Made by a program: the position numbers and the translations under genes
NCBI GenBank assembly: GCA_018971945.1
Contig: JAGWZH010000020.1
Coordinates: 1-39,529, forward strand
DNA: 39,529 nt
Direction: 5' to 3'
Source of the DNA: Alphaproteobacteria bacterium
GTDB taxonomy: Bacteria > Pseudomonadota > Alphaproteobacteria > Caulobacterales > Aquidulcibacteraceae
Notes under the pieces: generated by a model
Database searches by the model: none
Told to the model about the DNA's origin: nothing
The model's input: the letters and a program-made list of their open reading frames with translations, nothing else
Shown: in pieces, positions 1 through 39,529 of the stretch
How the letters are laid out: each line of letters opens with the position of its first letter
How positions within the stretch are numbered: position 1 is the first letter of the stretch

Positions 1-73
1 CTGCGTGATGAGCGCGCGCCGACGGGGCCGTGGCCTCCGTCGCGCCCAATCCCAACTCTTCTTTCTTGCCCAT
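1..73 (-). CDS. 5' end of an unidentified gene, cut by the window edge
   Basis: A minus-strand reading frame starts at the ATG at 71-73 and runs off the left edge after 24 codons (MGKKEELGLGATEAT...). A GAGGG ribosome binding site lies about six bases upstream of the ATG. It has the same orientation as the HTH gene at 272-628 and could be its downstream partner. Too little is visible to name it; in islands of this kind the next gene is often a replication or partition protein, but nothing here shows that. Confidence 0.45.
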   Translation of the reverse strand, partial: MGKKEELGLGATEATAPSARAHHA

Positions 74-271
74 GCTCTACCCTCATATTTTGGAAAAGGT
101 AGCGCTTCACGCTGTCTCAGAAAACCGTGCCTCACCCCAGTGTCCGCCCGTTGCTGCGCTTCGCTCCGTTAAACTCTCGCGCGCCATCGATGGCCGCCAA
201 TCGCCCTCAATCGCCGACGGCCACAATATCTGCTTTCAGGCGAAAAGTCTGATGGCCGCAGGTCGCCACTT

Positions 272-628
272 TTAGGCTTTCCGCGGTGTGGTTTGGGAGA
301 GGTAAGCGTCCAAAGCCGCCGGCGTGTAGCCGATCAGGCGGGCCGCGCGCTTCACATAGGCCGGGCCGATGCCCTTGGCGCGCCAACTCTTCAGCGTTGC
401 TGGTTTGATGTTGAGGTAAACGGCGGCCTCCGCCGGCGTCAGCACGGCGGGCTTGTCAATGACGGACTTTGTGGGGCGACGTGGGCGGCGTCTGGAGGCG
501 GGTTTGGTCACACCCTCCGCTGGCGTGTTCCCGGCAGAAGCGTCCAGCAAGTCAAAAAGAGACAACTGCGCCGGGTGCCGCCCGCGCCGCGGCCTTTTTT
601 GCTTCACCGGGGTCGATCTCTTGGCCAT
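272..628 (-). CDS. Excisionase-like helix-turn-helix DNA-binding protein
   Basis: A 118-residue protein starting at the ATG at 628 (MAKRSTPVKQ). The N-terminal half is basic and low in complexity, with a short QLSLFDLLD motif. The C-terminal half (about residues 60-115) is a MerR/excisionase-type HTH domain (HTH_17 family): LTPAEAAVYLNIKPATLKSW, then the wing (IGYTPAALDAYL). Such proteins act as recombination directionality factors or small repressors on mobile elements, so its place at the outer end of an island fits. Whether it is an excisionase or a repressor cannot be told from sequence. The reading frame is open further upstream, but that part does not look like the family. Confidence 0.7.
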   Translation of the reverse strand: MAKRSTPVKQKRPRRGRHPAQLSLFDLLDASAGNTPAEGVTKPASRRRPRRPTKSVIDKPAVLTPAEAAVYLNIKPATLKSWRAKGIGPAYVKRAARLIGYTPAALDAYLSQTTPRKA

Positions 629-745
629 GAAGTCTGCTCTCGTGTAGTCAACAGCAAAGCGCGGGCCAGCGACTCTGGTAACAAAGATCGGTAGCTTCCT
701 AAACCCAAGCGGATGGGTTGTGAAACGGCGTGAACGCCAACGCTT

Positions 746-982
746 ATGCGGTTCAACGGTCTCCGGGTGGTGATCTACCCCAGCGATCACCGTCCCGCCC
801 ATGTCCACGTTGTAGGACCTGGCAGAGAAGCTGTCTTTATCCTGAACGCGCCGGACGGCCCTGTCTCGCTAAGCGAAAGTATCGGCTTCCGATTGGCGGA
901 CATTCATCGCATTGAGACAGAGCTGAACCGCAACCTCGATGTGTTGCAAGCCGCCTGGGAGCAGATTCATGGCAACGACTGA
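746..982 (+). CDS. DUF4160 domain protein, putative toxin-like partner of DUF2442
   Basis: A 78-residue protein with the DUF4160 core: GLRVVIYPSDHRPAHVHVVG at the N-terminus, then a strand pair and a helix ending in a tryptophan (LDVLQAAWEQIHG). DUF4160 genes are frequently found directly upstream of DUF2442 genes in a toxin-antitoxin-like layout, and here the two overlap by 14 bp. The biochemical role of the family is not established. Family members usually start Met-Pro-Thr; here the codons just upstream of the ATG read ACG CCA ACG CTT, as if the original ATG had become ACG and the internal ATG at 746 is now used. No clear ribosome binding site was seen. Confidence 0.7.
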   Translation: MRFNGLRVVIYPSDHRPAHVHVVGPGREAVFILNAPDGPVSLSESIGFRLADIHRIETELNRNLDVLQAAWEQIHGND

Positions 983-1382
983 AAAGGACCTGGAACGTGC
1001 CCAAACCGCCATGACCCAAACGCGCCATGCTGGCGCCGTCATCGCGGCGCGCTACGATCGCCGGGTGGGGCGGATCGTCGTCACTTTGCAGTCAGGCCTG
1101 GAATTGGCCTTCCCGCCGCGCCTTGCGGAAGGCCTACGAGGCGCTGGCGTCGAGGCTTTGTCGCGGATCGAGATTAGTCCCTCAGGCCTTGGACTGCATT
1201 GGCCGGCGCTCGACGCTGATCTGTTCGTTCCCGGATTAATCGAGGGCACGTTCGGCTCCAAAGCTTGGATGGCCCGGGAAATGGGAGCCAAGGGTGGGCG
1301 GACCCGGTCGAACGCCAAAGCAGAGGCGCCGCGTCAGAACGGTCAGCGGGGCGGGCGGCCCAGAAAGGCGGCGCTGGGTTAA
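969..1382 (+). CDS. DUF2442 domain protein, putative antitoxin
   Basis: A 137-residue protein starting at the ATG at 969 (MATTEKDLERAQ), inside the end of the DUF4160 gene, which suggests translational coupling. The DUF2442 fold covers about residues 20-90 (YDRRVGRIVVTLQSGLELAFPPRLAEGL, then ISPSGLGLHWPALDADL). The tail is basic, with a GGRPRK sequence resembling an AT-hook, which would suit a DNA-binding antitoxin. DUF2442 is often the partner of DUF4160 or of other small toxins. Antitoxin function is inferred from context only. It converges on higA with 12 bp between the stops. Confidence 0.75.
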   Translation: MATTEKDLERAQTAMTQTRHAGAVIAARYDRRVGRIVVTLQSGLELAFPPRLAEGLRGAGVEALSRIEISPSGLGLHWPALDADLFVPGLIEGTFGSKAWMAREMGAKGGRTRSNAKAEAPRQNGQRGGRPRKAALG

Positions 1383-1394
1383 GGCAGATGCCGC

Positions 1395-1775
1395 TCACGC
1401 CGCCTTGTCTGCGCCGGTTGGGCGGATCAGCACCTCTGCAGGAATGCCAAGGTGTTCGTGCAGTTTGCGGATCATCTCGATGGACAGCTTGCGTTTGCCG
1501 TTCAAGACCTCGGCAACCCGGTTGCGCGGGCCAATGATCGGCTCAAGGTCCTTGCGCGAGAGCCCTTGCTGCTCCATCCGAAAGCGGATCGCTTCAATCG
1601 GGTCCGGCGGATCGACCGCGTGGTGTTTGGCTTCATAGGCGTCGATCAGTGTTGCGAGCACATCGAGGCGATCGCCTTCTGGGGTGCCGCTCTTCGCGCC
1701 CCACAAGCGAGCCAATTCGACCATCGCTGCAGCATGATCCGCCTCGGTGCGGATTGGTCTCAGATCATCCGCCAT
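1395..1775 (-). CDS. higA: HigA-type antitoxin, XRE family HTH
   Basis: A 126-residue protein starting at the ATG at 1775 (MADDLRPIRT), chosen because a GGAGG lies six bases upstream. An N-terminal helical dimerisation region (residues 1-60) is followed by an XRE-type HTH: IRFRMEQQGLSRKDLEPIIG, RNRVAEVLNGKRKLSIEMI, RKLHEHLGIPAEVLI. This is the standard HigA layout. It binds the HigB toxin and, with it, the operator upstream. The start lies inside the end of higB (11-bp overlap), so translation of the two is probably coupled. Toxin-first order is typical of higBA. Confidence 0.9.
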   Translation of the reverse strand: MADDLRPIRTEADHAAAMVELARLWGAKSGTPEGDRLDVLATLIDAYEAKHHAVDPPDPIEAIRFRMEQQGLSRKDLEPIIGPRNRVAEVLNGKRKLSIEMIRKLHEHLGIPAEVLIRPTGADKAA

Positions 1776-2088
1776 ATTCAACCTCCGTCACGTCGATCTT
1801 GTCGTAGCCCCTGTGCGTGCCGATCCATTTGATCCAGACGATGCTCTTTTCGAAATCAACGGCGACGACCAATCGATAATCGTTGCCTTTGATGTTGAAG
1901 ACGATCCGCTCAGCGTTGACGATGCTGGCGGTCGCATAGCGCTGCTTTACGTCGGCGCTGGTCGCCCAATTGGCCTTGCAGACTTCGCTGAACCAAGCGT
2001 CCAGCGCGGCCTTGACGGCGGGCTGGTCTTTATGTCCGGCCAAGCCGTCAACGAAGTCGCGCAAGGTGCGCCGGGCGATGACACGCAT
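1765..2088 (-). CDS. higB: HigB-type toxin, mRNA interferase of the RelE superfamily
   Basis: A 107-residue protein of the HigB_toxin family, starting at the ATG at 2088. Features include the N-terminal RVIARRTLRDFV, the central helix with AWFSEVCKANWATSADVK, and the strand core RIVFNIKGNDYRLVVAVDF followed by IVWIKWIGTHRGYDKIDV; the THxxYDxID ending is characteristic. HigB proteins cleave mRNA on the ribosome. The gene follows the relaxase stop by 37 bp on the same strand, with a small palindrome in the gap. The pair probably stabilises the element. Confidence 0.9.
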   Translation of the reverse strand: MRVIARRTLRDFVDGLAGHKDQPAVKAALDAWFSEVCKANWATSADVKQRYATASIVNAERIVFNIKGNDYRLVVAVDFEKSIVWIKWIGTHRGYDKIDVTEVEYGG

Positions 2089-2105
2089 TTCTAACCCTAC
2101 TACGG

Positions 2106-2118
2106 TCCCAAATTGGGA
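2106..2118. promoter_or_regulatory. Candidate higBA operator palindrome
   Basis: TCCCAAATTGGGA is a perfect 13-bp palindrome (6-bp arms, one central base) between the relaxase stop and higB, ending 18 bp from the higB start codon. HigA proteins repress their own promoter by binding such a palindrome. The match to a role is positional only. Confidence 0.45.
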
Positions 2119-2125
2119 TCAAGCC

Positions 2126-3490
2126 TTATCGATCGATCCCGATAGCGCGCGCGACCTGTGCAATGCCATCCTTGATCCCAGCCATGACCTTTTGCCCGGC
2201 GGCCACGTCCAGACCCGCCGGTTTCAGCGCCAGTGTAACCCGGTCGTGGCGTTCCAGCGCGAGGTGTCTGCCGCTCGGCAAATCCAACTCGGCCCGCACG
2301 GTCCAGCGCTGTGTCCTTGACCCCAGGGACCGATAGGGTTTGCCGGCGGCGGCGCTCACGTCCTTGGCGGCGCGCGCGAACGCATCGGCGGTTTCCGGCC
2401 GTTTCCTCGCGTGTCCTGGCGTTTCCTCCCATCGCCCCCGATCGCCCTTAAAAACGCGATCAACCGACTTGTCGCCGCGTTCTTTGGCGAACCGGCTGCG
2501 GCGGATGTCGGCGTGCAGTTCAAGGGCGCGCAGGCGCGCCTGCCAATCGGGAGCAAAGGCGAAAACGCCACGTTTGACCTCCTCCGCCAGCCCTAGGCGC
2601 GAGAGTTCGACGAGGCGCGCCTTCATCGACGCGGCAAACCCTGGATCCGCCGCGCCCCTGCCGAGCGCGGCCATCGGCACCCTACCGGCAGGGTCCAGTC
2701 GCTCGGCGATCGCTTTGTCGAACTTGGTCAAACGAGGTGCGCGCACCTCGCGGTCCTGCGCCCGGCGCTCATCGTCGGGCGTGCGCGGCCCGAGCCGTTC
2801 GGTCGCCACGTCGCGGGCGATCTCGCGGAACCTGTGCTTGATGCAAGTGTCCGGCAGGTTGAGGGGGCCGCCCTCGGCGTCGCGCCCCCGAAGCACAAGG
2901 TGTGTGTGTGGATTGTCCGTGTCCCAGTGGTTGACCGCCACCCACTGCAAAGGTCGGCCCAGCTCCGCTTGCGCCCGGTTCATCACCTCCCGCGTGTATC
3001 CGGTCAGGTCGGTGATGGCCTGGCCGTTCTCAGGGGAGAGGATGACGCGGAAGTGGCGACCGTCTTCGCGTCCCCAATCGCGCAATCGTTCGCGCCCGTC
3101 CACGCTTGTCTGGGCAGCGTCGTAGAAGCCGTGCCGGCCCTCACGCGTCAAATAGTCGGCGTGCGGCTCAAGCTCTCCATCGCGCCGCGCGCCCTCGCGC
3201 GCGATATAGGCGCCATGCGCGGCCAAAGCCGCCGCGCCGCCGCCGCCATGTTTGAAGTAATGCACCTTGACGATCACCCGCTGGCGCGGATCTTTGGCAT
3301 AATCGGCCGGCATCGTTTTTGGCGCGCCTGATCGTACCCCGCCGCCCGGCATGCGCCGAATGCGGGCGTCAAGCCGGGCGCCCATCGGTGAAGGGGTCGC
3401 CGATCTGGCGCTGCGCAACCGGATCGACAGTTCGTCTTCATCCTTGGCGTCGCCATCGCGCAAACTGCGGTTGAAACTGCGCGCCGTCAT
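2126..3490 (-). CDS. VirD2-like conjugative relaxase with DUF3363-type C-terminal region
   Basis: A 454-residue relaxase starting at the ATG at 3490 (MTARSFNRSL). It would nick oriT and stay bound to the transferred strand through a tyrosine. Visible parts are a disordered basic N-terminus with a GGGVRSGAP stretch, the region VIVKVHYFKHGGGGAAALAAHGAYIARE, GREDGRHFRVILSPENG, and the metal-binding histidine motif NPHTHLVLRG (His195 and His197). The C-terminal part matches the DUF3363 region found in relaxases of trb-type mobile elements, though those proteins are usually 550-650 residues, so this one is short at the end. It is divergent from the coupling protein gene. The assignment is firm; whether the protein is fully functional is less sure. 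Confidence 0.85.
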   Translation of the reverse strand: MTARSFNRSLRDGDAKDEDELSIRLRSARSATPSPMGARLDARIRRMPGGGVRSGAPKTMPADYAKDPRQRVIVKVHYFKHGGGGAAALAAHGAYIAREGARRDGELEPHADYLTREGRHGFYDAAQTSVDGRERLRDWGREDGRHFRVILSPENGQAITDLTGYTREVMNRAQAELGRPLQWVAVNHWDTDNPHTHLVLRGRDAEGGPLNLPDTCIKHRFREIARDVATERLGPRTPDDERRAQDREVRAPRLTKFDKAIAERLDPAGRVPMAALGRGAADPGFAASMKARLVELSRLGLAEEVKRGVFAFAPDWQARLRALELHADIRRSRFAKERGDKSVDRVFKGDRGRWEETPGHARKRPETADAFARAAKDVSAAAGKPYRSLGSRTQRWTVRAELDLPSGRHLALERHDRVTLALKPAGLDVAAGQKVMAGIKDGIAQVARAIGIDR

Positions 3491-3515
3491 GGCTGTACCT
3501 CGCGCCACTGTGCGG

Positions 3516-3556
3516 GGTGCGCAAGCGCACCTCATTGGCAATGTGGAAATCCTAGC
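3516..3556 (+). other. Candidate origin of transfer (oriT)
   Basis: Between the divergent relaxase and coupling-protein genes there is an inverted repeat with 7-bp arms and a 2-bp spacer (GGTGCGC AA GCGCACC, 3516-3531). It is followed 17 bp later by ATCCTAGC (3549-3556). The RP4 oriT has the same layout: a 7-bp-arm, 2-bp-spacer repeat followed after about 14 bp by the nick sequence ATCCTG. The position beside the relaxase is also usual for oriT. This is inference from geometry and a 5 or 6-base core match. Confidence 0.4.
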
Positions 3557-3575
3557 CGCACCCCGCGCCAACGCC

Positions 3576-3782
3576 ATGGCGCACAACGACAAAACGAACG
3601 CCGCACCCTTTGTTATCTTGCCCTTCGTTCTTTTGTCATTGGGCGTTGGCTTGGCATGCACCGTGTCGTTTGGTTTGCGGCATAAGCGCTTGGCGCAAGC
3701 CTTGGCAAAAGCATCCCAGGCGTGGCGACGGACTATTGATCGGCCGGCGATGAACGAAGCTCACGCCGATGCTGCGGGTTGA
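3576..3782 (+). CDS. Small membrane protein upstream of the coupling protein gene
   Basis: A 68-residue frame starting at the ATG at 3576: MAHNDKTNAAPF, one clear transmembrane helix (PFVILPFVLLSLGVGLACTV, about residues 11-31), a basic stretch (RHKRLAQALAKASQAWRR), then a polar tail. Positive residues after the helix suggest a cytoplasmic C-terminus. It lies in the gap between relaxase and coupling protein on the coupling-protein strand. No good ribosome binding site was seen and the family is not recognised. A role in conjugation is a guess from position. Confidence 0.45.
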   Translation: MAHNDKTNAAPFVILPFVLLSLGVGLACTVSFGLRHKRLAQALAKASQAWRRTIDRPAMNEAHADAAG

Positions 3783-3860
3783 AACCAGCGGACAATGGGC
3801 TCTCGCCCCGCGATGCTCGCCTCACGTCAGCGCGCTCTGCGCCGACGGGGAGCAGCCTTC

Positions 3861-6146
3861 ATGTCTCACCCCTTGATCAATGGCCTTGGGATGGGCTTTG
3901 CCATCTTCACGCTGGGGTGCGGCCTCGGCACGCAAGCAGCGGCTCACATCTTCTTCTACCAAACAGCGCTCGGCGATCCCCTGCTGACGATCAGCGACGT
4001 CCCGATCTATTGGCCCTTTGAGCAGTTCGAGTGGCGGGCCAGGGCCCCCGAGACGATGCAGCATCTGTTCCGCTGGCCGATGATCTGCGCCTTTGGTGGG
4101 GCGGTGATCGGCGCGGCGACCTTCGTCCGCGTTATGATTGTCTCAGACCCCAAAGGCGCCAGCGCCTATGCCGCCCCAATCCGGAACTGGTTCAGCGACC
4201 AAACCGAATGGACCGACATCGCGCTCGCCGGTTCCGCCAGCCTGGCGACGATGCTGCTGGTCTGGTCGCTCGCCTGCTGGATCGTTGCAGGCCATTTCGA
4301 CTTTGCCGAGCGCCTTGGCGAACCGCTGATCGCCTTCGGCCCGATCCGGCTCTATTGGCCCCTCGACGTCTTCGCGTGGAAGACCGCCTTGGAGGAGAGC
4401 CATCCCTCGATCTTCGCCTTCGCCGATATCGTGATCTATGGCGGCGTTGGGGCCGGTGTGCTGGTCGCCTGGAAGATCGCCACCGGCGCGCCGCTTTTCA
4501 GCGAGTCGCCCCGCGGACGCCATATCGTCGATGGCGGATGGGCCAGCGTCGGCGATGCAAAGAACGCCGGGCTGCTCGGGCGCCCGCGGGGCATGGTGCT
4601 CGGCTTATGGCGCGGGGTCTTCAGCGCGCGCGCCGTCACATATGACGGCCCCGGCCACGCGCTCATTGTCGGCGCCACGCGCACTGGCAAGGGGCGTGGT
4701 GTCGTCGTCCCGACCATGCTGGCCTGGGAAGGCTCCATCGTCGCCCTCGACCCCAAGGGGGAACTGGCCGATGGCGACGCGCGCCTTGGCTTTCCAGGGA
4801 CGGCGGGGTTTCGGAAGACTGTCTCACACATTGTCCGTTTCGCCCCCACCCGATTGGACAGCGCAAAGTTCAATCCCTTGCTCGAGGTACGCCGCGGCGA
4901 CAATGAAGTGCGCGATGTGCAAAACATCGTCGACATTCTGACCGCGCCAACGCGCGAAACCAATGAGGCTCCGTTCTGGCGCACGGCGGCCTCCAGTCTT
5001 CTGGTCGGGGTGATCCTCGATGTGCTCCACACCGCGCCGGAGGTGCGGCAGAACTTCGCGGAGGTGCGCGCGCGGCTATCGCGGATGGAGGAAACCGCCG
5101 AAGCGATGCGCGGCGGTTGGCAAAGCCGCGATGGCCGGATCACGACACTGGTGACGCCGCTCCAGATCGCCCAGGAGGTCGCCAATTCTTACCTGGCGAT
5201 GGAAGAGCGCACGCAATCCAACGTGCGCGCCACCGCGGAGTCGTACCTCGCGATCTTCGCCGACAGGCTGGTCGCTGAAAACACCGCGACCTCCACATTC
5301 CGAATCGCTGATCTCGTCGGCTTGGATCATCCTGTTACGGTCTATCTCCAACCCCCGCCTTCCGACATGGACCGCCTGATGCCGCTGATGCGATTGATCA
5401 TCGGCCAGGTCGTCCGAGGGCTGACGGAGGACAAGGTTGCGGACTCGCTCGGTCGGCTGCGCCGCCATCGCACCTTGCTGCTGCTCGATGAATTTCCCCT
5501 GCTCGGCGCGCTGCCTGGCTTTGATCGCGCCATGGGTCTGATGGCGGGCTATGACATCCAGGCCATGCTGGTATGCCAGTCGATCAACTCGATCCGCGGC
5601 GTCTATGGTCGCGACAATGTCATCGTCGACAATTGCGATGTCATCACATCGTTCGGCGTCAATGATCCGGCCACCGCTGAAGTGATCTGCAAGCTCGGTG
5701 GCGATGTCATCGAGATGATCCCGCAAACCACGCGCCATCACAGTGGTGGCTTTGGTACACAGCAGAGAAGCTCCCACACCTGGCGCGATCAGCGCCGGCC
5801 CTTGATGCAGACTGGCGACCCGCTGCGCCTGCCGCCCGATCAGATGCTGATCTTCAAAGGCGGCTGCAAACCGATCCGCGCACGCAAACTGCAGGTCGAC
5901 CGGTTCGCATTGTTCGCCCAGCGCTTGGTCGCAGAAGCGGTGCCCACTGAAACGCTCAGCGAGGACCATGATTGGACGCCCGCTGGCGCAAGACCACGGT
6001 CGAGCGGGGAGGGCCCTGATGATGGCGGCCAAGACAGGCCGATGCGCAACATCACCCCCAAGCTCGCCCTTCTGCCGCCGCCCGACAAACCACCGCCAAG
6101 CCGTCGCCGTCCGACCAATGGCCCGGGCCGCAGCAAAGGAGTCTGA
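3861..6146 (+). CDS. traG: VirD4/TraG-type conjugative coupling protein (T4CP)
   Basis: A 761-residue ATPase that brings the relaxase-DNA complex to the type IV secretion channel. The ATG at 3861 is preferred over an upstream in-frame start because GGGGAG precedes it and the first membrane helix begins there. The N-terminal 210 residues carry about four transmembrane helices (for example FAIFTLGCGLGTQAA and LATMLLVWSLACWIV). The Walker A motif GATRTGKG is at residues 271-278 and the Walker B LLLLDEF has Asp543-Glu544. The length and the four-helix N-terminus match TraG/VirD4 of trb-type integrative elements. The next gene, for a CopG-like protein, begins 2 bp after the stop. Confidence 0.93.
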   Translation: MSHPLINGLGMGFAIFTLGCGLGTQAAAHIFFYQTALGDPLLTISDVPIYWPFEQFEWRARAPETMQHLFRWPMICAFGGAVIGAATFVRVMIVSDPKGASAYAAPIRNWFSDQTEWTDIALAGSASLATMLLVWSLACWIVAGHFDFAERLGEPLIAFGPIRLYWPLDVFAWKTALEESHPSIFAFADIVIYGGVGAGVLVAWKIATGAPLFSESPRGRHIVDGGWASVGDAKNAGLLGRPRGMVLGLWRGVFSARAVTYDGPGHALIVGATRTGKGRGVVVPTMLAWEGSIVALDPKGELADGDARLGFPGTAGFRKTVSHIVRFAPTRLDSAKFNPLLEVRRGDNEVRDVQNIVDILTAPTRETNEAPFWRTAASSLLVGVILDVLHTAPEVRQNFAEVRARLSRMEETAEAMRGGWQSRDGRITTLVTPLQIAQEVANSYLAMEERTQSNVRATAESYLAIFADRLVAENTATSTFRIADLVGLDHPVTVYLQPPPSDMDRLMPLMRLIIGQVVRGLTEDKVADSLGRLRRHRTLLLLDEFPLLGALPGFDRAMGLMAGYDIQAMLVCQSINSIRGVYGRDNVIVDNCDVITSFGVNDPATAEVICKLGGDVIEMIPQTTRHHSGGFGTQQRSSHTWRDQRRPLMQTGDPLRLPPDQMLIFKGGCKPIRARKLQVDRFALFAQRLVAEAVPTETLSEDHDWTPAGARPRSSGEGPDDGGQDRPMRNITPKLALLPPPDKPPPSRRRPTNGPGRSKGV

Positions 6147-6148
6147 TC

Positions 6149-6520
6149 ATGCCCGCCAAAGGCGTCACCGTTTACCTCCCCGCCGATCTCGAAGCCGAAT
6201 TGTTGAAAGCGGCGAGGACCAAGCATTTGTCCGCCTCCGGAATCATCACTGTCGCGGTCAAACAGCATTTCAAAACAAGCCCCGACGGCGTTCCCGAAGG
6301 CGCTACGCGCCAGCTAGCGCGCGTCGAGGCGCGAATGGACAAGCTGATGCGTGACAACGCTACGCTGAAAGAGGCGCTGCTCTTGTTCGTGCGGATCTGG
6401 CTCGAATACACCCCGCCGCTCGCGCCCGATGAAGAAGACGACGCAGCGGCCCTGGCGGAACAGCGGTTTGAACGCTTCCTCGACCTCGTGCGGAACGGCG
6501 GGCCGGAGGCTGACGCGTAA
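6149..6520 (+). CDS. CopG-like ribbon-helix-helix protein of the conjugation module
   Basis: A 123-residue protein: an N-terminal RHH-like domain (KGVTVYLPADLEAELLKAAR, then HLSASGIITVAVKQHF) and a helical region (residues 50-90) with hydrophobic LKEALLLFVRIWLEY. Genes of this type normally stand between traG and trbB in trb-type integrative elements, and the 2-bp gap to traG confirms the operon. No trbB follows: an unrelated 47-codon frame overlaps the stop and then an unrelated MFS gene comes in from the other strand. The conjugation operon therefore stops here. Confidence 0.8.
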   Translation: MPAKGVTVYLPADLEAELLKAARTKHLSASGIITVAVKQHFKTSPDGVPEGATRQLARVEARMDKLMRDNATLKEALLLFVRIWLEYTPPLAPDEEDDAAALAEQRFERFLDLVRNGGPEADA

Positions 6521-6907
6521 TGAAGTTCGTCGCCGAAAGGCGGAGAGCTTCGCAACCTAGTGCCGTACGCGATGTCGAGCTTGGTTTCCGGTCAGAAGTA
6601 GGCAGAGAATGCTCGGATTCGGGCAAAAGCGGGTGTCGCGGGTTCGGTCGACGCCTGAGATAACGGACCTCAACGAAGGCCTATTCATCTCCGGGCGGCA
6701 TGGGGATACCGAGGGCCGCCGTCGGTTGACCCGCCGGCGGGCAAACGCCCATCAACGGGGAGTTCCAGCGCAATCTCGAAGCTTTTCATGCTTGAACGGG
6801 ACGGGGAGAATATCGCCATCGACGACAGTCGACCAACCGACGGGAGTGCGGACCCAATCTCGACATTCGCGCTTTCGGTCGATCCGGCCGGAAATCGCCG
6901 AAAGCAG
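6521..6907. other. Gene-free gap where trbB would be expected
   Basis: About 390 bp between the CopG-like gene and the end of the MFS gene. A 47-codon frame (6520-6663) overlaps the CopG stop as TAATG, but its product (MKFVAERRRASQPSAVRDVE...) does not resemble TrbB or any family I recognise. No inverted repeats or transposase fragments were seen. The stretch probably contains the junction at which the rest of the conjugation operon was lost or replaced. Confidence 0.5.
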
Positions 6908-8122
6908 TCACTTCGATGTGGTCTGGTCCCTCCGGTGCCCGTTGCCCGGAACAGCAATCGGGGCGCAGGCGGCCAAAACAACAAAACCTCCAGCCACGAT
7001 GGACAAGAGATCGCTGGGCCTCAGTGCTTCAGATAGAAAGCCAAGGCCGAGCATCGCTACTGGCGCGCCCGCAAAAATCAACGCGCCGGAGATGGCCTGG
7101 ATATCTGCGCGGAGATGTTTGGGCGGGCGCTGCTGCAGGGCTGTGGCCAGAGGCGGAGAGACGAAGCCAACGCAGGCTCCGTACAGCAGGCCGCCGATCG
7201 CCAGGTTGAATACAGATGTGCTAGCGACAAGAAACGTCGTCGCAATGGCAAGGCACAGAAACACGATGGGCAACAACCAGCGAAACGCTATGGTGTCCTT
7301 GAAGATTCCAGCTCCCAGTGCGCCGAAAAGTCCGCCGACCCCGAACATCGCCAGAAACATGGCCAAGCCTTGGGCTCCATCTGCACGATGTCCCAACGCC
7401 AGCGGAAGGATTACCAGCTGAATTGACGCGAGCAAGCTGACCGCGAGGCTCAACAGCACGACCAGGGCACACACGAGACGATCGCGAGACAGCCAATCGA
7501 CGATCGTTCTCAGTCTGGTCGCTCTCGCTGTCTGCAGCGTTCGGAAAGGCGGCAATGCTGCAGTCAATATCGTGGCTCCCAACAGTGACAGTCCGGCGAC
7601 CGCCGCGACGCCGGCCGCTGTTCCTGCGACCGCCATGATGGCTACCCCTACTGCTGGCGCCATCAACGCCGCGAGATGCTCAAGGCTTTCGTTGACGGCG
7701 TTAAGTGATAGGAGCCGAACACGCGCCAGACGTGCGACGGTGGGAAAGTTTGTCTCGACGGCGATCGTCGCCGGACCGTCCAGAATTGCTCCAAGCGCTG
7801 CGACGGCCGCGATGGGAAGTGGATCGGCGTGGCCGGCTGCAAAAAGAAAAGCAATAACGCAAGCAGACAGCGCACTGACCCACGCGCCTGACAGTGCGAC
7901 ACCCCGCACGCCCCAGCGGGCAACGATCCGGCCGGCGAAGAGCGTGCCGACTACGAGGGCCCCCACGCTGGCCGCCATCACGAACCCTGCGGCAAGGCCG
8001 CTGTCTGTTTGTTGCTGAATCGCCCACCCGTAGACGATTGCCGCCATCTGATTGGCGCATCTTGCAAAGCTGCTCTGGATCATCAGTCCCACGATTGGCC
8101 ACCGCGCACGGACGAGTTTCAT
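6908..8122 (-). CDS. MFS efflux transporter
   Basis: A 404-residue major facilitator with about twelve hydrophobic helices, nearest in style to the EntS-like MFS_3 exporters. Typical loop signatures are seen after helix 2 (GRIVARWGVRGVAL) and in the second half (ALGAGIFKDTIAFRW). The start codon overlaps the end of the TetR gene by 4 bp, so the two are co-transcribed with the regulator first. The likely job is export of a toxic compound that the TetR protein senses. The substrate cannot be read from the sequence. Confidence 0.85.
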   Translation of the reverse strand: MKLVRARWPIVGLMIQSSFARCANQMAAIVYGWAIQQQTDSGLAAGFVMAASVGALVVGTLFAGRIVARWGVRGVALSGAWVSALSACVIAFLFAAGHADPLPIAAVAALGAILDGPATIAVETNFPTVARLARVRLLSLNAVNESLEHLAALMAPAVGVAIMAVAGTAAGVAAVAGLSLLGATILTAALPPFRTLQTARATRLRTIVDWLSRDRLVCALVVLLSLAVSLLASIQLVILPLALGHRADGAQGLAMFLAMFGVGGLFGALGAGIFKDTIAFRWLLPIVFLCLAIATTFLVASTSVFNLAIGGLLYGACVGFVSPPLATALQQRPPKHLRADIQAISGALIFAGAPVAMLGLGFLSEALRPSDLLSIVAGGFVVLAACAPIAVPGNGHRRDQTTSK

Positions 8123-8724
8123 CGCGGGACCTGTCCCACCGCGAGGAGGCGGGTGAGCGCCTGCTTCAGGGATTCAAGTCTTTCGCCAAGATCGGATGCT
8201 TCATGTAGCGTGGCGCGCCATAACATCCCGTCGATCAAAGCCAGGACGCATACCGCCGCTTCATGCGCGCTTAGAGCTCGGGCGAGTTCGGCCCTAGCCT
8301 GTGCCTCCGCAATGGCCGCAGCCAGGCAATCCCTCGCCTCATCGTCCGCCGAGCGTGCCCGCACCCGCAATTCAGGGCGGCGCAAAACTTCGGCGGAGAC
8401 TTCCGCGTGAAGGATCAGATCCCGTTCAGTTATGGAACCAGCGAGAGCGTCCAGCGCCATAAACAACGCCTGCATAAAGTCAGGCGCGTCCGTTATCCGG
8501 CTCAGGATTAGCTGCGTCGCCGCTCTCTCTCCCTCGACAATCCCGGCGATGATTTCGGCCTTCGATCGGAAGTAATGGTACACCGTGCCCGGACTCATCC
8601 CCGCAGCGCTGCAAATGTCTTTCATGCTCGTGGAATGGAAACCGTTGCGGACGAAACAGTCCCCGGCGGCGGAGAGGATAGTGGCGCTGCGGGTTTTGTT
8701 GAGGTCGTCGTCCCGAGTTCGCAT
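8119..8724 (-). CDS. TetR/AcrR family repressor of the adjacent MFS gene
   Basis: A regulator of about 201 residues. The N-terminal HTH is clear: RSATILSAAGDCFVRNGFHS, then MKDICSAAGMSPGTVYHYFR, and KAEIIAGIVEGE. The C-terminal ligand domain is unlike any family I can name. The ATG at 8724 (MRTRDDD) is preferred over the in-frame ATG at 8742 because the latter lies inside a palindromic operator-like repeat; ribosome binding sites are weak for both. The gene precedes the transporter with an ATGA-type overlap, a common self-repressing regulator/pump design. Confidence 0.87.
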   Translation of the reverse strand: MRTRDDDLNKTRSATILSAAGDCFVRNGFHSTSMKDICSAAGMSPGTVYHYFRSKAEIIAGIVEGERAATQLILSRITDAPDFMQALFMALDALAGSITERDLILHAEVSAEVLRRPELRVRARSADDEARDCLAAAIAEAQARAELARALSAHEAAVCVLALIDGMLWRATLHEASDLGERLESLKQALTRLLAVGQVPR

Positions 8725-8740
8725 GGCCAGCAGAATACCC

Positions 8741-8766
8741 ATTCATCGAATGACCATTCGACGAAT
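8741..8766. promoter_or_regulatory. Tandem palindromic operator for the TetR/MFS operon
   Basis: Two 11-bp repeats stand 15 bp apart: ATTCATCGAAT (8741-8751, one mismatch from a perfect palindrome) and ATTCGACGAAT (8756-8766, perfect). A third degenerate half (GTTCGAT) follows at about 8771. Lying just upstream of, or over, the TetR start, they fit an autoregulatory TetR operator. Confidence 0.55.
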
Positions 8767-8999
8767 AAGCGTTCGATCCACACGTGTCAATGACCCGCCC
8801 CAGGATTTTGAGGCCGGGAACGACTTGCAAGCGGGCACGGCTTCGACTGTCGCAAATAGGCCAACGATTGCCCGATGAGCCAGCGAAACCGGTGAGTCCT
8901 GCCCCCACTTCACCGCCCGCCACCTAATTGCGGCCGGGCGCCAACACACGACATCGGGGCTTGGTGTTCGTCTGCCTCGCTGGCACATCGCCGGCGCTC

Positions 9000-9227
9000 C
9001 TAACTTCCCCCGTTGAACGCCGCATCAACCTTGTTGAGCAACGCGAGGCCTGCCTCGGCGTCGCCGCGGGCGGCCCGGGCGCGGAAGCGCACTTCGGTGT
9101 CGAATTCGGCGACGGCCCGGGTCGCGAGTTCCTCGATCAGCTTGTTCATGCTGACGCCGCGATGGGCGGCCAGCGCCTTCAGTCGCTCGTGCTGATCATC
9201 GGGCAGTCGGATCGTGAGAACGCTCAT
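9000..9227 (-). CDS. Ribbon-helix-helix antitoxin paired with a PIN toxin
   Basis: A 75-residue protein starting at the ATG at 9227. The RHH fold is clear: MSVLTIRLPDDQHERLKAL, AHRGVSMNKLIEELATRAVA. The C-terminal part (RFRARAARGDAEAGLALLNKVD) would wrap the toxin. Its ATG overlaps the stop of the PIN gene (ATGA), so the toxin gene comes first, the reverse of classical vapBC but common for COG1569 PIN toxins. It should bind the palindrome at 9664-9685 and hold the toxin inactive. Confidence 0.85.
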   Translation of the reverse strand: MSVLTIRLPDDQHERLKALAAHRGVSMNKLIEELATRAVAEFDTEVRFRARAARGDAEAGLALLNKVDAAFNGGS

Positions 9228-9655
9228 GAAGTTTGCCTCCATTTCAAAAAGTCGCCCGGCGTGAGGATGCGCACGCTGGGAAACAACAGTTCGGCGCGGC
9301 CGAAATCGCGCACATTAGCGGTGATGATGGCCTCCGCGCCCGCAGCCACCGCCAGTTCCAAGACATGATTGTCGGCCTCATCCGGCAAATTCGGCCGCCA
9401 CAAAAAGTGGATGCGCACCCAATCGCTGACGCTCAGCAGGGCCTCGAACAAAGTGGCGCGCTCGCCTTCATGCAAAGGGCATTGGCCCCACATCTGACCG
9501 CGAGCGAGCAGGCCCTCGTATTCGGCGAACAACGCGTTGCCAAACACCGGCTGGACATCGCCCTTCAACGCCAAGCGCAGCACGGCCCGCGCCCCGCCAT
9601 CGGCGCTCAGCAGCGCGGACACGAAAACATTTGTGTCGATGACGACGCGAACCAT
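9224..9655 (-). CDS. PIN-domain toxin (putative VapC-like RNase, COG1569 type)
   Basis: A 143-residue PIN-domain protein starting at the ATG at 9655. The acidic residues of the nuclease centre can be seen: Asp7 in VVIDTNVFVSALL, a Glu in LFAEYEGLLAR, and acidic residues in NLPDEADNHVLELA and TANVRDF. The layout matches the 'putative toxin, PIN family' group (TIGR00305). Such proteins cleave RNA when free of antitoxin. It overlaps the downstream antitoxin by 4 bp, with an operator palindrome 8 bp before its start. Confidence 0.87.
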   Translation of the reverse strand: MVRVVIDTNVFVSALLSADGGARAVLRLALKGDVQPVFGNALFAEYEGLLARGQMWGQCPLHEGERATLFEALLSVSDWVRIHFLWRPNLPDEADNHVLELAVAAGAEAIITANVRDFGRAELLFPSVRILTPGDFLKWRQTS

Positions 9656-9663
9656 ACATCACT

Positions 9664-9685
9664 TTGATAGCATATACGCTATCAA
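9664..9685. promoter_or_regulatory. Operator palindrome of the PIN/RHH operon
   Basis: TTGATAGC, six spacer bases (ATATAC), GCTATCAA: a perfect 8-bp-arm inverted repeat just upstream of the PIN start codon. Operators bound by RHH antitoxins have this form (compare the GTATAC-type palindromes of vapBC). It lies between the toxin gene and the broken 3' end of the integrase gene. Confidence 0.6.
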
Positions 9686-9695
9686 TCGGCAAGGC

Positions 9696-9786
9696 TCAGA
9701 TGTCGACGTTTTCCGCAATCTCCAGGGCGTCGTCGACGTCGATGCCAAGATAGCGCACCGTCGAATCCATCTTCGTATGGCCAAGC
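9696..9786 (-). pseudogene. 3' fragment of the tyrosine integrase gene
   Basis: On the minus strand this encodes LGHTKMDSTVRYLGI, a few more residues (DVDDALEIAENVDI) and a stop at 9696-9698. It contains the catalytic LGHT box and the nucleophile Tyr (TVRYLGI) of a phage-type tyrosine recombinase. It completes the fragment at 12348-12952 exactly: the frames join through a shared AGC (plus strand 9784-9786 and 12348-12350). It has no start of its own. The split is caused by the 9787-12350 insertion, so the catalytic Tyr is separated from the rest of the protein by 2.5 kb. Confidence 0.88.
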
Positions 9787-9817
9787 GGGCATGCGCCATA
9801 AAGCTGCACTTTCTACG

Positions 9818-11875
9818 TCATTGAAAATCAAACAATGTTTGACTGGCGTCCACTGATTGCGGAGCTTTGCCGCTGTAGACTTCGCCAAACGCTGCGACGT
9901 CGTCGGCCTTCAAGACCCACGGAGCGCCGCGACAGACCTGTCTCGCGGGCAATCGGCCCTGAGAAATCATTCGGTGCACCGTCATCGGCGCGCATTTGAG
10001 GCGGCTTGCGGCCTCAAGGAGGGTGATTTCGCCGCGTTCGGCCAGTTCGCCATCGCGGAAGGGCGCGATTTTGTGGTGATTGCGGAAAGCGCGCACGCGA
10101 GGCTCGCTCCAGCTGTTGCCATGACCCGTGGAAATGCCGCAGCGATTGAGCAAACGCGCGATCTGTTTGTCTGGGATCACGCGCGACAGCTGTTCAATCT
10201 GCGCTGGCAGATCGACATCGTCCTTCCAGCGATAATGTCCTGACGCCGTGACCCGCGCGCTGTGCGTTAGGGCCGTGTGTGCGCCACCCTGCCAATGGAT
10301 AACGAAGCCGATTTGGCCGCCGTCGCGATGCACAATGATCTCGTGGATCGCCGCCCGCAGAATGCGCTTTTTTACCGACGCGCTCGCGGCCGGATGTTCC
10401 CATGCCAAAGCGACATCCTGGCCGAGCCGCGCAAGCGCCTCTTGTTCGCCAGGCCCCAGCGGTGGCGGGGTTCGCGCACGCAGCGCACTGAGTTCATCTT
10501 CAATCTTCAGCTTCGCCTCAAGCGCATTATTCCAGCGCCGCTCCAGTTCACCGGCGACAAGGCGATTGGCGGGATCAACGGCATCATATTGGCGACGCGC
10601 ATGGGCGACATCAAAGGCGGCTTTCTGCAGCGCCAAATCGAGTTGGCGCTGGGCTGCCGAGCTTTCTTCCATCAGAGCGCTCGTGGCTTCTGCGGCCGCC
10701 GCCACAGCCAAAGGCTTCAAGACCCGCAAGACTTCAGCTGATATCGCGCGATCGGCGCCCCAGCCCGCGATTGAGATGCACCGCGGCCCGCCGTGGTTGG
10801 TGCGTGCGCCATAGCATTGATAGCGGCCATTTTCCCGGCTGTAGAAGACGTGCAGCTTTCTCCCGCAATGCATGCAGCGCAGAAGGCCAGCCAAAAGGAG
10901 ATCGCCACGTCGCACTGCGCCTTTGACGGCGTCAGCGCTCATCTTGCTGGCGTTGTCAGCGATCACGCGCTGATTCCTTTCGAACTCATCCCAGCTGATG
11001 TAGCCCTCGTGCCGATCTTTGAGAAGGACGCCCCAGTCTTCCGGCGCCCGGCGCATGCCGCGGCGCACTTTCTTACGTCCATCCGCCACTGTGATTTCGC
11101 TACCGGTGCGTCCAAACGCATAGGCGCCAGCATAGATTGGATTGGTGAGAATGTTGTGGACGGTGTTGTAAGCAGGCGTTCGCCAGATGATCCCCTGTGC
11201 TTCCCGGTTTCGCGACTTCACCGGCAACTTGATGCCTTCCTCATTGAGCCAGATCAGCACTTGGCGCGCGCTTCGAAACGCGTCGAACTTGGAAAAGACA
11301 AGCGCCAACGCCTCTTGCACCCGTTGATCCGGATCCTTCTCGATCCGGTCCTTGTCAACTTTGACGTAGCCGGAGGCAACACGCAGGAAGAGTTCGCCGC
11401 GGCGGGCTTTCTGCATCAACGCTTCGTGCGAGCGCTGCCGAAACATGGAGAGTTCCAACTCGCTCATCGTCCCTTTCATGCCAAGAAGGAGCCGGTCATT
11501 TGCCAGACGCGGATCATAGACCCCGTCCTCATCGATAATGATCGCTCCAACAAGGCCGCAGAATTCTATAAGCGTATGCCAGTCGCGACCATTGCGGGCC
11601 AAGCGCGACGCTTCAATGGCAAAGACCGCGCCGACTTGACCTTCGCAGATAGCGGCTAACAAACGCTCGAATCCAGGCCGGCTCGCGCCGCCGCCGGAAC
11701 GCCCAAGGTCGTCGTCAATCACGTCAATTGCTGTCCAGCCCAATGCGCGCGCGCGATCAACAAGACCATATTGGCGTCGCTGGCTTTCAGTGTTGTGGAT
11801 CAGCTGGTCAGCGGTCGATTGGCGAATGTAGACGCAGGCGCGCCGCGCAAGATGCTCACTCAGAATCTTGCTCAT
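9818..11875 (-). CDS. Large serine recombinase
   Basis: A 685-residue site-specific recombinase of the resolvase/invertase superfamily. Domains in order: catalytic resolvase domain (residues 10-150) with the nucleophile Ser20 in YIRQS and GAVFAIEASRLARNGRDW; Recombinase domain (about 180-290); zinc ribbon (LRCMHCGRKL ... YQCYGARTNHGGPRC, four Cys); coiled-coil region (about 400-470); and a C-terminal MerR/excisionase-like HTH (TLLEAASRLKCAPMTVHRMI). The C-terminal HTH is an extra not present in phiC31-type integrases. It starts at the ATG at 11875, overlapping the previous stop as TAATG, so translation is coupled. It is presumably the enzyme that inserted the element. Confidence 0.92.
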   Translation of the reverse strand: MSKILSEHLARRACVYIRQSTADQLIHNTESQRRQYGLVDRARALGWTAIDVIDDDLGRSGGGASRPGFERLLAAICEGQVGAVFAIEASRLARNGRDWHTLIEFCGLVGAIIIDEDGVYDPRLANDRLLLGMKGTMSELELSMFRQRSHEALMQKARRGELFLRVASGYVKVDKDRIEKDPDQRVQEALALVFSKFDAFRSARQVLIWLNEEGIKLPVKSRNREAQGIIWRTPAYNTVHNILTNPIYAGAYAFGRTGSEITVADGRKKVRRGMRRAPEDWGVLLKDRHEGYISWDEFERNQRVIADNASKMSADAVKGAVRRGDLLLAGLLRCMHCGRKLHVFYSRENGRYQCYGARTNHGGPRCISIAGWGADRAISAEVLRVLKPLAVAAAAEATSALMEESSAAQRQLDLALQKAAFDVAHARRQYDAVDPANRLVAGELERRWNNALEAKLKIEDELSALRARTPPPLGPGEQEALARLGQDVALAWEHPAASASVKKRILRAAIHEIIVHRDGGQIGFVIHWQGGAHTALTHSARVTASGHYRWKDDVDLPAQIEQLSRVIPDKQIARLLNRCGISTGHGNSWSEPRVRAFRNHHKIAPFRDGELAERGEITLLEAASRLKCAPMTVHRMISQGRLPARQVCRGAPWVLKADDVAAFGEVYSGKAPQSVDASQTLFDFQ

Positions 11876-12258
11876 TAGCTGCCTCCCGGGTCTTCATCGC
11901 GCTTCCGATTTGTTCGAACATCGCCTGCAGCAGCCGTCGCAAATCGGCTTCGACTTGAGGCGTCAGGTCCGGCGCGGGCAGATCGACGTCGAACAGGTTT
12001 GGCGCATTGCGCTTTGGGGCTGGCCTCATTCGCAGGCTCCTGCGGCCCAGAATCGGACCGCATCAAGCCTAGAAGCAGGTCGATCTCTGCGCGCAGGATG
12101 CGCAAGGCCAAAATCGGGAATGTCGCCTGCGCGACGACAGCAAATCGATCGGCCGCCTCGTCAAACATCCAGGCGGGCAAACGCGCGCAGGTCCCGTCGG
12201 GCTGGCGAATAACGAAAATCTCAAGATTTCGGCAATAAAGACGCTCCACGATCTCCAC
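11875..12258 (-). CDS. DUF5372-like small protein of the serine-recombinase element
   Basis: The frame beginning at the GTG at 12258 gives 127 residues (MEIVERLYCRNLEIFVIRQ...). The frame is open upstream to the element's end, and the upstream codons read FYPFHPRCGETVEIVE, the start of the DUF5372 family (typical PFHPxxG), so the true start is upstream, probably at a non-ATG codon near 12300-12345; no ATG is available there. The C-terminal third is basic. DUF5372 genes commonly sit directly before serine recombinase genes; their role is unknown, possibly a directionality or accessory factor. The stop overlaps the recombinase ATG (TAATG). Confidence 0.7.
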   Translation of the reverse strand: MEIVERLYCRNLEIFVIRQPDGTCARLPAWMFDEAADRFAVVAQATFPILALRILRAEIDLLLGLMRSDSGPQEPANEASPKAQCAKPVRRRSARAGPDASSRSRFATAAAGDVRTNRKRDEDPGGS

Positions 12259-12347
12259 CGTTTCGCCGCATCGCGGATGAAACGGATAAAAGATCTGCGC
12301 TTCGTTCTTCGCGCCGCCCTGATTGCGGGCGGTATGTCGTTGTTCTG

Positions 12348-12952
12348 AGCAAAAGTTGGACGGCCCGAAGGTTCCCCGTCTTGCGGTAGATCAACGCGGC
12401 TTTCGTCCGCCGCATCGAGTGCGTGCCATACTCGTTTACTGGCAGGCCGACGCCGACGATCCATTCGCCAACAAGCCGCGCGTATTGGCGGGTGGTCAGA
12501 TGATTGTCGCGGCCATTGCGGCTTGGAAAGAGCCAATCATGCTGGTCGAGTTCGGCCTTGGCCACCCACGCCTTGATTGCTTCGCGGGACTGCTCGGTGA
12601 TTTCGAACTGTACCTTCGCGCCGGTCTTCTGCTGAATGACGGATGTCCGTGTTCGGATCACCCCGCCTTGCATGACGTCCGTCATTCGTAACTTCACCAG
12701 ATCACAGCCGCGCAGCTTGCTGTCGATGGCGAGGTTGAACAAGGCAAGATCGCGCAGCTTATTGGCGATGTGCAGTCGCACCCGGATCGCCCAAACTTCG
12801 CGCGGCTTAAGCGCGCGTTTCTGGCCAAGGATTTTGCCTTTGTTCCACCCTCTGAACGGCAGCGCGACGGCGGCGGCGAGCGCCGTTGCTGATGCTACCC
12901 CCGTTTCGAAGGGCAAGTCCGGCTGGATGTCTAGGTCGTGATCCATTGTCAT
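12348..12952 (-). pseudogene. 5' fragment of the tyrosine integrase gene
   Basis: The start is the ATG at 12952, with GGGAG about seven bases upstream. The fragment encodes about 201 residues of a short tyrosine recombinase: ALPFRGWNKGKILGQKRAL, LRDLALFNLAIDSKLRGCDL (catalytic Arg), KVQFEITEQSREAI, and the HxxR box THSMRRTKAALIYRKTGN ending in RAVQLLL. Past this point the frame runs into the inserted element (RTTTYRPQSG). The missing LGHT and Tyr boxes are at 9696-9786. Full length would be about 230 residues, usual for this integrase group. It probably once moved the island or a smaller unit in it. Confidence 0.88.
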
Positions 12953-13000
12953 GGCGTTTCTCCCGGCGGCGTTCTGCCACCGGAGAGATTGGGCGCGGAG

Positions 13001-13138
13001 ATGACGGCGGAATTGCAGGAAGCCAGAGACGCCAACGGTGAGGTGATCGCCAGCAACGACATTGGCGACAACGGTCATACGACGCTCGATAAGTGCCGCG
13101 CTCGTTTTGCCGCACTTGACCGGTCTGAAACTTTGTAA
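13001..13138 (+). CDS. Possible 45-residue protein or gene remnant before the DUF2946 gene
   Basis: The ATG at 13001 opens a frame of 45 codons (MTAELQEARDANGEVIASND ... CRARFAALDRSETL), ending 17 bp before the next gene. A GGAG touches the start codon, which is too close for a good ribosome binding site. The frame continues in the open upstream for another 21 codons, so it may be the 3' remainder of a larger gene lost when the island formed. No family is recognised. It lies 48 bp from the divergent integrase start. Confidence 0.35.
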   Translation: MTAELQEARDANGEVIASNDIGDNGHTTLDKCRARFAALDRSETL

Positions 13139-13155
13139 CAGGAGGCGGGGCAGGA

Positions 13156-13578
13156 ATGTCCAGCTTCACCCGCCTCCGGACAGGGCCGTTTCGGCTGCTG
13201 ATGGCTTTGGCTTTGATCGCAATCGCGATCAGGGCTGCCGTGCCTGTGGGCTTCATGCTGTCGACCGGTCCCGATCGCTGGATTGTCGTGACGATGTGCT
13301 CGGGCGCCGGCCCAATGCAGATGGCGCTCAATCTGGAGACGGGCGAGCATCGCGAAGGCGAGGCGCCATCGCATGATGATCAGGGCAAGGCCGTGCAGCA
13401 CGCGCCGTGCGTGTTTGCCGCTGCTGCGACCCCTGCGCCGCCAACGTCAGTCGCCATCCTCGCGCCGCCGATCCAGGTGTTCGCCGAAGCCACTCTGACG
13501 TTTCCTGAAAGCGTTTCCGTTGGTCGCGGGCTTGCGGCCCCGCCGCCCTGGGCCACTGGTCCGCCGATCCATCTCTGA
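13156..13578 (+). CDS. DUF2946 family small membrane protein
   Basis: A 140-residue protein with an N-terminal hydrophobic helix (FRLLMALALIAIAIRAAVPVG), a MCSGAGPMQM sequence, a His/Asp-rich stretch (GEHREGEAPSHDDQGKAVQHAPC) and a proline-rich tail. This is the DUF2946 pattern: an N-terminal membrane segment and Cys/His residues that may bind metal. DUF2946 genes often stand beside TonB receptors and PepSY proteins for copper or iron. AGGAGG precedes the ATG. The stop is 95 bp before the TonB gene; operon membership is likely. Confidence 0.7.
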   Translation: MSSFTRLRTGPFRLLMALALIAIAIRAAVPVGFMLSTGPDRWIVVTMCSGAGPMQMALNLETGEHREGEAPSHDDQGKAVQHAPCVFAAAATPAPPTSVAILAPPIQVFAEATLTFPESVSVGRGLAAPPPWATGPPIHL

Positions 13579-13673
13579 ACCCTATATCGCCGGCGCGGGC
13601 ATCCAGCCTCGCGCCTGACGTCGTTGTCGTGCGCGCAGCATGAGCACAAGCGCGCCGTGTTCAGAGAGTTTCC

Positions 13674-15767
13674 ATGTCATCCTCATCATTTGCCCGACGC
13701 GTCGCCGCGTCGGCTTCATTGGCGGTTCTGTCCGCCACCCTTGCGCCTTCCATAGCTCTTGCCGAAACGGTGGACGCCGAAGACCGCCGGCCGGAAGCTG
13801 AGATCGTCGTCGTCGGACAACGCCCGAACCCCGAAGCTGAGGCCGCAACACAAGCCGCCCGCGAACGGCCGGGCAATGTGTCCGTCGTTGCAGCGGAAGA
13901 GTTTGAAGATCGCTACGCCGTCACGTTCCGGGATACGCTGCAACTCACGCCAGGCGTCATTGCACAGCCCCGCTTCGGCGAAGAGGTGCGGCTTTCGATC
14001 CGCGGATCGGGCCTTGCCAACAACGCGCATTTGCGGGGCGCTGAACTCTTGTTCGACGGCGTGCCGATTAATGGCGCAGATGGCTTTGGCGACTTCCAGG
14101 AGCTTGATCCTACCTTCGCCAACTTCATCACAGTCAATCGCGGCGCGAACGCCTTCGCGAGCGGATCGGCGACTTTGGGCGGCGCCATTGAACTCACCGG
14201 CATCACGGGCCGAAGCGTCGACGAAGCCGGATTCTTGCGCTTGGATGTAGGGGCCTTCGGTACGGAACGGGTCAACGCGCGCGCCGCTTATGCGGATGAT
14301 CGCTACGATCTGATCGTCGCCGCCACCGGCCAACGCCAGGACGGCTTCCGCCAGAACGCGGAGCAAAGCAACGGCCGGCTTTATTCCCAGGCTGGCATCC
14401 GCTGGAACGATGCAGTGGAAACGCGCTTCGGGATCTTGGCCAATGACGTCAATCAACGTATCCCCGGCGCGCTGACGATTGCACAAGCAACAACGACACC
14501 CGAACTCGCCAACACGGGCAATTTCAACTTCGCCTTTGCCCGCGACATCAATTCTTGGCGCGGCTGGACACGTACAACGATCGACGCTGGGGCATTTGGC
14601 GACTTCACACTTGGCGCTGCGTACACGGATCGTCAGTTGTATCACCCGATCAGCGTGGTGATCGATCAACGCGTCTCCGATGGCCTGCTATTCGCACGCT
14701 GGGATGGCGAGACGGACGCGCTTGGCGTGCCGCTCGCCTGGACTGCGGGCGTGCGCTGGCGGGATGCGCGCACGGCCGCGCGCACTTATGCTGCGACGCC
14801 GAACCGTCAAGCCGCCCGCGGCGCCTTGACGGCGCATTCCATTCAGTATGCTGGTGGGCTCGATGCGTTTGCGGAACTGCGCCTGGAACCGACCGAGAGG
14901 CTGACGCTGCTCGCCGGTCTCAACAGCATCGACACAGATCGCGAGGTGTTGAACCTGCGCAATCCGGCGGCGAGCGACAGCGAGGCTTTCAACCAGATCA
15001 GCCCCAAACTCGGCGTGCTGTGGGAAGCGTCGTCCGCACTGCAGATTTTCGCCAACGTGTCGGGCGTATACGAGCCGCCGTCGTTCGGGCAACTCACGCA
15101 GGGCGGTTTTGTTACCTTCGTGCCGATCAAGGCGCAGGAGGGAACGAGTTACGAAATCGGTGTGCGCGGCGATCTTGGGCGCGTGCGCTATGAGCTGACC
15201 TACTATGACGCGCGCCTAAACAACGAATTCATTTCCTTCCAAGTGAGCCCGCTCATCCCAGCCGCCACGTTCAATGCACCGAACACGATCCATCGCGGTA
15301 TTGAAGCAGGCCTGGGGGCGACGCTCGCGGAAGACCTTTTCGGCGGCGCGCTTAACGCCCGCGCGGCCTGGACATGGAACGATTTCACTTTCGATGGCGA
15401 TCCTGTCTATGGCGACAATTGGTTGGCGGGCGTGCCGGAAAGAACGCTGGTTGCGGAGTTGTCCTGGAGCGATGGGCGCTTGCGCATCACACCGTCCGTG
15501 TTCGTTCAGTCCGACACCGTGGTCGACTTCCGCAACACGCTGCGCGCGCCCGGCTACACGCTGTTCAACATCAGCGGATCTTATGCCGTGACGGACAGTG
15601 TGTCTGTATTTCTTGAAGGCCGAAATCTGACCGATGAGAAGTACGTGTCGATGGTGTCTTCCATCGCAAATGCGCAGGCGCCCGGCGTGAACCTTTCCAT
15701 CGCTACGCCCGGCGATGGCGCGGCGGTGTTTGGTGGGCTGCGGCTGCGGTTTGGAGCGCGGTCATGA
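13674..15767 (+). CDS. TonB-dependent outer-membrane receptor
   Basis: A 697-residue receptor. It has a signal peptide (residues 1-30, cut after IALA), a short TonB-box-like region near EIVVVGQ, a plug domain (about 65-175: NVSVVAAEEFEDRYAVTFRDTL, TPGVIAQPRFGEEVRLSIRG, LFDGVPINGADGFGDFQELD) and a 22-strand barrel ending in GAAVFGGLRLRFGARS with a terminal aromatic-containing strand. The last strands carry NISGSYAVTDSVSVFLEGRNLTDEKY. It imports a metal or siderophore complex. The following PepSY protein overlaps by 4 bp. The substrate is not readable; copper or iron is suggested by the DUF2946 and PepSY neighbours. Confidence 0.92.
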   Translation: MSSSSFARRVAASASLAVLSATLAPSIALAETVDAEDRRPEAEIVVVGQRPNPEAEAATQAARERPGNVSVVAAEEFEDRYAVTFRDTLQLTPGVIAQPRFGEEVRLSIRGSGLANNAHLRGAELLFDGVPINGADGFGDFQELDPTFANFITVNRGANAFASGSATLGGAIELTGITGRSVDEAGFLRLDVGAFGTERVNARAAYADDRYDLIVAATGQRQDGFRQNAEQSNGRLYSQAGIRWNDAVETRFGILANDVNQRIPGALTIAQATTTPELANTGNFNFAFARDINSWRGWTRTTIDAGAFGDFTLGAAYTDRQLYHPISVVIDQRVSDGLLFARWDGETDALGVPLAWTAGVRWRDARTAARTYAATPNRQAARGALTAHSIQYAGGLDAFAELRLEPTERLTLLAGLNSIDTDREVLNLRNPAASDSEAFNQISPKLGVLWEASSALQIFANVSGVYEPPSFGQLTQGGFVTFVPIKAQEGTSYEIGVRGDLGRVRYELTYYDARLNNEFISFQVSPLIPAATFNAPNTIHRGIEAGLGATLAEDLFGGALNARAAWTWNDFTFDGDPVYGDNWLAGVPERTLVAELSWSDGRLRITPSVFVQSDTVVDFRNTLRAPGYTLFNISGSYAVTDSVSVFLEGRNLTDEKYVSMVSSIANAQAPGVNLSIATPGDGAAVFGGLRLRFGARS

Positions 15768-17077
15768 GCGCGCGCACAATCCACCGCAAGTTGGCGTGGG
15801 TTGCAGGTCTGGTGGCGGTCCTTTGGTCTGCCACCGGATTCCTGCATCCGGTCATGAGCTGGACGGCCCCGCGCCCGGCCGTGCAGGCGCCGCCCGTGCA
15901 AGCGGTGACGCTGGACGGCTTAATGCCGCCCGCAACGGCTCTCGCTGCGGCGGGCGTGACTGAAACAACTCTCGTGCGATTGGTGATGGTCGACGGCAAG
16001 CCGTACTGGTTTGCCGCGCGCGAAAACACGCAACGCACAGTGCTTGACGCAAAGACGGGCACCGCGGTGACTGGCGTGGAAGAGCGCCACGCCATCGGGC
16101 TCGCCCGCCATTATGCTGGGCTGCCCGATGCAGAAGTTGAGACCACGCGGCTGATCACTGCGTTCAGCACCGACTATCCAAGCGTGAACCGCCTTCTGCC
16201 GGTTTGGGAAGTCCGTGTCGCAACGCCCGATGGCCTGACGCTCTATGTCGATACAGGGCTTGATCGTCTCGCTGCGGTGACGAACGATCAGCGGCGCGTG
16301 CTGCTCAGCATTTTTCAAAACGTCCACACGCTGAAATTCTTGGAGCCGATCGAGCCGTTGCGATTGGCGGCGATTTTTGCGTTGATTGGCACTGTGATCG
16401 CGACGACCGTGTTCGGCGCGACGATGCTGTGGCGATCGCGCGGGCGCGGCTTGCGTAGGGTTCACACACTGGCGGCCTGGGCGGCTTTACCGCTGGTGGC
16501 GATGTTCACGCTGTCAGGCACGCTGCATCTTTTCGTTACCTCGAGTCTTTGGGCTGAGCCCGCACCGCGCGCTTCGCCGTTTGCGGTTTCGCAACTGCCG
16601 CCCATCCCTGGCGCCGAACCGGGCATCACCGTGAATGAGTTGACCGCGGCGGGTGGCCCACTTTGGCGGCTGCAAGTCGAAGAGACGGGATACTATTTCG
16701 GCGCAAATGCCCCAGATACGGACGAAGACCGCGCCCGGGCGCTGGGCGGCGCGCCGGCAGAAGCATCCGTGTCAAGGGTTACCCGCTTCGGCGATGGCTA
16801 TGGCTTCATCAACAAGCGCCTGCCGGTGTGGCGCGTCGATACGCAGAGTAGCGCGGTTTTCGTGGACGTCCGGGAAGGCCTAATCGCAGCCCGCCCAAAC
16901 GAGACCTTGATGACACGCCTGGAGGGTTGGACGTTCGACAATCTGCACAAGTGGGAATTCCTCAACCCGCTTGGGCGACGCAACCGCGATTACGCCACCA
17001 TGGCCGCTACCGCGATTGTCATCCTTGTGGCGATGCTTGGTTTTGTGCTGACGGCGCGTCGCAAACGGCAAAGCTGA
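15764..17077 (+). CDS. PepSY-associated transmembrane protein
   Basis: A 437-residue inner-membrane protein with four hydrophobic segments: an N-terminal one (KLAWVAGLVAVLWSATGFLH), two in the middle (AAIFALIGTVIATTVFGATM and AWAALPLVAMFTLSGTLHLF), and a C-terminal one (IVILVAMLGFVLTARRK). Two PepSY-like regions lie between them. These proteins accompany TonB receptors and are thought to act in metal reduction or release in the periplasm. The ATG overlaps the receptor's stop, so translation is coupled. Confidence 0.85.
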   Translation: MSARTIHRKLAWVAGLVAVLWSATGFLHPVMSWTAPRPAVQAPPVQAVTLDGLMPPATALAAAGVTETTLVRLVMVDGKPYWFAARENTQRTVLDAKTGTAVTGVEERHAIGLARHYAGLPDAEVETTRLITAFSTDYPSVNRLLPVWEVRVATPDGLTLYVDTGLDRLAAVTNDQRRVLLSIFQNVHTLKFLEPIEPLRLAAIFALIGTVIATTVFGATMLWRSRGRGLRRVHTLAAWAALPLVAMFTLSGTLHLFVTSSLWAEPAPRASPFAVSQLPPIPGAEPGITVNELTAAGGPLWRLQVEETGYYFGANAPDTDEDRARALGGAPAEASVSRVTRFGDGYGFINKRLPVWRVDTQSSAVFVDVREGLIAARPNETLMTRLEGWTFDNLHKWEFLNPLGRRNRDYATMAATAIVILVAMLGFVLTARRKRQS

Positions 17078-17878
17078 ACATGCATCCACAGGCCTCGTCG
17101 TTGCCGGAAAACGAATGTTTGATTTCCATGCAATGGTTGAACCGGAGAGAAGTGCCCCAACTGCGAAATTGGCGCTACGGGCGAAATGTCGGAAAGCGGC
17201 GGTCAGCGGAAATCCGACGTCTGAAGACGAGAAGGGAAGGGAAGGGAAGGGCTAACGACCGCTGTTGGGATCACGCTGCCGCGCTGGGCGCTTGGGTGCG
17301 TTGTTGTCCGATTAATTCGGCAGCGAACCAGGATAGAGGCCTTTCGTAAGGCGCGGCGCGAGTTCGGCAAGGAACGCCAGATCGTAAGGCGCGTGTGAAC
17401 TCAATGATCTAATAAGCCCGACCTCCACAAGCGGCTGAGCGATACAGCACGCTTGGCGCTCCTCGGCGCCAACCAAGCGAGGCAAGTCTTTGCGCTCTAA
17501 TGCGCCGTTGAGGGCGGGCCACGGCTTGTTGCTAGCTTTCCCCGGACGTCGCGCTGCACCACGACATTTGCGCTTCCGTCAGCCTGGCTGCGGGTCGAGA
17601 AACATGAAGCGCGTGTTATGTTATCAGATTGCGTTTCTTTTAACGCGACGGGGCGCTCATGTGTGAAAGTTCGCGGTTTCCGAACATGAGGGGGAACGGG
17701 CTCCCCTCCGCAACCTCAAGTTAGCCGAAAATCGACAGACAGGGGGCGGAGTTCACCTGTCGTTACAGGGTCACCGATGTTTGATCGGCTAATCGCAGTT
17801 TGTCAGCCGCCAGGTGTCTATAAGGTGTCTAGCGCTGTCGGAGCCGAAGAGTGAAAATCGCCAACCCCTTGGGGCCCT
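17078..17878. other. Non-coding or decayed stretch before the tRNA
   Basis: About 800 bp with no complete gene. It holds a short tandem repeat (about four copies of GAAGG near 17230-17250), a decayed minus-strand frame (17312-17578), two direct copies of CGTAAGGCGCG (near 17346 and 17382), and a small hairpin near 17688-17708 (GAGGGG...CCCCTC). It appears to be the boundary zone between the island and the chromosome. Confidence 0.5.
17312..17578 (-). pseudogene. Protein-like reading frame without a start codon
   Basis: Between a TGA at 17579-17581 and a TAA at 17312-17314 the minus strand is open for 89 codons and reads like real protein (PWPALNGALERKDLPRLVGA, IAQPLVEVGLIRSLSSHAPY, DLAFLAELAPRLTKGLYPGS). 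There is no ATG and no ribosome binding site, so it looks like the 3' part of a broken gene. The family was not recognised. Its place next to the tRNA 3' end suggests a scar of an earlier integration. Confidence 0.35.
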
Positions 17879-17955
17879 TGGTGGTGGCGGGTGGAATTGA
17901 ACCACCGACCTTGGGGTTATGAATCCCACGCTCTAACCAACTGAGCTACGCCACC
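17879..17955 (-). tRNA. tRNA-Met (CAU anticodon)
   Basis: A complete 77-nt cloverleaf on the minus strand. The acceptor stem is GGTGGCG/CGCCACC, the D-arm AGCTCAGTTGGTTAGAGC, the anticodon loop has CAT (GGGATTCATAACCCC), the T-arm is GGTGGTTCAATTCCACC, then discriminator A and an encoded CCA. The non-C1:A72 acceptor and the T-arm sequence fit the elongator rather than the initiator form. The 3' end points toward the accessory region. Confidence 0.95.
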
Positions 17956-18054
17956 ATTACCTCGTCAAGAGACAAGGGGCGTCTTCTAGCCACGCTGGCC
18001 AACGGGCGCAAGCACCTGCTGCGTCCATGCCCTCTGCGCCCACCCTACCCGAAA

Positions 18055-19497
18055 TCACTCAGCCGCGGGACGCCGCGCAGGCTCGACCACCACCATGGGC
18101 TCTTCCAAGCCTTCAAGGCTCGCATCCCCTGCGCTGGCCCGCACTGGCGGCGCCGCCGGCAGCGCAAGGACAGAGCCGGCGCCCGCCGATAGCCCGCCCC
18201 GCTCGAGGCGGGGATGAATGAGCTGCCCACTGTCGCCGTAGACATAAACAAGGCGCGCCCAATCCCCATCGTCGTAGAGGAAGGCAGGACCTTCCGGGTC
18301 GAGGTCCGACCAGTCCGCCTCTCTTGGCGCGCCGGCAGCTTTCGTCATCCAGCCTCGCGCGCCAGCTTCATCGCCCTTGCCTCGGCAAACCGCAGCGAAC
18401 AGCGCGCAAATCCGCGCTGAGGCGTTCTCCCGGTAAGCATCCTCCAGAGCCGCCCAAGCTCTGTCCCACTCCTGGCGTACGATCGCCACTTCCGCCGCGA
18501 CGATGCGGCTTTCTCTATGGTCCCGGCGCCGTTCGATGAGGCCCATCATCCGAACAGCCCTCGCCCCTTCGCTCTCATCGGGCGCCAAATCGCGATAAGC
18601 ATGCGCCAGAGCCGGGTGGGGCGCATGCTCCCATGCCTCTTCGAGCACTGCCGACGCACGCTCGGTTTTGCCCTGCGCCGCGAGCAGCCGCGCGGCTAGA
18701 GAGGCCGCCGGAGCGAAACCTGGCGCAAGCCGAAACGCTTTTTGGGCCATGTCCGCAGCCTTTTCGCCCCGACGCTCCAACTCCGCCTTCGCCGCCGCCG
18801 CTGTGAGCAATACCGCCCGTCGCCGCTTGGCGGGCTTGTCTTCGATGAGCCGTCGCTTCTCGCCTTCATCAAGAGCGTCGATGGCGTCTTCCCACTCGCC
18901 TGCTTGAACTTTGAGCTCGAACAAGCTCTGAAACGGCCACATCGCCGTCTTTGACACGCGCAGAGCCGCCTCCGCATGGGCCATCGCTGCAGTTCGGTCC
19001 CCGCGCTTCAGCGCCGCGGCGAGCAACCCTTTGCGCCCTAGGATCTCGGTGTCTTCGTGGCTGAGCATTCCCGAATAGGCCCGCTCTGCAGCCGCATAAT
19101 CGCCAGACACCTCCGCCGCCCGCGCTTGCAAAAGATTAGCAAGCCGCGGCTCCTCGATCATTTCCGCAGCCTTCTCAGCCTGCTTGCGCGCCTCATCGAA
19201 TTCGCCGCTCTCCGCAGCGATCAAGCCGAGCGCGAGAGCCTCCTGGCCGCGCCGCCGGCGCGCCCTTTCAGACGCACGGCCCATGCGGCCTGGAGCATCC
19301 ATCAGGAACATCAAGAGCCGCAGAAGCGGAAGCGAAATAGCGACAAGCGTGATCACGGCCAACAGAGCAAAAAGCGCCGTCGTATCCACCCGCCAGCCGC
19401 CCCACACGACGGTGACCGTGCCGGCATCCCGCGAGGCTTCCCAGGCCGCCAGGGCCGCGATGACGCCAATGATCAATAAAAGGGCTAAGCGCAGCAT
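18055..19497 (-). CDS. hemY: HemY-like TPR membrane protein
   Basis: A 480-residue protein starting at the ATG at 19497. Two N-terminal membrane helices (LALLLIIGVIAALAAWEAS and ALFALLAVITLVAISLPLLRLLMFL) are followed by a TPR-rich domain (residues 90-400). This is the HemY_N family found next to haem-synthesis genes in Proteobacteria. The name is historical: it is not protoporphyrinogen oxidase, and its exact role in haem metabolism is unproven. It is last in the hemC-hemD-mitofilin-hemY operon, 4 bp after the previous stop. Confidence 0.88.
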   Translation of the reverse strand: MLRLALLLIIGVIAALAAWEASRDAGTVTVVWGGWRVDTTALFALLAVITLVAISLPLLRLLMFLMDAPGRMGRASERARRRRGQEALALGLIAAESGEFDEARKQAEKAAEMIEEPRLANLLQARAAEVSGDYAAAERAYSGMLSHEDTEILGRKGLLAAALKRGDRTAAMAHAEAALRVSKTAMWPFQSLFELKVQAGEWEDAIDALDEGEKRRLIEDKPAKRRRAVLLTAAAAKAELERRGEKAADMAQKAFRLAPGFAPAASLAARLLAAQGKTERASAVLEEAWEHAPHPALAHAYRDLAPDESEGARAVRMMGLIERRRDHRESRIVAAEVAIVRQEWDRAWAALEDAYRENASARICALFAAVCRGKGDEAGARGWMTKAAGAPREADWSDLDPEGPAFLYDDGDWARLVYVYGDSGQLIHPRLERGGLSAGAGSVLALPAAPPVRASAGDASLEGLEEPMVVVEPARRPAAE

Positions 19498-19501
19498 CGG
19501 A

Positions 19502-20515
19502 TCACCCCAGCTCCGCCAGTTGCGCCCGAATGGCCGCGATCCGGCTTTCTATCTCCAGCCGCCGACGCGCGTCCGCCAGCCATGGCGCTGCAGTCTGCGC
19601 CGAAGCGCCCCGCAATCGTTCCATTTGGCGTACCGCGCCGTCCAGGTCATCCTGCATCAGCCGTTGCTGAGCCTGCTCCATCACGCCCGCTGTGGTGTCC
19701 GTCTCTCCCACGCGCCTGACAGTAACCCATTGCGACGCTGTGGCCTGAACCCGACCCCAGAGGCCGGCTCCCGCCTGTGCTTGCAGGGACGCACGAATGA
19801 TATCGAGCTCCATCGCCGCGAACCTTGCGCGCAGTTCCGAGCGGGTTGGCGCCCCTTGTTGGGCGAGAGGTGCGAGCGCCGATACGTTTTCGTCGTCCGG
19901 AAGGATCGCGGCGAGCACCGCGTGCGCATCCGAAAACCCTCCCGAGGCCTGCGCCGCTTCCGCCGCCGCCGCCACGGCGAACGAAGCCCGCGAAGCGAGC
20001 TCAGCCCGCTGCAATCGCTCCTGCAGGCCGGGCACTTCGGCCCGCAAGGCTTGAACCTCCCCCGTCAGAGTGGTGATCTGCTCGTTGCTTGGCAGGGCGT
20101 CGAGCCTGCTTTGCATCGCCGCCACCGCGCTCTGCACGCTGATGAGCTGGCCCCCGACTGCAGCCGCCTCGGTCCCAGCGGCGGCCGCGAGCGGCGCCCC
20201 CGCGAAGGTTTCGAGTTGATCAAGCCGGGCGTCGAGCGCCGCGTCGGCCGCTTGCGCTTCGGCCAATGGCGCAGCGGGGTCTGCAGGATCAGGAGCGATA
20301 CGATCGAGCGCTGCGTCCAAGGAGGGAACCCGCGGCGCCACGGCGCCGCCAGCCGCTCCCGCCACCGCGGCGAAGGCCGCCAGAACCAGAGCCCCGCCGG
20401 TTGAGATCCCGCTCCGCCGCGCATTGGAGCGCCGGGCCGCGCCCCGGTCCGCAGGCTCGTAGTCCACATCGATCGGTTCGGCGCGTCCGCCGTCGCCCGC
20501 CTCCGTAGCGCTCAT
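19502..20515 (-). CDS. Mitofilin-like membrane protein (bacterial Mic60 homologue)
   Basis: A 337-residue protein. A basic, acidic-patched N-terminus is followed by one membrane helix (GGALVLAAFAAVAGAAGGAV, about residues 40-60), then a long alanine-rich coiled coil (about 70-190) and a C-terminal helical region ending with ARRRLEIESRIAAIRAQLA. Location between hemD and hemY and this layout identify the alphaproteobacterial relatives of mitofilin, thought to shape intracytoplasmic membrane. The product is shorter than mitochondrial Mic60, as is usual. Gap to hemD about 81 bp. Confidence 0.82.
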   Translation of the reverse strand: MSATEAGDGGRAEPIDVDYEPADRGAARRSNARRSGISTGGALVLAAFAAVAGAAGGAVAPRVPSLDAALDRIAPDPADPAAPLAEAQAADAALDARLDQLETFAGAPLAAAAGTEAAAVGGQLISVQSAVAAMQSRLDALPSNEQITTLTGEVQALRAEVPGLQERLQRAELASRASFAVAAAAEAAQASGGFSDAHAVLAAILPDDENVSALAPLAQQGAPTRSELRARFAAMELDIIRASLQAQAGAGLWGRVQATASQWVTVRRVGETDTTAGVMEQAQQRLMQDDLDGAVRQMERLRGASAQTAAPWLADARRRLEIESRIAAIRAQLAELG

Positions 20516-20596
20516 AGAAAGCCCCGCCGGTTTCTTGATCCACCAGGGCCCATTCTTGGCCCCGCCCAGCTTGTTTAGAGGCGAGGGCTGTTCGGC

Positions 20597-21304
20597 TCAA
20601 CCCTTGGCCTCCGTTTGCGCGAAGGCAGTGGCGATTAGAGCCTCGTCAGTTGGCCGTTCCGCCACGGCGAAAGCCGCGAAAGGCGCGCCTTGCGCCGCAG
20701 CCTGGGCCGCCTCGCTGATGCAGATCGCCACCAAGTGTGGCGCCAGAGGCGCCATGAGCCGCGCCCCAGCCTCCGCCCCCCGCGCTGAGTGGAACAGCAC
20801 CCCTTGCGACCGAGCTGCCGCCGCAAGCTGGTCCGGCTCGAGCCGCGCGATCGTTTTGGCTCGATAGGTAACGATCGCTTCCGCCTCAAAGCCAGCCGAT
20901 CTCAGCGCCGCGGTCATGTCGAAGGCCACGTCTTCTCCACGCACATGCAGCACTGGCCCGTTCTTTGGGTCGAGGCTCTCCGCCATCAGAGCCGCAAGCG
21001 CTGGCCCGTCTCCCTGCGCGCTGGCGACGGCCGCATACCCTGCGGCCTTCGCCACTGCCGCCGTCGCATCCCCTACTGCAAAAACCCTTAGCGCTCGGTC
21101 CAACGACGCCGGCGCCGTGCGCACCCCGTGCGCGCTGGTGAAAATGAGGGCCTGGAGGCGCTCCGGGCTCGCTGTCGCGGCTCCAGTTTCCACGATCTGA
21201 AACAATGGCAGGACCACGGCCAGTCCGCCCCGAGCACGGATGCCTCCCGCAGTGACGCTGGCTCCAGGCTCTGCCCGGGTCACAATAAAGGACTTTTGGA
21301 CCAA
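20597..21304 (-). CDS. hemD: Uroporphyrinogen-III synthase
   Basis: A 235-residue enzyme that closes and inverts the D ring of hydroxymethylbilane to form uroporphyrinogen III. Two alternating Rossmann-like domains with typical motifs are visible: TRAEPGAS, LIFTSAHGVR, VFAVGDATA, VLHVRGEDVAFD, VTYRAKT and GVLFHSARGAEAG. It follows hemC by 3 bp. The likely start is TTG at 21304; a GTG at the eighth codon is an alternative. Sequence of hemD is poorly conserved in general, and position after hemC adds confidence. Confidence 0.9.
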   Translation of the reverse strand: MVQKSFIVTRAEPGASVTAGGIRARGGLAVVLPLFQIVETGAATASPERLQALIFTSAHGVRTAPASLDRALRVFAVGDATAAVAKAAGYAAVASAQGDGPALAALMAESLDPKNGPVLHVRGEDVAFDMTAALRSAGFEAEAIVTYRAKTIARLEPDQLAAAARSQGVLFHSARGAEAGARLMAPLAPHLVAICISEAAQAAAQGAPFAAFAVAERPTDEALIATAFAQTEAKG

Positions 21305-21307
21305 GCT

Positions 21308-22249
21308 TTATGTCCCTTCCAGGATCTGGTCCCCGCCCTCAGCCTTGACCTCCGCCCCAAACCGGCCGCCAAGCGCCGCCGCATCGTCGACGCCGGCGCC
21401 CGGTCCGAGTTGGCCCTCCCGCCGAAAACGGGCGCGCCCGTCTGGCCGCAACGCTTCTCCAACGAAGGTCAGCGAGCCGTCCGCGCTGCGCCGCGCCAAG
21501 GCGCCGATCGGCGTTCGGCAGGACCCGTCGAGCGCCGACAAGAAGGCCCGCTCCGCCGCAATCTCGATCCAGGCCCCAGCGTCTTGCACCAGCGCCAAAG
21601 CCTCCAGGGCCCATCGGTCCTCCGCCCGGACAGTCATCGCCAGCGCCCCCTGGCACGGCGCTGGAGGGCAGGCGAAGGGGTCCACAAGGGCCGTTGCGTG
21701 CCCCTCAAGTCCAAGCCGTTTCAGTCCCGCATAGGCAAGATATGTCGCATGGGCCTCCCCGAGAGCGAGCTTGGCGAGCCTTGTGTCGACATTGCCGCGC
21801 AAGGTCTGAACCCGTAGGTCCGGCCGAGCAAACAAAGTCTGCGCCTGTCGCCGCAAACTCGCCGTTCCCACCATGGCCTCCCTCGGGAGCTCCGCCACAT
21901 TTTTCGCGACCGTGCTGATGAAGGCGTCCCGCGGATCTTCCCGCCCGGGAACGCAAGCGAAAACAATACCCTCGGGCAAGGACGTCGGCAGGTCTTTCAA
22001 TGAGTGCACGGCTATGTCGATCCGGCCGTCGAGCAACGCCTCGTCTAGCTCTTTTGTAAAAAGGCCCTTGCCTCCGGCTTCCTGAAGCCTCCTGTCCTGC
22101 ACCCGGTCGCCCGTCGTGACGATCCGTTCGAAGGGAAGCGCTGCGTCCAGGTCAAGAACCCCCAAGGCCGCCGCGAGCTGCCGTCGCACCCCGTTGGTCT
22201 GCGCCACCGACAAGGGCGACCCGCGGGCTCCGATGGTAAACAGCTTCAT
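21308..22249 (-). CDS. hemC: Porphobilinogen deaminase (hydroxymethylbilane synthase)
   Basis: A 313-residue enzyme that joins four porphobilinogen units into hydroxymethylbilane. The start at the ATG at 22249 (MKLFTIGARGSPLSVAQ) is the usual family N-terminus. It has the motifs FTKELDEALLDGRIDIAVHS, KDLPT, VGTASLRRQAQ and NVDTRL, and the cofactor-binding Cys in LDGSCRTPIGA. It is first in the minus-strand operon hemC-hemD-mitofilin-hemY, divergent from tsaD. Confidence 0.96.
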   Translation of the reverse strand: MKLFTIGARGSPLSVAQTNGVRRQLAAALGVLDLDAALPFERIVTTGDRVQDRRLQEAGGKGLFTKELDEALLDGRIDIAVHSLKDLPTSLPEGIVFACVPGREDPRDAFISTVAKNVAELPREAMVGTASLRRQAQTLFARPDLRVQTLRGNVDTRLAKLALGEAHATYLAYAGLKRLGLEGHATALVDPFACPPAPCQGALAMTVRAEDRWALEALALVQDAGAWIEIAAERAFLSALDGSCRTPIGALARRSADGSLTFVGEALRPDGRARFRREGQLGPGAGVDDAAALGGRFGAEVKAEGGDQILEGT

Positions 22250-22316
22250 GCCCTGAGCCCCCCTTGTGCCATGTGGTCTTGGTGATTGACGAAACACGCC
22301 TTAGCTAGTGCCCGCC

Positions 22317-23411
22317 ATGACGGCCTCGCAACCCCCTATACTGGTCTTAGGGATTGAGACCAGCTGCGACGAAACCGCCGCGGCCGTTATCCACTGGCGT
22401 GGAGACGCGGGCGTCGATATTTTAAGCGACGTGATCTGGGGCCAGGCTGAAGTCCACGCTCCCTTCAAGGGCGTTGTGCCCGAAATCGCGGCCCGCGCGC
22501 ACGCCGAGGCCGTCGATCACGTGATCAAAGCGGCGATGCGGGCCGCGAACGCGTCTTACAAAGACTTGGATCTTGTCGCAGCGACGGCAGGCCCCGGCCT
22601 GATCGGCGGGGTGATGGTAGGCCTGTCCGCCGCCAAAGCCGTGGCTCTCGCTCATGATAAGCCCCTGGTGGCTGTGAACCATCTGGAGGGCCACGCCCTG
22701 TCGCCCCGCCTCAGCGGCGCGGTGGCGTTTCCATATCTTTTGCTCCTGGTCTCGGGCGGGCATTGCCAGTTCCTGGCCGTCGACGGCGTCGGCCGCTATC
22801 GCCGCTTAGGCGCCACCAAAGACGACGCTGCTGGCGAGGCCTTCGACAAGACCGCCCGAATCATGGGGCTGGGCTTCCCCGGCGGCCCATTGATCGAAGC
22901 TCTGGCTTCATCGGGCGATCCGCGCCGTTTTCCGCTGCCGCGACCTTTGCTGGCCGCCCCGGGTTGCGACTTTTCGTTTGCTGGACTGAAGTCCGCGGTC
23001 GCCCGTCTTTGGCAGGGCTTGGCGGCGCCCAATGAGCAGGACCGCTCTGACCTTGCCGCCGCGTTTCAAGCAGCCGTCGGCGATATACTCGTGGACCGGA
23101 CCGCCAACGCCATCGGCCTTTTTGGCGACGCCGACGGGCGAATGGTCGTCGCCGGCGGGGTCGCCGCCAACCAGGCTTTGCGGGCGCGCCTCCAGTCCCT
23201 GGCTGCGAAAAAGGGGTTCAACTTCACCGCTCCGCCTTTGCGCTATTGCACGGACAATGCCGTAATGATCGCGCTGGCCGGGGCTGAGCGCTTCGCGCAG
23301 GGATGGATCGACGATCTATCCGCCCCTGCAAGGCCGCGCTGGCCTTTGGACGAAGCAGCGGCCGCAGCGCGACCGAGCCACAGGCCCGGCCGCAAGGGCG
23401 CCAAAGCCTGA
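22317..23411 (+). CDS. tsaD: tRNA threonylcarbamoyladenosine synthase subunit TsaD
   Basis: A 364-residue protein, the catalytic subunit that transfers the threonylcarbamoyl group to A37 of tRNAs reading ANN codons. The ATG at 22317 (MTASQPP) is preferred over the GTG at 22308. Seen: [27 protein letters not shown], the metal-binding HLEGH motif ([11 protein letters not shown]), [27 protein letters not shown] and the [10 protein letters not shown] box, with [13 protein letters not shown] near the C-terminus. Intergenic spacing to hemC is 67 bp. Confidence 0.96.
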
Positions 23412-23417
23412 GAAATG

Positions 23418-23525
23418 CTAGCCGACGATCGCGGCCGCCAGCTCAAGCAGCGGGGCGAAAGCCACCGCGACCAATCCCGACGCGATGGTGAACGCCGCAC
23501 AATGCAAGAACACAGACTTTGACAT
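23418..23525 (-). CDS. 35-residue hydrophobic microprotein
   Basis: A minus-strand frame from the ATG at 23525 to a TAG at 23418-23420: MSKSVFLHCAAFTIASGLVA and on to VAFAPLLELAAAIVG. A perfect GGAGG stands six bases before the ATG, one of the strongest ribosome binding sites in the window. The product is almost entirely hydrophobic after a short basic start, so it would be a single-pass membrane peptide or a secreted one. It begins in the opposite direction to tsaD, whose stop is 6 bp from its own. No family is recognised. Confidence 0.6.
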   Translation of the reverse strand: MSKSVFLHCAAFTIASGLVAVAFAPLLELAAAIVG

Positions 23526-24114
23526 CGAAAACCTCCAAAAAAGGGATTTGGGCCGAAACGAACCCGCTTGACCTCCTATATGGTGACCGAAGAACGAAAT
23601 GCAATGAACAAATCAAATAATGTTCACTGTCGCGCCAGCTCTCGGCGAGAGCGGGTGGAGCCGCGCCCTTCCATTGAGCGCAGGACGCTGCCCGAGACCT
23701 TTTTTGAGCGGAGCGGCGACGATTTAGGCGAAGAAGGGCTCGTGACCAAGCCGCCATCGGTCGATCCCGTGGCGTCGCTGTGCGTTGACGTCGAAACCCG
23801 ACTGATCAGAGGGATCGGCGCGGATGGGAAGTCCCGAACTTTTGGGGCCCACAGCTGAAGGGTCGCTGGAGTGTCCTGATCGAACCAGGGCGTCGGGAGG
23901 GCGAAGCGCCAATACTTCAAGGAGTGCGCCCCAAGCGAGAGCCTCGACCATCCTCAGGAACTGACGCGGCGCGATGGATCAGTTCAAGCGGCTCTTCGCG
24001 CTTCCAGAGAAGAGAAGGCCGCAGCGGAGAAGGCCTGAAAGGGTGAGGCCGAGTGGGGCAAGCCCAACGCCATCAATGTTCCGGCGCGAACGGCATGCGA
24101 GTTGGCGCGGGCGT
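23526..24114. other. Intergenic stretch without a convincing gene
   Basis: About 590 bp between the microprotein start and the TetR stop. Open frames on both strands (up to about 98 codons) overlap one another, lack ribosome binding sites and do not resemble known families. I saw no tRNA or clear terminator. Purine-rich repeats (AGAAGAGAAGG, GGAGAAGG) occur near 24005-24035. Confidence 0.4.
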
Positions 24115-24804
24115 CTACGAGGCGAAAGCTGTTTCCGCCTCTTCCAGTTCCGATCCCCAGACATTGGCTTCCTTTAGGATCTCCGAGCCGGGCGGAAGCC
24201 CCCCTTTGGGTTCGGCCTCGTTGCGGTAGGCTCCGAAAAGAACCAGATCGATGACGCCATCAAGCTCCCGTTCCAGTTTGGGCAGCGTGAGTTGCGAGAA
24301 CAATTGCGGAATGGAGAACTTCACTGTCGCCGATTGCATCATTTCGGCCATGAACGCGTAGTCCGCCTCACGGAATAATCCCGCCGCGGCCCCCTCCTCA
24401 AGAACGGCGGCAATATAGACCCTCTCCTGGGCGAGCTGCTCGTTCATGAAGACGGGACGCTCCTTTTTTAGAACTTCCGCCACATCAAGGATCTTCGCGT
24501 TCTCAGCGAACATCGCAAAGTTTTCTTTCATGCGTTTGAAAAACATCGCCTTGAGCCGGCGGTCTGGGGCCAGATCGGAGCGCCGCGACATTTGCGCCAT
24601 GTCAAAATGCTGACGCTCATAATGCTTGCGAGCCATCGCCTCAGCGAGGTCGGCTTTACTCTCGAAGAAACGATAAATATTACCCGCACTCATCCCGCAA
24701 TCAGCTGCGATCTCCGCCATGGTTGTCTTGGCGTAGCCGTAATGCGTAATCCGGTCGGTTGCAGCGCGTAGGATCCGGTCGCGGATTTCATTCTTCTCGT
24801 CCAT
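24115..24804 (-). CDS. TetR/AcrR family transcriptional regulator
   Basis: A 229-residue regulator starting at the ATG at 24804 (MDEKNEIRDR). HTH at the N-terminus: ILRAATDRITHYGYAKTT, MAEIAADCGMSAGNIYRFFE and KADLAEAMARKHYE. The C-terminal all-helical domain is long for TetR. Divergent from gpsA with 50 bp between starts; an imperfect inverted repeat (TGAA...ATTCA, 24830-24851) just before gpsA may be its operator. The regulated pathway is unknown, with gpsA the only near candidate. Confidence 0.85.
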   Translation of the reverse strand: MDEKNEIRDRILRAATDRITHYGYAKTTMAEIAADCGMSAGNIYRFFESKADLAEAMARKHYERQHFDMAQMSRRSDLAPDRRLKAMFFKRMKENFAMFAENAKILDVAEVLKKERPVFMNEQLAQERVYIAAVLEEGAAAGLFREADYAFMAEMMQSATVKFSIPQLFSQLTLPKLERELDGVIDLVLFGAYRNEAEPKGGLPPGSEILKEANVWGSELEEAETAFAS

Positions 24805-24854
24805 GGGAAGGACGCTAGGATGCGCTGCCTGAACAATCAATCAAGGATTCAATC

Positions 24855-25874
24855 ATGAGAGGCGCGCCTTTCGGTCCTCCCATCGCCCATATCGCCGTGA
24901 TCGGCGCAGGCGCCTGGGGCACTGCGCTTGCGCAGATCTGCGCCGTTGCCGGCCGCCGGGTGACGCTATGGGCCTATGAGAAAGAGGTCGCCGCCGCCAT
25001 CAACGCCGTTCATGAGAACCTGCTTTTTCTGCCTGGAGCGGCTCTGTCGCCGACGATTGTCGCCGTCAACGACCTGGCGGCTTTGGGCGAGGCCGACGCC
25101 TATTTTGCCGTAAGCCCTGCTCAGCACGCCCGCGCAAGCCTTCGCGCCTTTGCCCCATATGCCGTTCCCGGCCGGCCGCTGGTCATGTGCGCAAAGGGGA
25201 TTGAGCAAGGCGGCCTATCCTTGATGACTGACGTCGCAGCCGAAGAAGCCCCGAACCAGACCCTCGCGGTGCTTTCCGGGCCGGGTTTCGCCAGGGATGT
25301 GGTCAGGGGCCTGCCGACGGCCGTTACCCTCGCCGCCAAAGACCCTGGCGTCGGCCAAGCATTGGTGGCCGCAATCGGCCTGCCGACCTTCAGACCCTAC
25401 CTCACCGACGATCTGATCGGCGCCGAGATCGGGGGCGCGGTGAAGAACGTCATCGCCATCGCCTGCGGCATCGTTGAAGGCCGGGGCCTTGGCGACAGCG
25501 CCCGCGCCGCCCTGATCACACGGGGCTTCGCCGAAATGGTTCGCCTGGGCCTGTCCCTTGGCGCCCGCCAGGAGACCCTGAACGGTCTGTGCGGCTTAGG
25601 CGATTTGGTTCTGACTTGCTCCAGCCGCACCAGCCGTAACATGGCCTTGGGGTTCGCACTCGGGGAAGGCCGAACGGCGGCGGAAGCCCTGGCGGGGCGC
25701 CTCAGCGTGGCCGAGGGGGCCGCGAGCGCTCCCGCAGTCGTAGCGCTGGCCCAGAGGCGCGGCGTTGAGATGCCGATCTGCGCGGCCGTTGCGGAGGTTC
25801 TGGCCGGTCGCGCCAGCGTAGACGCTGCAATTACCGCGCTTCTGTCGCGTCCTTTCCGCGCCGAGGGCCGATGA
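24855..25874 (+). CDS. gpsA: NAD(P)-dependent glycerol-3-phosphate dehydrogenase
   Basis: A 339-residue enzyme making sn-glycerol 3-phosphate from dihydroxyacetone phosphate for phospholipids. Dinucleotide-binding motif [11 protein letters not shown] near residue 17, the substrate-binding box [10 protein letters not shown], the GPGFARDV motif, and catalytic Lys197 in [25 protein letters not shown] and the [12 protein letters not shown] stretch are in the C-terminal domain. Its last codons overlap the next gene by 4 bp. Confidence 0.96.
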
Positions 25875-26224
25875 ATCCCTCAAAACCTGCGAAAGGGGCT
25901 GCTCTCGCCTTGGTGGCGGACTTGCCGGAGCCGTCCGCCCTGTGCCTCGATTTCGCGGACGGCGAGGCGCGCTTCAGTCTGATCCTTGTGAGAAGCGGCG
26001 GGCGGATCGCCGCCTTTGAAAACCGCTGTCCCCATGCGCGCTTTCCGCTTGAGAAGCCCGACGGCGGGGTGATCCTGCAGGACGGAGCCTTCCTGATCTG
26101 CGCCGCCCACGGCGCAAGCTTCCGCGTCGCGGACGGGGCTTGGTGCGGCGGACCCGGCCAGGGCCAGGGCCTCACCGGCGTCGCCGTCACGGTCTCTGGC
26201 GGCCTCGTAGTGATGGACGAATAG
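25871..26224 (+). CDS. Rieske-type [2Fe-2S] protein
   Basis: A 117-residue protein with the Rieske cluster ligands Cys-Pro-His ([12 protein letters not shown]) and Cys-Ala-Ala-His ([12 protein letters not shown]). It is a small, single-domain ferredoxin-like member. The ATG overlaps the gpsA stop (ATGA), so the two are coupled; a functional link to glycerol-phosphate metabolism is not established. It may serve as an electron carrier. The next gene converges, with only 6 bp between stops. Confidence 0.85.
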
Positions 26225-26230
26225 CGGGGC

Positions 26231-27373
26231 CTATTCGTCCCGAGGCCGCAAATTGGGATCTTCGTCTTCCAGCCGCCGTCGCGTCCCCAGAGCCAGCCAA
26301 GCCAGAAGACCAACGGCCGCCGCTCCACCGACGAGCCAGGGCAGGTAATTTGTCGTCGCCCCGTCCTTGCCTGCATCGGGGCGCGCCTCCGGCCCGCCAG
26401 CGGACGCGGCCTGAGCCACGCCTGTCGCCGGCAGGTTCGTCACAAGTCCCGGCACCGTGTAGACGCTGGCGGTGTCAATTTGAGCGTTATAGTCCGCATA
26501 GGCGTTGCCCTGACTGAAGCCGATCATACCCGCCAGCGTCGGCGACAAGGCCTTCACTTGCGCCAGCTGATCGGCCCTAGCGGGCGCCGTCACGCCCGCC
26601 ACGCCCCGTCGGCCCAGAATGCGGCCCTCGGCACGATAGGCGAATGCCGTCGGCTGCGGTTGCGCCGTCTGCTCCACCCAGTTCAAAGCATTTTGGGACG
26701 CGACAAAACTGGGCGGCGTTTCAAACCTTTGGAAAGAGCGCTGCGCGCTCGCCCGGGCCTGTCTTACGGTCTGGTCAAAGCCTGCGTCTGCCAGGCCCGA
26801 AGCAGTGGCGGCGTCAACCCGACCGATCTGCTGATAGGTGAGAACGGCCCCCCAAAAATCGTTCTGTCCAGGCGTCAAATCCGCCGGCGCGAGCATGCCG
26901 ACAATATCCCCAGTGGGCGTGGGCGCGCCTACGCGGCCCAGATGGGCCCTGGCGGCGTCGGGCGGATAGAACAAGAAGCTCGTCGGCACCGTGAGGGCGA
27001 GATCGCTGGCGGGCACGGCAATCAACCCCGATCTGCCCGCGGGGCCCGCTGTCACAGGTGTGACGGCAGGCGGGAGCGCCGTTGTCGCAGCGACGCCGGC
27101 CGCTTGCGGAGACCCCGCAGGCGCTGCAGCTGGCGCTTGCGCGGCGTCGGTTGCAGTCGCAGCGGGCGGCGACGGGGCAGGAGGGGTCGTCGCCGCCGGC
27201 GGAGGCGCGGTTGGCGCGAGCCGGCCTGACGGGGCGGTCCGCGCGATCGGCGGCGGCTCTTCAACGCCATCCGCCCACGAGACTCCCGTGGCGGCTCCGA
27301 GAACGGCCAGAAAAGCGCCTGCAGCCAAATAGGCCAAGTCGCCCCGCGCGGCGTTGCCTTTGGTCGTCGCCAT
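26231..27373 (-). CDS. DUF2167 family membrane protein
   Basis: A 380-residue protein starting at the ATG at 27373 (MATTKGNAAR). N-terminal signal or anchor (LAAGAFLAVLGAATGVSWA), a Pro/Ala-rich linker (residues 35-110), the DUF2167 region (about 120-335: DLALTVPTSFLFYPPDAAR, NDFWGAVLTYQQIG, FAYRAEGRILGRRGV) with the telltale SQGNAYADYNAQIDTASVY, and a C-terminal membrane helix (LPWLVGGAAAVGLLAWLAL). The long low-complexity linker is unusual for the family. Function unknown. Confidence 0.75.
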   Translation of the reverse strand: MATTKGNAARGDLAYLAAGAFLAVLGAATGVSWADGVEEPPPIARTAPSGRLAPTAPPPAATTPPAPSPPAATATDAAQAPAAAPAGSPQAAGVAATTALPPAVTPVTAGPAGRSGLIAVPASDLALTVPTSFLFYPPDAARAHLGRVGAPTPTGDIVGMLAPADLTPGQNDFWGAVLTYQQIGRVDAATASGLADAGFDQTVRQARASAQRSFQRFETPPSFVASQNALNWVEQTAQPQPTAFAYRAEGRILGRRGVAGVTAPARADQLAQVKALSPTLAGMIGFSQGNAYADYNAQIDTASVYTVPGLVTNLPATGVAQAASAGGPEARPDAGKDGATTNYLPWLVGGAAAVGLLAWLALGTRRRLEDEDPNLRPRDE

Positions 27374-27491
27374 GACAATGTACTCCAAGCCGCTGCGAGG
27401 CCGCGTTCGCCCACAGTCTCTCTTAACGCTTAGTTTTCGCTTCTCACAGCTTGGCGAGGAAATCCATCGCGCTTCCCCTGACGGGCGAGTG

Positions 27492-28388
27492 CTATAGCGT
27501 CGCTGCCGAAGCCAAGTCGTCTCTCGCCGTCCTGGCTGCATTGGCGATCAGGGCGCGCCATTCCGCCATGCTGGCCGCCCGGTCCGCCTCTTTGGGATAA
27601 GCGATTCCCCGCGACGAGTTGACAACGCCACCGTGCAGCACGCCATCAGCGCCGCGTACGAACCCCGCGAGCGCATCCCGCGCCCCCGCGCCCTGCGTCC
27701 CATACCCGGGAACAAGAAAGAGAGAAGTGGGCAGTATCGCCCGCAGCGCTTTGGCCTCGGCGGGATAAGTCGCCCCCGCCACCGCCATCAGCCCTGAAAA
27801 ACCACACGCTCCCAAAAGAGGGGACGTCATCGGAGCGATCATCCTGGCGGTTTGCACCCACAAAGGGGACCCGCCGACCTCCAAGTCCTGCAGGTCTCGC
27901 GCTCCAGGATTTGAGGTCCGCACGAGGACGGCGACCCCTTTGCCCCTGTCCGCCGCCATGGTCAAGAACGAAGCGAGCGTGTCCGCCCCCATGTAGGGGT
28001 TCACAGTGACACAATCTGCGTCGAAGCCTGGGGCCGGGCCCAGTGAGGCCAGCGCATAGCCCTCAGCAGTGCTGCCAATGTCCCCGCGTTTGGCGTCCAA
28101 GATCGTGACAAGACCCTGCGCGCGCGCGATGGTGCATAAGGACCGGGCGGCTGCGAAGCCTTCCGGCCCAAACGGCTCAAAAAGCCCTAGCTGCGGCTTA
28201 AAACACGCCGCGAACGGGGCTGTCGCCTCGATAAGCGCTGTTCCGAACCGGACCAAAGCCTCTGGATCCTGTCTGGGATCCCCAAAGAGCCTTTGGTTCA
28301 TCAGAGCAGGGAAGGGGTCAATCCCAACGCACAGCGGCGCCCCGACCCGCGCCGCAGCCTCCATCAGGCGGTCGGCGAACATGGCCAT
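27492..28388 (-). CDS. pyrF: Orotidine-5'-phosphate decarboxylase
   Basis: A 298-residue enzyme of the last step of UMP synthesis. The type-2 form is shown by its length and by the catalytic DAKRGDIGSTA motif (Lys100); CVGIDPFPALMN, FKPQLGLFEPFG, VNPYMGADTL, VLVRTSNPGA and FLVPGYGTQG also match. The ATG at 28388 overlaps the protease stop (TGATG); the ATG at 28382 is an alternative. It is last in a three-gene minus-strand operon. Confidence 0.93.
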   Translation of the reverse strand: MAMFADRLMEAAARVGAPLCVGIDPFPALMNQRLFGDPRQDPEALVRFGTALIEATAPFAACFKPQLGLFEPFGPEGFAAARSLCTIARAQGLVTILDAKRGDIGSTAEGYALASLGPAPGFDADCVTVNPYMGADTLASFLTMAADRGKGVAVLVRTSNPGARDLQDLEVGGSPLWVQTARMIAPMTSPLLGACGFSGLMAVAGATYPAEAKALRAILPTSLFLVPGYGTQGAGARDALAGFVRGADGVLHGGVVNSSRGIAYPKEADRAASMAEWRALIANAARTARDDLASAATL

Positions 28389-29245
28389 CAAGAGGCCCGC
28401 GCGAGCGGCCTGCGCCCTTCAACCCGCTCAGTTTGGCAGACCACTGGGCGGACCACCATGTCTCTGCGCAATTGATCGGCGCGTCGGAAATAATTGCGGT
28501 CGTTCATCGGCGCAGTCGGCTCCCCAACCGCTTCGACTCGCGCCACGTCAAGCCATTGCGCAATGGAAGCGGGCGATGCGGTGTAGATCCGACCGCGGCG
28601 AGGGCTCTCTGCGATTGTAACGCCAATCACCCGTCCCTGCGCGTCGAGCGTCGGCCCGCCGCTCATTCCTGCAAGCGAGCCGTCCACCCCCCAGGTGCGC
28701 CCAGTTTCCGCCCAGGCCAACACCGGTTCTTCCGAAGAATAGCGGCCTCGAGCCAGAAGTCGTTCACGGCCGACAAGCCGCGAGGCGGCCTCTCCAGGTC
28801 GTCCCTGGGGAAAGCCGACATGGTAGGCGGGCTGGCCCCGCAGGAACTCCCCCTCCGCAAGATGCAGCGCGATGCCCCCAGGTACGGGCTCGGTTTCCAA
28901 AAAGGCGAGATCGGCGAATTGCGAGGTCCGCACCTCAGCCGGAAGGGCTCGACCCCGAGAAACCACAACCGCCACCTTCTCACAGCCATCGACCACATGC
29001 CGGGCTGTGAGCCAATAGCCCTCAGGATTAATGACGAAGGCGGTGCCGAGGCCTGGCGCGGCCTCTTCGACCTCGACCAGGATCTCCGGATCAAAAACCG
29101 ATGGCGGGGGCAGAAACTCCCCCGCACCCGGAAATTCGTCCGGCGACCATGCCGGCGTCTCCGCCCTCTGGTCCAGGCGGAACATCACGAGCAGGATGGC
29201 GCAAATCGCCAAGCTGTAGATCAGCCAGTCCGGCAACCAGCGCAC
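28388..29245 (-). CDS. Membrane-anchored trypsin-like serine protease
   Basis: A 285-residue protease starting at the GTG at 29245. N-terminal anchor helix (WLIYSLAICAILLVMF, residues 7-22), then a trypsin-like domain with the complete triad: His83 (TARHVVDG), Asp112 (SQFADLAFLE) and Ser195 (GSLAGMSGGPTL). There is no PDZ domain, unlike HtrA/DegP. The last 50 residues are basic and hydrophilic. The likely site of action is the periplasm. It lies between the DUF350 and pyrF genes, overlapping pyrF by 1-2 bases. Confidence 0.87.
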   Translation of the reverse strand: MRWLPDWLIYSLAICAILLVMFRLDQRAETPAWSPDEFPGAGEFLPPPSVFDPEILVEVEEAAPGLGTAFVINPEGYWLTARHVVDGCEKVAVVVSRGRALPAEVRTSQFADLAFLETEPVPGGIALHLAEGEFLRGQPAYHVGFPQGRPGEAASRLVGRERLLARGRYSSEEPVLAWAETGRTWGVDGSLAGMSGGPTLDAQGRVIGVTIAESPRRGRIYTASPASIAQWLDVARVEAVGEPTAPMNDRNYFRRADQLRRDMVVRPVVCQTERVEGRRPLARAS

Positions 29246-29251
29246 AGCCCC

Positions 29252-29695
29252 TCAGCCTCCGGTCAGCTGCATCAGGCCGGGGTCCGAGATCGCCCCTGCG
29301 ATAATGAGGCCCACACCCAATTTCACGCTCATCAACATGATCGCCGCCGCAACGTCGCCCTCCGCGATACGACGCGGCAATTGTCGCAAAAACATGTCCG
29401 TGACCCTGAAGGCGAGCAGTTGCAGCAGAAGCGTCACCATCCCCCAGATGAGCACGTCCCACACGCTAAAGGCGTGGGCGAGGCAAGCCCCCAAGGGAAT
29501 GGCCAATCCCACGACGACAGCCCCGAAAGCGAGCGCCGCGGAAGGGTTTCCTTCGCGGACGAGCTGCAATTCCTTGTGCGGCGTCAACAGCACATAGACG
29601 ATGAGCGAAACCACGAATAAGCCGAGCGCTGCAGACAGCTGCAGGATGAAATCGGGAAAGCCTGCGGCGAACGCGCTGATCGCTGAGAGGTCCAT
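29252..29695 (-). CDS. DUF350 family membrane protein
   Basis: A 147-residue protein with four hydrophobic helices (FILQLSAALGLFVVSLIVYV; ALAFGAVVVGLAIPLGACLA; VWDVLIWGMVTLLLQLLAF; AAIMLMSVKLGVGLIIAGAI). DUF350 is characterised by two repeats of two helices with conserved Gly and the loop between helices 1 and 2 (LTPHKELQLVREGNPSAALA). The start at the ATG at 29695 (MDLSAISAF) is preferred. First in the DUF350-protease-pyrF unit, 6 bp before the protease start. Function unknown. Confidence 0.82.
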   Translation of the reverse strand: MDLSAISAFAAGFPDFILQLSAALGLFVVSLIVYVLLTPHKELQLVREGNPSAALAFGAVVVGLAIPLGACLAHAFSVWDVLIWGMVTLLLQLLAFRVTDMFLRQLPRRIAEGDVAAAIMLMSVKLGVGLIIAGAISDPGLMQLTGG

Positions 29696-29838
29696 GGCGG
29701 CAAGGGCTCCCAATGGGGATTAAGGGCCTCTGGGCCTAGCCCCTCGACGAAAGGGGCGCAAGGCGTCGCCCGCACTGGGCGAGGCCTGAATGCAGGGAGG
29801 GCGCGAAGAGAAGGCGCCCAGCGAAGGAGACAGAAGCC

Positions 29839-30621
29839 ATGGCGACGCGAAGAACAGCACTGGTGACGGGATCGACAAGCGGCATTGGCCTCGCCATCGC
29901 CCGCGCTTTCGCGCAGGCCGGCATGAATGTCATGCTGAACGGATTAGGCGATCCTGGAGCGATCGAGAAGGTGCGGTCGGAGTTGGCCGCAGAGACCGGC
30001 GTGGATGTCCGCTTCGACGGTTCAGACCTGATGCGCCCTGAAGCGGTGACGGCTCTCGTAGAGAACGCAGAGGCCGCCTTTGGCCGCCTGGATGTGCTGG
30101 TCAACAACGCCGGCGTTCAATTCGTATCCCCGATTGAGGATTTTCCCGTAGAGAAGTGGAACGCGATCCAGCAGCTCAATCTCGGCGCTCCGTTTTTCGC
30201 CATCCGCGCCGCCATGCGCGGCATGAAAGCCCGCAATTACGGCCGCATCATCAATATCGCCTCTGCCCACGGCCTGGTGGCGTCGCCATTCAAGAGCGCC
30301 TATGTCGCCGCCAAGCATGGGCTCTTGGGCTTAACCAAGACCGTCGCGCTTGAAGGGGCCACGGCAGGCGTCCGCTGCAACGCCATCTGCCCAGGCTATG
30401 TCTTAACCCCCCTCGTGGAGGCCCAGATCCCCGACACTATGGCCGCAAGAGGCCTCACCCGCGAGCAGGTGATCAAGGATGTCCTCCTCGCCGCCCAGCC
30501 GACCAAAGAGTTTGTCCGCGCCGACGATGTAGCCGGTTTCTGTCTGTTCCTGACCTCACAAGCCGCCGATCAGATCAACGGCGCGGCGCTGAGCATCGAC
30601 GGCGGCTGGACCGCAGCCTGA
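29839..30621 (+). CDS. bdhA: 3-hydroxybutyrate dehydrogenase
   Basis: A 260-residue short-chain dehydrogenase interconverting 3-hydroxybutyrate and acetoacetate, used in polyhydroxybutyrate turnover. NAD-binding TGSTSGIG (residues 10-17), NNAGVQ, and the catalytic Ser (IINIASAH) and Tyr/Lys (SAYVAAKHGLLGL) are present; the late segment CPGYVLTPLVEAQIPD and the ending SIDGGWTAA fit the BdhA family. AAGGAG precedes the ATG. Confidence 0.9.
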   Translation: MATRRTALVTGSTSGIGLAIARAFAQAGMNVMLNGLGDPGAIEKVRSELAAETGVDVRFDGSDLMRPEAVTALVENAEAAFGRLDVLVNNAGVQFVSPIEDFPVEKWNAIQQLNLGAPFFAIRAAMRGMKARNYGRIINIASAHGLVASPFKSAYVAAKHGLLGLTKTVALEGATAGVRCNAICPGYVLTPLVEAQIPDTMAARGLTREQVIKDVLLAAQPTKEFVRADDVAGFCLFLTSQAADQINGAALSIDGGWTAA

Positions 30622-30753
30622 TGATCAACCTGAAATTCCAATTGGTCTTCCGCAAGGCAAGCACACGTAAAGGCTGCCTACCCATTGACGGCGCGACGGC
30701 CGCGCTGTTGTGTGGCGCGTCAATCCGCATGCGAACCGCCGCGAGAGTGTCTT

Positions 30754-31848
30754 ATGCTCACCTGGGGCGACGACTACCCGCTCCATCAAACGCCTGAACC
30801 AATCGCCTTTGCCGGCGGCGATAGGAATTTTTACGACCGCTATTTCTTTAATGGGGGCGCGAAAGACGGCTCGATTTTCTTCGCTGCGACCCTAGGAGTC
30901 TATCCGCAGCTGGATGTCATGGATGCGGCTTTCTCGCTTCTTGCCGATGGAAGACAGCGAAATCTGCGCGCCTCCAAGCGCCTCCGCGGCGAACGGATGG
31001 ATCTGCAAATAGGCCCGATTGCGATCGAGGTCCTTCAACCGCTGAAAAAACTCCGAGTCCGGATCAGAGCGGCGGACTTCGGTTTAGAGGCTGATCTTCT
31101 CTTCGAGGGCGCATTCGCTCCCATCCAGGAGCCCCGCTTCACCCGCCGCCAGGGTGCCCGGCTTTTCATGGATTACACGCGTATGACCCAAGCTGGCCGC
31201 TGGAGCGGAGCGCTAAGCGTCGACGGCGTGACCTTCGCGATGACGCCCGCCCAAACATGGGGCGTGCGGGACCGGAGCTGGGGCGTGCGCCCTGTTGGCG
31301 CTCCGGAGAGCCAGCCGCCCCCCGAGGCGACGCCGCCTCAGTTCTATTGGCTTTGGAGCCCTTGCCTTTTCGATGATCGGGCCGCCTTCTTCCACACCAA
31401 TGACGACGCCCACGGCAAGGCTTGGAACCGTCGCGGCGTGGTCCAGGCGCCCGGGGCCTTGGCCGATTTCGAGGCCCCGATCTTGGATTGGCGCTACCAC
31501 CGCGGCTCGCGTCGCCTCGCCTCCGCCTTCATCCGCTATGCAGGCGAGGCCGGGCCGACTTTGCTTCTAGAGCCAGATGGCCGCCATTTCTACATGAGCG
31601 GCCTTGGCTACACCCATCCCAAATGGGGCCATGGCCGCGACCATGGCGAGGGGGAGGTGGCCTATGACGAGCTATTGCTGGCGGATCTTAACGACGCCGC
31701 GCCTGAGCATCTTCACGTCCAGGCGCTGGCGCGCGCCGTTCTGACCGAGAACGGCCAGGAGCGCCAGGGTTTCGGGGTCTTAGAGCAGCTGCTTGTCGGA
31801 CCCCATGCTCCTTCCCGCTTGACCGCCCTGTTTGACGGCGCCCCGTGA
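30754..31848 (+). CDS. Uncharacterised protein, possibly lipocalin-like (AttH/CrtC type)
   Basis: A 364-residue soluble protein starting at the ATG at 30754 (MLTWGDDYPL). The sequence is rich in beta-strand and Trp (WGVRDRSWGVRPVG, FYWLWSPCLFDDRAAFF, HTNDDAHGKAWNRRG), which suggests the lipocalin-like double barrel of hydroxyneurosporene synthase or AttH proteins. No catalytic residues can be named. It overlaps the downstream phosphotransferase gene (GTGA), so the two very likely act together on one substrate. Confidence 0.6.
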   Translation: MLTWGDDYPLHQTPEPIAFAGGDRNFYDRYFFNGGAKDGSIFFAATLGVYPQLDVMDAAFSLLADGRQRNLRASKRLRGERMDLQIGPIAIEVLQPLKKLRVRIRAADFGLEADLLFEGAFAPIQEPRFTRRQGARLFMDYTRMTQAGRWSGALSVDGVTFAMTPAQTWGVRDRSWGVRPVGAPESQPPPEATPPQFYWLWSPCLFDDRAAFFHTNDDAHGKAWNRRGVVQAPGALADFEAPILDWRYHRGSRRLASAFIRYAGEAGPTLLLEPDGRHFYMSGLGYTHPKWGHGRDHGEGEVAYDELLLADLNDAAPEHLHVQALARAVLTENGQERQGFGVLEQLLVGPHAPSRLTALFDGAP

Positions 31849-32894
31849 GCAGCGTGCCGATCCACCCCAGGGATTTCAACCTTACCTGGCTCGAGCGCGC
31901 GCTTAAGGCCGAAACGGGCGCCCTCCGGAGCTTCGATTTCGATCCCATAGGCACCGGCCAGATGTGCCAAAGCTTCCGCCTCAATCTGAAATGGCGCCGC
32001 CTTTCCGAAGGCCCCGCCGCCATCATCGCCAAATGCCCGTCAGCGGATGAAAAAACCAGGGCCGCCGCCCAAACGATGCGCAGCTACACCCTTGAGCTGA
32101 ACTGGTATCGCGACTTGGCCGGCAAGATCCCCGTCGCCTGCCCTCAGTGCCTTCATGCGGAAAGAGCCGACGGCGATAAGGTCTTCGTCCTTCTTCTTCA
32201 AGACCTGAGCCCCGCGCGCCAGGGCGATCAGTTGGCTGGCGCATCCCCGCAGGCCATTGACGCAGCCCTTGAACAGGCCGCCCGCCTTCACGCTGCCCAT
32301 TGGTCCGATCCGGCCTTGCTCCAGATTCCTTGGCTCGCGGAAAGCCCCACCGCCCGGTCTTTCCTCTTAGCCGCCTTGCCGAGCTATTACGCAGGTTTCC
32401 GCGAGCGCTATGCGAGCCGCCTCGCCCCAGAAATTCTAGAGCTTGGCGACGCCATGATCGCCCGGATGGACCGCTATTTCGCTTTTACGCCCCAGGCCTT
32501 GACTTTGCAGCATAGAGATTTTCGGATCGACAATCTGCTTTTTACGCCGGACGGACGGGTCTTTGTCCTGGACTGGCAGACGATCGGCCTTGGCGCCGGC
32601 GTCTTGGACGTCGCCTATCTGATCGGCACCAGTATCGCTGATAAGGATTTGCGCGCCGCCCATGAACAAGCTTGGGTGGGGCGCTATAGCGCTCTGCTAT
32701 CCTCTTTTGGCGCCGCCCATGACCCCGAAGCCCTCTGGAAAGAGTATCGGCTCTACGCATTATCGGGGTTCGTCATGGCCATAGTGGCGGCCATGAACGT
32801 GGTGCGCACAGAACGGGGGGATGAGATGTTCGCCGTCATGGCCGAACGCCCCGCGCGACAGGCTTTGAGCCTGGACAGCCTGTCTTTGCTCTAG
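31845..32894 (+). CDS. Phosphotransferase-family protein (APH/EcKinase-like fold)
   Basis: A 349-residue kinase-like protein. The catalytic loop LTLQHRDFRIDNLLF (HxDxxxDN type) and the metal-binding VLDWQTIGLG are present, with a nucleotide-binding region containing RAAAQTMRSYTLELNWYRDL and VFVLLLQDLSPARQGDQ. The start is GTG at 31845, overlapping the preceding stop. Related families phosphorylate small alcohols or are of unknown substrate; the acyl-CoA dehydrogenase type is excluded by length. Antibiotic resistance is not implied. Confidence 0.78.
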   Translation: MSSVPIHPRDFNLTWLERALKAETGALRSFDFDPIGTGQMCQSFRLNLKWRRLSEGPAAIIAKCPSADEKTRAAAQTMRSYTLELNWYRDLAGKIPVACPQCLHAERADGDKVFVLLLQDLSPARQGDQLAGASPQAIDAALEQAARLHAAHWSDPALLQIPWLAESPTARSFLLAALPSYYAGFRERYASRLAPEILELGDAMIARMDRYFAFTPQALTLQHRDFRIDNLLFTPDGRVFVLDWQTIGLGAGVLDVAYLIGTSIADKDLRAAHEQAWVGRYSALLSSFGAAHDPEALWKEYRLYALSGFVMAIVAAMNVVRTERGDEMFAVMAERPARQALSLDSLSLL

Positions 32895-33155
32895 GTCTGC
32901 GCTTAAGGCTTGGCGCCTAGTCACGAAGGGAGGAAAGCGGTTGCTTTCTGAAACATTTACAGAAGCGATGATTGGACGGACCGCCTTTACGGCATGAAAC
33001 ATCCAAGATCTGTCCTAAGGTTCTGAAGCGGTTGGGGTGGTTTATCAGATGGCGATAAATGAAGCGGAAGCCGCCCCTGTCGCCGCCCCACCGGCTTAGG
33101 ACCTGCCCTGCAGGGGGTAACCAAGCTTTAGCGCTTCCTACGCCATACTTCTTCC

Positions 33156-33596
33156 ATGGATCACGATCGTCGACACCTCCTTTTGGGCGCGGGGATTGTG
33201 GGCTTGGGCCTGGCCGCCGAAGCGGCTGCCCAACCCTCAAACGACGCTTCCCGATCCGCCCAACGCCTCTCAGCGGCCGCAAGCTATATCCCTCTGCCAA
33301 GAACGACGGCCACAGTGATGATCCGGGGAAGGCCTGCAGGGGTCCTGCTCTGTGAGGTCGGTCTCGACGTGCCGGACGCAGTCCTGCGCGCACGTGTGAC
33401 GGGTTTGGCCCCCCGTATTCGAGACGCCTTAGGCCAGACCCTTGCGACCTATGTCGGGGTTCATATGCGCCCCAACAGCGCTCCTGATCCTGACCACATC
33501 TCGCGTCTGATGCAGGCAGCAGTGGACCAGGTCGGCGGCCAAGCCGGCGCTAGGGTATTGATCACAGACCTGATGCTGCAATCGCCTAACTTCTAG
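33156..33596 (+). CDS. Tat-signal protein, FliL-like C-terminal region
   Basis: A 146-residue protein with a twin-Arg signal (DRRHLLLGAGIVGLGLAAEA, cut near residue 26). The mature part (VLLCEVGLDVPDAVLRARVTGLA, then PRIRDALGQTLATYVG, VLITDLMLQ) has the pattern of the FliL family C-terminal domain, but the flagellar context is absent. Periplasmic. The function is not known. It converges on the lipoprotein gene with 3 bp between stops. Confidence 0.55.
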   Translation: MDHDRRHLLLGAGIVGLGLAAEAAAQPSNDASRSAQRLSAAASYIPLPRTTATVMIRGRPAGVLLCEVGLDVPDAVLRARVTGLAPRIRDALGQTLATYVGVHMRPNSAPDPDHISRLMQAAVDQVGGQAGARVLITDLMLQSPNF

Positions 33597-33599
33597 GGC

Positions 33600-34118
33600 C
33601 TATTGCGCCACAGCCTGGCAGGCGATCGGGAACAAAAGGCCCCCCGCCGTCCCGGGCAAGGCGGCCTGCGGCGGACCAGTTTCGCCTTCAGCATAGCTGA
33701 CCGCTCCTGCGACCGTTCCGTCGCCGTCAACATAGCGCTGCTCTGTGATGACGAACGTTTGCTCCGCACAGGCGAAACGATAGCGCACCTCAGTGATCCG
33801 ATAGGTCACGATCTGCGTGGTCGTCGCAGACGCAGATTCAGAGACGGCCTCGCGCACCTGGTTCTGGTCAAACTCGACGCGCGCCCACACAAAAGCTTGG
33901 CTCTCCGCGTTTCTGACGATTGAGTTTCTGTCCCAATAGATCGCGCCGCCATTGGTCTGCCGCGCGATCAAGAGCCACTGAGGCAGGTCCTCGTTCACAT
34001 TCAGCTGAACCTGCGTTTCCCCGCTCTCGGGAAACGCGGGGGCCTCCGCCGTCGGTGGGGAAGGGGGAGAGCAGGCGACCAATCCTGCTGCGACCGCAAG
34101 TCCGACCCCAAAACGCAT
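33600..34118 (-). CDS. Lipoprotein, possibly adhesin_E-like
   Basis: A 172-residue protein starting at the ATG at 34118 (MRFGVGLAVAAGLVAC). The signal peptide ends in the lipobox LVAC, so Cys16 is acylated. The mature domain (LPQWLLIARQTNGGAIYWDRN, SIVRNAESQAFVWARVEFDQN, VTYRITEVRYRFACAEQTFV) resembles surface-adhesin_E-type small beta proteins. The reading frame continues upstream without a stop, but the lipoprotein start is clear. Confidence 0.7.
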   Translation of the reverse strand: MRFGVGLAVAAGLVACSPPSPPTAEAPAFPESGETQVQLNVNEDLPQWLLIARQTNGGAIYWDRNSIVRNAESQAFVWARVEFDQNQVREAVSESASATTTQIVTYRITEVRYRFACAEQTFVITEQRYVDGDGTVAGAVSYAEGETGPPQAALPGTAGGLLFPIACQAVAQ

Positions 34119-34197
34119 GCCGTTCTCCCAAATTAGGCCGATCATTTGATCGAACTGATCTTGATGGGGCGAGGGTTCAATGGAACACCAACGCCCT

Positions 34198-34971
34198 CTA
34201 CATCGCGCTGATGCCTCCATCCACCTTGAACTCCGCTCCTGTGACGAAATTGCTCTCGTCGCTGGCGAGGTACAAGACGAGATAGGCGACGTCGTCAGGC
34301 TCCCCCAAACGCCCCAGCGGCACCTGCCGGGCGAGTTTAGCATAGGCCTCCTCCTGGCCCAACGCCCCGGCCAGGCCATCCAGGATCGGCGTCTTGATAA
34401 AGGTCGGATGCACGCTGTTGCAGCGGATCTGGGGCCGCATCCGCGCCCCATGCAGCGCCACCGACTTCGACAGCATCCATACGCCGGCCTTCGCGGCGTT
34501 GTAGGCGGCGTAATTATGGGATGCGATGAGCCCCGCGATCGACGAGATATTCACAATCGATCCAGGCTCCCCAGTCCGCCGCATCAGCGGCAAAGCGTAT
34601 TTGCAGCCGAGGAAAACGCTGTCGAGGTCAATGTCGAACACGCGGCGCCACTCTGCGTAGGGCGTATCCTCCACCGATCCAAGGGTTCCGATTCCGGCGT
34701 TGTTCACGAGGATGTTGAGGCCACCCATGGCCTCCGCCGCCAGCGAAAGCCTGGTCTCCCATTCACTCTCCTCTCGAACATCCTGAGCGAAAGCCCGCGC
34801 CGATCCTGGAAAGTCGGCGTTGATCGCAGCCGTCGCCGACTCGACTTTGTCGACATTGACATCCGTCAGGGTCACCTGAGCCCCTTCCTGGGCCAGCTTG
34901 CGCGCGATCGCCGCCCCAAGCCCCTGCGCCGCTCCGGTCACGAACGCCCGTTTGCCCTGCACCCGGCCCAT
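34198..34971 (-). CDS. Short-chain dehydrogenase/reductase
   Basis: A 257-residue SDR: cofactor motif TGAAQGLG, Asp39-type NAD preference (TLTDVN), NNAGIG, active site Ser (IVNISSIAG) and Tyr/Lys (YNAAKAGVWML), with the C-terminal GAEFKVDGGISAM. Nearest in style are 3-alpha-hydroxysteroid and cyclohexanol-type dehydrogenases. The substrate is not known. It is followed on the minus strand, after 79 bp, by the lipoprotein gene and is divergent from the diiron gene. Confidence 0.88.
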   Translation of the reverse strand: MGRVQGKRAFVTGAAQGLGAAIARKLAQEGAQVTLTDVNVDKVESATAAINADFPGSARAFAQDVREESEWETRLSLAAEAMGGLNILVNNAGIGTLGSVEDTPYAEWRRVFDIDLDSVFLGCKYALPLMRRTGEPGSIVNISSIAGLIASHNYAAYNAAKAGVWMLSKSVALHGARMRPQIRCNSVHPTFIKTPILDGLAGALGQEEAYAKLARQVPLGRLGEPDDVAYLVLYLASDESNFVTGAEFKVDGGISAM

Positions 34972-35066
34972 GAGCGGCCTCCCTTTTCTCTGAGACCCAG
35001 AGGGTGGCCTGGGCCTCTGGTGAACGCAAGTCTCGCGCGCTTGTGATCCGCGCCCTTCGAAAACGG

Positions 35067-35080
35067 TGACGCCAGCGTCA
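35067..35080. promoter_or_regulatory. Perfect 14-bp palindrome upstream of the diiron gene
   Basis: TGACGC CA GCGTCA (6-bp arms, 2-bp centre), followed by six T. The loop is too small for a normal terminator; an operator for an unknown dimeric regulator is more likely. It lies between the divergent SDR and diiron genes, about 100 bp from each start. Confidence 0.4.
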
Positions 35081-35180
35081 TTTTTTCATTGATTGGTCAC
35101 TGATCCCGAGCCATAAAGGAAACTCGAATGATGCGTTCGGCTCTGCAAGCGAGCTGCGCCGCGCTGATGGGAGGACTCAC

Positions 35181-36329
35181 ATGGCCGATGGATCCGCCGC
35201 CGGAATTCGCCAGATCACCAAAGACGCGATGTACGACGCCGTCGCCCCTGACGATTTTGGCGCGATGCTCGACATCGACCGCCACATGACCCGGTCCACC
35301 GCCTTCGACCGGATCATTTCCGCGACCCACGATCACTTCTGGGATCCGCTGGATAAGAAATACATTGACTTCACTGAACCCTTCGACATGGAGAGCACCC
35401 AGATCATGCCGGACTACTTGGTCCCGGCTCTGGAAACGGACTATGTCAAGGACTTCTTCGCCGATAAGCCAAAGGAAAAGATCGCCTTCGTGAACGAGAT
35501 GGCCCGTTGGCAACTCAGCGCCATCCTCCACGGCGAGCAAGGCGCGCTGAGCCTGTCGGCCAGCCTCTGCCACGTCCTCCGCGATCCGGGCGCCCAGGAA
35601 TACGCCGCCAACCAGTGCCGCGAAGAAGGCCGCCACGTCACCGCCTTCGCGATGTACATCAAGTCACGCTGGGGCAGTCCGCTGCCCTGCGGCCAGGTCC
35701 TCGCCGACCTGCTGAAAGACATCGTGAACTCGCCGGAAGTATACAAAAAGATCGTCGGCATGCAGATGCTGGTTGAAGGCCTCGCGATGGGCGCCTTCGC
35801 GACGATCTTCCGCGAGTGGAATGACCCGCTGGCTCGCAAGCTTACCCAGCTCGTGATGACCGACGAAGCCTTCCACCACAAGTTCGGCAAGATCTGGGCT
35901 GACCGCACGATCCCGCAGCTCACCAGAGAAGAGCACGAGATCGTCGAGAACTGGGCCGCACATTGCTTCCAGACGCTGCTCTTCAACCTGGTGGCTCCCC
36001 ACCAGATGGTCGACATCTATGCCCGCTTCGGCCTCGACCCGATGAAGGTGATGGAAGAGTTCCAGAAGGTCGCGACCGATGACGAGCGCCGCGAGCGTAT
36101 GAAGGAAGCCACCAACATCTTCCGCGTGCTGGTGAAGACCCTGTGGAACGCCGGCATCATCACCGACCGGACCGCTTCGTTCTATGCGATGTACGTGGAC
36201 TTCGAGGAGTTCAAGCAGGAAGGCGAGCACATGGTCGGTGATGACATCGCCGAAGAAGGCATGGCCTTCCTGAAGACGATTAACTTCAACGCCAGGACTG
36301 ACGCACTGCGTCTGGTGGCGGCGGAGTAG
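35181..36329 (+). CDS. Ferritin-like diiron-carboxylate protein
   Basis: A 382-residue protein with the four-helix diiron site: Glu119 (LHGEQGAL), Glu149/His152 (REEGRHVTA), Glu199 (LVEGLAMG) and Glu229/His232 (DEAFHHKF). It is longer than ferritin and ordered like R2/AurF-type oxygenases, but it lacks a recognisable R2 Tyr motif. Substrate unknown. GGGAGG lies six bases before the ATG, and a strong terminator follows. Codon usage is restricted to preferred codons, which suggests high expression. Confidence 0.78.
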   Translation: MADGSAAGIRQITKDAMYDAVAPDDFGAMLDIDRHMTRSTAFDRIISATHDHFWDPLDKKYIDFTEPFDMESTQIMPDYLVPALETDYVKDFFADKPKEKIAFVNEMARWQLSAILHGEQGALSLSASLCHVLRDPGAQEYAANQCREEGRHVTAFAMYIKSRWGSPLPCGQVLADLLKDIVNSPEVYKKIVGMQMLVEGLAMGAFATIFREWNDPLARKLTQLVMTDEAFHHKFGKIWADRTIPQLTREEHEIVENWAAHCFQTLLFNLVAPHQMVDIYARFGLDPMKVMEEFQKVATDDERRERMKEATNIFRVLVKTLWNAGIITDRTASFYAMYVDFEEFKQEGEHMVGDDIAEEGMAFLKTINFNARTDALRLVAAE

Positions 36330-36371
36330 CGAATCCAAGCCGAATTGACCCATCGCCCAGACATGTGGCCC

Positions 36372-36406
36372 GGGCCGCTTTCTCTCGAGAAAGCGGCCCT
36401 TTCTTT
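36372..36406 (+). terminator. Rho-independent terminator of the diiron gene
   Basis: Perfect 13-bp stem (GGGCCGCTTTCTC with GAGAAAGCGGCCC) with a tiny loop, followed by TTTCTTT. It starts 42 bp after the diiron stop codon. Confidence 0.9.
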
Positions 36407-36475
36407 GGCGCTTCCTGCCCCCTATGTCGCTGATTGAGGGGCCTCGGAGGCGGGCGGGCCTTAGGGGCGGATGCG

Positions 36476-37441
36476 ATGCGGACGATGAAATGGATGTTGG
36501 CGGCCGCTTGCTTTGGCTCGGCCTCTTTGATCCACGCTGGCGCGCAGGAGGTTTCAGCGCCTCCTGTCGCTCTGGACCAGGATGTGATTGTGGTTGAGGC
36601 GCCTGGTCCGGAGCTCTGGCGGGTCCATGACCGCGACAGCGAAATCTTCATTCTCGCCACAATCAACGCTCTGCCGCGCGGGTTCCGCTGGAACAGCCGT
36701 CCCATAGCTGCGGTTCTGGAGCGCGCGGACCGGCTCTATGTCAGCGAGCCGATCAGCTTTGGCCTCGATGACGTCGCGCGCTTGCTCGTCACCCGGCGCG
36801 ATGCTGTGCGCAATCCTGATGGTCTTCCGCTTAAGGACTATCTCCCGACAAGCCTTTATCAACGCCTGGAGGCGACCGCGGCCCAGGAGGGGCTCGCGAT
36901 GGACGATCTTGAGCTTTGGCGTCCTTACATCGCCGGCGGCCGCTTGCTCGGCGCGGCCCTGCAGGATGTGGGGCTCGACAGCGGGGCGGTCATTGTGCGC
37001 GAGACAAGGCGCCTGGCCCGTCGCGCCCGGGTTCGGGTGGAGGAGGTCGAGGCCATGAGGGCGAGGCCCTTGATCGACGCCTTGAACGCTATGCCGATTG
37101 GGAGAGACAATGCCTGTCTGGCCCTGCAGCTGGAAGCGATCGAAGTGCAACTGCCCGCTTTGCGCGCGCGGGCGGACGCTTGGGCGGGGGGCGATGTGGC
37201 CGCGCTGAGGAATTTTTCGACTTTGGTGGATTCCTCTGCCTGCCTTTCGAGTCTCGGCGGCTCTGGCCTCACGTTCCGCGACGTTGAAAATCGGTTCATG
37301 GCCACATGGCTCACAACTTTATCCGAGGGTTTAAGCCGACCGGGAACGCGCCTTGCTCTGATAAGCGCCGACATCTTCTTGCGGCCGAATGGGCTCCTCC
37401 AACAGCTGCGCGCGGCGGGCTACGCTGTGGAAGGCCCGTGA
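36476..37441 (+). CDS. TraB/GumN family protein
   Basis: A 321-residue protein starting at the ATG at 36476 (MRTMKWMLAA), with a signal peptide (cut near residue 23, IHAGAQ). Family signatures: WRVHDRDSEIFILATINALP, RGFRWNSRPI, ERADRLYVSEPI, and in the C-terminal part MATWLTTLSEGLSRPGTRLALI. The usual GxHxLP is here ATINALP, so a histidine seen in many relatives is replaced by Asn; metal-dependent activity may be lost. Periplasmic. The function of the family in bacteria is not settled. Confidence 0.8.
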   Translation: MRTMKWMLAAACFGSASLIHAGAQEVSAPPVALDQDVIVVEAPGPELWRVHDRDSEIFILATINALPRGFRWNSRPIAAVLERADRLYVSEPISFGLDDVARLLVTRRDAVRNPDGLPLKDYLPTSLYQRLEATAAQEGLAMDDLELWRPYIAGGRLLGAALQDVGLDSGAVIVRETRRLARRARVRVEEVEAMRARPLIDALNAMPIGRDNACLALQLEAIEVQLPALRARADAWAGGDVAALRNFSTLVDSSACLSSLGGSGLTFRDVENRFMATWLTTLSEGLSRPGTRLALISADIFLRPNGLLQQLRAAGYAVEGP

Positions 37442-38168
37442 CGCGGCCTTCCTGAGATTTCTCCTCAGCGTCGCGGTCTGAACCGAGCCCGTTGGCGACG
37501 AGCGTGCTCTCGCAGCCGTCGCCCCGATCGTCACCATGTGCTCTTTCGCCCTCTTCGCTCTCGTCAGCACGACAGATCAGATCCTCCAAGCCAAGAGCGT
37601 TCTCTGCGCTGCGCCTCTGAAACCCTGCCTGCCTCAGCAAGGCGTCGCTCCCGCGGCCCTGTGCCGAGCTTGTAGATTTGTCCGCCGCAGTCGGGGCCGA
37701 TTTCCAAAGATGAAGAGGAAAAAATGGCGGTTGCGATCCTCGACCGGCTTCTCCATCACGCCCATGGCCTCAATATCCATAGCCGCAGCGATCGGCTCCG
37801 CGACCTCGAAGACACGCTTAACCGCCGGAACTGCCTCGCTCCGAAGACCCCACCCCGGACGGGGCCGCCGGCGCGCCCGAGGTCGTCCCTGGCGCGCGTA
37901 GGCTCTTGCGGTCCGCGCGGCTCGATCCCCGGCGGCCAGAACGGCCGTCGACGACAGTCATTCGTAAGACTGGGTGTCACCATGATCTCGTCAATCTGGG
38001 TGTCGCGTGACAATTGTCGAAAACGGAAGAGCGGAAGAGACCACGGCCCGTCAGAAGCGGCGACAGATCCAAAGACGAGGATGAAAAAACGCCATTGCTG
38101 CAAAAGCGGCCATGATCTCGCCAATGCAGCCTACCGCTACGCATGACAGCCGAAGGCCGGCTGAGGGC
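37442..38168. other. Non-coding stretch with insertion-sequence scar
   Basis: About 730 bp without an intact gene. It contains the istB remnant (37724-37822) and two copies of CTGGGTGTC, 26 bp apart (37970 and 37996), which may be left from the IS21-type end. The remainder shows no recognisable family in any frame. Confidence 0.5.
37724..37822 (+). pseudogene. istB: istB remnant of an IS21-family element
   Basis: About 33 codons (MAVAILDRLLHHAHGLNIHS, RSDRLRDLEDTLNRRN) match the end of the IstB helper ATPase (typical AILDRLLHHAHVLNI.G.SYRLR). Everything before it is gone: no Walker motifs, no IstA. The frame continues for about 100 unrelated codons. Repeats of CTGGGTGTC downstream may be IS-terminal. 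Confidence 0.65.
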
Positions 38169-39386
38169 TCAGGGCAAGCCAGCGACCAACGCGGCTACTT
38201 CCTGCTGCAGCCCTACAGCAAGCGCCTGCGCCGCGTCCGGCTGCGCCGGAATCACGACTGCGGCCATTGCCCCTAGCGCCACGATCGTCATCACCAGAAC
38301 GTCGCTTGCCCAGTCAGACAGGCCCAAAGGCCGCCGCCCCAAGTCTTCGCCTTCAAAAGTCGCCTCCAAGGCCGCATCCCTCCAGGCCGGCCTCAGCCCG
38401 CTGCCGAACGGGTCTCCAAGTCCATCCCAAGCGCTGGCATATTCCCGCTGCTGTGTGTCCTGCGCCGCTGCCTGCGCCATTCGCCTCGCCGCTATTTCCC
38501 GCTCCCGGTGCGCGCGCTCCCGTCGCAGGCCATCCTCTGTGTCGCCAAATCTGCTCATGTCGAAACGTGTGTCGCCAAATGGATCGGCGATTGACCGTTC
38601 ATTGCTTGTTGAAACGTCGCCGTCGGGCGGAGGGTCGCCAGGCGCTGGACGCGCTGTCGTGTGGGACCGGCTTTCCGAAGCTGCTGCGTTTCTTGCGCCC
38701 AAGCCCATGCGCTCGCCAGCGTCTGCGCTCTTGCGCCCCCCCTCGCGCTGCTCGGCGCGCTCCCCTGAGCCCGGCGCATGCTCTGCTGGCCCCAGGGCCC
38801 TCAGCCTTGGATCTTGATGGCGTCGCGTGTGTTCGGCTGCGGCAGCCGCTTCCTGCGCCCTCTGCTGCGCGGGTTCTGGCCGGTTGAGATCAAGCCTATC
38901 TTGGTCCCCGCGCGTCTGCCCCCTCTCGCCTCCCAAAGCCTCGGCGTTGATTGGGCGTGCAGCGGATGAGGGCGGCTCGGGCTCTGGAGCGCGCATGTCC
39001 TGCTTCAAGATTTCGCCCGCTGACCGCGCCCGCGCGATCCTCATCACATGGGCCCGGATCGCCTGCAATGCGATATCCGACCCCTCTCCGTTCCACTCGC
39101 ACAAATCATGCAGCGCAAGCTTGTTCAGCGGCGCTTGCAGATGACAGAAACCCACAAAAACCGGCACCAGCTTACCCTGCGCCTCCGCGGCGAGCGCCCG
39201 CTCCATCAAAAGCGTCGATTTCACCGCAGCGCTTGAGAACAGAGCCACCGCCGCATCAGAATTGTCGACATCCTCGTAGGCGCTGGCGCTGGCGCACATG
39301 GATACCCCATGCGCCTCCAACGCCCGAGCCAGCCGATCGGCTATCGCCCGGTCCTCCCGAACAAACAAGAGCGACGCTTCCGCCAT
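38169..39386 (-). CDS. TIR-domain protein with C-terminal membrane anchor
   Basis: A 405-residue protein starting at the ATG at 39386 (MAEASLLF). Residues 1-125 form a TIR-like domain: ASLLFVREDRAIADRLARAL, DAAVALFSSAAVKSTLLMERAL (with a Glu in the catalytic position of NADase TIRs), GKLVPVFVGFCHLQAPLNKL. Residues 135-300 are a disordered, Ala/Arg/Glu-rich linker. A segment repeats Phe-Gly-Asp (DPFGDTRFDMSRFGDTEDG). The C-terminus has one membrane helix (VLVMTIVALGAMAAVVIPA). Both a signalling role and a defence role are possible; NADase activity is not shown. Confidence 0.72.
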   Translation of the reverse strand: MAEASLLFVREDRAIADRLARALEAHGVSMCASASAYEDVDNSDAAVALFSSAAVKSTLLMERALAAEAQGKLVPVFVGFCHLQAPLNKLALHDLCEWNGEGSDIALQAIRAHVMRIARARSAGEILKQDMRAPEPEPPSSAARPINAEALGGERGQTRGDQDRLDLNRPEPAQQRAQEAAAAAEHTRRHQDPRLRALGPAEHAPGSGERAEQREGGRKSADAGERMGLGARNAAASESRSHTTARPAPGDPPPDGDVSTSNERSIADPFGDTRFDMSRFGDTEDGLRRERAHREREIAARRMAQAAAQDTQQREYASAWDGLGDPFGSGLRPAWRDAALEATFEGEDLGRRPLGLSDWASDVLVMTIVALGAMAAVVIPAQPDAAQALAVGLQQEVAALVAGLP

Positions 39387-39529
39387 GTCTTCGCCGCCAC
39401 AGCCTTTCAGCCTGTCGCTGCAACCCAAGCCCAGTCGTTTTTGTTAGCACGCCATTAAGGCAGACGCGAGGGCGGCTTGCGTCACAAATCAGAACAGGCG
39501 AGGCTTCACACTGATGAATAAGCCCGTGG

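Follow-up and report, generated by a model that had tools for sequence, protein, structure and literature searches.

Large serine recombinases (LSRs) of the phiC31, Bxb1, TP901-1 and SPbeta YokA type combine Resolvase, Recombinase and zinc-ribbon domains, and have a 2-bp core between symmetric attP arms. According to the accessible part of Durrant et al. (PMC10083194), a single conserved coding site, in a prolyl isomerase, is the shared target of diverse LSRs; the targets named there are competence genes, a Mg-chelatase/ATP-dependent protease and the prolyl isomerase, not integrases or transposases. In the same part, DUF4368 is reported in 63% of the LSRs of a multi-targeting, TndX-like clade (Durrant et al., PMC10083194). 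The element described here, found in a window of 39,529 bp (the whole stretch of DNA analyzed), shares the domains, core and arms of the phiC31-type systems. Unlike known LSR systems, it is only ~2.56 kb long, has two small ORFs, appears to move like an insertion sequence, and belongs to clades that target motifs of the enzymes of other mobile elements. A Pfam search of its LSR gave no DUF4368 match, and its target is fixed by clade; on this domain it differs from the multi-targeting, TndX-like group.

Helper-embedded PICIs (HE-PICIs), which use tyrosine integrases, are similar in another respect. As far as the available text describes them (PMC10111431), one integrase clade comprises sub-clades each using one site in the genes of other mobile elements, the target is disrupted with no replacement sequence, and one PICI lies inside an IS110 transposase gene. 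Unlike the window element, HE-PICIs are full satellites that hit prophage late genes and not recombination enzymes. Inteins, too, have their homing sites in mobile-element genes, in coding DNA that is dispensable or conserved. The same holds for mobile group II introns, such as RmInt1 in ISRm2011-2, whose presence in a transposase gene is said, in the portion of the source available, to limit the spread of the transposase element (PMC4238363). Introns and inteins allow the product to be restored, by splicing of the RNA or of the protein; the gene described here is broken by a DNA recombinase.

In the window, a tyrosine-recombinase gene on the minus strand is divided into two parts. The 5' part (12348..12952) runs from 12952 down to a CT core at 12349-12348, reaches the Leu codon of the Leu-Gly-His (LGH) box and holds the HSMRR motif; its ORF matches Pfam Phage_integrase at 1.7e-16. 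The 3' part (9696..9785), which was read from the joined frame, extends from a CT core at 9785-9784 through LGH and the Tyr down to the stop, ending at 9696. The crossover thus lies at bases 1 and 2 of the LGH Leu codon. When the halves are joined at the core, the protein reads RKTGNLRAVQLL up to the junction and LGHTKMDSTVRYLGIDVDDALEIAENVDI from there to the stop, in frame, and it matches Phage_integrase at 4.2e-22. On contig C129, the same genome carries an uninterrupted relative that aligns with no gap across the junction, with identity at 81/94 residues on the left and 29/29 on the right. This relative has one in-frame TAG farther upstream. The two fragments are confirmed to be one gene, split by the LSR element at its LGH codons, as the preliminary description had proposed. 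Its statement that joining over a shared AGC restores the frame holds for the frame; AGC is the plus-strand view of GCT, and the core common to the relatives is CT. It was also right that the catalytic His and Tyr are separated from the rest of the enzyme: the LGH His and the Tyr lie outside the interrupted frame and the first catalytic residues on the other side, and the integrase at this locus is therefore expected, from its sequence, to lose activity.

The stretch between the two CT cores is 2,562 bp (9786..12347, minus strand). Core-to-core size is 2,546-2,562 bp in the other clade members readable on both sides, with about 2,626 bp in L035. The LSR (685 aa; 9818..11875, minus strand) has an N-terminal resolvase catalytic domain, then Recombinase and zinc-ribbon domains (Pfam 1.1e-24, 4.2e-19 and 7.1e-7, all above cut-off), and a C-terminal HTH_17/excisionase-like domain at residues about 617-663, where HTH_17 scores above its own cut-off and the excisionase model below its own. 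The catalytic Ser of large serine recombinases is carried by a Y-x-R-Q-S motif. This motif is YIRQS in the window LSR, and S20 is invariant across 10 aligned clade members; aligned identity to the nine relatives is 61-66%, with 91% for L015. Six solved chains, including YokA, TP901-1 Int and TnpX, match the window LSR weakly. XisF is the LSR of a gene-interrupting element. It is the best NCBIfam match (fdxN-element excision recombinase, NF041201, 7.2e-26), and assignment of the window LSR as XisF was rejected at 91.1 bits against an equivalog cut-off of 375. Accessory ORF 1 (11875..12294, minus strand; frame IFYPFHPRCGETVEIV...) has an uncertain start codon and a stop that shares 1 base with the start of the LSR gene; it is DUF5372-like, the Pfam match (2e-4, 21.7 bits) lying under the gathering cut-off of 25; frames like it are present in other elements of the LGH, IstB and IS110 clades introduced below. 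Accessory ORF 2 (57 aa; 11856..12029, minus strand) also overlaps the LSR start and has similar short counterparts in relatives; the Pfam search gave no match and no family for it.

At the left end of the element (12328..12347, minus strand), 11 nt from the core are followed by one attP dyad arm, CATACCGCC; at the right end (9786..9804, minus strand) the other arm, GCTTTATG (GCATTATG in most relatives), is followed by 11 nt to the core. This arm-to-core spacing is fixed in three target clades. In ten elements, the arms are symmetric about the core at 10-15 of 25 positions by raw match count, mostly within CATAnTGC. Left and right cores are the same in 12/13 insertions of the LGH clade, 14/20 of the IstB clade and 6/6 of the IS110 group with a findable left end; the count sets aside L021, with a poor left-end match, and L060, whose match starts at residue 120 so that the searched stretch lies inside the gene. 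Because the CT core is nearly constant in the LGH clade, agreement there proves little by itself. In a shuffle test of the IstB clade, 13/19 matches were observed against a mean of 4.69, a value reached in 1 of 100,000. The cores are unequal in 6/20 IstB-clade insertions, including two of the five copies in G644, and a strict 2-bp core match is therefore not universal.

The search for LSR homologues started from peptide patterns in the window LSR and from sampled genomes, and gives a sample and not a census; three LSR hits were taken from the 552 plasmid records with a match. The tree excludes LSRs shorter than 400 aa, and duplicates with identical LSR rows and the same flank or place were merged before counting (L090 with L003, L091 with L007, L103 with L065). 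The LGH clade comprises 18 tree rows (SH-aLRT 100). Of the insertions of this clade that could be read, all 18 lie at the LGH of a tyrosine recombinase, 13 read on both sides and five on one (L007, L023 and L054 on the left only; L029 and C120, a second copy in the window's own genome, on the right only). A test set in advance by the preliminary description asked whether the flanks of close LSR homologues join into a tyrosine-recombinase frame at LGH, and they do so in 13/13 both-sided cases, window and L015 included. In an alignment of 12 joined proteins and the C129 relative, Phage_integrase (PF00589) was found in 13/13, the H and R of HxxR and the LGH are invariant, and the Tyr is conserved at 90% or more. 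A blind motif scan of 60 loci found the same junction in 12, all within one LSR clade; in the remaining 48, no such box was found within up to 900 nt, save in L055 (289 nt) and L056 (701 nt), where it is out of place. Those 48 include the clade members L007, L023 and L054, whose right flank could not be read, and some twelve others with short flanks or partial LSRs. Chance is excluded for the junction because it recurs in relatives. Short LSRs read from the left flank agree in target with their nearest clade (L054, LGH; L049, L055 and L056, IS110; L057, IstB), as does L104 (IstB); L036 and L050 have no readable end. The preliminary description had named fragments from different integrases as grounds for refutation, and this situation is seen at one locus only: in L015 the halves match one relative at 102/163 (left) and 6/15 (right) and the cores are TT and CT; our reading is that either two copies recombined or the MAG assembly made the join. 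Elsewhere, alignment to uninterrupted relatives rules out an origin from two unrelated integrases.

Precise insertion and a frame restored on joining are also what would be seen if the element were a reversible switch of gene integrity, keeping the integrase off until signal-driven excision so that the host element moves when it suits the passenger. The excisionase-like HTH of the LSR or the two accessory ORFs could provide a directionality factor, and a precedent exists in HE-PICIs in prophage late genes, for which such a switch has been proposed (PMC10111431). We nevertheless regard such a switch as unlikely, since several members look decayed (the L006 LSR has an internal stop, and those of L023 and L054 are truncated) and the interrupted enzymes come from elements of many kinds, with no single host relationship evident.

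Sister LSR clades, with the same attachment-site geometry, sit in the P-loop of IS21 IstB or in the IS110 transposase, and each of the 48 rows that make up the LGH, IstB and IS110 set in the tree is found inside a mobile-element enzyme gene. In the IstB clade, IstB_IS21 was matched in 13/16 right and 13/16 left flanks, and the P-loop motif stands left of the element in 21/21. The Pfam non-match of L021 reflects a wrong reading frame. In the IS110 group, Transposase_20 was matched in 7/8 right flanks; the left-flank alignment, with several wrong frames, was left out of the counts. In more distant clades, read by eye, the targets are mostly IS66, IstA or other DDE transposases, with Pfam matches among 17 to IS66 in five members, IS66_C in three and rve in five (these may overlap). 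L071 lies, by eye, within an IstB-like gene at another motif, the targets of L031 and L072 are unlike transposase insertions, and no target was recognised for L045, L058, L068-L070, L073-L077, L079-L081, L094 and L112-L114; the reading left out L033, L039, L041, L053 (flank too short), L067, L115 and L116. With mixed targets, backed by Pfam in part only, mobile-enzyme targeting was not accepted for the whole LSR family. A phage origin was also rejected: 79 phage records gave a match, none of them reaching 80% coverage of the LSR. The viral_contigs scan gave two relatives, L109, in the IstB P-loop on both sides, and the remote L110.

The uniform choice of mobile-element enzymes would also fit an anti-mobile-element weapon, kept by selection on the cell or plasmid for disabling competing integrases and transposases. 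However, an element that spreads into conserved but dispensable sites leaves this pattern with no benefit to the host, the LSR relatives are uncommon (at E 1e-50 or better, one is present in 11/385 genomes sampled from the class, the window's own included), and a search of defence families found no match save a weak HTH hit (mad1, 6.8e-6); this explanation appears improbable.

The targets themselves are diverse. L062 and L063 carry elements 97.3% identical in unrelated integrases, their flanks being 49.0% (600 bp, left) and 46.9% (300 bp, right) identical, and C120 agrees with the window at 122/122 element-end bases and only 64/90 target bases, having hit a different integrase. One genome holds five sister-clade elements, identical to three decimals, in five IS110 genes with flanks 47-63% identical, which shows that this sister clade, judged by these copies, has moved recently. 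The similar flanks of L004 and L005 (97% and 94%) suggest that some pairs are duplicates or close paralogues, yet these three comparisons refute a single ancestral insertion inherited with its integrase, which has next to no probability. Targets from at least two integrase families therefore indicate recurrent targeting, in support of the earlier proposal that an element recognising LGH-encoding DNA could find targets in many mobile elements; the broader proposal of a recombinase preying on integrases in general stands for the LGH clade and fails for its sisters on IstB and IS110 enzymes.

Taken at the level of sequence, these comparisons demonstrate exact junctions, a common core, fixed orientation and recurrence across integrase families. 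The window element is thus very probably a small insertion element that depends on its own LSR for movement and uses as attB the DNA for the IQxLL-LGH box of tyrosine recombinases. By the standard serine-integrase reaction, the LSR would synapse the attP of a circular element with LGH DNA and make staggered cuts at the 2-bp core CT, inserting the element in one orientation. The integrase would be left split and presumably inactive, with its first catalytic residues on one side and the LGH His and Tyr on the other, and might be restored on excision. Related clades would use the same attP arms and recognize other mobile-element motifs (IstB P-loop, IS110). LGH suits the element as a target: the DNA of this motif is strongly conserved and occurs on many replicons in numerous copies, and the cell can do without it.

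With one clade specific to integrases and its sisters on IstB and IS110, what the wider group has in common is a tropism for the enzymes of mobile elements. It seems reasonably probable, if less so than the reading of the single element, that one LSR-element lineage has specialized on the enzymes of other mobile DNA. Its sub-clades would each be locked to the DNA of one motif (LGH, IstB P-loop, IS110 and, more distantly, IS66 and DDE transposases), with new ones arising by a switch of target half-site while the attP arms are kept: a guild of hyperparasites that home to and break the movement machinery of their neighbors. The LSR element is of a known kind and its target class is new; among the matches listed from the open-licence literature, none describes an LSR element with integrase, IstB or IS110 motifs as its target. 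Serine recombinases would thus be fixed on the catalytic-motif coding DNA of competing mobile elements, with attachment sites readable straight from genomes. The same attP arms with different half-sites may form a natural series for changes in LSR target specificity, which matters for LSRs as tools, and a limiting effect of such insertions on the spread of integrases and insertion sequences can now be tested for.

On the minus strand of the window, a tyrosine-recombinase gene starting at 12952 is interrupted after the codons for RAVQLL and resumes with LGHTKMDSTVRY in a 3' part running from 9785 to 9696. The His of the Leu-Gly-His (LGH) box and the Tyr have well-established catalytic roles in tyrosine recombinases. 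The inserted element, 2,562 bp long (9786-12347), lies between two CT cores, the core being the 2-bp crossover. The Pfam Phage_integrase model matches the 5' part at 1.7e-16 and the joined protein at 4.2e-22. An uninterrupted relative (L084) is present on contig C129 of the same genome, and the joined window protein aligns with it without a gap across the junction (81/94 residues on the left, 29/29 on the right). Because of this alignment and the Phage_integrase matches, the preliminary description was correct in its coordinates and in its joining of the two integrase halves. The C129 relative has one in-frame TAG upstream and, judging from this codon, may itself be inactive.

The main gene of the element encodes a 685-aa large serine recombinase (LSR) with Resolvase, Recombinase, zinc-ribbon, and C-terminal HTH_17 domains (Pfam); the C-terminal HTH also matches an excisionase model at 1.6e-5, under that model's cut-off. 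Upstream of the LSR are a DUF5372-like ORF (2e-4, which falls short of the curated threshold) and an ORF of 57 aa that matched no family. ORFs similar in place and wording are present in other elements of the three LSR clades described below, among those inspected. Elsewhere in the window, the interval 2129-6143 encodes a DUF3363 protein as well as a type IV coupling protein (T4SS-DNA_transf), which suggests that a conjugative element, or what is left of one, adjoins the split integrase. A ribbon-helix-helix and PIN-domain pair adjoining the integrase 3' fragment (9003-9655) is likely a toxin-antitoxin module, and a TIR-domain protein is encoded at the window's end (38172-39428).

LSR relatives were drawn from a genome collection (59 loci), plasmids (552 records with a match, three LSR hits being read), and sampled genomes. 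When 60 loci (the 59 and the window) were scanned blind for motifs, the GH...T..Y tyrosine-recombinase box was found in 12, exactly 37-38 nt past the LSR match. It was absent from the other 48 within the up to 900 nt scanned, some of these loci having short flanks or partial LSRs, save in L055 and L056, where it was far out of place. Together with two plasmid loci, one-sided cases, and a second element copy on contig C120 of the window's own genome, the LGH clade comprises 18 insertions. The preliminary description had proposed that homologues' flanks would join into a tyrosine-recombinase frame at LGH, and this was borne out: all 13 both-sided insertions restore a continuous frame there, and the five one-sided ones agree (L007, L023, and L054, left only; L029 and C120, right only). 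The LSR and its target gene are oriented alike in each. The shared core is CT, replaced by TT on the right side of L029 and on the left side of L015. The L006 insertion, also at LGH, is a decaying copy whose LSR contains an internal stop codon.

A single old insertion, inherited with its integrase, is ruled out. In two Bradyrhizobium plasmids (L062 and L063) the elements are 97.3% identical and the flanks 49.0% (600 bp) and 46.9% (300 bp), and the second copy in the window's genome shares 122/122 element-end bases with the first, yet only 64/90 target bases. Among the targets are a group of short integrases (window, L035, L062), with an uninterrupted relative in Asticcacaulis, and a group whose integrase adjoins an IS91-family transposase in Bradyrhizobium sp. 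CB82. L015 is an exception, since its left half fits the short group (102/163) and its right half does not (6/15). The possibility that the two fragments come from different integrases fails in the window, given the C129 alignment, but holds in L015, where the halves belong to different families and the cores are unlike (TT on the left, CT on the right). We take L015 to be either a recombinant of copies or a join made in assembly.

An LSR tree of 85 rows (73 different) places the LGH clade (18 rows, SH-aLRT 100) and an IS110 clade (8 rows, SH-aLRT 100) within a 48-row set (support 89; L090, L091, and L103 are duplicates), whose remaining 22 rows are insertions into the P-loop region of the IS21 ATPase IstB. 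Each of the 48 is inserted in a gene for an enzyme of another mobile element, L025 being assigned by eye. In the IstB clade (L011-L014, L016-L019, L024, L064, L065, L093, L099-L108, L109, and others, scanned with Pfam on both flanks), insertion is antisense to the target at the codons of the P-loop (GTGKTH), the Walker A motif. IstB_IS21 matches 13/16 right and 13/16 left flanks scanned, and 21/21 elements have the P-loop motif on their left. Transposase_20 matches 7/8 right flanks of the IS110 group, the eighth having been scanned in the wrong frame. Seven loci outside the tree also fit their nearest clade (L054, LGH; L049, L055, and L056, IS110; L057, L104, and L109, IstB). The strongest single case of this wider pattern is one genome, G552 (L092, L095-L098), in which five elements match one another over the full length (identical to three decimals) and occupy the same motif of five IS110 transposases with flanks 47-63% identical.

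The three clades share their element ends: on the left the core, 11 nt, and CATAnTGC or a near variant, and on the right an ATTATG-like sequence, 11 nt, and the core. These are arranged as a dyad around the core, with 10-15 of 25 positions matching in ten elements (counted without a shuffle test). The general LSR reaction scheme is established, and the paired ends look like an LSR attP. By inspection, LGH and IstB half-sites appear similar beside the core. Where the left end is readable, left and right cores agree in 12/13 LGH, 14/20 IstB, and 6/6 IS110 elements. The IstB group, in which cores vary, was used for a shuffle test: with one duplicate dropped, agreement was 13/19 against a shuffled mean of 4.69, and that level of agreement was reached in 1 of 100,000 shuffles. 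The six IstB mismatches, which could reflect integration at mismatched cores or exchange between copies, include two of five copies in genome G644. These two (L101 and L107) have GT on the left and GG on the right at one IstB-type target, possibly through mismatched-core integration; the other three are GT/GT.

Beyond these clades, the picture of mobile-enzyme targeting is weaker. Many distant LSRs (among L022, L026-L034, L042, L052, L066, L078, L037-L048, L051, and L059) lie at conserved motifs, by eye and where readable, of IS66 (TnpC), IstA, or another DDE transposase; Pfam backs part of these assignments, and L031 and L072 do not fit the pattern. The nearest precedents are LSRs that keep to conserved genes of the host (PMC10083194), helper-embedded PICIs lying within genes of prophages (PMC10111431), and RmInt1, which sits in a transposase gene (PMC4238363). 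The branching order would fit an origin of LGH and IS110 targeting from IstB targeting; the tree comes from a quick search with a midpoint root and gives no direction of descent. The enzyme is of a known kind, and its target class is new as far as the open-licence literature searched shows.
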